From Verrucomicrobiales bacterium (GTDB lineage Bacteria > Verrucomicrobiota > Verrucomicrobiia > Verrucomicrobiales > DEV007), in NCBI GenBank assembly GCA_030730365.1, contig JANQVJ010000079.1, positions 15,151 to 52,850 of the forward strand: a DNA stretch of 37,700 nt. Direction: 5' to 3'. Positions 1 through 37,700 of the stretch are shown here, piece after piece. Below the pieces are notes generated by a model. It was not told where the DNA came from and ran no database searches. It was given only the letters and a program-made list of their open reading frames with translations. The position numbers and the translations under genes are program-made. The stretch's first letter is position 1, and each line of letters begins with the position of its first letter.

Positions 1-34
1 GAGACCAGCTTCGCTCGGCCCCTGGAAGGACCAA

Positions 35-124
35 TGGCGGAGGGAGTGGGATTCGAACCCACGGTAGATTGCTCTACACTCGATTTCGAATCGAGCGCCT
101 TAAACCGGGCTCAGCCATCCCTCC
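35..124 (-). tRNA. tRNA-Ser (anticodon CGA)
   Basis: This is a class II tRNA read on the minus strand. The 7-bp acceptor stem pairs GGAGGGA with TCCCTCC. The anticodon stem CTCGA/TCGAG encloses the loop TTCGAAA, giving anticodon CGA, which reads UCG serine codons. A long variable arm (GTAGA-gcaa-TCTAC) is typical of tRNA-Ser, and the T arm is GTGGG-TTCGAAT-CCCAC. The 3' CCA is encoded (plus-strand TGG at 35-37). All arms pair well, so the gene looks functional. Confidence 0.96.
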
Positions 125-377
125 ATGATCGGGCGGTCTGGTGGAGTCCGCGCTGGAGAACGTCTGATCTATCGAGTCCGGAAGATAGATCGGGCAAAAA
201 GCAGTTTCCCTGCTCAGAGTCTTTTTTCAAGACAAAATTGCCTCTCCGAAGGTTTCGATGACCCGAAGTAATCGATCCGACAAGGCAGAGCTAAAAGAGA
301 ACGGTCGCAGCAGGGGTCGAGCGCTCACGTAAGCCAGGCCTGCCGATCACCTCGAGGATAGCACTTTACGCAGAGGG
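125..377. other. Intergenic region between tRNA-Ser and the nuoBC operon
   Basis: I see no credible gene here. It holds a perfect 8-bp inverted repeat, GATCTATC at 166-173 and GATAGATC at 184-191, upstream of the tRNA. A short hairpin (AGCAG-ggaaa-CTGCT, 200-214) is followed by a T run when read on the minus strand. That would be a weak intrinsic terminator for the nuoB-nuoC-PGPGW transcript, but the stem is only 5 bp. Confidence 0.4.
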
Positions 378-854
378 TTAATCCTGATGCGGGGGGAGTT
401 CAAGCGGCCGCCGTCCTGCCCGACGTCTGATCCAATCAACCGCGCGCTTAAGCGGTTTCAGGCGAATAAGGTGAATCTCAAGACGGCGTTTACCGGGAAA
501 ATTCATGAGAAGGAGTCCGATGACAAGAGTTAAAATCCCCTGACCGGGAGTGAAGAACATGATAAGCCCGCCCGCGACCAGGAAGAGCCCAAGGAGGTTT
601 TTCAAAATCAGGAAAGCAAGCCTCAAGGCCGGATGCTGTTCACGGATGGCCTCGGCTTCCTCGCTCGTCTCAAGAAAATAATCGTGCGGCATACGCCGAA
701 TGATAATGGGGACGGCGACAAAGCTGACGATGAGAGTGAACAGGGAGAGAGCCCCGATCCATACGAAGAGTTCTTCGCGATTACGCATCCACTGCCATTG
801 CTCAAGGAGCCAGTCCATGACTCGATCCGTCCACCCGAATAAGGAGGCAATCAA
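378..854 (-). CDS. PGPGW-type small membrane protein
   Basis: A 158-residue inner-membrane protein of unknown function. It has a predicted membrane segment at about residues 32-52 and a hydrophobic pair at about 82-117 containing FFTPGQGILTL. This resembles the conserved loop of the putative transmembrane PGPGW family. The C-terminus is Arg-rich and probably cytoplasmic. The start is a TTG whose first bases overlap the nuoC stop (TTGA), suggesting translational coupling; an in-frame ATG 12 codons downstream is the alternative. It is the last gene of the nuoB-nuoC transcript. A role in complex I is not implied by the family and would be inference from position only. Confidence 0.75.
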   Translation of the reverse strand: MIASLFGWTDRVMDWLLEQWQWMRNREELFVWIGALSLFTLIVSFVAVPIIIRRMPHDYFLETSEEAEAIREQHPALRLAFLILKNLLGLFLVAGGLIMFFTPGQGILTLVIGLLLMNFPGKRRLEIHLIRLKPLKRAVDWIRRRAGRRPLELPPHQD

Positions 855-1453
855 TCCATTTCCCGCGAGCGGGGCTCGCGATGGACGGTGCTGGCGCTAG
901 TCGGCGAAGTGACGAAGGGCCCGCCCTCGAGGGGAGCACGATCGGTGAAGGCAACGTCTGGCATCTCACTGGGGCGGCCGGCGAGGGGGAAATCTTTACG
1001 AAGCGGAAAGTAGGGATAGCCCTCCCACATGAGAATGCGGCGATGATCGGCGAGCCCGGTGAACTCAATCCCCATCATGTCGTAGATCTCGCGCTCGTGC
1101 CATCCGGCGGTAGGCCAGACGTCGGAGACGGACTCGGCTTTGCTGTCCTCGGAGAGCTTGTATTTGATACGCAGGTGATGATGCGCTCCATTGCCGAGGG
1201 CGTAGAGTTCGTAGACCATCTCCCAGCGGGGCTCCACACCAAGATGGTCGAGGCTGCTGACGTCGATGAGATAATCAAAGCCCAGCTCGTCGCGGCAATA
1301 TTTGATGATCTCCTTTGCTTTCGACTGTTCGACGACCAGGGTCTGTTCGCCGCGGAACTCCACGGTATCAAGGACGGCGGCACCGAAACGATCCCCGAGA
1401 ATGCTGAGTATAGAGGTCATGGGCTGAGCGAAATAAGGTTCGGAGCGTGTCAT
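851..1453 (-). CDS. nuoC: NADH-quinone oxidoreductase subunit C
   Basis: The 30-kDa peripheral-arm subunit of complex I, which helps hold the quinone-binding module together. The 200-residue protein contains the family core: a WHEREIYDMMGI segment around residue 118 and the EGYPYFPLRKDFPL stretch near residues 144-157. Length is normal for a free-standing NuoC; it is not fused to NuoD. The ATG at 1453 overlaps the nuoB stop as TAATG, which supports this start over the internal Met12. It is separated from nuoD by about 27 kb. The C-terminus overlaps the TTG start of the PGPGW gene. Confidence 0.95.
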   Translation of the reverse strand: MTRSEPYFAQPMTSILSILGDRFGAAVLDTVEFRGEQTLVVEQSKAKEIIKYCRDELGFDYLIDVSSLDHLGVEPRWEMVYELYALGNGAHHHLRIKYKLSEDSKAESVSDVWPTAGWHEREIYDMMGIEFTGLADHRRILMWEGYPYFPLRKDFPLAGRPSEMPDVAFTDRAPLEGGPFVTSPTSASTVHREPRSREMD

Positions 1454-1977
1454 TAGACCGCTTCGCCCGTCTGGAAATGGGCCACCGCGGACTTCTCTTT
1501 GGAAATTTTATCCTGAAGACGCATGAGACCCTCAAGCACCGCCTCGGGACGGGGCGGGCAGCCCGAGATGTAAACATCGACAGGGATAAGGTGGTCTATC
1601 CCCTGGAGGACGGCGTAGCTGCGATACATGCCGCCGGAGGAGGCGCAGGCTCCCATTGCGATGCACCATTTCGGCTCAGGCATCTGATCCCAGACCCGCT
1701 TCACGGCGAGAGCCATCTTGTAGGTGACGGTGCCGGCGACGATCATGACGTCACTCTGGCGGGGGGAGAAACGCATCACCTCGGCACCGAAGCGGGCGAT
1801 GTCAAAGCGGGACGAGGCCGAGCCCATCAGCTCGATCGCGCAGCAGGCCAGCCCCATGGGCATGGGCCAAAGGGAGTTTTTCCGCATCCAGTTGATCGCC
1901 GCATCGGCTTTCGTGAAGATGATATTGCCCTCGATCTTGGAATCGTAGGCGGCATGTTGCTCGATCGTCTCCGGCAT
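1453..1977 (-). CDS. nuoB: NADH-quinone oxidoreductase subunit B
   Basis: The complex I subunit that carries the terminal [4Fe-4S] cluster N2, which passes electrons to quinone. All four expected ligands are present: the tandem Cys45-Cys46 (in LACCAIE), Cys111 and Cys140 (in SGCPPRPE). Their spacings of 65 and 29 residues match those of E. coli NuoB. Length is 174 aa, normal. It is the first gene of a nuoB-nuoC-PGPGW operon. The usual upstream neighbour nuoA is absent: upstream lies the end of an unrelated carbon-nitrogen hydrolase gene. A Rex-like palindrome and promoter lie 34-88 bp upstream. Confidence 0.97.
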
Positions 1978-2010
1978 GGTCGTTTCTCTGGTTGGCGTCA
2001 GTTTTCCTGA

Positions 2011-2039
2011 GAGGTTACGTCTCGAAAAGTCGTGAGCAA
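2011..2039 (-). promoter_or_regulatory. Candidate nuoB promoter
   Basis: On the minus strand a TTGCTC -35 box (2034-2039) is followed after 16-17 bp by a weak -10 (TAACCT or AACCTC). It is believable mainly because it sits exactly 7 bp downstream of the palindrome at 2047-2064, the same spacing as in front of nuoD. Confidence 0.4.
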
Positions 2040-2077
2040 GGGGGGATTGTGAAAAATTTCACAAGCGATCCCCCTTG
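2037..2077 (-). repeat. Inverted repeat enclosing the nuoB operator
   Basis: CAAGGGGG (2037-2044) and CCCCCTTG (2070-2077) form a perfect 8-bp inverted repeat around the operator-like palindrome. It lies 4 bp past the stop of the upstream hydrolase gene. RNA from that gene could fold the outer and inner stems into one long hairpin. There is no strong T run, so a terminator role is uncertain. Confidence 0.5.
2047..2064 (-). promoter_or_regulatory. Rex-like (or CRP-like) operator upstream of nuoB
   Basis: On the minus strand the sequence is TTGTGAAATTTTTCACAA. It fits TTGTGAA-N4-TTCACAA, the consensus of the NADH-responsive repressor Rex, and also the CRP/FNR-family form TGTGA-N6-TCACA. All pairs match except the central one. 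The same site occurs upstream of nuoD. Binding by Rex is inference: no rex gene is in the window. Confidence 0.65.
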
Positions 2078-2081
2078 AAAT

Positions 2082-3626
2082 TCACTCCGATTTCCAATTC
2101 AGACGGTAAAGGTCGGTCCTGCGCTGCTGGAGATTGCGCACGCTGCCGTAGCTGTGCAGGTCGGTGAGGTCGTGGAGGTCAACGTCGGCGATGAGGGTGG
2201 TCTCAGTGTTCGTTGTCGCCTCAGCCACGATCGCCTTGTTCGGAAAGGCGAAGTCGCTCGGGGAAAACACAGCCGACTGGGCGTATTGGATGTCCATATT
2301 GACCACTTTCGGCAGGTTTCCCACGCTGCCCGCGACGACGACGTAGCATTCATTTTCAATGGCCCGGGCCTGGGCGCAGTAGCGGACGCGGTGGTATCCG
2401 GGCGAGGTATCAGTGCAAAAGGGAACAAAAAGGATCTGCACCCCCTGATCGGCGAGGATGCGGCCCAGTTCGGGAAACTCGACGTCGTAGCAGATCAGCA
2501 TGGCGACCTTTCCCGCATCAGTGTCGAAGACCCGGACGATGTCTCCGCCGATCATGCCCCAGTCTTTCTCCTCGCCCGGGGTGATGTGGATCTTGAACTG
2601 CTTCTCGTAGCTGCCGTCACGGCGGCAAAGGTAAACGACATTATAGAGCCGGTTGTCCTGATAAAAGGGCATGCTCCCGGTGATGATGTTGATGTTGTAC
2701 TCGACCGCTTTCTGAACGAAGAAATCACGGATCTCCTCGGTGAGCCCGGCGAGCTTGCGGATCGCGCCGGCCGCCCCGTCGGCGTTGAACGGCGCCATGA
2801 GCGGTGCGTTGATGTATTCCGGAAAGCAGATGAAATCGGCCTTGTAACCGCTCACCGCATCGATGAAAAACTCGATCTGATCGAAGAACGACTGCACGCT
2901 GGGAATGCTGCGCATTTGCAACTGCACCACCCCGAGCCGCACGAAGGAGCGCTGCCCGAAGCGCTGCTCTTTCGGCTGGTAATAGATGTTGTTCCACTGC
3001 AGCAGGGTCGCGTAGGCCTTCGATTCGGTGTCGCTGCGAAGGTAATTCGTGAGGACCTTTTTGACGTGAAAATCGTTGCTGAGCTGGAAGGTCATGACGG
3101 GGTCATAGATCTCCTTCCGCTTCACGCCGTCGATGTACTGGCGCGGGGTGAGGTCCTTGTGCTTGCTGTAGTTCGGCATGCGACCTCCGGCGATGATGGC
3201 GCGGAGATTGAGATGCTCGCAGACCTCCTTGCGGGCGTCGTAGAGACGCCGCCCGAGGCGTAGCCCCTGATACTCGGGATCGACACAGACCTCGATCCCG
3301 TAGAGGACATCCCCGCCCGGATCATGAGTGGAAAAGGTGAACCCGCCGGTGATCTGATCGTAGGTGTGGCTGTCACCAAATTTTTGATAATCAACGATCA
3401 ACGCGAAGGCGAAGGCGACGATCTTTCCATGATTTTCCACCCCGATCTGTCCCTCGGGGAATCTCTTGAGGAGCCGTAGAAAAGCCTCCTCGCTCCAACT
3501 GGAATTGATGCGGGCGTAGAGACCCTGAGAGATGCGACTGACATCGGCGGCATCTTCCGGACGGAGCGGACGGACCGCGAGCTGATGGATCGAAGGATCG
3601 GGATTGTCGTTCGCTGGTTCAGTCAT
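2082..3626 (-). CDS. GNAT acetyltransferase / carbon-nitrogen hydrolase fusion
   Basis: A two-domain cytoplasmic enzyme of 514 aa. Residues ~15-200 form a GNAT-type N-acetyltransferase; the acetyl-CoA-binding region is around GIEVCVDPEYQGLRLGRRLY (residues 110-129). Residues ~228-505 are a nitrilase-superfamily carbon-nitrogen hydrolase with the full Glu-Lys-Cys triad: Glu270 (CFPEY), Lys345 (KQFKIH) and Cys379 (LICYDVEFPE). Such fusions are a known but poorly characterised family; the substrate is unknown, probably an amide or an acylated amine. It starts 12 bp after the dapL stop, so the two genes are likely co-transcribed. No frame break is visible. Confidence 0.9.
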   Translation of the reverse strand: MTEPANDNPDPSIHQLAVRPLRPEDAADVSRISQGLYARINSSWSEEAFLRLLKRFPEGQIGVENHGKIVAFAFALIVDYQKFGDSHTYDQITGGFTFSTHDPGGDVLYGIEVCVDPEYQGLRLGRRLYDARKEVCEHLNLRAIIAGGRMPNYSKHKDLTPRQYIDGVKRKEIYDPVMTFQLSNDFHVKKVLTNYLRSDTESKAYATLLQWNNIYYQPKEQRFGQRSFVRLGVVQLQMRSIPSVQSFFDQIEFFIDAVSGYKADFICFPEYINAPLMAPFNADGAAGAIRKLAGLTEEIRDFFVQKAVEYNINIITGSMPFYQDNRLYNVVYLCRRDGSYEKQFKIHITPGEEKDWGMIGGDIVRVFDTDAGKVAMLICYDVEFPELGRILADQGVQILFVPFCTDTSPGYHRVRYCAQARAIENECYVVVAGSVGNLPKVVNMDIQYAQSAVFSPSDFAFPNKAIVAEATTNTETTLIADVDLHDLTDLHSYGSVRNLQQRRTDLYRLNWKSE

Positions 3627-3638
3627 GACGGGCCCAGC

Positions 3639-4871
3639 TTATCCGAGATTCTCCACAATGCGCCGACAGACTTCCTCGACATTTTTCCGCGTATTAAACG
3701 CCGAAATACGGAAGTAACCCTCACCTGCCGCGCCGAAACCGGAGCCGGGAGTGATGACGACATTTGCCTCGTTGAGCATCTTGTCGAACATGTCCCAGGA
3801 GCTCAGCCCGTCGGGGCATCCGACCCAGACGTAGGGCGCATTGACGCCGCCAAAGACAGGCAGACCGATCTGGAGACAGGCCTCGCGGAGAAGGGCGGCG
3901 TTGGCCATGTAACCCTCAATGAGAGCGGCGACCTGCTTTTTACCTTCTTCCGAGAAAACGGCGGCGGCCCCTTTCTGAACGGGGTAGCTCGCTCCGTTGA
4001 ACTTGGTGCTGTGGCGGCGTGACCAGAGCGGATGGATCGCCTGCTCGCTGCCGTCGGCACTGTAGCCTTTGAGCGCCTTCGGGATCACGATGTAGGCGCA
4101 ACGCACCCCGGTGAATCCCCCGTTTTTGGAAAAGCTGCGGAACTCCATCGCACATTCATGAGCGCCCTCGATTTCAAAGATAGACCTCGGGATAGCCGGA
4201 TCCTGAATGAAAGCCTCGTAAGCGGCGTCGTAGAGGATGATGGCCTTGTTGGCGCGGGCGTAGGCAACCCAGGCGGTGAGTTGCTCGCGGGTCGCGGTCG
4301 CACCGGTGGGGTTGTTCGGGTAGCAGAGGTAGACGAGATCGACCTTCTGATCGGGGATCGCGGGGACAAATTCGTTCGCCGCCGTGCAGGGCAGATAGAC
4401 GAGCCCGGCGTAGGCACCTTTTTCATCAGCGTCGCCGGTGTTGCCGGCCATGACGTTGGTATCGACGTAGACGGGATAAACCGGATCGGTAATCGCGATG
4501 ACGTTGTCGTGGCCGAAGATGTCGAGGATGTTACCCGTGTCGCACTTGGAGCCGTCGGAGACGAAAACCTCGTCCGCAGCGATGCCGAGACCGGCATACT
4601 GATTCTCAACAATGGCCTCGCGGAGAAAAGCGTAGCCCTGCTCGGGGCCGTAGCCTTTGAAAGTGCTCGCATCACCGAGCTCATCGACGGCATCGTGCAT
4701 CGCCTTGCGGCAGGCCTCGGGGAGGGGCTCGGTCACGTCGCCGATGCCGCAGCGGATGAGGCGCTTGGCGGCTTCGGGATTCGCCTCGTTGAAGGCGGTG
4801 ACGCGGCGGGCGATCTCGGGAAAGAGGTAGCCGGCTTTGAGTTTCAGAAAATTTTCGTTAATGCGTGCCAT
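3639..4871 (-). CDS. dapL: LL-diaminopimelate aminotransferase
   Basis: A PLP-dependent class I/II aminotransferase that converts tetrahydrodipicolinate directly to LL-diaminopimelate for lysine and peptidoglycan synthesis, using glutamate as amino donor. The 410-aa length is typical. The family N-terminus ([20 protein letters not shown]) and the [15 protein letters not shown] segment are clear. The PLP Schiff-base lysine is Lys249 in [10 protein letters not shown]; Asp215 in [10 protein letters not shown] is the probable pyridine-nitrogen partner. DapL is characteristic of Chlamydiae, Verrucomicrobiota, plants and some other lineages. It is the first gene of a likely two-gene operon with the GNAT/hydrolase fusion. 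Confidence 0.95.
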
Positions 4872-4931
4872 GATGCCGGGGGGTGGTTTATGCTCCTGTG
4901 GATTGAAAACGGAGACTTATAGAGGGTGAAG

Positions 4932-5486
4932 ATGCGCACAGAGCAACGATTTTTTACTTCGCCGCTCGTTTTTCTGCAATTCGTCGCTGTCGCGATTTTC
5001 CTCGCGGGGACCGGAGCGGGGGCCGCCGAACGGACCCTCATCGACGAGGGCAGGGTCTCGCTAATCGTCCCCGACGGCTGGGAAAAGACCGAGCTCAACG
5101 CCGCCGACGTCCTCGCCGGTTATGCCACCCAGGACAACCGCAGCTCGGTCTTCTTCCGCGCGATGTCGCCGGGATTCGGCGGCGGCATGCAGGACATCCT
5201 CGACGCCACGATCGCGAACTACGAGGCCACCTTTATAGTGAAAGACGTCGCCAAAGCCAAAACCGGCGACGTCGCCGGACCTGAGCGGAAATGGCCCGGC
5301 ATCTTTACCACCGTCGAGGCCAGCGTGGCCAAGGGCGACGAGACATTTGAAATGAAATTTTACCTCCTCGTTTTCGAGACCGGATCCCGCCTCTACCTGA
5401 TGCAGGCGAGCACGACCCTCCCCGTCCGCGAAGCGCGCGAGCGGCAGGTCTACGAACTGATTCGTTCCCTTGTTGCGAAGGAGTAA
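4932..5486 (+). CDS. Secreted protein of unknown function
   Basis: About 184 residues. A basic N-terminus, a hydrophobic core (FLQFVAVAIFLAGTGAGA) and a cleavage-like site before AERTLIDEG suggest a Sec signal peptide and a periplasmic product. The mature part begins with a 'serip-DGWEK' type strand and alternates predicted strands with one long helix; it recalls PsbP/DcrB-like small secreted proteins, but that is a weak impression. I chose the ATG at 4932 because AGAGGG lies about 6 bp upstream; a GTG at 4926 is in frame. It is divergent from dapL. Confidence 0.7.
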   Translation: MRTEQRFFTSPLVFLQFVAVAIFLAGTGAGAAERTLIDEGRVSLIVPDGWEKTELNAADVLAGYATQDNRSSVFFRAMSPGFGGGMQDILDATIANYEATFIVKDVAKAKTGDVAGPERKWPGIFTTVEASVAKGDETFEMKFYLLVFETGSRLYLMQASTTLPVREARERQVYELIRSLVAKE

Positions 5487-5514
5487 AATCTCGGAGAGAC
5501 TGCCGCAGAACCTC

Positions 5515-5748
5515 ATGGCGGAACGTCCCCCTATCCAGGCCACCGGCCGAGTTGTCGAAGTCCACGAAGCGGACCGTCTTTACCGTGTCGAAATGGCCAA
5601 CGGCTATCGCGCCTACGCCGTCGTCGGGCGAAAAGACCCGCACCCCCCCCCGGGCGAGGACGCCATCGGCAGAGAAGTCACGCTCCATTTTTCCCCCTTC
5701 GACATGAGCAGATGCCACATCGCCGCATGGGACCGACCAGGCTCCTAA
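5515..5748 (+). CDS. IF-1-like S1/OB-fold protein
   Basis: A 77-residue protein resembling translation initiation factor IF-1. Shared features are the strand pattern ATGRVVEVHEADRLYRVEMANGYRAYA near the N-terminus and SPFDMSRCHIAAW at the end, comparable to the SPYDLTRGRI of IF-1. The middle is divergent: the usual basic segment is replaced by a proline-rich GRKDPHPPPGED loop. It may be a specialised IF-1 paralog rather than the housekeeping factor. The ATG at 5515 gives a normal IF-1 length; a TTG at 5470 would overlap the upstream gene. A 14-bp tandem repeat begins at its stop codon. Confidence 0.7.
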   Translation: MAERPPIQATGRVVEVHEADRLYRVEMANGYRAYAVVGRKDPHPPPGEDAIGREVTLHFSPFDMSRCHIAAWDRPGS

Positions 5749-5774
5749 CCTGAAACTTTAAACCTGAAACTGTA
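5747..5774 (+). repeat. Pair of 14-bp tandem repeats before oppD
   Basis: AACCTGAAACTTTA (5747-5760) is followed by AACCTGAAACTGTA (5761-5774), 13 of 14 positions identical. The first copy starts inside the stop codon of the IF-1-like gene, and the pair ends 12 bp before the oppD start. The period and placement match the repeat in front of nuoI. Confidence 0.85.
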
Positions 5775-5786
5775 AACTTCCCCCGC

Positions 5787-6779
5787 ATGCCTCTCCTCGA
5801 AGTCAGAGATCTCCGCACCAGCTTTCACACCCGCGACGGGATCGTGCGGGCGGTCGACGGGATCTCTTTTGACGTTGAAGCGGGACAAACGGTCGGCATT
5901 GTCGGGGAGTCGGGTTCGGGGAAGTCGGTCTGTTGTTACTCGCTCCTTCAGCTCATCCCCCAGCCTCCCGGGCGCATTGAGGGCGGCACCGCGAAGTTCG
6001 GCGATCTCGATCTGCTGCAGCTCTCCGAGGCTCGAATGCGAAAAGTCAGAGGGAAACGCATCAGCCTGATCTTTCAGGATCCGATGACTTCGCTCAATCC
6101 CTATCTGCGGATCTCGACCCAGCTCATCGAGCCGCTCCTCATTCACGAAGGACTTTCCAAGTCCGAGGCACTCGCCCGCGCCATCGCCGAGCTCGAGGCC
6201 GTCGGCATCCCCGATCCGAAAAGCCGCATTCACAGCTACCCGCACGAGTTCTCCGGCGGGATGCGTCAGCGGGTCATGATCGCGATGGCACTGATTACGC
6301 GGCCCGAGATCCTCATCGCCGACGAACCGACCACCGCCCTCGACGTCACAATCCAACGCCAGGTCCTTGATCTCATCAAAACGCGGCAGGATGACCTCGG
6401 CACCGCCGTCATTTTCATCACTCACGATCTCGCCGTCGTCTCCGAAGTCTGCGACTACGTGAACGTGATGTATGCGGGTCGCTTTGTCGAAAGGGCTCCG
6501 GTTGAAACCCTTTTTGCACGCCCCCGTCACGCCTACACGCGGGCTCTGCAACGCTCCATCCCCGCGATGCAGAAAAAAGGCGAGATCCTTTACACTATCC
6601 CCGGCCTGCCACCGAATCTCGCGAACGGAGTGCCCGGATGCGCCTTCGCCCCGCGATGTGAAGCGCACGAGGGCGGCCCGTCCCATGCGGCGACCCGACC
6701 GGCCCTCGTTGAACTGGAGAGCACTCACTGGGTCCAGGACTGTCCCGGCTGTCTTGCCGGGGCGGTGGCCACGAATTAA
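5787..6779 (+). CDS. oppD: Oligopeptide/dipeptide ABC transporter ATPase (OppD/DppD type)
   Basis: A 330-aa ABC ATPase that would power peptide or nickel/sugar-type import together with inner-membrane permeases. Visible motifs are Walker A GESGSGKS (residues ~39-46), signature FSGGMRQR, Walker B ILIADEPTTALD and the switch histidine in ITHDLAVV. The C-terminal extension has the oligopeptide-transporter module, with IPGLPPNL and two cysteine pairs in CAFAPRC and the last 20 residues. No permease or binding protein gene is adjacent, so the partner subunits must be encoded elsewhere and the substrate cannot be stated. No clear Shine-Dalgarno precedes the ATG. Confidence 0.9.
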   Translation: MPLLEVRDLRTSFHTRDGIVRAVDGISFDVEAGQTVGIVGESGSGKSVCCYSLLQLIPQPPGRIEGGTAKFGDLDLLQLSEARMRKVRGKRISLIFQDPMTSLNPYLRISTQLIEPLLIHEGLSKSEALARAIAELEAVGIPDPKSRIHSYPHEFSGGMRQRVMIAMALITRPEILIADEPTTALDVTIQRQVLDLIKTRQDDLGTAVIFITHDLAVVSEVCDYVNVMYAGRFVERAPVETLFARPRHAYTRALQRSIPAMQKKGEILYTIPGLPPNLANGVPGCAFAPRCEAHEGGPSHAATRPALVELESTHWVQDCPGCLAGAVATN

Positions 6780-6791
6780 CGCCGATTTCCC

Positions 6792-7607
6792 ATGTCCTAC
6801 CTCGAACTCGAAAATCTGACCCGTCATTTTGTCCGCCGCGAGGGCTGGCCGATTCCGCGCAAGACCCTGGTGCGGGCGGTCGACGGGGTTTCGCTGCAGA
6901 TTGAAAAAGGGGAGATCCTCGGACTCGTCGGTGAGAGCGGCTGCGGCAAATCGACCCTTTCGCGGCTCATCATGCAGTTGCTCGTGCCGACCTCGGGCAG
7001 TGTCGTGCTCGAGGGAGAACGCCTCGCTGACCTGGCTCCCGCGGAGATCCGGAAACGCCGTCGCGATTTCCAGATGATCTTTCAGGATCCCTACGCCTCG
7101 CTCAATCCCCGCATGACGGTCTTCAGCACCCTCGCCGAGGCCATCCTGACGCGCAGGCCGGAACTGGCGCGGGACCGCTCCGCGCTCGAGTCGGCCGTCG
7201 CGGCGCTGATGGGACGCGTTGGGCTCGACCCCCGCTACATCCGCAAGTATCCCCACGAGTTCTCCGGCGGGCAGCGCCAGCGCATCGCGATCGCCCGCGC
7301 CCTCGGGCCGGAGCCCAAACTCATCCTCGCTGACGAACCGGTCTCGGCCCTCGACGTCTCGATCCAGTCACAGATTCTCAACCTGCTCCTGCAACTGCGC
7401 GATGAACTCGGGCTGACGATGATCTTCATCTCGCACGACCTCTCCGTGGTCCGCTACATCGCCGACCGCATCGCGGTGATGGACGAGGGAAAAATCGTCG
7501 AAGTGGGCGAGTCCGATGCTCTGTTCAATTCCCCGCAATCGGAAGTCACCCGCACCCTCCTGAAGGCGATTCCGAAGATCCGATACCCGGCGACCGCACC
7601 CGCCTGA
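6792..7607 (+). CDS. oppF: Oligopeptide/dipeptide ABC transporter ATPase (OppF/DppF type)
   Basis: The second ATPase of the pair, 271 aa, starting 12 bp after oppD. Motifs are Walker A GESGCGKS, Q-loop IFQDPYASLNPR, signature FSGGQRQR, Walker B LILADEPVSALDV and switch FISHDLSVV. It is shorter than typical OppF (about 310-330 aa): the C-terminal region after the NBD ends at KAIPKIRYPATAPA and lacks the usual cysteine-containing oligopeptide tail. It probably forms a heterodimer with the OppD-type subunit on the cytoplasmic face of the transporter. Confidence 0.9.
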   Translation: MSYLELENLTRHFVRREGWPIPRKTLVRAVDGVSLQIEKGEILGLVGESGCGKSTLSRLIMQLLVPTSGSVVLEGERLADLAPAEIRKRRRDFQMIFQDPYASLNPRMTVFSTLAEAILTRRPELARDRSALESAVAALMGRVGLDPRYIRKYPHEFSGGQRQRIAIARALGPEPKLILADEPVSALDVSIQSQILNLLLQLRDELGLTMIFISHDLSVVRYIADRIAVMDEGKIVEVGESDALFNSPQSEVTRTLLKAIPKIRYPATAPA

Positions 7608-7616
7608 CCCGATTCT

Positions 7617-8309
7617 ATGAAAACCCTCCTTCTCTTATCCTTCCTCCTCACCTTCTCACTCCTTCCCGCCCTCGCCGCCGACGCCATCAACCTTTTCGAC
7701 GGCACCAGTCTCGAGGCGTGGGAGTTCGCGGAAGGGGCGTGGGAGATCGAGGAGGACGGCACGCTCGTCTGCCGCATGAAAGACTTCGAAGCCGATGACG
7801 GTTTGGTGACGAAGCGCGGGATGGGCTACATTTGGACAAAGGCGGACTACGGGAACTTCGAACTCAGCCTCTCCTACAAACTATCCGAAGGAGCGAACAG
7901 CGGCGTCTTTTACCGCTCCGAGAAAACCGACCCCGTCCATCGAGGCTTCGAAGTGCAACTGATGGACGACGCTGGCTACCAGAAATCCCACGGCCCTCTC
8001 GACGCCCGCAAGCGCAACGGCTCATTCTACGAAGGCAAGGCCCCCGGGACAGATCCCGCCAAACCCGTCGGCGAATGGAACACTTTCACCCTGAAATGCG
8101 AAGGCGCGCGCATGACCTGTGCCATCAACGGCGTAGAGGTTTTCGATGTCGATGTGAATGACTGGCCCGAGGCAGGAAAGAACCCTGACGGATCTCTCAA
8201 CAAGTTCAAGATCGCAATCAAAGACAAGCCCCGCACCGGCCGCATCGGGCTGCAAAACCACGGTCAGGTCGTCTGGTTCAAGGACATCCGCGTAAAGCTG
8301 CTGCCCTGA
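7617..8309 (+). CDS. Secreted DUF1080 (3-keto-disaccharide hydrolase fold) protein
   Basis: A 230-aa exported protein with a clear Sec signal peptide (MKTLLLLSFLLTFSLLPALA, then ADAINLFDG). The mature chain is a DUF1080 domain: LFDGTSLEAWE at the start, YGNFELSLSYKLSEGANSGVFYRS in the middle, and GRIGLQNHGQVVWFKDIRVKLL at the end. This concanavalin-like fold is abundant in Planctomycetes and Verrucomicrobiota. Characterised relatives act on 3-keto-glycosides; the substrate here is unknown. It follows the ABC ATPases by 9 bp and may be co-transcribed. It converges on the SHD1 gene. Confidence 0.92.
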   Translation: MKTLLLLSFLLTFSLLPALAADAINLFDGTSLEAWEFAEGAWEIEEDGTLVCRMKDFEADDGLVTKRGMGYIWTKADYGNFELSLSYKLSEGANSGVFYRSEKTDPVHRGFEVQLMDDAGYQKSHGPLDARKRNGSFYEGKAPGTDPAKPVGEWNTFTLKCEGARMTCAINGVEVFDVDVNDWPEAGKNPDGSLNKFKIAIKDKPRTGRIGLQNHGQVVWFKDIRVKLLP

Positions 8310-8312
8310 AGC

Positions 8313-8759
8313 TCACTGAGCCGGCGGCCCTTTCGCCGCGACTTCGGCGAGCGCTTTGATTTTTACCTGTTCTTTCTCATCAAGACCGGTAAGGGGAAAG
8401 TCGACCGGCTCTTTCCGTCCCGTCACAAGGAAACGCACCTTCCCGTCGCGAATGATTTCAACTGGTCCGGCATCGCCCGGTTCAGGAGCGGAAAAGGCGA
8501 GTAATCGCGCCTCCATCGTTTTCCCGTTTGCACTGACCCAAGCCTGCACGGGCGTTACGGCGATATGCTGCACCACCACCGTGCGGGACTGCGGAGTCAC
8601 CGCCGAGGCGCCGGTCGAGGATCCCGCTCCGCCGTTGTCGCCGAGCTTTCGTTTGGTGAACTGATTCGGATTTTGGGGAACGACCTGCGCGGATACGGGG
8701 GCGATGCTCCCGCAGAGAACGAGGAATGAGATGATCCGTAAAAGTGTAGCCGCATTCAT
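8313..8759 (-). CDS. Secreted SHD1-like small protein
   Basis: A 148-aa protein with an N-terminal signal peptide (LLRIISFLVLCGSIAPVSA). The C-terminal half (about residues 85-140) carries the pattern of an SLA1-homology-domain-1 repeat: VSANGKTMEARLLAF, then DGKVRFLVTG, then VDFPLTGLDEKEQVKIKAL. These domains are common in secreted proteins of Planctomycetes and Verrucomicrobiota and bind ligands in eukaryotic Sla1; the bacterial role is not known. A glycine/serine-rich linker joins the signal peptide to the domain. It lies downstream of the Gfo/Idh/MocA gene on the same strand. Confidence 0.75.
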   Translation of the reverse strand: MNAATLLRIISFLVLCGSIAPVSAQVVPQNPNQFTKRKLGDNGGAGSSTGASAVTPQSRTVVVQHIAVTPVQAWVSANGKTMEARLLAFSAPEPGDAGPVEIIRDGKVRFLVTGRKEPVDFPLTGLDEKEQVKIKALAEVAAKGPPAQ

Positions 8760-8865
8760 CCCGACAGCCTATTGATTTGCGGGCCTTTCGTCGAAACAAA
8801 AAACGGCGCAGGCCCTCTGACCTGCGCCGCTTTCAAATCTTTCCGTTCGGGAAAGTCCGCTGATC

Positions 8866-10365
8866 TCAGAGCACTTCGGGAACGGTGTAAGGCGCACGAT
8901 ACTCTCGAGTTGCAAGAGCGTTGGCCGGCGCATCGAGATCGCCGTTTCCTTCGGCCCACTCCGTCGCCGGATTGAACTTGAGCATGGGCCCGAGGATGAT
9001 GCTCTCCTTCGCCAGATCGACGCCATTACGACCGAGGTGATCGGCCATGGAGCCGAAGCGATCGGTGAGGAGCGCGTCGTCTTTGATCGTCTCGAGGATC
9101 TCCTCTTTCTTCAAGGCCGCGCCGAGGCGATGCGAGATGAGACCGGTGTGGCAGAGGGCGCTGGAAAGGTGGGTCTCTTCACAGTCCGCATACTGCTCCT
9201 CGACCTTGCGGCTCCTTACGGCGGTGATGAAGTTTTCGAAAATGTCCTCTGTTTTGAAAGCCTCCGGAGCGGGCATTTCCTTGCCGTCGAGGTCCTTGAT
9301 TTTGACCTTGCCGCCGGCATCAGTGAAGACAAAACCACCCTCACAGGCCACGACCACGGAGACGCCGCTCATGCCTTCGAACTCGTCGGGGGACTCCATC
9401 CCCTTGCCCCAGTCCTTCTGCGCTTCCTTGCTCTTTGGCAGACCGCGGGTTTCAAAAATCAGCGGGGCCGCGTCGTAGTCGTGATAGACGACCTGAGTGT
9501 TCGGGGTCTCGCCGTCATCGTCGTAGCCGAGACGACCGCCGATGCTCATGGTCCGGGGAGCGATCGTGTCCTCACCAAGATACCAGCGGGCCACGTCCAT
9601 CTGGTGGATGCCCTGATTGCCCATGTCACCGTTTCCGTAGGCGTAGAACCAGTGCCAGTCATAGTGGAATTTTTTCCGGCGCAGAGGCGACTCGAGCTCG
9701 GCCGGACCGCACCAGAGATCGTAGTTGACGCCCTCGGGGATCTCTCCGTTACCGCCCTGTCCGATGGACTGGCGGGCTTTGTAACACATCCCTTTGACAT
9801 ATTTGATCTTTCCGAGCTTTCCTTCGCGGACATATTGCACCGCCGCTTGGATCGAGCCGAGCGAACGACTCTGGGTGCCGCCCTGGCAGATTTTGCCTTC
9901 CTTGCGGGCGAGCTTCACGAGCTGGCGACCTTCCCATACGTTGTGGGAAATCGGCTTTTCGATGTAGGCGTCCTTGCCCGCCTGAATCGCCCAGATCCCG
10001 GAGAGGGTGTGCCAGTGGTTCGGCGTTGCCGTGGCCATCGCATCGATGTCACCTTTTTCGAACATCTCGCGCATGTCGGCGTATCCCTTCACCTCGATCT
10101 TCTGCTTGTCGGCGGCGGCGTTGACGCGGGCGTCGAGCACGGCGGGATCGATGTCGCAGAGAGCGGTGAGACGCACGCCCTTCATGCCCGAGAAGGCGCT
10201 GATGTGGGACTGACCGCGGCCATTCACCCCGATCACGCCGACGCGGATGTCGTCATTGGCGCCGAGGACTCGGGAATTCGGCCAGGCCAGAGCAAGACCG
10301 AATCCGGCTCCGTATTTGAGAACTTTTCGACGATCGATTGAGTTGGGTTGTTGCGGAGTTGTCAT
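8866..10365 (-). CDS. Tat-exported Gfo/Idh/MocA family oxidoreductase
   Basis: A 499-aa NAD(P)-dependent sugar-type oxidoreductase. The N-terminus has a twin-arginine signal (DRRKVLKYGAGFGLALAW), so the enzyme probably folds with its cofactor in the cytoplasm and is exported. The Rossmann fold begins at IRVGVIGVNGRGQSH; ALCDID ends strand 2, and TPNHWHTLSGIWAIQAGKDAYIEKPISHN carries the conserved EKP lysine. WHWFYAYGNGDMGNQGIHQMDVARWYLG is the hallmark of the secreted Verrucomicrobiota/Planctomycetes subfamily. I prefer the ATG at 10365 to an upstream TTG at 10407, which would add 14 residues before the Tat motif. Substrate unknown. Confidence 0.93.
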   Translation of the reverse strand: MTTPQQPNSIDRRKVLKYGAGFGLALAWPNSRVLGANDDIRVGVIGVNGRGQSHISAFSGMKGVRLTALCDIDPAVLDARVNAAADKQKIEVKGYADMREMFEKGDIDAMATATPNHWHTLSGIWAIQAGKDAYIEKPISHNVWEGRQLVKLARKEGKICQGGTQSRSLGSIQAAVQYVREGKLGKIKYVKGMCYKARQSIGQGGNGEIPEGVNYDLWCGPAELESPLRRKKFHYDWHWFYAYGNGDMGNQGIHQMDVARWYLGEDTIAPRTMSIGGRLGYDDDGETPNTQVVYHDYDAAPLIFETRGLPKSKEAQKDWGKGMESPDEFEGMSGVSVVVACEGGFVFTDAGGKVKIKDLDGKEMPAPEAFKTEDIFENFITAVRSRKVEEQYADCEETHLSSALCHTGLISHRLGAALKKEEILETIKDDALLTDRFGSMADHLGRNGVDLAKESIILGPMLKFNPATEWAEGNGDLDAPANALATREYRAPYTVPEVL

Positions 10366-10570
10366 GGTAGTAGGTGAAAACCTACGGAAAAGAGCGTCTT
10401 TCGGCAATACCTAAGAAGTCCCGCAGTCGCGGCACCATCGCGAGCCGCAGGCCTTATCGTCAGGCCAGATCACGGCACCCCGGGCACTCCCCGAGATGTC
10501 GTTCTCTCTTTCCCCTCGAAACCGGCGCTTCTCGAGCTGACTTGAGCGCGCTTCGTCAACCGGGTATCAA

Positions 10571-12139
10571 TCAGCAATAAAACTCATCCGAACCCGGCCC
10601 GTCCCCGTCCACGCGAGTGCAGAAGCCGTTCGCGGCGAGGTGATTGAGGCAGTGGTAGACTTCCTCGACATCGCTCTCGCCGACATTCGAGGCCATCGCC
10701 GCCGCTCTCACGCCGCCCGATCCGGTCTCGGCCATGTGTTTTTTGACCTTTGTCAGGAGATCAAGAAAGGCACCCGCCGCTTTTTTCCCCGCCTCGACTC
10801 CGGGCTGATGGTAGGCGTTCACGTGAATGAGGCTCGCGTAAAAGGAGACCGCCCGCTCGTAGAGCCCGATGAGCAAGCCGAGGGAGAAAGGAGTCAGCTC
10901 ATCGAGCGAGATCGTGATGGACTGCCGTCCGTTTCCGGAAAGGGCGCTGCGAGTGCCGCGGAGGAATCCCTGGAGGTAGTCGGCTGTGGTCGAGCCCTCG
11001 CCATCGACGAAAATTGAGACCGCCTTCCGCGAACGGCGCACCTCGATGAAGGTCGCGAAGAAATTAGGGAGCCCGTCGCGCAGCTGCTGCACGTAGGCGT
11101 GCTGATCGGTCGAGCCCTTGTTCCCGTAGACGGCGATGCCCTGGTTGACGAGCTTGCCGTCGAGGTCGTGCGCCTTGCCGATGGACTCCATCACGAGCTG
11201 CTGCAAGTATTTGCTCATCAGATCGAGCCTGTCGTTGTAGGGCAGGATGACCATGTCCTTTTTCCCCTGCCCTTCGCCCGCGTGATACCACATCAGGGCG
11301 AGCTGCATCGAGGCATTGACCGAGGCATCGTCGACGCGAGTCTTTTCATCCATCGCCGCTGCCCCGGCGAGGAAGGAGTCGATGTCGAGCCCGAGCAGAG
11401 CCGAGGGGAGCAGCCCCACCGCACTCATGATCGAGGTGCGTCCGCCGATCCAGTCGGACATGGGGAAACGCGCGATCCAGCCTTTGGAAATGGCATACTT
11501 GTCGAGCTGACTCCCGTCACCGGTGACGGCGACGGCGTGCTTTCCGAAGTCGAGTCCGCGAGCCGCAAAGGCCGCCTCGGCTTCGAGCATGCCGTTGCGG
11601 GTCTCGGCCGTGCCGCCCGATTTTGAAATCACAATCACAAGAGTCTCGGCGAGACCGTCCCCGAGTCCGGCGAAGACGTCGTCCATCCCGCCCGGGTCCG
11701 TGTTGTCGAGGAAATGGATATCGAGCGGCGCATTGGCCGGCAGCAGAGCCTTCGCGACGAGCTGGGGACCAAGGGCGGACCCGCCGATCCCGATGAGGAG
11801 GACGTGGCGGAAAGCGCGGTTGTTTGGCGCCCTCACCTCTCCCGAGAGAACCTTCGCGGCAAAGGCCTCGACCGAGGCGCGCACGTCGCGGATCCATTTG
11901 CCCTCGGCCTCGGGAGCAAGCGCGGGGTTGCGCAGCCAGTAGTGGCCGACAGCGCGGCCCTCGTCCGGATTCATGATCTCCCCCGCTTCCGTCGCGGCGC
12001 GGTCGCGGAAGGCGCCGGTGATTTTCTCCTGCATTTCCGACGACCACTCGGTCGGAGCCTCCATCCGGCTCGAGTCGAGGGCAAAGCCGAGTTCAGGGTA
12101 GCGGAGGACCGATTTCTGGAAGGTTTCCCAATTGCTCAT
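10571..12139 (-). CDS. pgi: Glucose-6-phosphate isomerase
   Basis: The glycolytic and gluconeogenic enzyme interconverting glucose 6-phosphate and fructose 6-phosphate in the cytoplasm. The 522-aa sequence contains the sugar-phosphate-binding SIS motifs: LIGIGGSALGPQLV (about residues 115-128), VISKSGGTAETRNG and the later DWIGGRTSIMSAVG, plus QHAYVQQLRDGLPNFFATFIE and the C-terminal NAYHQPGVEAGKKAA with the conserved lysine. Length fits a bacterial PGI of the compact type. It is monocistronic or the upstream partner of the Gfo/Idh/MocA gene, from which about 205 bp of non-coding DNA separates it. Confidence 0.95.
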   Translation of the reverse strand: MSNWETFQKSVLRYPELGFALDSSRMEAPTEWSSEMQEKITGAFRDRAATEAGEIMNPDEGRAVGHYWLRNPALAPEAEGKWIRDVRASVEAFAAKVLSGEVRAPNNRAFRHVLLIGIGGSALGPQLVAKALLPANAPLDIHFLDNTDPGGMDDVFAGLGDGLAETLVIVISKSGGTAETRNGMLEAEAAFAARGLDFGKHAVAVTGDGSQLDKYAISKGWIARFPMSDWIGGRTSIMSAVGLLPSALLGLDIDSFLAGAAAMDEKTRVDDASVNASMQLALMWYHAGEGQGKKDMVILPYNDRLDLMSKYLQQLVMESIGKAHDLDGKLVNQGIAVYGNKGSTDQHAYVQQLRDGLPNFFATFIEVRRSRKAVSIFVDGEGSTTADYLQGFLRGTRSALSGNGRQSITISLDELTPFSLGLLIGLYERAVSFYASLIHVNAYHQPGVEAGKKAAGAFLDLLTKVKKHMAETGSGGVRAAAMASNVGESDVEEVYHCLNHLAANGFCTRVDGDGPGSDEFYC

Positions 12140-12190
12140 AGGTGATTTTTTATGATCGACAGTTCAGCCCGTTTCGCAAAGGGTTTCCGC

Positions 12191-12577
12191 ATGAAACTCA
12201 TTCCTCTCTTCGTCGCGATTTTTTCATTTGCCGCCATCACACTGACTCAAACCGCCCGTGCCGAAGAAGCGGCCCCCTTCCGCCACTTCGTCTCCTTCCA
12301 GTTCAAGGACGGGACACCCGAGGCGAAAAAAACCGAGATCGTAGATGCGTTCATGGCCCTCAAGAGCAAAATCGACGCCATCAGCGATCTTGAATGGGGC
12401 GGCACGGAAAACATCGAGCCTCTCAATGACGGCTTCACCCATTCCTTCCTCGTGAGCTTCAAAAACAAAGCCGGTCTCGAAGTCTACCTCCCCCACCCCG
12501 CCCACGAGGAGTTCGTGAAGCTCCTCAAGCCGCACCTGGAGAAAGTGTATGTCTTCGATTACACGGCGAAAAAGTGA
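12191..12577 (+). CDS. Secreted Dabb-domain (stress-responsive alpha/beta barrel) protein
   Basis: A 128-aa protein from the ATG at 12191. The first ~22 residues are a signal peptide (LIPLFVAIFSFAAITLT ending at ARA-EEA). The rest is a dimeric alpha/beta-barrel Dabb domain: FRHFVSFQFKDGTPEAKKTEIVDAF, then a GGTENIEPLNDGFTHSFLVSF core and YLPHPAHEEFVKLLKPHL. The family includes stress-induced plant proteins and bacterial aromatic-compound enzymes; no catalytic residues can be assigned here. An upstream in-frame ATG at 12152 would place extra residues before the signal peptide and is less likely. Confidence 0.85.
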   Translation: MKLIPLFVAIFSFAAITLTQTARAEEAAPFRHFVSFQFKDGTPEAKKTEIVDAFMALKSKIDAISDLEWGGTENIEPLNDGFTHSFLVSFKNKAGLEVYLPHPAHEEFVKLLKPHLEKVYVFDYTAKK

Positions 12578-12584
12578 GCCGCGC

Positions 12585-13013
12585 TCAGAAGATCACCCAG
12601 TCCGCGCCATCCTGCGGGACGTAGGGCGGGATCAGATCGTTCAAGGTGATCCCGCTGCAGCGCTCCATCATCGCCTCGTTCACCTGCACCCAGGCGGCGC
12701 GGACCATCTCGGCGGACTTGCCGCCGTTGCCCGGGCTGCTTTCTATGAGCGACCCGCCCTCCATCGCCGTGGCGATCTCGGCGAGAGTGATGTTGCCGGG
12801 GTGACGCGCGAGCAGGTAGCCCCCGTTTTTTCCCCGCCGACTGATGACCAGGCCCGCCTGACGCAAGGTCGTGAGGATCTGCACGAGGTAATTCGGCGAG
12901 AGTGCCTCGGCCGTGGCGAGGTCCTCGACCTGGCGCACATCGCCGGCGGCATAGGTGCTCGCGAGCTGGGCGAGGACCTGGCAGGCATATTCTGTTTTTA
13001 GGGGGAGACGCAT
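12585..13013 (-). CDS. Rrf2-family transcriptional regulator
   Basis: A 142-aa winged-helix regulator. The N-terminal HTH is clear: MRLPLKTEYACQVLAQLA, then DLATAEALSPNYLVQILTTLRQAGLVISRRGKNGGYLLAR (about residues 30-69). It lacks the three-cysteine Fe-S ligand set of IscR and NsrR: only Cys11 and Cys119 are present. It is therefore more like the cluster-free CymR branch, which controls sulfur metabolism. It is transcribed divergently from cysI-cysJ across a 95-bp gap, so regulation of sulfite reductase is a reasonable inference but not shown by any clean operator motif. Confidence 0.9.
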   Translation of the reverse strand: MRLPLKTEYACQVLAQLASTYAAGDVRQVEDLATAEALSPNYLVQILTTLRQAGLVISRRGKNGGYLLARHPGNITLAEIATAMEGGSLIESSPGNGGKSAEMVRAAWVQVNEAMMERCSGITLNDLIPPYVPQDGADWVIF

Positions 13014-13108
13014 CGTAAAAACCGCTTGCTAAACGGGAGATACAATACATTAGTAAACGACGCAACTTTAAAATCTTTTCAATTCTCTCCCCTTACCCCT
13101 CGAGATTC
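13014..13108. promoter_or_regulatory. Divergent promoter region, rrf2-type regulator / cysI
   Basis: This 95-bp gap must hold both promoters and any Rrf2 operator. It is AT-rich in the middle (13027-13080) and has two 7-bp near-direct repeats, CTAAACG (about 13030) and GTAAACG (about 13053). I could not assign -35/-10 pairs convincingly on either strand. Confidence 0.45.
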
Positions 13109-14857
13109 ATGGCCACTACCCTCGGCAAATCAGCGAACGAAGGCATCAAAGATGCGAGCGACTACCTGCGCGGCACCATCCTCGACGGGTTGGCCAACGC
13201 GGCGACCGGATCGCTCTCAAAAGATGACCAGCAGCTCACCAAGTTCCACGGCATCTATCAGCAGGACGACCGCGACATCCGCAAGGAGCGCCGCCAGAAG
13301 AAGCTCGAGCCCGCCTATTCCTTCATGATCCGCGTCCGTGTCCCCGGCGGCGTCTCCACTCCCGTGCAGTGGCTCGAGATGGACCGCATCGCCCTCGAGC
13401 ATGCCAACGGCGCGCTCAAGCTCACGACGCGGCAGGCTTTCCAGTTCCACGGCGTCATCAAGAGCAATCTCAAAAAGACCATCGCCGAGATCAATCAGTC
13501 CCTCTTCGACACCCTCGCCGCCTGCGGTGATGTGAACCGCAACGTGATGTGCAATCCGAACCCGCATCAGTCGAAGGTCCACGCCGACGTGCTCGAGCTC
13601 GCGACTGAGATCTCGAACCACCTCAGCCCCCGCACCAGCGCTTACCATGAGATCTGGCTCGACGACGGCACCGGCGAAAAGGTCAAAGTGACCTACGATC
13701 CGCCGAAGATCGACGACATCGCCGATCCCGAAGAGCCCATTTACGGGAAGCACTACCTGCCGCGCAAGTTCAAGACTGTCGTCGCGGTTCCCCCGAGCAA
13801 TGACGTCGACATCTTTGCCCACGACCTCGGCTTTATCGCCATCATCGAAAACGACAAAATCGTCGGCTACAACGTCACCGTCGGCGGCGGCATGGGCATG
13901 ACCCACGGCAATGAAGAAACCTTTCCCCGTCTCGCCGACGTCATGGGCTTCTGCACTCCCGAGCAGGCCGTAACCGTGGCCGAGGCCGTCGTCCGCGTGC
14001 AGCGCGACCACGGCAACCGCGACGTCCGCGCCAATGCCCGTCTTAAATACACGATCGAAACAATGGGGCTCGACGCCTTCCGCGCCGAGGTCGAAAAACT
14101 CATCGGCTATGAGCTCGGCGCCGTCCGGCCTTACCACTTCGAAGACAACGGCGACCGCTTCGGCTGGATCGAGGATCACACGGGCAACTGGCATTTCACT
14201 CTCTTCGTGGAGAACGGCCGCGTCTACGACACCCCGGCCTACCAGCTCCTCACCGGCTTGCGCGAAATCGCGAAGGTTCACACCGGCGACCTCCGTCTCA
14301 CCGCGAATCAGAATCTCATCATCGCGAACATCACCCCGCAGAAAAAGGCCGCCATCACCGAACTGCTCGAGCAATACAAGATGATCGACGCCCACGAGCG
14401 CTCCGCCCTGCGCCTGAACTCGATGGCCTGCGTCGCGCTCCCCACCTGCGGGCTCGCCCTCGCCGAATCGCAGCGTTACCTCCCTGATCTCATCACCGAG
14501 CTCGACAGCATCCTTGAGGGTGCGGGGCTGCGCCACGATGCCATCACCATCCGCATGACCGGTTGCCCGAACGGCTGCGCCCGCCCCTACATCGCCGAGA
14601 TCGGTTTTGTCGGCAAAGCCCCCGGGAAATACAACCTCTACCTCGGCGGAGGCCATGCCGGACAGCGACTCAACAAGCTCTACGCCTCCTCCATCGAGGG
14701 CAGCGATGCGGCGGAGATGCTGAAGCCGCTCATCCAGGACTACGCCAAAAACCGCGAGGAAGGCGAGCGCTTCGGCGACTTCACGGTCCGCGCCGGTTAC
14801 GTCAAAGCGACTGAGCACGGGCGCGACTTCCACAAGGAACTGAATTTAGCTGTTTAG
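13109..14857 (+). CDS. cysI: Sulfite reductase hemoprotein (beta) subunit
   Basis: The siroheme/[4Fe-4S] subunit that reduces sulfite to sulfide with six electrons, part of assimilatory sulfate reduction in the cytoplasm. The 582-aa protein has the four cluster-siroheme cysteines at 441, 447 ([15 protein letters not shown]), 486 and 490 ([12 protein letters not shown]); the spacings match those of E. coli CysI. Two ferredoxin-like half repeats with [13 protein letters not shown] and [14 protein letters not shown] are visible. The neighbour cysJ supports sulfite over nitrite reductase. The final residues and stop lie inside a TTTAGC-rich repeat. Confidence 0.94.
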
Positions 14858-14938
14858 CATTTAGCTCTTTTGTCCTTTAGCTTTTCCCACCTCTAATTCC
14901 CTAAACAGCCAATAGCTTAACCGCTACCCGCTAAACAG
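14845..14938 (+). repeat. TTTAGC-rich repeat with inverted ends between cysI and cysJ
   Basis: Four TTTAGC copies occur at 14845, 14853, 14860 and 14876. CTGTTTAGC (14850-14858) is matched perfectly in inverse by GCTAAACAG (14930-14938), and another CTAAACAG lies at 14901-14908. The left end includes the cysI stop codon; the right end is 8 bp from the cysJ start. It is a non-coding, stop-codon-rich block similar in placement to the 14-bp repeat pairs elsewhere in the window. Confidence 0.75.
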
Positions 14939-14946
14939 CGCCCCAA

Positions 14947-16725
14947 ATGAGTTTCTCGAACTTCTCCCCTCTCAATCCCGAGCAGCAGCAACTCGCCGGC
15001 AAGCTCGCGACCGGACTCGACCGCGACCAGGCCCTCTGGCTCTCGGGCTTTTTTGCCGGACTCGGTTCCGCCTCGGCCACCGCTGTCGGAAGCATCCCGC
15101 CCATGCTCCCCTCTGCTGAAAAGCGCAAACTCACCGTCCTCTACGGATCCGAGTCGGGGAACTGTGAAAAGCTCGCCGCCACCGTCGCCAAAGCTGCCGC
15201 GAAACATGACTTCAAAGTCACCATCGCCAACATGTCCGACGCGAAACCATCCGATCTCGTCAAGGTCGAGAATCTCCTCGTCGTCGTCAGCACCTGGGGC
15301 GAGGGCGACCCGCCGGATGCCGCCATCAGTTACTACGAAGGTTTCATGAATGACACGATGCCGCAGGTCCCCGGACTGAGCTACTCCGTCTGCGGACTCG
15401 GCGACACCAGCTACGAGCACTTCTGTAAAATGGGGAAAGACTTCGACAGCCGTCTCGCCGAACTCGGAGCGATCCGCGTCTATGACCGTGTCGATTGCGA
15501 CGTCGACTACAAGTCCACCTTCGACACCTGGCTCGCAGGCGCTCTCAATGCCTTCCCCGAGCCCGAGTCCGTCACCGCCACCGCGACGATCCACGGCCCC
15601 GTCGCGACCTCGGTGATCTACGACAAGGAGAACCCCTACGCCTCGGAGGTCACGCAAAAGATCGTCCTCAACGGGACCGGTTCGAGCAAGGAAGTCCTCC
15701 ACGTCGAGCTCTCTCTTGAGGGATCGGGCCTCGTCTACGAGCCCGGCGACGCCCTCGGGATCTATCCCGAGAACCGGTCCTCCGTTATAGACAGTATCCT
15801 CGCCGCGACCGGACTCAGCGCCAATGCCAAATTCGGAGACAAGACCCTCGCCGACGCGCTCCGGCACGACTTTGACATCACCACCCTCGCCCCGACCATT
15901 GCGGATAAATTCAACGCCATCGTCGGGAATCCCGTTCTCAAAGAACTTCTCGATGCCGAGGGCCGCACCGAACTGAAATCCTGGATCGACAGTCGCCAGC
16001 TCATCGATCTGCTCGAGAGCTATCCCTACAAAAACTGGACCGCCGAGTCCTTCACCGGGATCTTGCGTAAGCTCACCCCGAGACTTTACTCCATCGCCTC
16101 GAGCCTGAAAAAGCACGAGGACGAAGTCCATCTCACCGTCGCGGCGGTTCGCTACCACACCCACGATCGCGATCGCACCGGGGTCGCCTCGTGCTACCTC
16201 GCCGACGACGTTGCCGTCGGGGACAAGGTCCGGGTCTTCTTCCACCACAACAACAACTTCCGCCTCCCCGAAAACGACGAGACGCCGGTCATCATGGTCG
16301 GACCCGGCACCGGGATTGCTCCCTTCCGCGCCTTTGTCGAAGAGCGCTCCGCCCGCGGGGCGAAAGGGAAAAACTGGCTCTTCTTCGGAGACCAGCATTT
16401 CTCCTACGACTATCTGTATCAGCTGGAGTGGCTCGACTACCTCGAGGACGGCACTCTCGCCGATCTCAGCCTCGCCTTTTCCCGTGATCAGCGCGAGAAG
16501 ATCTACGTCCAGCATCGTCTCCTCGAGCGCGGCGCCGAGATCTATCAGTGGCTCGAGTCCGGCGCCCATCTCTACGTCTGCGGCGACGCCTCGCGCATGG
16601 CCAAAGACGTGCAGCAGGCCCTCATCGAGATCATCGCCGAACACGGCGGCAAGTCCCCTGCCGACGCCAAGGCCTATCTCGAAGTCCTGAGGAAATCAAA
16701 GCGCTATCAGCGCGACGTGTATTGA
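14947..16725 (+). CDS. cysJ: Sulfite reductase flavoprotein (alpha) subunit
   Basis: A 592-aa diflavin reductase that passes electrons from NADPH through FAD and FMN to CysI. Domains in order: an N-terminal extension (1-55), flavodoxin-like FMN domain (~58-200, starting VLYGSESGNCEKLA, with STWGEGDPPD and CGLGDTSYEHFC), FAD/connecting domain (~215-440, with RLYSIASS and GVASCYLADD) and NADP-binding domain (~450-592, with GPGTGIAPFRAF and YVCGDASRMAKDV), ending in the usual aromatic RYQRDVY. It is separated from cysI only by the repeat block and is probably co-transcribed with it. Confidence 0.95.
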   Translation: MSFSNFSPLNPEQQQLAGKLATGLDRDQALWLSGFFAGLGSASATAVGSIPPMLPSAEKRKLTVLYGSESGNCEKLAATVAKAAAKHDFKVTIANMSDAKPSDLVKVENLLVVVSTWGEGDPPDAAISYYEGFMNDTMPQVPGLSYSVCGLGDTSYEHFCKMGKDFDSRLAELGAIRVYDRVDCDVDYKSTFDTWLAGALNAFPEPESVTATATIHGPVATSVIYDKENPYASEVTQKIVLNGTGSSKEVLHVELSLEGSGLVYEPGDALGIYPENRSSVIDSILAATGLSANAKFGDKTLADALRHDFDITTLAPTIADKFNAIVGNPVLKELLDAEGRTELKSWIDSRQLIDLLESYPYKNWTAESFTGILRKLTPRLYSIASSLKKHEDEVHLTVAAVRYHTHDRDRTGVASCYLADDVAVGDKVRVFFHHNNNFRLPENDETPVIMVGPGTGIAPFRAFVEERSARGAKGKNWLFFGDQHFSYDYLYQLEWLDYLEDGTLADLSLAFSRDQREKIYVQHRLLERGAEIYQWLESGAHLYVCGDASRMAKDVQQALIEIIAEHGGKSPADAKAYLEVLRKSKRYQRDVY

Positions 16726-16734
16726 GCACTCAAC

Positions 16735-16755
16735 CTTCGTGAACCCATCACGAAG
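16735..16755 (+). terminator. Stem-loop after cysJ
   Basis: CTTCGTGA (16735-16742) and TCACGAAG (16748-16755) form a perfect 8-bp stem with a 5-nt loop, 9 bp past the cysJ stop. There is no T run, so it may be a weak or factor-assisted terminator, or an operator for the fur-type gene whose promoter starts right after it. Confidence 0.45.
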
Positions 16756-16756
16756 A

Positions 16757-16785
16757 TTGCAGTTTCCCCGCAAACGCTCTAGGAT
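16757..16785 (+). promoter_or_regulatory. Candidate promoter of the Fur-family gene
   Basis: TTGCAG (16757-16762) and TAGGAT (16780-16785) are separated by 17 bp. Transcription would begin around 16791, only about 5 nt before the ATG at 16797, giving a near-leaderless mRNA. Both boxes are imperfect. Confidence 0.35.
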
Positions 16786-16796
16786 GACTTTCTTGT

Positions 16797-17231
16797 ATGA
16801 GTTGCAAAACAACCAGTATCAGTGACCTCCTTGCGGAGTGTTCGGCATCCGGCCTTCGACGGACGGCAGCTCTTGAGGCCTGCCTGAAAGTCCTCGCCTC
16901 GGCGGACCAACCCATGACGCTGCAACAGATCGCAGCGAGCTCTTCCTTCGATGTGTCTTGTGATCCCGCCACGATCTATCGGCTCGTGAGCCGTCTCGAG
17001 GAGCGCCGCATCGTCCGCCGCATCGGCTTCCACAGCCGCGCGGCGCATTACTGCCTGCGCGAGAATCATCATCAGGACTATCTCATCTGCCGCGACTGCG
17101 GAACCGTCGAGGTCCTCGATATCGCCTGTCCAGTGGAACATCTCGAAAAGCAGATCGCGGAGGAAAGCGGCTTTGCAGACCTCGAGCACGAACTTGAGTT
17201 TTTCGGCCGCTGCGGCCTCTGCCAGCGGTGA
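16797..17231 (+). CDS. Fur-family metalloregulator
   Basis: A 144-aa protein with the Fur fold: N-terminal winged helix (GLRRTAALEACLKVLASADQPMTLQQI, then DPATIYRLVSRLEERRIVRRI, about residues 19-80) and a C-terminal dimerisation domain. The structural zinc site is complete, with CRDCG and CGLC cysteine pairs. The regulatory metal region reads NHHQDYLICRDC, close to the HHDH motif of Fur and Zur. Which metal it senses (Fe, Zn or peroxide via Fe) cannot be decided from this. It follows cysIJ on the same strand but probably has its own promoter. Confidence 0.9.
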   Translation: MSCKTTSISDLLAECSASGLRRTAALEACLKVLASADQPMTLQQIAASSSFDVSCDPATIYRLVSRLEERRIVRRIGFHSRAAHYCLRENHHQDYLICRDCGTVEVLDIACPVEHLEKQIAEESGFADLEHELEFFGRCGLCQR

Positions 17232-17311
17232 CTTCCGCCCGCGCGGAGCAGAGCATTTTGTTCTCAAAATTGCGATAAATGCAAAAATGAGGGCCTTACG
17301 GCTTTTTGGGA

Positions 17312-17339
17312 TTGAGCACGGTGACAGATTTGATATAGT
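17312..17339 (+). promoter_or_regulatory. Candidate promoter of the small membrane protein gene
   Basis: TTGAGC (17312-17317) and TATAGT (17334-17339) are 16 bp apart; the -10 matches consensus at 5 of 6 positions. Transcription would start about 40 bp before the ATG at 17386. Confidence 0.5.
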
Positions 17340-17385
17340 GGCCGAAGTTGCTTCGCAAGGATGCGAAAACACTCCTGCCCGCGCT

Positions 17386-17784
17386 ATGAAATTGTCCTGG
17401 AATCGTCTTGCCCTGATCTTTGGAGCCTTCATCCTCGCTCTCATGGCGATCGATGGACTCATCCGGATGAACCAATCGGCGATGGCTGATTTTGGCGTCG
17501 GCGAGAGCACTCTCGTCGCGGCGGACAGTGCTGCGGCTCTATTTCTCGTGGGCCTGATTGTCGGAGTCGTGCTCGGGATCGCGATCTTTTTCGGCTACCT
17601 CGTCTGGCGAGAGAAGAAGTATGCGGAAGAGCCCGATCAGCTCGATCTTCTCCTCGAAGAAATCGCGGCCGATGAAAAACGCAACGCTCTCTATGTAGAC
17701 GACAAGGCCACCGAAGAGCGGACCGAGTCTCTCGATCCCTGGGAACGAGGTGCCGACTGGTGGAAGACTTCCGACGAAGATTGA
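17386..17784 (+). CDS. Small two-helix membrane protein of unknown function
   Basis: A 132-residue protein from the ATG at 17386. Two hydrophobic segments are visible, LALIFGAFILALMAIDGLI (about 8-26) and AALFLVGLIVGVVLGIAIFFGYLVW (about 49-73), followed by a strongly acidic cytoplasmic tail rich in Glu and Asp. I do not recognise the family. The reading frame stays open further upstream (to 17173), overlapping the Fur-type gene, but that extension has no membrane or domain character and the promoter at 17312-17339 supports the shorter form. It converges on the xerD-like gene. Confidence 0.65.
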   Translation: MKLSWNRLALIFGAFILALMAIDGLIRMNQSAMADFGVGESTLVAADSAAALFLVGLIVGVVLGIAIFFGYLVWREKKYAEEPDQLDLLLEEIAADEKRNALYVDDKATEERTESLDPWERGADWWKTSDED

Positions 17785-18678
17785 TCAGCCCCGCGGGTGG
17801 AATTTGCGGTGGACGTCGCGCAGGTGTTTCTGATCGACATGGGTGTAGATCTGGGTCGTCGCGATGTCGGCATGGCCCAGTAACTCCTGAATGACACGAA
17901 GATCGGCGCCATTACCGAGGAGGTGGGTCGCAAAGGAATGACGCAGGAGATGCGGGTAGACGCTTGATTCGATCCCGGCGAGTTTGGCCCGCTCTTTTAC
18001 GATCTGCCAGATGCGGGTAGTGGTGAGCTTTTTTCCCCACTTGGAAAGAAATATCTCACTACCGCTATGGCGACTGACGAGGACGGGGCGCTCCCCTGCG
18101 AGATAGCTTTCAATGGACTCGCGGGCGGCGGCTCCGACCGGAACGATACGAGTCTTGTTGCCCTTCCCCGTCACGCGGATGGCACCGTCTTCGAGAAAAA
18201 GATTCTCGAGACGGGCTCCGGTCAGCTCGGAAACACGGAGACCGCTCGCATACATGAGCTCGAGGATGGCCCGGTCGCGGCGAGAGAGTGGCTGGGTGTC
18301 GTCGATAGACTCGAGGAGCCGCTTCACGGTAGGCTCATTGAGGGTCTCGGGGAGGTATTTCTCAAGACGAGGTGAATCGATTTGATCGGCCACATCGGCG
18401 GTGACTTTGCCTTTTGCCGCGAGGTGGCGGAAGAAGATCTTAATCGCAATGAGCTGCACCCTCAGACTCGAAGCGGCGAGCCTGTCATCGAGCCGCCGAT
18501 GAGCCAGGTAGGTGGTGAGATGCGAGAGCTCAACCCGCGCGGGCACTTCGATCCCGTATCCGTCCTTGGCCCATCCGGCAAAGGCTTCGAGTGACCGTCT
18601 TACCGAGAGTTGGTAATTGAGCGAGAGCCCTTTCTCAACGGCAAGATAGCGAATGAAGCGGTCGATCTCGATCTCCAT
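17785..18678 (-). CDS. xerD: XerD-like tyrosine recombinase
   Basis: A 297-aa site-specific recombinase of the chromosome-dimer-resolution type. An N-terminal SAM-like core-binding domain (residues ~1-85) precedes the catalytic domain. The active-site set is complete: Arg148 (ASGLRVSEL), Lys172 (GKGNKT), His243 and Arg246 (HLLRHSFATH), His269 (LGH) and the nucleophile Tyr278 (TTQIYTHVD). Length and motif spelling fit XerC/XerD rather than phage integrases. Only one Xer is in the window; whether this is XerC, XerD or a single-recombinase system cannot be settled here. It lies 12 bp after the large zinc-ribbon gene. Confidence 0.92.
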   Translation of the reverse strand: MEIEIDRFIRYLAVEKGLSLNYQLSVRRSLEAFAGWAKDGYGIEVPARVELSHLTTYLAHRRLDDRLAASSLRVQLIAIKIFFRHLAAKGKVTADVADQIDSPRLEKYLPETLNEPTVKRLLESIDDTQPLSRRDRAILELMYASGLRVSELTGARLENLFLEDGAIRVTGKGNKTRIVPVGAAARESIESYLAGERPVLVSRHSGSEIFLSKWGKKLTTTRIWQIVKERAKLAGIESSVYPHLLRHSFATHLLGNGADLRVIQELLGHADIATTQIYTHVDQKHLRDVHRKFHPRG

Positions 18679-18690
18679 ACCGGCCGGGGG

Positions 18691-21477
18691 TCAGCGGAAC
18701 CATCCCTCGGTCAGATAGTCGGAAATGACGAAGTGTTTTACTCCGTGCTCGAAAGCTTTCTCGTCAAGAGTCACGATGACGGCGAGCGGCTCCTCACCAA
18801 GCCCGACGACTTTCTCGAGTTTGGCCGCGACCTCGCTGTCCTTTTTGACGAAGGCGTATTCGGAAAACTCGTTGAGATCACCATAAGGAGGATTGATCTG
18901 ATAGACGTAGTAATCCTTCACGTTGGTGAAGGCCTCGCGGTCGGTGCCGTAGTAATCGGAGACCCGCTCGATGACGACCCGGAAGGTCGAGGGCCTGGGC
19001 ATGGTGCCGTCGCGGAAGCGCACGAAGTGGCGGTCATTGAATTCGGAAAAGATTTCCCAGTCCACTTTCAGATTCCCCTCCTCGACGCGGATGATGAGCG
19101 GGAAACCCTGATCCGCGTCGCTCGTTGAGATGAGATAGACCCAGTAGGGACCGCCCAGTTCGGTGGACTGCTCCATCTGGAAGAGTTGCAGAGAGAAGCG
19201 GTCAATCCTCGCGTCGGGCCATTTCTTGTAATAGTTTTCAATGGCGGGCTGGAGACTGCCTCCCTGATAAGTGTATTTGATGCGAGCTTGCCAGTCCGGC
19301 GCGCGCAGAAAGGCATCGATGAGATCGTTGACCCGGAGGAGGGGGCTTTCGTCCGGTCCGGGAGCGGCGAAGCTCGCGGGCGGGTTGTAATTGGCGCTTT
19401 TCCCCGCAGCCTCAAGTGACCCGGTCGATGAAGCGGCAGGCGACCCCTCCTCCGCCGGACCGGCTAGGGGAGACTTGGCGGCAGCCAGCGCTGAAACAGC
19501 AGGGGCCGTTGGCGCTGCAGCCGCAGACGTAGCCCCAACAAGGGCGGGGGTCTCAACGGGGGCGGGAGTGGTGCCGACCCTGCTAACGGAATCATCCACG
19601 AGATCGAGGGAGGTTTGTCCGTTGACCGAGCCGGTCGTGCCGGGAGCCACGCCTGTGCCATTGACGATCTGCTGGACTCGCTCATCAATCGAGAGTGCAG
19701 GCCTCTCGGTAGCGGTCGCACCGTCTGTTGCGGAGTTCGATGAGTCGCGGGCGATCGCGACGGGATCGATGACGGCCGGGGCTTCATCAATGGCGGGAAG
19801 GTCAGCAGCGATCGTCGCGGCTCTCGCTTCACTTTTTGATTTCCCTGCCGCCGCACTCTCGACAACTGAGCCTTCTTTGTAAGTATCCTCCGGCTCCCGC
19901 CCGCCAAGGAAGAGCTGACCCAGGAGGACGACCATCAGGATAGCGATGACCGCGGCCCCGACGAGACACGAGATCATGACGACGGCCGTCTTACTAAGTT
20001 TTTTCGGATCTTCGGGACTGCGGAGCGATCCACCGAAGAGCTCTTCGAGGACGTCACCTTCCGGCTGGGCAGCCCCCTCTGTGGCGGCAGCTGGCAGCAC
20101 ATGGGCACTACTCTCTGCCGGGAAAGCCGGTGCCGCTGAGACCGGAGGGGACATCTCTCCGCCCGTGGCACGTTGCTGGGAAAAGAGTTTTCCGAAAGAA
20201 CCTTCGTGCAAGGAATTCACGGGAACTTCGTCGTAGCGATCCTCAAAACTTTCCGCGGACTTGGATTCGAGTGCAGGCAACTGGATTGCAGGCGCGTCGT
20301 CGGCGAGGAAGTCAGCGTCATCGTGGACAGACGCTGGCTCGAGATTCCACGGCACCTCGATCCGGTCCACAGGGTCAATCTCTCCGGCGAGTTCTTCCGC
20401 GCTCCATGCGGGCGCCTCGAGGCCGGTGGGTATCTCATCATCGCCGGCCAAGTCGGTGAAATAGTTATCCGCTTCGTCCGCATCGGGCCCGGGGTAGAAG
20501 GTGAGCCCCTCGTTATCGTCGAATTCAGGCTGCTCGTCGTAAGAGGCATCATCCAGAGTATCGAGCGGGATGGGGTCGAATGCGCCGGGGAGCGGGATGG
20601 ACAAGTAGCGGGCCGGCAACGCTTCATCGAACTCGTCCGTTCCGGGGACGACGGAGGGATCGAAAGCGTCAAACGCCGGAGAAACCTCTTCCTGAGCGGT
20701 CGGCGGCACGATGAAATCATCGGGGCTGAACTTATGGGTCTCGACTCCAGGCTGGGGAAGTTGCACTCGGGTGCGCACGGGCTGACCTGCATTCTCGGCA
20801 AAGAGAACGGCGGCGGCGCTGGTGAGATCCTGTCCAGCGAGGGAAACATCGAGGCGGGGAAGCGCATCGGATCCCGAAACGTCCGACCGAATTTCGGGCA
20901 GACTATTGGGGCGGGAGTTCACCCGGATGGGCTGGGTGATAACCGAAGCGGGAGGCACAGGCAGTGGTTCCGGAACGGTAACGCTGAACACTTCCGCCAC
21001 CACCTCGTCGCCATCGGGACGAGACAGGGGTGCGTCGGCAGCATGGTCGGACTCGGCAGCGACGGCGCGCGGCGGCAACGGACGCGAGGCAGGCGAGGCA
21101 GGCGAGGCAGGCGGGGCAGGCGGGGCAACCTCAACGCTGGCGGTCACCTTCGGGACGCTGGGGTTCGGAGTCGGCGCAGGCCCGACCGGGACGACTAAAG
21201 GGTCAGTTTTTGCGACCGGAAGGGCGGCGCCAGAAGCAGAGCTGGGCGCCTCGAGGGCAGTCGACGCCTCCTGCTGGCTGCGAATGGCCGCCGCGCTGGA
21301 ACTCGAGACCGGAACTGCGGCACGGCGAGGCTCATCGTCTTCGACCGCCTCGGTAATCTCACTGGGCGCGGTGATGGTAACGCCGCACTTCGGACAGGGG
21401 GCGGATATGCCGGCGAGATGGGTCGGCACGCGAAGCTTCGCGTGACAATTCGTGCAGGTGAATTTGATCTTTTTCAC
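18691..21477 (-). CDS. Large zinc-ribbon, single-pass membrane protein with low-complexity linker
   Basis: About 928 aa, function unknown. The first 40 residues form a zinc ribbon (FTCTNCHAKLRV, then APCPKCGVTI), like the ribbon of the paralogs at 26549-27793. A long Ala/Pro/Ser/acidic linker follows (~45-490), then one membrane helix (VVMISCLVGAAVIAILMVVLLG) at about residues 497-520. A second linker leads to a folded C-terminal domain (~725-928) starting LLRVNDLIDAFLRAPDWQARIKY, presumably periplasmic. I chose GTG at 21477 because the ribbon then starts as in its relatives and an AGG lies upstream; a TTG at 21492 is also in frame. Cytoplasmic ribbon and external domain suggest a sensor or anchor role, which is inference. 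Confidence 0.75.
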   Translation of the reverse strand: MKKIKFTCTNCHAKLRVPTHLAGISAPCPKCGVTITAPSEITEAVEDDEPRRAAVPVSSSSAAAIRSQQEASTALEAPSSASGAALPVAKTDPLVVPVGPAPTPNPSVPKVTASVEVAPPAPPASPASPASRPLPPRAVAAESDHAADAPLSRPDGDEVVAEVFSVTVPEPLPVPPASVITQPIRVNSRPNSLPEIRSDVSGSDALPRLDVSLAGQDLTSAAAVLFAENAGQPVRTRVQLPQPGVETHKFSPDDFIVPPTAQEEVSPAFDAFDPSVVPGTDEFDEALPARYLSIPLPGAFDPIPLDTLDDASYDEQPEFDDNEGLTFYPGPDADEADNYFTDLAGDDEIPTGLEAPAWSAEELAGEIDPVDRIEVPWNLEPASVHDDADFLADDAPAIQLPALESKSAESFEDRYDEVPVNSLHEGSFGKLFSQQRATGGEMSPPVSAAPAFPAESSAHVLPAAATEGAAQPEGDVLEELFGGSLRSPEDPKKLSKTAVVMISCLVGAAVIAILMVVLLGQLFLGGREPEDTYKEGSVVESAAAGKSKSEARAATIAADLPAIDEAPAVIDPVAIARDSSNSATDGATATERPALSIDERVQQIVNGTGVAPGTTGSVNGQTSLDLVDDSVSRVGTTPAPVETPALVGATSAAAAPTAPAVSALAAAKSPLAGPAEEGSPAASSTGSLEAAGKSANYNPPASFAAPGPDESPLLRVNDLIDAFLRAPDWQARIKYTYQGGSLQPAIENYYKKWPDARIDRFSLQLFQMEQSTELGGPYWVYLISTSDADQGFPLIIRVEEGNLKVDWEIFSEFNDRHFVRFRDGTMPRPSTFRVVIERVSDYYGTDREAFTNVKDYYVYQINPPYGDLNEFSEYAFVKKDSEVAAKLEKVVGLGEEPLAVIVTLDEKAFEHGVKHFVISDYLTEGWFR
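21084..21128 (+). repeat. Five tandem copies of a 9-bp unit inside the zinc-ribbon gene
   Basis: The unit is GCGAGGCAG three times, then GCGGGGCAG and GCGGGGCAA. Read on the coding (minus) strand it makes the Pro-Ala-Ser/Pro repeats of the linker. Its copy number is likely to vary between strains by slippage. Confidence 0.85.
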
Positions 21478-21492
21478 GTTGGTTAGCCTCAA

Positions 21493-21711
21493 ATGGGTTC
21501 AGCACTGGTCGTGCCCTCTACGCTTCGGCCTGTAAATTTAGAGACGCTCGAGTTAGGAGGGACTTAGACGATATTTCGCCAGAGCCCACCTGAGCACACG
21601 GATCATGTTGAAAAATTTTAACATTGATACGCATAAAGGCAACTTATGATTCGTTTCCTTTTAAAATAAAGGAAATTTAACTATCAATCCTGAGGAAATC
21701 ACGGGGAATTA
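21493..21711. other. AT-rich intergenic region upstream of the large zinc-ribbon gene
   Basis: 219 bp with no credible gene. The right half (about 21600-21711) is much more AT-rich than its surroundings. It holds an imperfect palindrome (21606-21623) and a perfect 8-bp hairpin TTTCCTTT/AAAGGAAA with a 6-nt loop at 21654-21675. The promoter for the minus-strand zinc-ribbon gene must lie here, but I could not place it. Confidence 0.4.
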
Positions 21712-23079
21712 TTAAAAACTCGCCTGCTCCCGGTTTTCGGGAGGCGATTCCGCTACCCGGCAGGGCACGAGAATGGCATCGCGCATCCCGTGGAGGATTT
21801 TCTTGTCCGATGGACAAATCGTCGCCAGCACGCCACCGAGACTAACCTGTCCCCCGTCGGCGCTCACAAAATAGTAGGGACAAAGCCGCACGCGGCCCTC
21901 CATCATTTCCACCTCACCAGTCTCTTCATTGAGCCAAGGATGAGAGACGAGACGCCCGCCGTGAAAACGCTGCAGGACGTAGGGTGCGCTCTCGAAAGAG
22001 GTGATGGCCTCATCGACCGCCGCTCCCCACTCGGCCTGCGAGGCGTCCTGACCAATCGTGACACTGCGACTGCCCCAGGCGCGTTCATTGAATCCGCTGA
22101 GCTTCAGCACCAGTTCGCGCTCGCTCTGGGAGAATTGCTTTAACTCGGCAAAGCTCTGCACCTCGAGCCCCGGGATGACGGCGTGGTGCGGCACCTCGGC
22201 CGGATCGACAACCCAGCTCCGGGGGAACAATTCGCGGAGTCGCTTCCAGTTCGCATCCCGCAATTCGCGCCTCCAGACGTCCTTGAGCGGATGTGACCAG
22301 AAAAGGGCAGACCAGAGTTTTTCCTCGAGCCAGGGCTTGAAAGGGCTCGTCAACTCGATTGCACCTGAGGTGACGGCTCGCTGCAAATTGTCGATCCCAG
22401 GGAGATTGGGAAGATCGAAGAGCTCGAAGAAGCGGTAGACGTCCCGGCCAGTGGCTTCGTAGTGCTCGACCGAAGCGACACGAAAGTCTCCCGGAGCCCG
22501 CGCTGCGAGCCACTCCATTTCGGGCCGATAAGCCGCGGACTCTTCCGAGACGAGGATATCGCCCTCACCCCGGCGAAAGATCGAGGCGAATCCGTCGAGC
22601 ATCCCGCGCTCTCCGCCGATGATGCGGTGCTCGGGATTGGCGGTGCCGTAAATGCTCCCGAGCCAGGCGGTGAGCCCAATTCCGCCGGGGACAGAGTCAA
22701 GCTCCGTCGCGGTGAATCCCTCGTTAGTCAGAATCAAATCGGGGCGAATCACTCGGGGCACCTCTGCGTCAGCGGGAGCGGAAAGACCGGCCTCGAGGAG
22801 CCCGGCAGGCTTTCCCCGATCGAGATAGTCAGCAATCCACCCGGGCAGTGATCCCTTGCGGCTGCGACGATAAATGAGATCGCAGACCTTCTGGAAGCGA
22901 TGGAGGAGGGGCCCGAGCTGCTCGAGGTATCTCACCTCGGCCGGGCTGAGGACAAAAGGTTCGGGCGAGATCCGCCAGGCCTTCTCGGCAAAGAGCCCGC
23001 CCTCCGGCAGAGCCGCGCGAACGAGATCGGCTTTATTTTTCCAATCTTGCATCAGTTCGAGACAGGGAGCGCTCATCAT
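21712..23079 (-). CDS. ATP-grasp-like protein of unknown function
   Basis: A 455-aa cytoplasmic protein. It has features of a divergent ATP-grasp ligase: a basic strand VLKLSGFNERAWGSRSV (about residues 325-341) that could be the nucleotide-lysine region, an acidic TATELDSVPGGIGLTAWLG segment (about 123-141), and YVLQRFHGGRLVSHPW followed by VRLCPYYFV near the C-terminus. The layout recalls the glutathionylspermidine-synthase-like ATP-grasp group, but I cannot assign a substrate. The ATG overlaps the ruvA stop as ATGA, so it is translationally coupled to ruvA; a functional link to DNA repair is not otherwise supported. Confidence 0.6.
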   Translation of the reverse strand: MMSAPCLELMQDWKNKADLVRAALPEGGLFAEKAWRISPEPFVLSPAEVRYLEQLGPLLHRFQKVCDLIYRRSRKGSLPGWIADYLDRGKPAGLLEAGLSAPADAEVPRVIRPDLILTNEGFTATELDSVPGGIGLTAWLGSIYGTANPEHRIIGGERGMLDGFASIFRRGEGDILVSEESAAYRPEMEWLAARAPGDFRVASVEHYEATGRDVYRFFELFDLPNLPGIDNLQRAVTSGAIELTSPFKPWLEEKLWSALFWSHPLKDVWRRELRDANWKRLRELFPRSWVVDPAEVPHHAVIPGLEVQSFAELKQFSQSERELVLKLSGFNERAWGSRSVTIGQDASQAEWGAAVDEAITSFESAPYVLQRFHGGRLVSHPWLNEETGEVEMMEGRVRLCPYYFVSADGGQVSLGGVLATICPSDKKILHGMRDAILVPCRVAESPPENREQASF

Positions 23080-23675
23080 CCCTGTAGTAGTCGCAGCGCG
23101 GCGCGTAACATTTCATCCGGTCGCACAAGATCGGCGGGTATTTTTTCGATCGCCTTCTGCGCTTCGACCTGTTTGTAGCCGAGCGAGATGAGGGCGAGGA
23201 GGGCGTCGTTCTTCGCAGCGGCCTCGGGAGTGAGAGTGGACTGGACCGACTGGGCCTTCCACGCATCCTTTACTCCGACCTTGTCCCCGAGCTCGAGGAC
23301 GATGCGCTCAGCAGTCTTTTTCCCGAGCCCCCGGATTTTAGAGAGCGTTAGGATGTCACCACCGACGACGGCATCTTTAAAGTCGACCGCCGCCATGCCG
23401 CTGAGGATGGACATCGCCACCTTGGGGCCGACCCCGGAGACGTGATTGATGAGGAGGCGGAAGAGATCACGCGCGGCTTCATCCGGAAAACCGTAGAGGG
23501 TCTGCTCCTGCTCGCGGATGTGGTGGTGGGTGAGAACCTTTGTTTTTCCCCCGATCTGCCCGAAGACTTCGTCGCCAAAAAGAGGAACGGTAACCTCATA
23601 GCCGACGCCGCCGGCATTGATGACAAGCCGGCCGGGCCAGCTTTCTTCGAGGGTTCCTTCTAGAAATGTGATCAT
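23076..23675 (-). CDS. ruvA: Holliday junction DNA helicase subunit RuvA
   Basis: A 199-aa DNA-binding subunit that holds four-way junctions and loads the RuvB motor during recombinational repair. Three domains are visible: an N-terminal OB fold (MITFLEGTLEESWPGRLVINAGGVGYEV...), tandem helix-hairpin-helix motifs (HVSGVGPKVAMSILS at about 78-92 and IRGLGKKTAERIVLEL at about 113-128), and a C-terminal three-helix domain III (ALLALISLGYKQVEAQKAIEK) that contacts RuvB. No ruvB or ruvC is adjacent. The gene ends in a 4-bp overlap with the ATP-grasp-like gene. Confidence 0.96.
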   Translation of the reverse strand: MITFLEGTLEESWPGRLVINAGGVGYEVTVPLFGDEVFGQIGGKTKVLTHHHIREQEQTLYGFPDEAARDLFRLLINHVSGVGPKVAMSILSGMAAVDFKDAVVGGDILTLSKIRGLGKKTAERIVLELGDKVGVKDAWKAQSVQSTLTPEAAAKNDALLALISLGYKQVEAQKAIEKIPADLVRPDEMLRAALRLLQG

Positions 23676-23805
23676 CGGTGTTTGGTTTCACCCAACTCGC
23701 TCCCCGCCGGATGGCAACTGGATTTCAATCAATCACCGTGAAGGCTCTGTTTTCCTCGCCGCCACTATCGCAGATAAGGATCCCTTTCCTCTGGCCGCTC
23801 CGGGA

Positions 23806-24651
23806 TCACTCCCCGCCGCAAGCGATGATGGCGGCGGCGAGTTGCTCCTGAAAGTACTCGTCCGCCTCTTCGTCGAGGAGTTCGCCCATCTCTTCCAGAT
23901 GAGGGAGAAGATCAGGATCCCTCAGCACCTCGGCCGCCTCTAGACTGAGAATACTGATCTCATCAGACTTCCATTCGTCGATCAATGCCGGTTTGACCCG
24001 TTCATCCCCGCGCTCCGCGAGGCCGACGAGCGCCTCACCGCGGATTTCAGAATCAGGATCCGCCATTGCCCCGTGCAGCGCTTCGCGGATCTCGGGCGTG
24101 TCGAGATCGGTTCCTGATCCGAGGGCAAACACCGCGTAGTCGCGTACCTCGCGATCTCCGTCGCGGGATAGGATGATAAGAGCCGCGACGGCGTCCGGGT
24201 CGTCATTGCCGGCAAGGCCGACGGTGACGCTGTAGCGAATCGAAGGGTCCTCGTTCGCCACGTGGCCGACGAGATCGGGGATGGCACGATCATCCGAGCG
24301 GTGCGCAAAGGCGGCCGCTGCCGCCGAGACGACGACGGATTCGGAATCCCCAAGCAGTCCGATGAGAACCTCAACAGACTCTTCGAGAAAGGACTCGTCG
24401 CCCCAACCCAACTCAGCGAGGATCTTCGCCCCGACGGCACGATCCAGCGCATCGCCACTTTTGCTGTACTCGACCCCGAGATCGTACTCCTCCTTACGAC
24501 CGCGGTAGTGGACGAGCCCGAGACCGGAATCTTCCTCCACCTCTTTGTCACGCACTTCTCTCAGCCCGGTGAAGGTCGCACGATAATTCTCCACGACAGC
24601 GCGGCTCGGCGTGCGGTCCTTTTCAAAACGTCTGTTAAACCGTCTTTTCAT
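23806..24651 (-). CDS. HEAT-repeat protein
   Basis: A 281-aa acidic protein made of tandem HEAT/PBS-lyase-type helical repeats of about 30-35 residues, for example EVLIGLLGDSESVVVSAAAAAFAHRSDDRAIPDLVGHVANEDPSIRYSVTVGLAG (split here across two repeats). The repeats cover about residues 60-260 and likely form a protein-binding solenoid. A basic N-terminus (MKRRFNRRFEKDRTPSR) precedes them. I chose the ATG at 24651; the frame extends upstream to 24804, but that part overlaps the FtsB-like gene in another frame and has no domain character. Function unknown. Confidence 0.8.
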   Translation of the reverse strand: MKRRFNRRFEKDRTPSRAVVENYRATFTGLREVRDKEVEEDSGLGLVHYRGRKEEYDLGVEYSKSGDALDRAVGAKILAELGWGDESFLEESVEVLIGLLGDSESVVVSAAAAAFAHRSDDRAIPDLVGHVANEDPSIRYSVTVGLAGNDDPDAVAALIILSRDGDREVRDYAVFALGSGTDLDTPEIREALHGAMADPDSEIRGEALVGLAERGDERVKPALIDEWKSDEISILSLEAAEVLRDPDLLPHLEEMGELLDEEADEYFQEQLAAAIIACGGE

Positions 24652-24724
24652 CGTGGCGAAAAATAGCGGACGGTCAGGCACCCTGACAAATGCCCCGCCA
24701 CGAAAAATAGCGAGGCCGGCGGTG

Positions 24725-25090
24725 TCACTCTTCTCCGCGATCGATCCGGATGATGTGCTCGCCCTCACGCTGGAGGTCGAGCCGGTCACGGGCGACGGTC
24801 TCAAGATAGCCTTTGTCGGTTTTCAAAAGACGATGCTCCTGACGCAGGCGCAGGACCCGGGCCTCTTTCTCATCCCGGATATGGGAAGTGCGCTCCTTCT
24901 CCGCCACCAGTTCATTCTGCCGCTCCATCTCAGGACCGAAGAGTTTCACCACCGTAAGGATGAGGAGCACATAGATCACCACCTCCATGACCCGGGAAAG
25001 GCGCTTCCACACATTCGGTTGGGGTTTTGCCCCCCCTCCGTCGAGACGGAGGGAGAGTTCCACGTTATCTTTAAATTCCGGGTCACGCAT
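24725..25090 (-). CDS. FtsB/DivIC-like septum formation protein
   Basis: A 121-aa bitopic protein: about 30 cytoplasmic residues, one membrane helix (VMEVVIYVLLILTVVKLFG, about 34-52) and a periplasmic coiled coil (EMERQNELVAEKERTSHIRDEKEARVLRLRQE) followed by LKTDKGYLETVARDRLDLQREGE, the conserved FtsB/DivIC C-terminal pattern. Such proteins bridge FtsL/FtsQ in the divisome. It lies directly downstream of eno on the same strand (21-bp gap), the same arrangement as eno-ftsB in many bacteria, which strengthens the call. Confidence 0.85.
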   Translation of the reverse strand: MRDPEFKDNVELSLRLDGGGAKPQPNVWKRLSRVMEVVIYVLLILTVVKLFGPEMERQNELVAEKERTSHIRDEKEARVLRLRQEHRLLKTDKGYLETVARDRLDLQREGEHIIRIDRGEE

Positions 25091-25111
25091 GGTTTTGACT
25101 GAAGCCTGTGC

Positions 25112-26413
<1,302 letters not shown>

Positions 26414-26444
26414 TTACTTTCCTACTATTTAAGAATTCTTCAAT

Positions 26445-26474
26445 ATTAAAAAGACTGAAATTATTGTAATTCAA
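26445..26474 (-). promoter_or_regulatory. Candidate eno promoter
   Basis: On the minus strand TTGAAT (26469-26474) and TTTAAT (26445-26450) are separated by 18 bp; the -10 matches consensus at 5 of 6 positions. It lies about 47 bp upstream of the ATG in an AT-rich stretch that contrasts with the GC-rich genes around it. Confidence 0.45.
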
Positions 26475-26548
26475 GTCCTCTTTTCCCTAGCGCCTTCCTA
26501 AGCGAAAGACTGGGAATTGCAAGCATCAACCTTGCAAGACGAGGCGCG

Positions 26549-27199
26549 CTAGCCGGGATAAAGCGATTGGAAGAACGGCTCCACCGCCCCGCGGATCGCT
26601 TCACCAAAGACGACCATGGCGAGGAGGAGAAGGATGAGCAGAACCAAATTAATGTAGCCTATCATCAGGCCGATCGCCCCAAGGGTATGACCGGGAGCCG
26701 GTTGCACCGGACTATGGCGAGCTTTTGCCAGGGCTGTGTGCCCGAAGATGATGGCAAGCGGGGCGAAAAGAACCCCTCCGGGGCAGGTTATGACTCCGAG
26801 AAGGGCCGAGACGATGGAGATCGCCCCGAAAATCGGGGAAGGCGGCAGAAGCAAATCCTCCTCATCTCCGTCAGCGTTTTCCTGCGGAGCGGACAGTGCC
26901 TCTTCCTCCCACTTTTCCGGAAGAGGCTCGGAAACAGGCTCATCTACTCCGCTGCTCCGGATCACCGCGTCCGGATGCGTATCAGGGCACGCCGGTTCAC
27001 GCGGACCCGGCACGACCGAATCTTCCGCCGGCTCGGGCGCCGCCTTGGAGGGCATCTCTTGCGGCAATCCGGTCCTCGTCTGCCCGGGGAAAAGAATATC
27101 GGACGAACAAATGGGGCACTCCACGACAGTGCCAAAGAAACTTTCATCTCCCGATACTTTTTGGCCGCATTTCGGACATGCCACTTTTATGGTAGCCAT
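26549..27199 (-). CDS. Zinc-ribbon membrane protein with DUF4190-like domain
   Basis: A 216-aa protein. Residues 1-40 form a zinc ribbon (ACPKCGQKV and VECPICSSDI cysteine pairs). An acidic, proline-rich linker runs to about residue 120 and ends in EDLLLPPSPIF. Two or three membrane segments follow (SIVSALLGVITCPGGVLFAPLAIIFGHTALAKAR, then GAIGLMIGYINLVLLILLLLAMVVFG), the pattern of DUF4190-type domains. Function unknown. The first 40 residues, the end of the linker and the upstream DNA are shared with the neighbouring gene at 27308-27793, so the two arose by duplication with exchange of the C-terminal module. Confidence 0.8.
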   Translation of the reverse strand: MATIKVACPKCGQKVSGDESFFGTVVECPICSSDILFPGQTRTGLPQEMPSKAAPEPAEDSVVPGPREPACPDTHPDAVIRSSGVDEPVSEPLPEKWEEEALSAPQENADGDEEDLLLPPSPIFGAISIVSALLGVITCPGGVLFAPLAIIFGHTALAKARHSPVQPAPGHTLGAIGLMIGYINLVLLILLLLAMVVFGEAIRGAVEPFFQSLYPG

Positions 27200-27307
27200 C
27201 TCGGTTTGCTACGCTTGAGGAAAAGAAAAGTCGAATTCTTTATTCGCCACAATCAAAACTGCGGCTCGATGAGCAGGCGCCTTCCTGCTTAAGACCCTAT
27301 TGGATAA

Positions 27308-27793
27308 TTACTCGGCCAACAAATGGATGAGTTCAGGACGATGGTCCAGAATTTCAATCAGAGTCGCGGCGGCACCGGTGGGCTGAGTATCATTACTCTC
27401 CCACTTCCGCAGGGTCGAGAGCGGTATACGCAGGCGGCGGGCAAATACCTTCTGCGAAAGTTCCATCCGACGACGCACCTCGGCGACGAAAATCGGGGAC
27501 GGCGGCAGAAGCAAATCCTCTTCGTCCTCAGCGGCGTTTTTCAGTCGGGCGGCGATTACAGTCAATTTCTTTCTCTTTCGCTTTTCCGGAAGAGGCTCAC
27601 CCACTCTGATGATCCGGTTCACCGGGTCCGGTTCCGCCGGAGTAAGCGTCTCCTGCGACAATCCGGCCGGCTTTTGACCGGGGAAAAGAATATTCGACGA
27701 ACAGATGGGGCACTCCACGAGCGATCCAAGAAAACCTTCATCTCCCGACACCTTTTGACCGCATTCAGGACACGCCACTTTGATTGTAGCCAT
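27308..27793 (-). CDS. Zinc-ribbon / XRE-type helix-turn-helix protein
   Basis: A 161-aa probable DNA-binding protein. The N-terminal ribbon (ACPECGQKV, VECPICSSNI) is nearly identical to that of the downstream DUF4190-type gene. A charged linker (EKRKRKKLTV...) and the shared EDLLLPPSPIF lead into an XRE-type HTH: VAEVRRRMELSQKVFARRLRIPLSTLRKWES (about 104-134), then a short helical tail. The layout (N-terminal zinc ribbon, C-terminal HTH) recalls MqsA/YgiT antitoxins, but the ribbon type differs and no toxin gene is next to it. Targets are unknown. Confidence 0.8.
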   Translation of the reverse strand: MATIKVACPECGQKVSGDEGFLGSLVECPICSSNILFPGQKPAGLSQETLTPAEPDPVNRIIRVGEPLPEKRKRKKLTVIAARLKNAAEDEEDLLLPPSPIFVAEVRRRMELSQKVFARRLRIPLSTLRKWESNDTQPTGAAATLIEILDHRPELIHLLAE

Positions 27794-27909
27794 AATGACG
27801 TTCGCTACCTTTGACGGAAAGAAAAGTCGAGCTATTTCTTCGCAAAAATCTAAGCGGCCTTTCTTATTCCCCTTCTGATCTGATTTTTTGATTTATCGAC
27901 CGTGGCATT

Positions 27910-28040
27910 GACGAGGTCAGGACGGACGAACCGGAATCTCAATCAATGTCGCGGCGACATTGGCAGGCTGAGTAGCATCACGCTCCCTCTTCGGCAGAGT
28001 CGACAGAGGCAGATCCAGGGGCGGCCCCTGAGAATACGCT
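27910..28040 (-). pseudogene. Decayed third copy of the XRE-type HTH module
   Basis: The DNA aligns with the 3' end of the neighbouring zinc-ribbon/HTH gene. One frame gives LPLSTLPKRERDATQPANVA followed by ATLIEI, against LSTLRKWESNDTQPTGAAATLIEI in the intact gene, and then a stop at 27917-27919. The upstream part is in a different frame and the zinc ribbon is missing, so it is a broken remnant. It lies just upstream, in coding direction, of the intact copy. Confidence 0.7.
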
Positions 28041-28079
28041 TGAACTCACCGTAGACGGGAGCAATTTGCCTTCACTCCC

Positions 28080-28469
28080 ATGAAGATCTCCCCTCTCTTC
28101 GCTGCGGCAGCTTTCCCTCTTGTCCTTGCCGTCACTGCCTGCGCGGGGAAGAGTCAATTCTCTCCTGCTGCGGCGACCGCATCGAATCCGCTCGCGGGAA
28201 CGACAGGTCCATCTGTCTCCTCTTTTAAAGAAACCGCCAGGGCCGATCCCGCGTCGGTTACCCCTTACCCTTTCACGACCTGCGCGGTGATCCGCAAAGA
28301 TCTCGAAGGCAGCCCGAAATACCGACGCGTTTACAAAAATCAGGAAGTGCTCTTCTGCTGCACGCCCTGTGTAAAAGGCTTCGACACCAACCCCGAACCC
28401 TACATGCCGCGCATCATCGAGGCGGCGGCGGCGAAGGCCCGGGGCGAGACGATCCACTCGGGCTGGTAA
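28080..28469 (+). CDS. Lipoprotein with YHS-like metal-binding motif
   Basis: A 129-aa predicted lipoprotein: the signal ends in LAVTAC, a lipobox with Cys21 as the lipidated residue. After a Ser/Ala-rich spacer, residues ~62-108 read YPFTTCAVIRKDLEG, then RRVYKNQEVLFCCTPC and VKGFDTNPEPYM. This matches the YHS/TRASH pattern (Cys, then Y-x-F-C-C-x-x-C, F, P-x-x-Y), which binds metals such as copper or zinc. It would sit in the periplasm on a membrane. It converges with the DUF1232 gene, their stops being adjacent with no gap. Confidence 0.75.
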   Translation: MKISPLFAAAAFPLVLAVTACAGKSQFSPAAATASNPLAGTTGPSVSSFKETARADPASVTPYPFTTCAVIRKDLEGSPKYRRVYKNQEVLFCCTPCVKGFDTNPEPYMPRIIEAAAAKARGETIHSGW

Positions 28470-28763
28470 TCAGCGGTCCTCGACTTCGACGTCGATGACG
28501 CCATCGTCTTTCTTTGTCTTGCGACCGAAAAGAGCGCCGATATCGAGCCCGAAGTAGGCAAGGCAACTGATCAGCATGGCGGCGGCGGCGGCCTCGTCGA
28601 GGTTCCCGATGAAAGGAATATTGTCGGGAATCAGCTCGAGAATCCCGGCAGTGGGATTAAAAAGATAGACCGCGCTGATCGCGCCGAGGATCCCCACGAC
28701 GATGGATGAGCCCACGCTCCGCTTCTTCGTTCCCTCGTTCGCAATCGTCTTTTGATTTTCCAT
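28470..28763 (-). CDS. DUF1232 (YkvA-like) membrane protein
   Basis: A 97-aa protein with two hydrophobic segments. The signature is ELIPDNIPFIGNLDEAAAAA, the 'IPD-x-IP-x-G-xxDE' core of DUF1232, followed by MLISCLAYFGLDI. The N-terminus is polar and basic; the C-terminus (GRKTKKDDGVIDVEVEDR) is charged and cytoplasmic. Function unknown. It is divergent from nuoD, so the operator-like palindrome at 28842-28865 lies in their shared upstream region and could affect both. Confidence 0.85.
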   Translation of the reverse strand: MENQKTIANEGTKKRSVGSSIVVGILGAISAVYLFNPTAGILELIPDNIPFIGNLDEAAAAAMLISCLAYFGLDIGALFGRKTKKDDGVIDVEVEDR

Positions 28764-28841
28764 GGTGTCAATTCTGCCTTTTCAATGACTGGAAGCGAGT
28801 ATAATCCGCTTCCGACTTTGTAACGTATCGCTGCACGGAAT

Positions 28842-28865
28842 ACTTTGTGAAATATTTCACAAAGT
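28842..28865 (+). promoter_or_regulatory. Rex-like (or CRP-like) operator upstream of nuoD
   Basis: A perfect 24-bp palindrome with the core TTGTGAAATATTTCACAA at 28845-28862, extended by ACT/AGT-type flanks. It is an exact match to TTGTGAA-N4-TTCACAA, the Rex operator consensus, and to TGTGA-N6-TCACA of the CRP family. The core ends 7 bp before the -35 box, as at nuoB. Confidence 0.7.
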
Positions 28866-28869
28866 CCCC

Positions 28870-28898
28870 TTGACCCTCGAAAATCGCGCACCGATAGT
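28870..28898 (+). promoter_or_regulatory. Candidate nuoD-L promoter
   Basis: TTGACC (28870-28875) and GATAGT (28893-28898) are separated by 17 bp. Transcription would begin near 28905, about 40 bp before the nuoD ATG. The palindrome centre would then be near -51, an unusual place for CRP activation. Confidence 0.6.
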
Positions 28899-28944
28899 CG
28901 AAAATTTGCTGCGCTCCACTTGATCCACGAGCCAGAAAACCGCC

Positions 28945-30201
28945 ATGCCGACCACAACCCGGGAAATTGAAGTTCAGGACTCCGCCGCCCGCGCGGCCGG
29001 GCTGGAGGGCTATCAGCAGACGACCGAAGATCTCGTCGGCGAAAAGCTCGTTCTTAACATGGGTCCGTCGCACCCCGCGACCCACGGCGTCCTCCGTATC
29101 GTCCTCGAGCTCGACGGCGAGATCATCACCAGAGCCGACCCCGATATCGGCTACCTGCACCGCGGCGACGAGAAGATAGCCGAGAACATGCAATACAACC
29201 AGTTTATCCCCTACACGGATCGACTCGACTACCTTGCCCCGCTCGCGAACAACGTCGCCTACGCCCTCGCCGTGGAAAAGCTGATGGGCTGGGAGCTGCC
29301 CGCGCGCGGCCAGGCGATCCGCACGATCTGTTGCGAGATGGCCCGCATTTCCGCCCACCTCCTTGGGATCGGCGCCTACGCCATGGATGTCGGGGCGATG
29401 ACCGTCTTCCTCTACACTTTCACGCAACGGGAGAGCATTTATAACCTGTGTGAACTCCTCACGGGAGCCCGCTTCACGACGAGCTACACCCGCATCGGGG
29501 GCCAGATCCGTGACTTGCCTGAGGGATTCACGGATCAGCTCCTCAAATTCTGCGACGAGTTTCTCATCTCCCTCGACGAGGTTGACACCCTCCTGACGCG
29601 GAACAAGATCTTCCTCGGCCGGACCCGTGACGTTGGCGTCATTTCCAAAGAAGATGCGATCGCCTGGGGTCTCAGCGGACCGAACCTGCGCGGCTCGGGA
29701 GTCGATCACGATCTCCGCAAAGCCAATCCCTATCTCGATTATCACCGCTACAAGTTTGACATACCCGTCGGCTCGGTCGGTGACTGCTACGACCGCTACC
29801 TCGTCCGCATGGAGGAAATGCGTCAGAGCGTCCTCATTCTGCGCCAAGCCGTCGCTGGTCTGCCCGACGGTCCCATCAACGTGGTCGATGCGAAAGAGCG
29901 CCTCCCCAACAAGGACAGGGTCCTCATGAGCATGGAGGAACTCATCCACCACTTCATCCTCGTGACCGAAGGGCTCGACGCCCCGGCCGGTGAAGTCTAC
30001 TTCGGGGCAGAAAATCCGAAGGGAGAACTTGGCTTTTACATCCACTCCAAAGGCGGCGGGGTCCCCTACCGTCTCAAAATCCGCGCTCCCTCCTTCGTCA
30101 ATCTCAGCATCCTGCCCAAACTCCTCGAAGGCTGCATGATGAGTGACACCGTCGCCATCCTCGGCAGTCTCGATTTCGTGATGGGGGAATGTGATCGCTG
30201 A
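28945..30201 (+). CDS. nuoD: NADH-quinone oxidoreductase subunit D
   Basis: The 49-kDa subunit of complex I, forming the quinone pocket with NuoB. The 418-aa protein contains LNMGPSHPATHGVLRIVLELDGE (about 37-59), DPDIGYLHRGDEKIAE, and the C-terminal SILPKLLEGCMMSDTVAILGSLDFVMGECDR (391-418), all canonical. Its N-terminal 35 residues are a short extension not fused to NuoC. It is the first gene of the second nuo block and directly follows the Rex-like module; no clear Shine-Dalgarno is present. Confidence 0.97.
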   Translation: MPTTTREIEVQDSAARAAGLEGYQQTTEDLVGEKLVLNMGPSHPATHGVLRIVLELDGEIITRADPDIGYLHRGDEKIAENMQYNQFIPYTDRLDYLAPLANNVAYALAVEKLMGWELPARGQAIRTICCEMARISAHLLGIGAYAMDVGAMTVFLYTFTQRESIYNLCELLTGARFTTSYTRIGGQIRDLPEGFTDQLLKFCDEFLISLDEVDTLLTRNKIFLGRTRDVGVISKEDAIAWGLSGPNLRGSGVDHDLRKANPYLDYHRYKFDIPVGSVGDCYDRYLVRMEEMRQSVLILRQAVAGLPDGPINVVDAKERLPNKDRVLMSMEELIHHFILVTEGLDAPAGEVYFGAENPKGELGFYIHSKGGGVPYRLKIRAPSFVNLSILPKLLEGCMMSDTVAILGSLDFVMGECDR

Positions 30202-30222
30202 GCCAACCTATCGCCCCTTACC

Positions 30223-30720
30223 ATGCCACTCGCCGTCCCTCCAGAGCTTGAAAAAGAGATCGATGATCACATCACCCATTACCCGGTGAGCAAGCGATCG
30301 GCGGTCCTTCCGGTGCTTCACCACCTGCAGCACCACTTCGGTTATCTTTCCGAAGAAGCGGTCGAGTGGACCGCCGCCAAGCTCGAGCTCGAGCCGATCA
30401 AGGTCCTCGAAGTGGTGACCTTTTACCCCGGATTTCGCCAGGAAGCGCCAGGCAAATACCACATCCGCGTCTGCCGCACGCTTAGCTGCGCGATGGCCGG
30501 CAGCTACGAGCTGATGGACTCGCTCTGCGAAAAGACCGGGATCGACCGCTCCGGCGTGACCCACCACCACCCCATCGCGGTGAGCGGAGACGGCAATTTC
30601 AGCATCGAGTTCGCCGAATGCCTCGCGAGCTGCGGCTTCGGCCCCGTTTGCATGGTCAATGATGATTTCCACGAGGCGGTCACCAATATCGACGGACTCC
30701 TCAGCCAATACTCCAAGTGA
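30223..30720 (+). CDS. nuoE: NADH-quinone oxidoreductase subunit E
   Basis: The 24-kDa subunit with the [2Fe-2S] cluster N1a, part of the NADH-oxidising module. The 165-aa thioredoxin-like protein has all four ligands: Cys84 and Cys89 (VCRTLSC), Cys133 and Cys137 (ECLASCGFGP). The N-terminal helical region (KRSAVLPVLHHLQHHFGYL) is typical. The stop overlaps the nuoF start region. Confidence 0.96.
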   Translation: MPLAVPPELEKEIDDHITHYPVSKRSAVLPVLHHLQHHFGYLSEEAVEWTAAKLELEPIKVLEVVTFYPGFRQEAPGKYHIRVCRTLSCAMAGSYELMDSLCEKTGIDRSGVTHHHPIAVSGDGNFSIEFAECLASCGFGPVCMVNDDFHEAVTNIDGLLSQYSK

Positions 30721-32114
30721 TGAGCGGAATTTCCTACAAAAGCGGCCGCGTGCCGCACGCCAAAGAGCACCGGGTCGTCTTCCGGAACATTGATCGCGTG
30801 GGCTGGGACAGCTCCATCGCGACCTACCTGGGCGAAGGCGGTTACGAGCAGCTGAAAAAAGCGCTCGCCCTTCCGAAGCAGGAGATCATCGACGAAGTCA
30901 AAAAGGCCGGCCTGCGAGGTCGCGGCGGCGCCGGTTTCCCCTGCGGCGTGAAGTGGGGCTTTATCCCCCCGACCAACACGAAGCCGGTCTACCTCATCTG
31001 CAACGCCGACGAATCCGAGCCCGGCACGTTTAAAGACCGCTACATCCTCCATCAGGATCCCCACCAGCTCATTGAGGGAATGGCGATCGCCTGCTTCGCG
31101 GTCGGCGCAAACCTTTCCTACATTTACATTCGCGAGGAATTCCCCGAAGCCGCAAAAATCGTCGAGAAGGCTATCGCCGAAGCCCACGAAAAGGGCTTTC
31201 TCGGCAAAAACATCCAGGGTTCGGGATTTGACCTCGAGATCTACGTCCACCGCGGCGCCGGCGCTTACATCTGCGGCGAGGAAACCGGTCTGATCGAGTC
31301 GCTTGAGGGCAAGCGTCCCTACCCGCGCATCAAGCCGCCTTATTTTCCCGCGGCGATGGGCCTCTACCTTTGCCCGACCATCGTGAATAACGTCGAGACG
31401 CTCTGCCACGTGAAGCACATCCTCGAGATCGGGGCTGACGCCTGGGCGAAGACCGGCACCCCGAACAACACCGGCACCCGCATCCTCTGCGTGAGCGGTG
31501 ACGTGCAGAAGCCCGGCTACTACGAAGTCGAAGTCGGCAAGGTTACGATGGGCGAAGTCATCAACGAAATGTGCGGCGGACTCAAGCCCGGACGCGAGCT
31601 CAAGGCGGTCATCCCCGGCGGTTCCTCGGCCAAGGTGCTGCGCGCTGACGAAGTCTTCACGGTGGGACGCGGCGACGACGCCCGCCAACTCACGATCTGG
31701 GATATCCCGATGGACTTTGACACTCTCGCCGCCTGCGGTTCCATGGCAGGCTCCGGCGGGGTCATTGTCATCGACGACAGCCGTTCGATCAGCTGGGTGC
31801 TAAACAACATCAACAATTTCTACGCCCACGAGTCCTGCGGTCAGTGCACCCCCTGCCGCGAGGGATCGCTCTGGATGAAAAAGATCACCGACCGCGTCGT
31901 CGCCGGGAAAGCCTCGCCAAGCGACATCGACACCCTCTACGGTGTCGCCAAAAACATCGACGGCCGTACTATCTGCGCTTTCGGGGAAGCCTGTTCGTGG
32001 CCGACCGAAAGTTTTGTCGAAAAATTCCGCGACGAACTGGTCTCCGACACCCGACCCGAGCTCGAGGGAGCCATCGTCAACGCCGAAACCCTGACCGCCG
32101 CCGCCGGCCTTTGA
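30720..32114 (+). CDS. nuoF: NADH-quinone oxidoreductase subunit F
   Basis: The 51-kDa NADH-binding subunit that holds FMN and cluster N3. The glycine-rich NADH/FMN motif GLRGRGGAGFPCGVKW and CNADESEPGTFKDR are present near the N-terminus; the N3 ligands are in SCGQCTPCREG plus the distal cysteine in TICAFGEAC. Length 464 aa is slightly above average. The ATG at 30720 shares bases with the nuoE TGA (TGATG), favouring it over the GTG one codon upstream. Confidence 0.97.
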   Translation: MSGISYKSGRVPHAKEHRVVFRNIDRVGWDSSIATYLGEGGYEQLKKALALPKQEIIDEVKKAGLRGRGGAGFPCGVKWGFIPPTNTKPVYLICNADESEPGTFKDRYILHQDPHQLIEGMAIACFAVGANLSYIYIREEFPEAAKIVEKAIAEAHEKGFLGKNIQGSGFDLEIYVHRGAGAYICGEETGLIESLEGKRPYPRIKPPYFPAAMGLYLCPTIVNNVETLCHVKHILEIGADAWAKTGTPNNTGTRILCVSGDVQKPGYYEVEVGKVTMGEVINEMCGGLKPGRELKAVIPGGSSAKVLRADEVFTVGRGDDARQLTIWDIPMDFDTLAACGSMAGSGGVIVIDDSRSISWVLNNINNFYAHESCGQCTPCREGSLWMKKITDRVVAGKASPSDIDTLYGVAKNIDGRTICAFGEACSWPTESFVEKFRDELVSDTRPELEGAIVNAETLTAAAGL

Positions 32115-32123
32115 GATCCTGAG

Positions 32124-33836
32124 ATGAGCGAAGTAAAAACAGATCTCGTTGACGTCGAAATCGACGGTGTGTGGTATCAGTTCCCTAAAGGAATGCGGAT
32201 GATCGAAGCCTGCCGTCAGGCCGGGGTCGAAGTCCCGCACTATTGTTATCACCCCAAGCTGACTTCGCCCGGCAACTGCCGCATGTGCCTCGTCGAAATG
32301 GGGATGCCACCGCGCCCCGCTCCTGGTGCCGAAGCACCCGCCCCCGACGAAAACGGCCACCTTCCCATCGCCTGGATGCCCCGTCCCGTGATCGCCTGCG
32401 CGAACACGATCGGCCCTAACATGGGCATACGCACGACCGGCCCGCTCACCGAAGAATGCCGCAAGGGCGTGATGGAACTTCTCCTCGCGAATCACCCCCT
32501 CGACTGCCCTATTTGTGATCAGGCGGGGGAATGCAGCTTGCAGGAGTTCAGCGTCGAGCACGGCAAAGGCGAATCCCGCTTCCGTGAGCGGAAGGTGAAA
32601 AAGCCGAAGAACGTCGCCGTCGGTCCCCGTATCCGGCTCGACGACGAGCGCTGCATCATGTGCAGCCGTTGCATCCGCTTCACTGACGAGATCGCCGATG
32701 ATCCGGTTCTCGGATTCACCGATCGCGGCAGCCACACCGTCCTGACAGTTTATCCCGGTCGTGAACTGGCGAACAACTACTCGCTCAACACCGTCGACAT
32801 TTGCCCCGTCGGCGCGCTCACCTCGAACGATTTCCGCTTCCAGATGCGCGTCTGGTTCATGCGCGAGACGAACACGATCGACACAAATTGCGCGACCGGG
32901 TGCAACATCACTGTTTTCGCCCGCGAGAATAAGATCTACCGCATCACGCCACGTCAGAACAACGAGGTCAACTCAGACTGGATGCCCGACTCGCACCGCC
33001 TCAATTTCCATTGGATCGAAAGCGATGCCCGCCTCACCGATCCACTCGTGAAAGACGGTGACCACCACCGCCTCGCGAGCTGGAGCGAAGCCATCGCGAC
33101 CGCGGCCGACAAACTTTCCGCCCTCGACGGCAGTGAGATCGCCGTGATCGCCTCGGCGCGGATGACGAACGAGGAACTCCTCATCGTGAACCGTCTCGTC
33201 AAGCACCTCAAGGCCGGTCATGTCGATACTGTCGCCCGCGTCGGCGAACCTGATGGCTACCTCATCTCCGCCGACCGCAATCCGAACACGAACGGCGTGA
33301 AGCTCGTCCTCGGCCTCGAAGACCCCGGATCACAGATCGAGGCGATTAAGGCCGGCATCGAACAGGGGCGCATCAAAGCCGTCATCACCCTGCAGGAAGA
33401 CCTCGTCGATGACGCCGGCTTCACCCCGGAACTCCTCGGCAAGCTCGATTTCCTCCTCTCCACCTACCCGCTCGCCAACGCCACCGCCGATGCGAGCGAC
33501 GTCGTCCTCCCAGGCGCCGCCTGGGCCGAGAAATCAGGGACAATGATCAACGCAACCGGTCGTCTCCAGCGCCTCAACAAAGCCGTCGACGCGCCCGGAC
33601 AAACTCTCGAACCCTGGGAGATCGTCCGCGATCTCATTCAGGCCACCGGGGGCGGAAACGGCATCTACGCGGTGACCGATCTCTTCAAGCAACTCGCCGC
33701 CGAGGTGAGCGAATTCTCTGGCCTGACCTGGGGGCAGATCGGGGATCTCGGTGTGCCGCTCATCGAGACCGGTGTCACCATTCCGCTCCTTGAGCGTGAA
33801 AAACAACGCATCGCCTCGGGCCTCATCGTCGGCTGA
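32124..33836 (+). CDS. nuoG: NADH-quinone oxidoreductase subunit G (short form)
   Basis: The Fe-S subunit relaying electrons from NuoF. Ligands: [2Fe-2S] N1b at Cys41, Cys52, Cys55 and Cys92; N5 at His124, Cys128, Cys131 and Cys137; N4 at Cys177, Cys180, Cys183 and Cys227. The molybdopterin-oxidoreductase-like part is short: 570 aa in total against roughly 900 in E. coli. Of the off-path N7 cluster motif only Cys256 and Cys260 remain; the distal site reads NSDWMPD without cysteine, so N7 is probably absent, as in mitochondrial homologs. A Pro/Ala-rich insert (about 61-80) splits the N1b ligands. Confidence 0.95.
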   Translation: MSEVKTDLVDVEIDGVWYQFPKGMRMIEACRQAGVEVPHYCYHPKLTSPGNCRMCLVEMGMPPRPAPGAEAPAPDENGHLPIAWMPRPVIACANTIGPNMGIRTTGPLTEECRKGVMELLLANHPLDCPICDQAGECSLQEFSVEHGKGESRFRERKVKKPKNVAVGPRIRLDDERCIMCSRCIRFTDEIADDPVLGFTDRGSHTVLTVYPGRELANNYSLNTVDICPVGALTSNDFRFQMRVWFMRETNTIDTNCATGCNITVFARENKIYRITPRQNNEVNSDWMPDSHRLNFHWIESDARLTDPLVKDGDHHRLASWSEAIATAADKLSALDGSEIAVIASARMTNEELLIVNRLVKHLKAGHVDTVARVGEPDGYLISADRNPNTNGVKLVLGLEDPGSQIEAIKAGIEQGRIKAVITLQEDLVDDAGFTPELLGKLDFLLSTYPLANATADASDVVLPGAAWAEKSGTMINATGRLQRLNKAVDAPGQTLEPWEIVRDLIQATGGGNGIYAVTDLFKQLAAEVSEFSGLTWGQIGDLGVPLIETGVTIPLLEREKQRIASGLIVG

Positions 33837-33850
33837 CCCCCTTATTTTCA

Positions 33851-34951
33851 ATGGATTGGCACATCATCATCGCAGCCGTCATCAAGATCGTGGTCTTTGT
33901 CTTCCTCGTGACACTGCCCATGGTCGCCATGTCGGTGTGGGCGGAACGCCGCGTCAGCGCCGCGATCCAGGACCGCGTCGGCCCGAACCGGGTCGGTCCT
34001 TTCGGTCTGCTCCAGGCCGTCGCCGACGGGATCAAGTTCCTCCTCAAAGAGGACTTCACACCCGCCCACGTCAACAAATTCTACTTCTGGCTGGCGCCCG
34101 CCCTCACGATGGTGCCCGCCCTCCTCACCTGTGCCGTAATTCCCTTTGGAAGCCGCCTTTTCGATGAAAAAATGGTCATCGCCGATCTCGACGTCGGTCC
34201 GCTCTTTGTCTTCGCGATCGCCTCGCTCAGCGTTTACGGAATCGTCCTCGCGGGCTGGTCTTCGAATTCAAAATACTCCTTCCTCGGCGGGGTCCGCTCG
34301 ACGAGTCAGATGATCTCCTACGAGATCTCCCTCGGTCTCTCCATCGTCCCGCTCATCATGATTTACGGCGAGCTCAACCTCGGCCGCATTGTTCAGGAGC
34401 AAGCCCTGAACGGATGGGCGCTCCTCCCGCTCTGGGGCGAAGGGCTGAGCTTGAAAGGATTCATTCTCGCCGTTCCGATCTTCATTTCGTTCATCATCTT
34501 CATGACCTCGATGTTCGCGGAGACGAACCGTCTCCCCTTCGATCTGCCCGAGTGTGAGACCGAGCTCGTTGCCGGTTACCACACCGAATACAGCTCGATG
34601 AAGTTCGCCCTTTTCTTCCTCGGTGAATACGCTGCCATGATCATCGGGTCCGGACTCGCCGTGACCCTCTTTCTCGGCGGATGGAGCCTTCCCTTCGGCT
34701 GGCTCGCGCCCGAGTCCGTCGATGCCGCCGTCCCCTGGTGGCACGGTCTCATCCACATCGGGGTCTACTTCACGAAAGTCATCGCCCTGATTATCTTTTT
34801 CATCGTGATCCGCTGGACCCTTCCCCGTTTCCGCTACGATCAGCTCATGCGACTCGGCTGGGTCTTCTTCTTCGAAATCGCATTATTTAACGTAGCGCTA
34901 ACTGCCGTCATTCTTGCATGGCCACAACTCTGGAAAATGATGTTCGGCTGA
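33851..34951 (+). CDS. nuoH: NADH-quinone oxidoreductase subunit H
   Basis: The ND1-type membrane subunit that joins the peripheral and membrane arms and closes the quinone tunnel. 366 aa with about eight hydrophobic helices. Conserved elements are WAERRVSAAIQDRVGPNRVGPFGLLQ (about 30-57) and the loop TNRLPFDLPECETELVAGYHTEYS with its acidic residues, followed by FALFFLGEYAAMI. The gene ends just before the tandem repeat that precedes nuoI. Confidence 0.97.
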   Translation: MDWHIIIAAVIKIVVFVFLVTLPMVAMSVWAERRVSAAIQDRVGPNRVGPFGLLQAVADGIKFLLKEDFTPAHVNKFYFWLAPALTMVPALLTCAVIPFGSRLFDEKMVIADLDVGPLFVFAIASLSVYGIVLAGWSSNSKYSFLGGVRSTSQMISYEISLGLSIVPLIMIYGELNLGRIVQEQALNGWALLPLWGEGLSLKGFILAVPIFISFIIFMTSMFAETNRLPFDLPECETELVAGYHTEYSSMKFALFFLGEYAAMIIGSGLAVTLFLGGWSLPFGWLAPESVDAAVPWWHGLIHIGVYFTKVIALIIFFIVIRWTLPRFRYDQLMRLGWVFFFEIALFNVALTAVILAWPQLWKMMFG

Positions 34952-34956
34952 TCTTT

Positions 34957-34984
34957 TCTGACTTCTAACTTCTGACTTCTAACT
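34957..34984 (+). repeat. Perfect pair of 14-bp tandem repeats before nuoI
   Basis: TCTGACTTCTAACT occurs twice in direct tandem (34957-34970 and 34971-34984), starting 5 bp after the nuoH stop and ending 10 bp before the nuoI ATG. Its reverse complement matches the left inverted repeat of the four-helix-bundle unit at 25 of 31 positions. Confidence 0.9.
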
Positions 34985-34994
34985 TCTTCCCCAA

Positions 34995-35525
34995 ATGGCC
35001 ATCATCGTCCAACGTCCAAAACTGAAGTGGTGGGAACACCTCTACCTTCCCGGGATCATCACGGGAATGCGGGTGACGCTCGGCCACTTCTTCAGCATCC
35101 TCTCGGGCCGCACCAAAGTCACGATGCAGTATCCCGAGGAAAAGTGGGACAGCCATCTGCCCGAACACTACCGCGGCGCCCCCGCCCTCGTCACCGACGA
35201 GCACGGTCGCGAGCGTTGCGTCGCCTGCCAGCTCTGTGAGTTCATCTGTCCTCCCCGCGCCATCACGATCAAGCCCGAGGAAATCCCGAGCGATGACAAG
35301 TGGGCCAAAGTCGAGAAGCGTCCCCGCGCTTTCGACATCGACATGATCCGCTGCATCTACTGCGGACTCTGCGAAGAAGTCTGCCCCGAACAGGCTATCT
35401 ACCTCCGCAAAGACTATGCCATCACCGGCCTCAGCCGCGCCGAAATGGTTCACGACAAAACGAAGCTTTACGAAATCGGCGGCGTCCGCGAAGGACTCGT
35501 GAACAAGTGGAACGAGTTAAAGTAG
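34995..35525 (+). CDS. nuoI: NADH-quinone oxidoreductase subunit I
   Basis: The TYKY-type ferredoxin subunit with clusters N6a and N6b, linking NuoG to NuoB. The 176-aa protein has two full 4Fe-4S motifs: RCVACQLCEFICPPRAI (about residues 73-90) and RCIYCGLCEEVCPEQAI (about 118-134). An amphipathic N-terminal helix (MRVTLGHFFSILSG) would lie on the membrane. It is followed by the inserted four-helix-bundle unit instead of directly by nuoJ. Confidence 0.97.
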   Translation: MAIIVQRPKLKWWEHLYLPGIITGMRVTLGHFFSILSGRTKVTMQYPEEKWDSHLPEHYRGAPALVTDEHGRERCVACQLCEFICPPRAITIKPEEIPSDDKWAKVEKRPRAFDIDMIRCIYCGLCEEVCPEQAIYLRKDYAITGLSRAEMVHDKTKLYEIGGVREGLVNKWNELK

Positions 35526-35530
35526 GGAAC

Positions 35531-35563
35531 AGGAGTTAGAAGCTGGAATTTAGGAGTCAGAAT
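35531..35563 (+). repeat. Left inverted repeat of the four-helix-bundle unit
   Basis: 33 bp beginning AGGAGTTAGAAGCTGG, 5 bp after the nuoI stop. It contains a degenerate pair of 14-bp units (8 of 14 match) and ends 2 bp before the TTG start of the gene. Confidence 0.8.
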
Positions 35564-35565
35564 AT

Positions 35566-35925
35566 TTGAAACCTGCAAAGTCATTCGAAGATTTAATAGT
35601 ATGGCAGAAGGCACATCAACTGACTCTTGCTGTATATGGATTGACGAAGGAATTTCCTCGAGACGAGATCTACGGGCTGAGTTCACAGATGCGCCGGGCC
35701 GCAGTATCGATTCCATCAAACATCGCCGAGGGTTTCCAGCGCAGTGGAATTCGAGACAAAATCAAATTTTACAATATCTCACAGGGTTCTCTGGAGGAAC
35801 TGCGTTATCAATTGATCCTCACACGCGACCTGAACTACGCGGACACTTCTTCAGCAAGCCTATTGGCCACCGAGGTAGCCAAACTAACAAACGCTTACAT
35901 TCGGAGCCTTCATTCCAACTCCTAG
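35566..35925 (+). CDS. Four-helix-bundle protein (S23 / 23S rRNA IVP family)
   Basis: A 119-aa all-helical protein of the TIGR02436-type family first seen in 23S rRNA intervening sequences and related to the Avd accessory protein of diversity-generating retroelements. Signature pieces are SFEDLIVWQKAHQL (residues 6-19), SSQMRRAAVSIPSNIAEGFQR (39-59) and GSLEELRYQLILTRDL (74-89). The bundle probably forms a basic pentamer-like or oligomeric nucleic-acid binder, as for Avd; its function here is unknown. The start is TTG, and the last five codons lie in the right inverted repeat. There is no rRNA nearby. GC content is visibly lower than in the nuo genes, consistent with transfer. Confidence 0.92.
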   Translation: MKPAKSFEDLIVWQKAHQLTLAVYGLTKEFPRDEIYGLSSQMRRAAVSIPSNIAEGFQRSGIRDKIKFYNISQGSLEELRYQLILTRDLNYADTSSASLLATEVAKLTNAYIRSLHSNS

Positions 35926-35944
35926 CTCCCAGCTTCTAGCTCCT
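35912..35944 (-). repeat. Right inverted repeat of the four-helix-bundle unit
   Basis: 33 bp that pair with 35531-35563 when inverted. Read on the minus strand it is two 14-bp units, GGAGCTAGAAGCTG and GGAGCTAGGAGTTG, 12 of 14 identical. It overlaps the end of the gene and stops 6 bp before nuoJ. Confidence 0.8.
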
Positions 35945-35950
35945 CCTGCC

Positions 35951-36460
35951 ATGTCTTTCCTCTTCTACCTTTTCTCAGCGCTCGCCCTCATGGGCGGGAT
36001 CGGCGTGGTCGTGAACCGCAACCCGGTCTCGGCGGCCTTTTCGATGATCATCTCTTTCCTCGGGCTGGCGGCGCTTTTTATCCAGCTCGATGCCTTTCTC
36101 GTCGGCATCCTTCAGATTCTGGTCTATGCCGGGGCGATCATGGTCCTCTTCCTTTTCATCATCATGCTCCTCGATGTGCGCGAGGAGGAAAAACGCCGCC
36201 GTCCCCTCATTAACATCATCGGTGCCGGCGGGGTCATCGTCGGTTTCATCGCCCTCGTCATCTCGGTGCTCTCCCGGAGCGACGTCGGAAAAGCCACCAT
36301 TCCAGCACTCACCGAAGTCGAAGGTCCGGGCACCTCCGATGTCCATCATATTGGTGAACTCCTTTTCAGCACCTACTGGTTCCCCGTCCAAATCGTGGCG
36401 GTCCTCATTCTCGTCGCCACCGTCGGGGTGGTCGTGTTGAGCAAAAAGGAACTGAAGTGA
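35951..36460 (+). CDS. nuoJ: NADH-quinone oxidoreductase subunit J
   Basis: The ND6-type membrane subunit, 169 aa with five hydrophobic helices. The family core is clear: [24 protein letters not shown] (about 22-45), [28 protein letters not shown] (about 48-75, including the pi-bulge helix glycine) and a final helix [22 protein letters not shown]. It follows the right inverted repeat by 6 bp, so its translation start lies immediately downstream of the inserted unit. Confidence 0.96.
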
Positions 36461-36489
36461 CCGCCGACCGCCCTTTTGACTGCAACGCT

Positions 36490-36816
36490 ATGGAATCCGC
36501 TTTAACTCTCAATCACTTCCTCCTCGTAAGTGGTGTCCTCTTCGCGATCGGTCTCGCGGGGGTGCTCGTGCGGCGCAATCTCATCATCATCTTCATGTGC
36601 CTCGAGCTTATGCTTGCGGCCGCGAACCTCACTCTCGTCGCTTTTTCCCGCTTCAATGTGCAGGACGGTCAGCCGAACTACGACGGACAGGTTCTTCTCT
36701 TCTTTATCATTACCGTGGCAGCGGCGGAGGTCGCTGTCGGCCTCGCCATCATCGTCGCGCTCTTCCGAACGAAAGAGACGACCGACGTCACGAAGGTGAA
36801 CTCGATGAAATACTGA
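36490..36816 (+). CDS. nuoK: NADH-quinone oxidoreductase subunit K
   Basis: The ND4L-type subunit, 108 aa with three helices. The conserved glutamates of the proton path are present in [17 protein letters not shown] and in [20 protein letters not shown] chose the ATG at 36490, which gives the usual length and puts [20 protein letters not shown] at the N-terminus; the frame is open back to 36457, overlapping nuoJ, but the added residues are not family-like. Confidence 0.96.
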
Positions 36817-36840
36817 TCTTTACGGCGAACGATTTATTCC

Positions 36841-37700
36841 ATGGATGTCAATACTCTAGCCTGGGCCGTTCTCCTGCTGCCCCTCGTCGTGGCCGCGACG
36901 ATCCTCCTCGGACTCAAACGCTGGTCCGGTCTCAGCTCGCTCGTCTCGACGGGTTCCGCGCTCTTCACCCTCATCTTCTGCATCATGCTGGCAGCGGACG
37001 GCGACAAGGTCGTCGAGACCGCCTCGTATCCGTGGATCAATCTCGGCGAGCACCTCAGTCTCACAATCGGCTTCCAGCTCGATGCCCTCAGCCGCGGCAT
37101 GATGCTGATCGTGACTTCGATCGGTTTCCTCGTGCATCTTTTCTCGCTCGGTTACATGAAGGACGACGAGGGCAAGTCGCGTTACTTCGCGTCGCTCTCG
37201 CTTTTCATGTTCTCGATGACGGGCATCGTCCTCGCCGACAACTTCGCGATGATGTTTGTCTTCTGGGAACTCGTCGGGGTCAGCTCCTACCTCCTCATCG
37301 GCCACTGGTTCGATAAAGCCTCGGCTGCCGACGCCGCGAAAAAAGCCTTTCTCACCAACCGCATCGGTGACTTCGGTTTCATGATCGGGATTCTCCTCGT
37401 CTGGATTCTCACCGGATCGATCTACTTCGACGAGATCAAAACCGCGGTCGGCGGCGTTACCAATTTCGGCCTTCTCAACATCGCGGTACTCTGTGTCTTC
37501 TGCGGTGCCGTCGGCAAATCGGCCCAGCTTCCCCTCCACATCTGGCTGCCCGATGCGATGGAGGGCCCCACTCCCGTCTCCGCTCTCATCCACGCCGCGA
37601 CGATGGTTGCTGCGGGTGTCTTCATGCTCGCCCGCGTTGTCTTCCTGATCGAAGCCGCCGACATGGCCGCGACCGTCATCACCTGGGTCGGAGCCCTCAC
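36841..37700 (+). CDS. nuoL: NADH-quinone oxidoreductase subunit L (partial, runs off the window)
   Basis: The first 286 codons of the ND5-type antiporter-like proton-pumping subunit. The sequence shows FQLDALSRGMMLIVTSIGFLVHLFSLGYM, the conserved glutamate helix FVFWELVGVSSYLLIGHW (about residues 140-157) with the following FLTNRIGDFGFMIG, and the lysine region GKSAQLPLHIWLPDAMEGPTPVSALIHAATMVAAGVFML. The ATG at 36841 is 24 bp after the nuoK stop. The 3' part, and presumably nuoM and nuoN, lie beyond the window. Confidence 0.96.
   Translation, partial: MDVNTLAWAVLLLPLVVAATILLGLKRWSGLSSLVSTGSALFTLIFCIMLAADGDKVVETASYPWINLGEHLSLTIGFQLDALSRGMMLIVTSIGFLVHLFSLGYMKDDEGKSRYFASLSLFMFSMTGIVLADNFAMMFVFWELVGVSSYLLIGHWFDKASAADAAKKAFLTNRIGDFGFMIGILLVWILTGSIYFDEIKTAVGGVTNFGLLNIAVLCVFCGAVGKSAQLPLHIWLPDAMEGPTPVSALIHAATMVAAGVFMLARVVFLIEAADMAATVITWVGAL

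Follow-up and report, generated by a model that had tools for sequence, protein, structure and literature searches.

An IVP/S23 gene framed by inverted heptad arrays between nuoI and nuoJ, a likely resident copy of a mobile cassette

To our knowledge, neither the S23/IVP proteins, which are annotated as "four helix bundle protein", nor intergenic heptad repeats have been given a clear function so far. In cyanobacteria, the STRRs are intergenic tandem heptad repeats. In the 23S rRNA IVS of Coxiella, a terminal stem of 28 bp has been described along with an S23p ORF whose start is preceded by tandem GACAGAT heptamers, and the same source mentions a mobile-element theory for the IVS ORF, credited to Ralph and McClelland 1993 (PMC4990558). 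In REPIN/RAYT systems, a single protein gene is accompanied by inverted short repeats of its own; a genome can have several flavours, each next to its own repeat, and gene-less doublets occur elsewhere (PMC3116915).

Heptads are also known from other bacteria. TAACTGA heptads in Beggiatoaceae are intergenic and tandem, and most of them lie just before start codons (PMC4679880); the heptads GGGAATC in Xanthomonas and GGGGA(T/C)T in Nostoc have been described with generally no association between heptads and mobile elements (PMC4692102). The relevant passages of these two papers name no IVP partner for the Beggiatoaceae, Xanthomonas or Nostoc heptads; furthermore, the term S23 is absent from both texts, and "four helix" is absent from that of PMC4679880. 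In a survey of rare CRISPR systems, the legend of one figure gives IVP as a domain (PMC10910872), and two four-helix-bundle genes were reported as strain-specific in Arthrospira (PMC8700078). Among the titles and opening abstract lines listed for the open-licence literature, no report that ties IVP genes outside rRNA to heptad arrays was found.

The framed gene in the nuo operon

The window, i.e., the whole stretch of 37,700 nucleotides that was analysed, carries an IVP gene between nuoI and nuoJ, where the following features were delimited:

34956..34987, minus strand: solo heptad array (TTCTGAC/TTCTAAC on the plus strand), without an IVP gene, at the nuoH-nuoI junction
34995..35525, plus strand: nuoI, upstream neighbour, open frame (name by reading)
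35531..35563, plus strand: left arm, an array of 7-nt words of type RGRAGYY, from the inverted repeat, the heptad scan, and the lag-7 periodicity in the IVP flanks of relatives
35566..35925, plus strand: IVP/S23 four-helix-bundle gene, 119 aa, TTG start, from the PF05635 match and the AlphaFold2 model
35912..35944, minus strand: right arm, the left-arm word inverted, over the last 14 nt of the IVP gene, from the inverted repeat and the heptad scan
35951..36460, plus strand: nuoJ, downstream neighbour, open frame (name by reading), starting 6 nt past the right arm

In the profile search, the gene product matched PF05635 (23S_rRNA_IVP) with an E of 5e-37 and 126.8 bits, against a curated cut-off of 33.8, and the inverted-repeat search gave arms of 33 nt each that are 82% complementary. 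These results agree with the first-pass annotation, which had placed an S23/IVP gene within 33-nt inverted repeats at this junction, the right repeat running over the last codons. Both arms are period-7 arrays, and their word type is common to the solo array at nuoH-nuoI. The absence of a transposase and of an rRNA context, also claimed earlier, was confirmed, since the ORFs between nuoI and nuoJ include neither a transposase or other recognised catalytic gene nor a reverse transcriptase, and the window has no rRNA match at the Rfam threshold, its sole Rfam match being a tRNA at 38-124. Likewise, neither neighbouring gene is broken, the frames at 34995-35525 and 35951-36460 being open on both sides. 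An anti-phage defence gene was considered and rejected, as the PADLOC profiles match 0 families for the window protein.

The AlphaFold2 model of the window IVP (pLDDT 96.3) has four helices, in line with the four-helix bundle proposed from the sequence. Its closest folds are 2gsc (XCC0516 of Xanthomonas campestris; TM 0.90), 2rld (TM 0.80), and Avd, 4dwl (TM 0.75), and it also matches the DGR RNP 8ube/8ub7. Over 63 IVP sequences, no variation was seen at Q41, R44, S48, N52, or E78 and almost none at E55, G56, and S75; these residues map to helices 2 and 3 of the model, where they could serve nucleic-acid binding or catalysis. Two IVP structure entries have five chains each in the structure listing, and Avd forms a five-fold ring.

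Framed genes and their words in relatives

Among the matches listed, which are a part of the whole, PF05635 was present in 42 of 56 genomes, own included. A set of 63 loci (three from the own genome and 60 from the genus or family) was made up of the better-scoring listed matches, mostly away from contig ends, and 36 further genus loci, with weaker matches or near contig ends, were used only in the arm-score and cognate-array counts. When left flanks were aligned with reverse-complemented right flanks, the 63 loci gave a same-locus median of 20 against an other-locus median of 9, and 55 of them were above the 95th percentile of other-locus pairs; an arm score of at least 16 was reached by 19 of the 36 weaker or contig-edge loci. 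Flank autocorrelation peaked at lags 7, 14, and 21, with values of 0.39, 0.36, and 0.33 on the left and 0.40, 0.39, and 0.36 on the right, against 0.24-0.31 at other lags, and was flat inside the IVP gene.

Moreover, the same architecture was found in a distant set, obtained by scanning the genome collection with an alignment of 9 sequences. The best 80 of the 577 relatives, whose record titles point to roughly a dozen or more phyla, had a same-locus flank median of 19 versus 8 between loci, with 51 of the 80 above the 95th percentile, 57 of the 80 at an arm score of at least 16, and a period of 7/14/21 in both flanks and none in the gene. Strong arms (score 16) were absent in 23 of these 80 best-listed relatives, 11 of the 23 being Acidobacteria. 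A negative control on nuoI flanks was not clean: the 95th percentile (11) was exceeded by 7 of 24, with medians of 9 versus 8, an excess that we read as solo arrays in the same operon. In a shift control, a score of at least 16 was reached at the gene by 54 of the 79 and 45 of the 58 loci that were usable, and by 0-1 loci when the windows were moved 200-600 bp outward. The earlier description of a minimal element with its own termini is upheld as regards the framed gene, an architecture common to most of the IVP genes tested, and has to be amended as regards the termini, which are locus-specific tandem arrays and not a fixed terminal repeat.

For the Mantel tests of words against proteins, only loci with an arm score of at least 16 were kept in the global set (57 of 80) and in the own, genus, and family set (48 of 63), and 6 of 10 plasmid loci, hand-picked without a score cut, were added, giving a total of 111 loci. 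Their arms have a median length of 33 nt, and the best period among 6-9 was 7 in 77 of the 111, some strong arms not being of period 7. Across the non-orthologous junctions of the 48 own, genus, and family loci, word similarity was correlated with IVP identity (Spearman 0.195, p 0.001), one of the pairs taken as non-orthologous, L001-L085, being really the same junction and missed by the crude orthology test. With pairs of different phylum labels only, the 111 loci gave a Spearman of 0.350 against -0.075 for the reverse-complement control (p 0.002, 500 permutations), the labels being taken from record titles, so that some of these pairs may share a phylum (Balneola/Bacteroidetes; two Patescibacteria labels). 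After proteins were collapsed at 70% identity (86 loci), the correlation was 0.324 (control -0.094, p 0.001), and the word of the nearest protein neighbour had a mean percentile rank of 0.79.

Single junctions illustrate this correspondence. At the pheS-pheT-type junction, two IVP lineages about 30% identical were identified, TTAGCTG words being present with one and GATATTG words with the other, whereas one and the same word is found with related IVPs at different junctions; TTTCAAG words accompany IVPs that are 63-66% identical. The word type of the window recurs with relatives in Verrucomicrobiales (L184), in Acidobacteria (L203), and on cyanobacterial plasmids, the plasmid relatives having the same inner end, AGGAGTCAGAAT. 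The link is loose: other words accompany some relatives that share 59-61% identity with the window protein (L185 and L196). In brief, both the array-framed architecture and the correspondence of word and protein are well supported by the sequence comparisons, and the latter makes the function of IVP and of the heptads directly testable, with one protein and one predicted word.

In one IVP left array (L309:1-110; G007:C70), the word was seen to switch from GATCTTG to GGCGTTG within the array. Separately, inverted repeats also frame the GxxExxY genes (PF13366, PDDEXK_3) of the genus, at G000:C21:14553-14903 (L278, L042) and L264-L293. Their flanks had a same-locus median of 21 versus 8, with 20 of the 28 usable loci (of 30) above the 95th percentile; by eye, the arms often have a period of about 10, e.g., ATTCGCGGCC, and a lag-10 peak was present in the right flank only (0.34; left 0.27).

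Mobile cassettes, dispersed arrays and alternative readings

IVP relatives were detected on 36 plasmid records; in the phage collection, no match of the window protein was found, and a phage origin was rejected. The first plasmid site lies in the tra operon of conjugative plasmids. It is filled in three records and empty in six, the flanks of the latter being 97.5-98.1% identical to those of the former, and comparison base by base with three of the six empty records gave the target duplication GTAAT. The second site has the 5-bp target duplication TTCTA. Such a duplication was readable at two of the six plasmid sites with an empty relative, sites 3-6 being diverged or replacement-like. In other plasmids, the junction of the first site holds a decayed IVP (Nostoc) or a gene-less hairpin (Brasilonema), the latter possibly showing a longer repeat of about 7 nt. 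In Nostoc N6, a gene-less hairpin of ~180 bp with the cognate word lies inside the IVP gene, with no target duplication at this hairpin, and 43 plasmid records contain sequence resembling the hairpin stretch, at 103 places in all. IVP cassettes were also identified in CRISPR operons, namely at cas10-cmr3 (L168), which has an empty relative in Picosynechococcus PCC 7002, and at cas6-cas4 (L170). An IVP gene that lies in a cas, tra or nuo operon may have no part in that system and be a hitch-hiking cassette instead. For plasmid relatives, mobility is shown by the filled and empty sites, and insertion as a unit is shown for those on cyanobacterial plasmids only.

Two more IVP genes are present in the own genome, at a pheS-pheT-like (L002) and a gyrB-gyrA-like junction (L003), both named by reading; in each case the neighbouring genes are co-directional and the inverted heptad arms are different ones. 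A search of this genome for three window-type words in a row, with at most one mismatch, gave 45 hits versus one for the reversed control pattern. By reading, these hits fall in nine places besides the IVP arms, two weaker single hits having been set aside, and the termini singled out by the first-pass annotation do have other copies in the genome. Five of the nine places are contig ends in (AGGAGCT)n arrays (the starts of C18, C23, and C39, and both ends of C56), so that arrays probably break the assembly and are therefore undercounted; heptad arrays may explain breaks in some assemblies.

Occurrences of four words taken from IVP flanks were tallied in 33 genomes. These words were matched to the flanks at 99 IVP loci, where a flank counted as cognate if it lay within 4 mismatches of three words, and array hits in IVP flanks were removed by hand. 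Of the 17 genome-word cases with a cognate IVP, 12 had arrays outside IVP flanks, and of the 115 lacking one, 17 did; some of these 115 may be wrongly classed because weak IVP matches beyond those listed were left out. A stratified permutation gave an expectation of 4.0 and a p of 1e-5. Taken singly over the 33 genomes, the words GATCTTG (p 0.0006) and GTGCTTG (p 0.014) stand, and GTAAAAG (p 0.11) and AGGAGCT (p 0.34) are weak. Chimeric solo arrays, in which a left-type array of one word is directly followed by a right-type array of another, were observed at L041 (pgk-tpiA-like), L038, and the nuoH-nuoI junction of L137.

From the framed architecture, the word-protein correlation, the present/absent sites, the gene-less copies, and the solo arrays, we consider it likely that the window locus is a resident copy of a mobile IVP element, whose four-helix protein would recognise its own heptad word strand-specifically. 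In such a cassette, a single small gene is enclosed by arrays of a 7-nt word in inverted orientation. Since the median arm corresponds to about five heptads, we speculate that the protein binds as a ring of subunits, probably with about one heptad per subunit, and such binding would bring the ends to an enzyme encoded outside the cassette. Cassettes, as well as gene-less hairpins of the same word, would insert between genes, as a rule without breaking them.

A possible but rather unlikely alternative is that IVP acts at the RNA level, binding heptad arrays in mRNA leaders or between operon genes as a regulon in which the cassettes are the autoregulated copy. Such a role would suit the several arrays located directly before start codons inside operons, as well as the plasmid loci, in 9 of 10 of which IVP and its two annotated neighbours point the same way (by longest ORF, too crude a method, both neighbours are on the IVP strand in 32 of 63 loci), and a post-transcriptional role has been proposed for the TAACTGA heptads of Beggiatoaceae (MacGregor 2015; PMC4679880). 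However, cassettes and gene-less hairpins act as inserted DNA, one hairpin being inside an IVP gene, and the arm mismatches do not favour the G.U pairs of a sense RNA. Over 52 loci, 50 wobbles were of the sense type versus 82 of the antisense type (12 versus 21 by locus), a lean opposite to that of a selected sense RNA stem, and a stem in the sense transcript is not supported as the selected feature.

It is improbable that the arrays are simply slippage-prone intergenic repeats, with IVP genes as passive passengers carried by recombination between them, as this predicts neither the cross-phylum correlation of word and IVP nor the target duplications. Nevertheless, arrays do expand in tandem, many of them have no IVP gene, and the cassette of the Nostoc plasmids is more alike (98.3% identical) than its flanks (90.2% and 93.3%), as recombination at arrays would give.

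The history of the nuoI-nuoJ junction bears on a further reading, in which the gene is a vertically kept host gene whose repeats arose locally. NuoI was found in 30 of 33 genus genomes, and 27 loci, own included, extend to nuoJ; G019, outside the 27, has an IVP fragment at its contig end. An IVP gene is present at 4 of these 27 junctions (G000, G032, G022, and G026), arrays without a gene at 11 (ten with both arms and G015 with one, classed by eye), a short or empty gap of -4 to 55 bp at 11, and other sequence at one (G016), and the filled, array-only, and empty states are interleaved on the NuoI/NuoH tree. Empty relatives, which the first-pass annotation had proposed to look for, therefore exist, and the gene is far from being at this junction in all relatives. 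Vertical keeping fits the pair G000/G032, which share the junction gene at a DNA identity of 78.3%, near the 77.5% of nuoJ, and whose codon-position identities of 0.89/0.92/0.54 indicate that the window copy is old and its protein under purifying selection. For G022 and G026, whose IVPs are only 54-55% identical to the window IVP and have other words, deep orthology with word drift is possible. For the family as a whole, vertical keeping is contradicted by the present/absent sites, and we regard it as highly improbable. The earlier view that the gene travels as a unit is borne out for relatives on cyanobacterial plasmids only, the window copy being an old and settled one. Finally, a chance origin of the inverted repeat is negligible, since the local-alignment score of the window arms (21) was the maximum of 20000 window samples of the same geometry and was attained by five of them (the sampled range takes in the locus itself), and since framed genes recur in relatives with the shift control.

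Comparison with known systems

A broader proposal may be put forward, which we hold tentatively and with less than even confidence. IVP/S23 proteins would be the missing partners of bacterial heptad repeats, forming mobile cassettes spread over at least a dozen phyla, where a ring-forming protein would read a lineage-specific word and would move or copy arrays without a conventional transposase. The 23S rRNA IVS and the cyanobacterial STRR would then be two faces of one element, and GxxExxY (PF13366, nuclease fold) would behave likewise with words of about 10 nt. Apart from this proposal, the framed relatives in many phyla and the present/absent sites point to a widespread mobile element, which may explain the long-orphaned heptad repeats of bacteria.

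With heptanucleotide STRRs, the arrays described here share tandem 7-nt repeats between genes. The Avd protein of diversity-generating retroelements resembles the window IVP in its fold and by a weak match to the bAvd profile; however, identity is about 12%, and the profile match, at 23.2 bits, is below the cut-off of 40. Unlike a classical insertion sequence or MITE, the cassette has no transposase, its termini are word arrays, and a target duplication is readable at only two of six plasmid sites.

The 23S rRNA IVS, e.g., of Coxiella and Leptospira, is similar in having one IVP gene within terminal inverted repeats over ~0.4 kb, whereas the window cassette lies between protein genes, outside any 23S rRNA gene. 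Furthermore, IVP cassettes differ from the IVS in their heptad-array arms, whose word tracks the protein lineage, and in the gene-less and solo copies dispersed in the genome. The REPIN/RAYT systems share with them a protein paired with its own repeat type, here by correlation, and dispersed gene-less repeat pairs. Yet IVP is a four-helix bundle and not a Y1 tyrosine transposase (IS200/IS605-like), its repeats take the form of tandem 7-nt arrays, and two sites have a 5-bp target duplication. On our best reading, the IVP cassette would be related to the 23S rRNA IVS and would work in the manner of REP/RAYT systems, REPIN/RAYT offering the closest logic.
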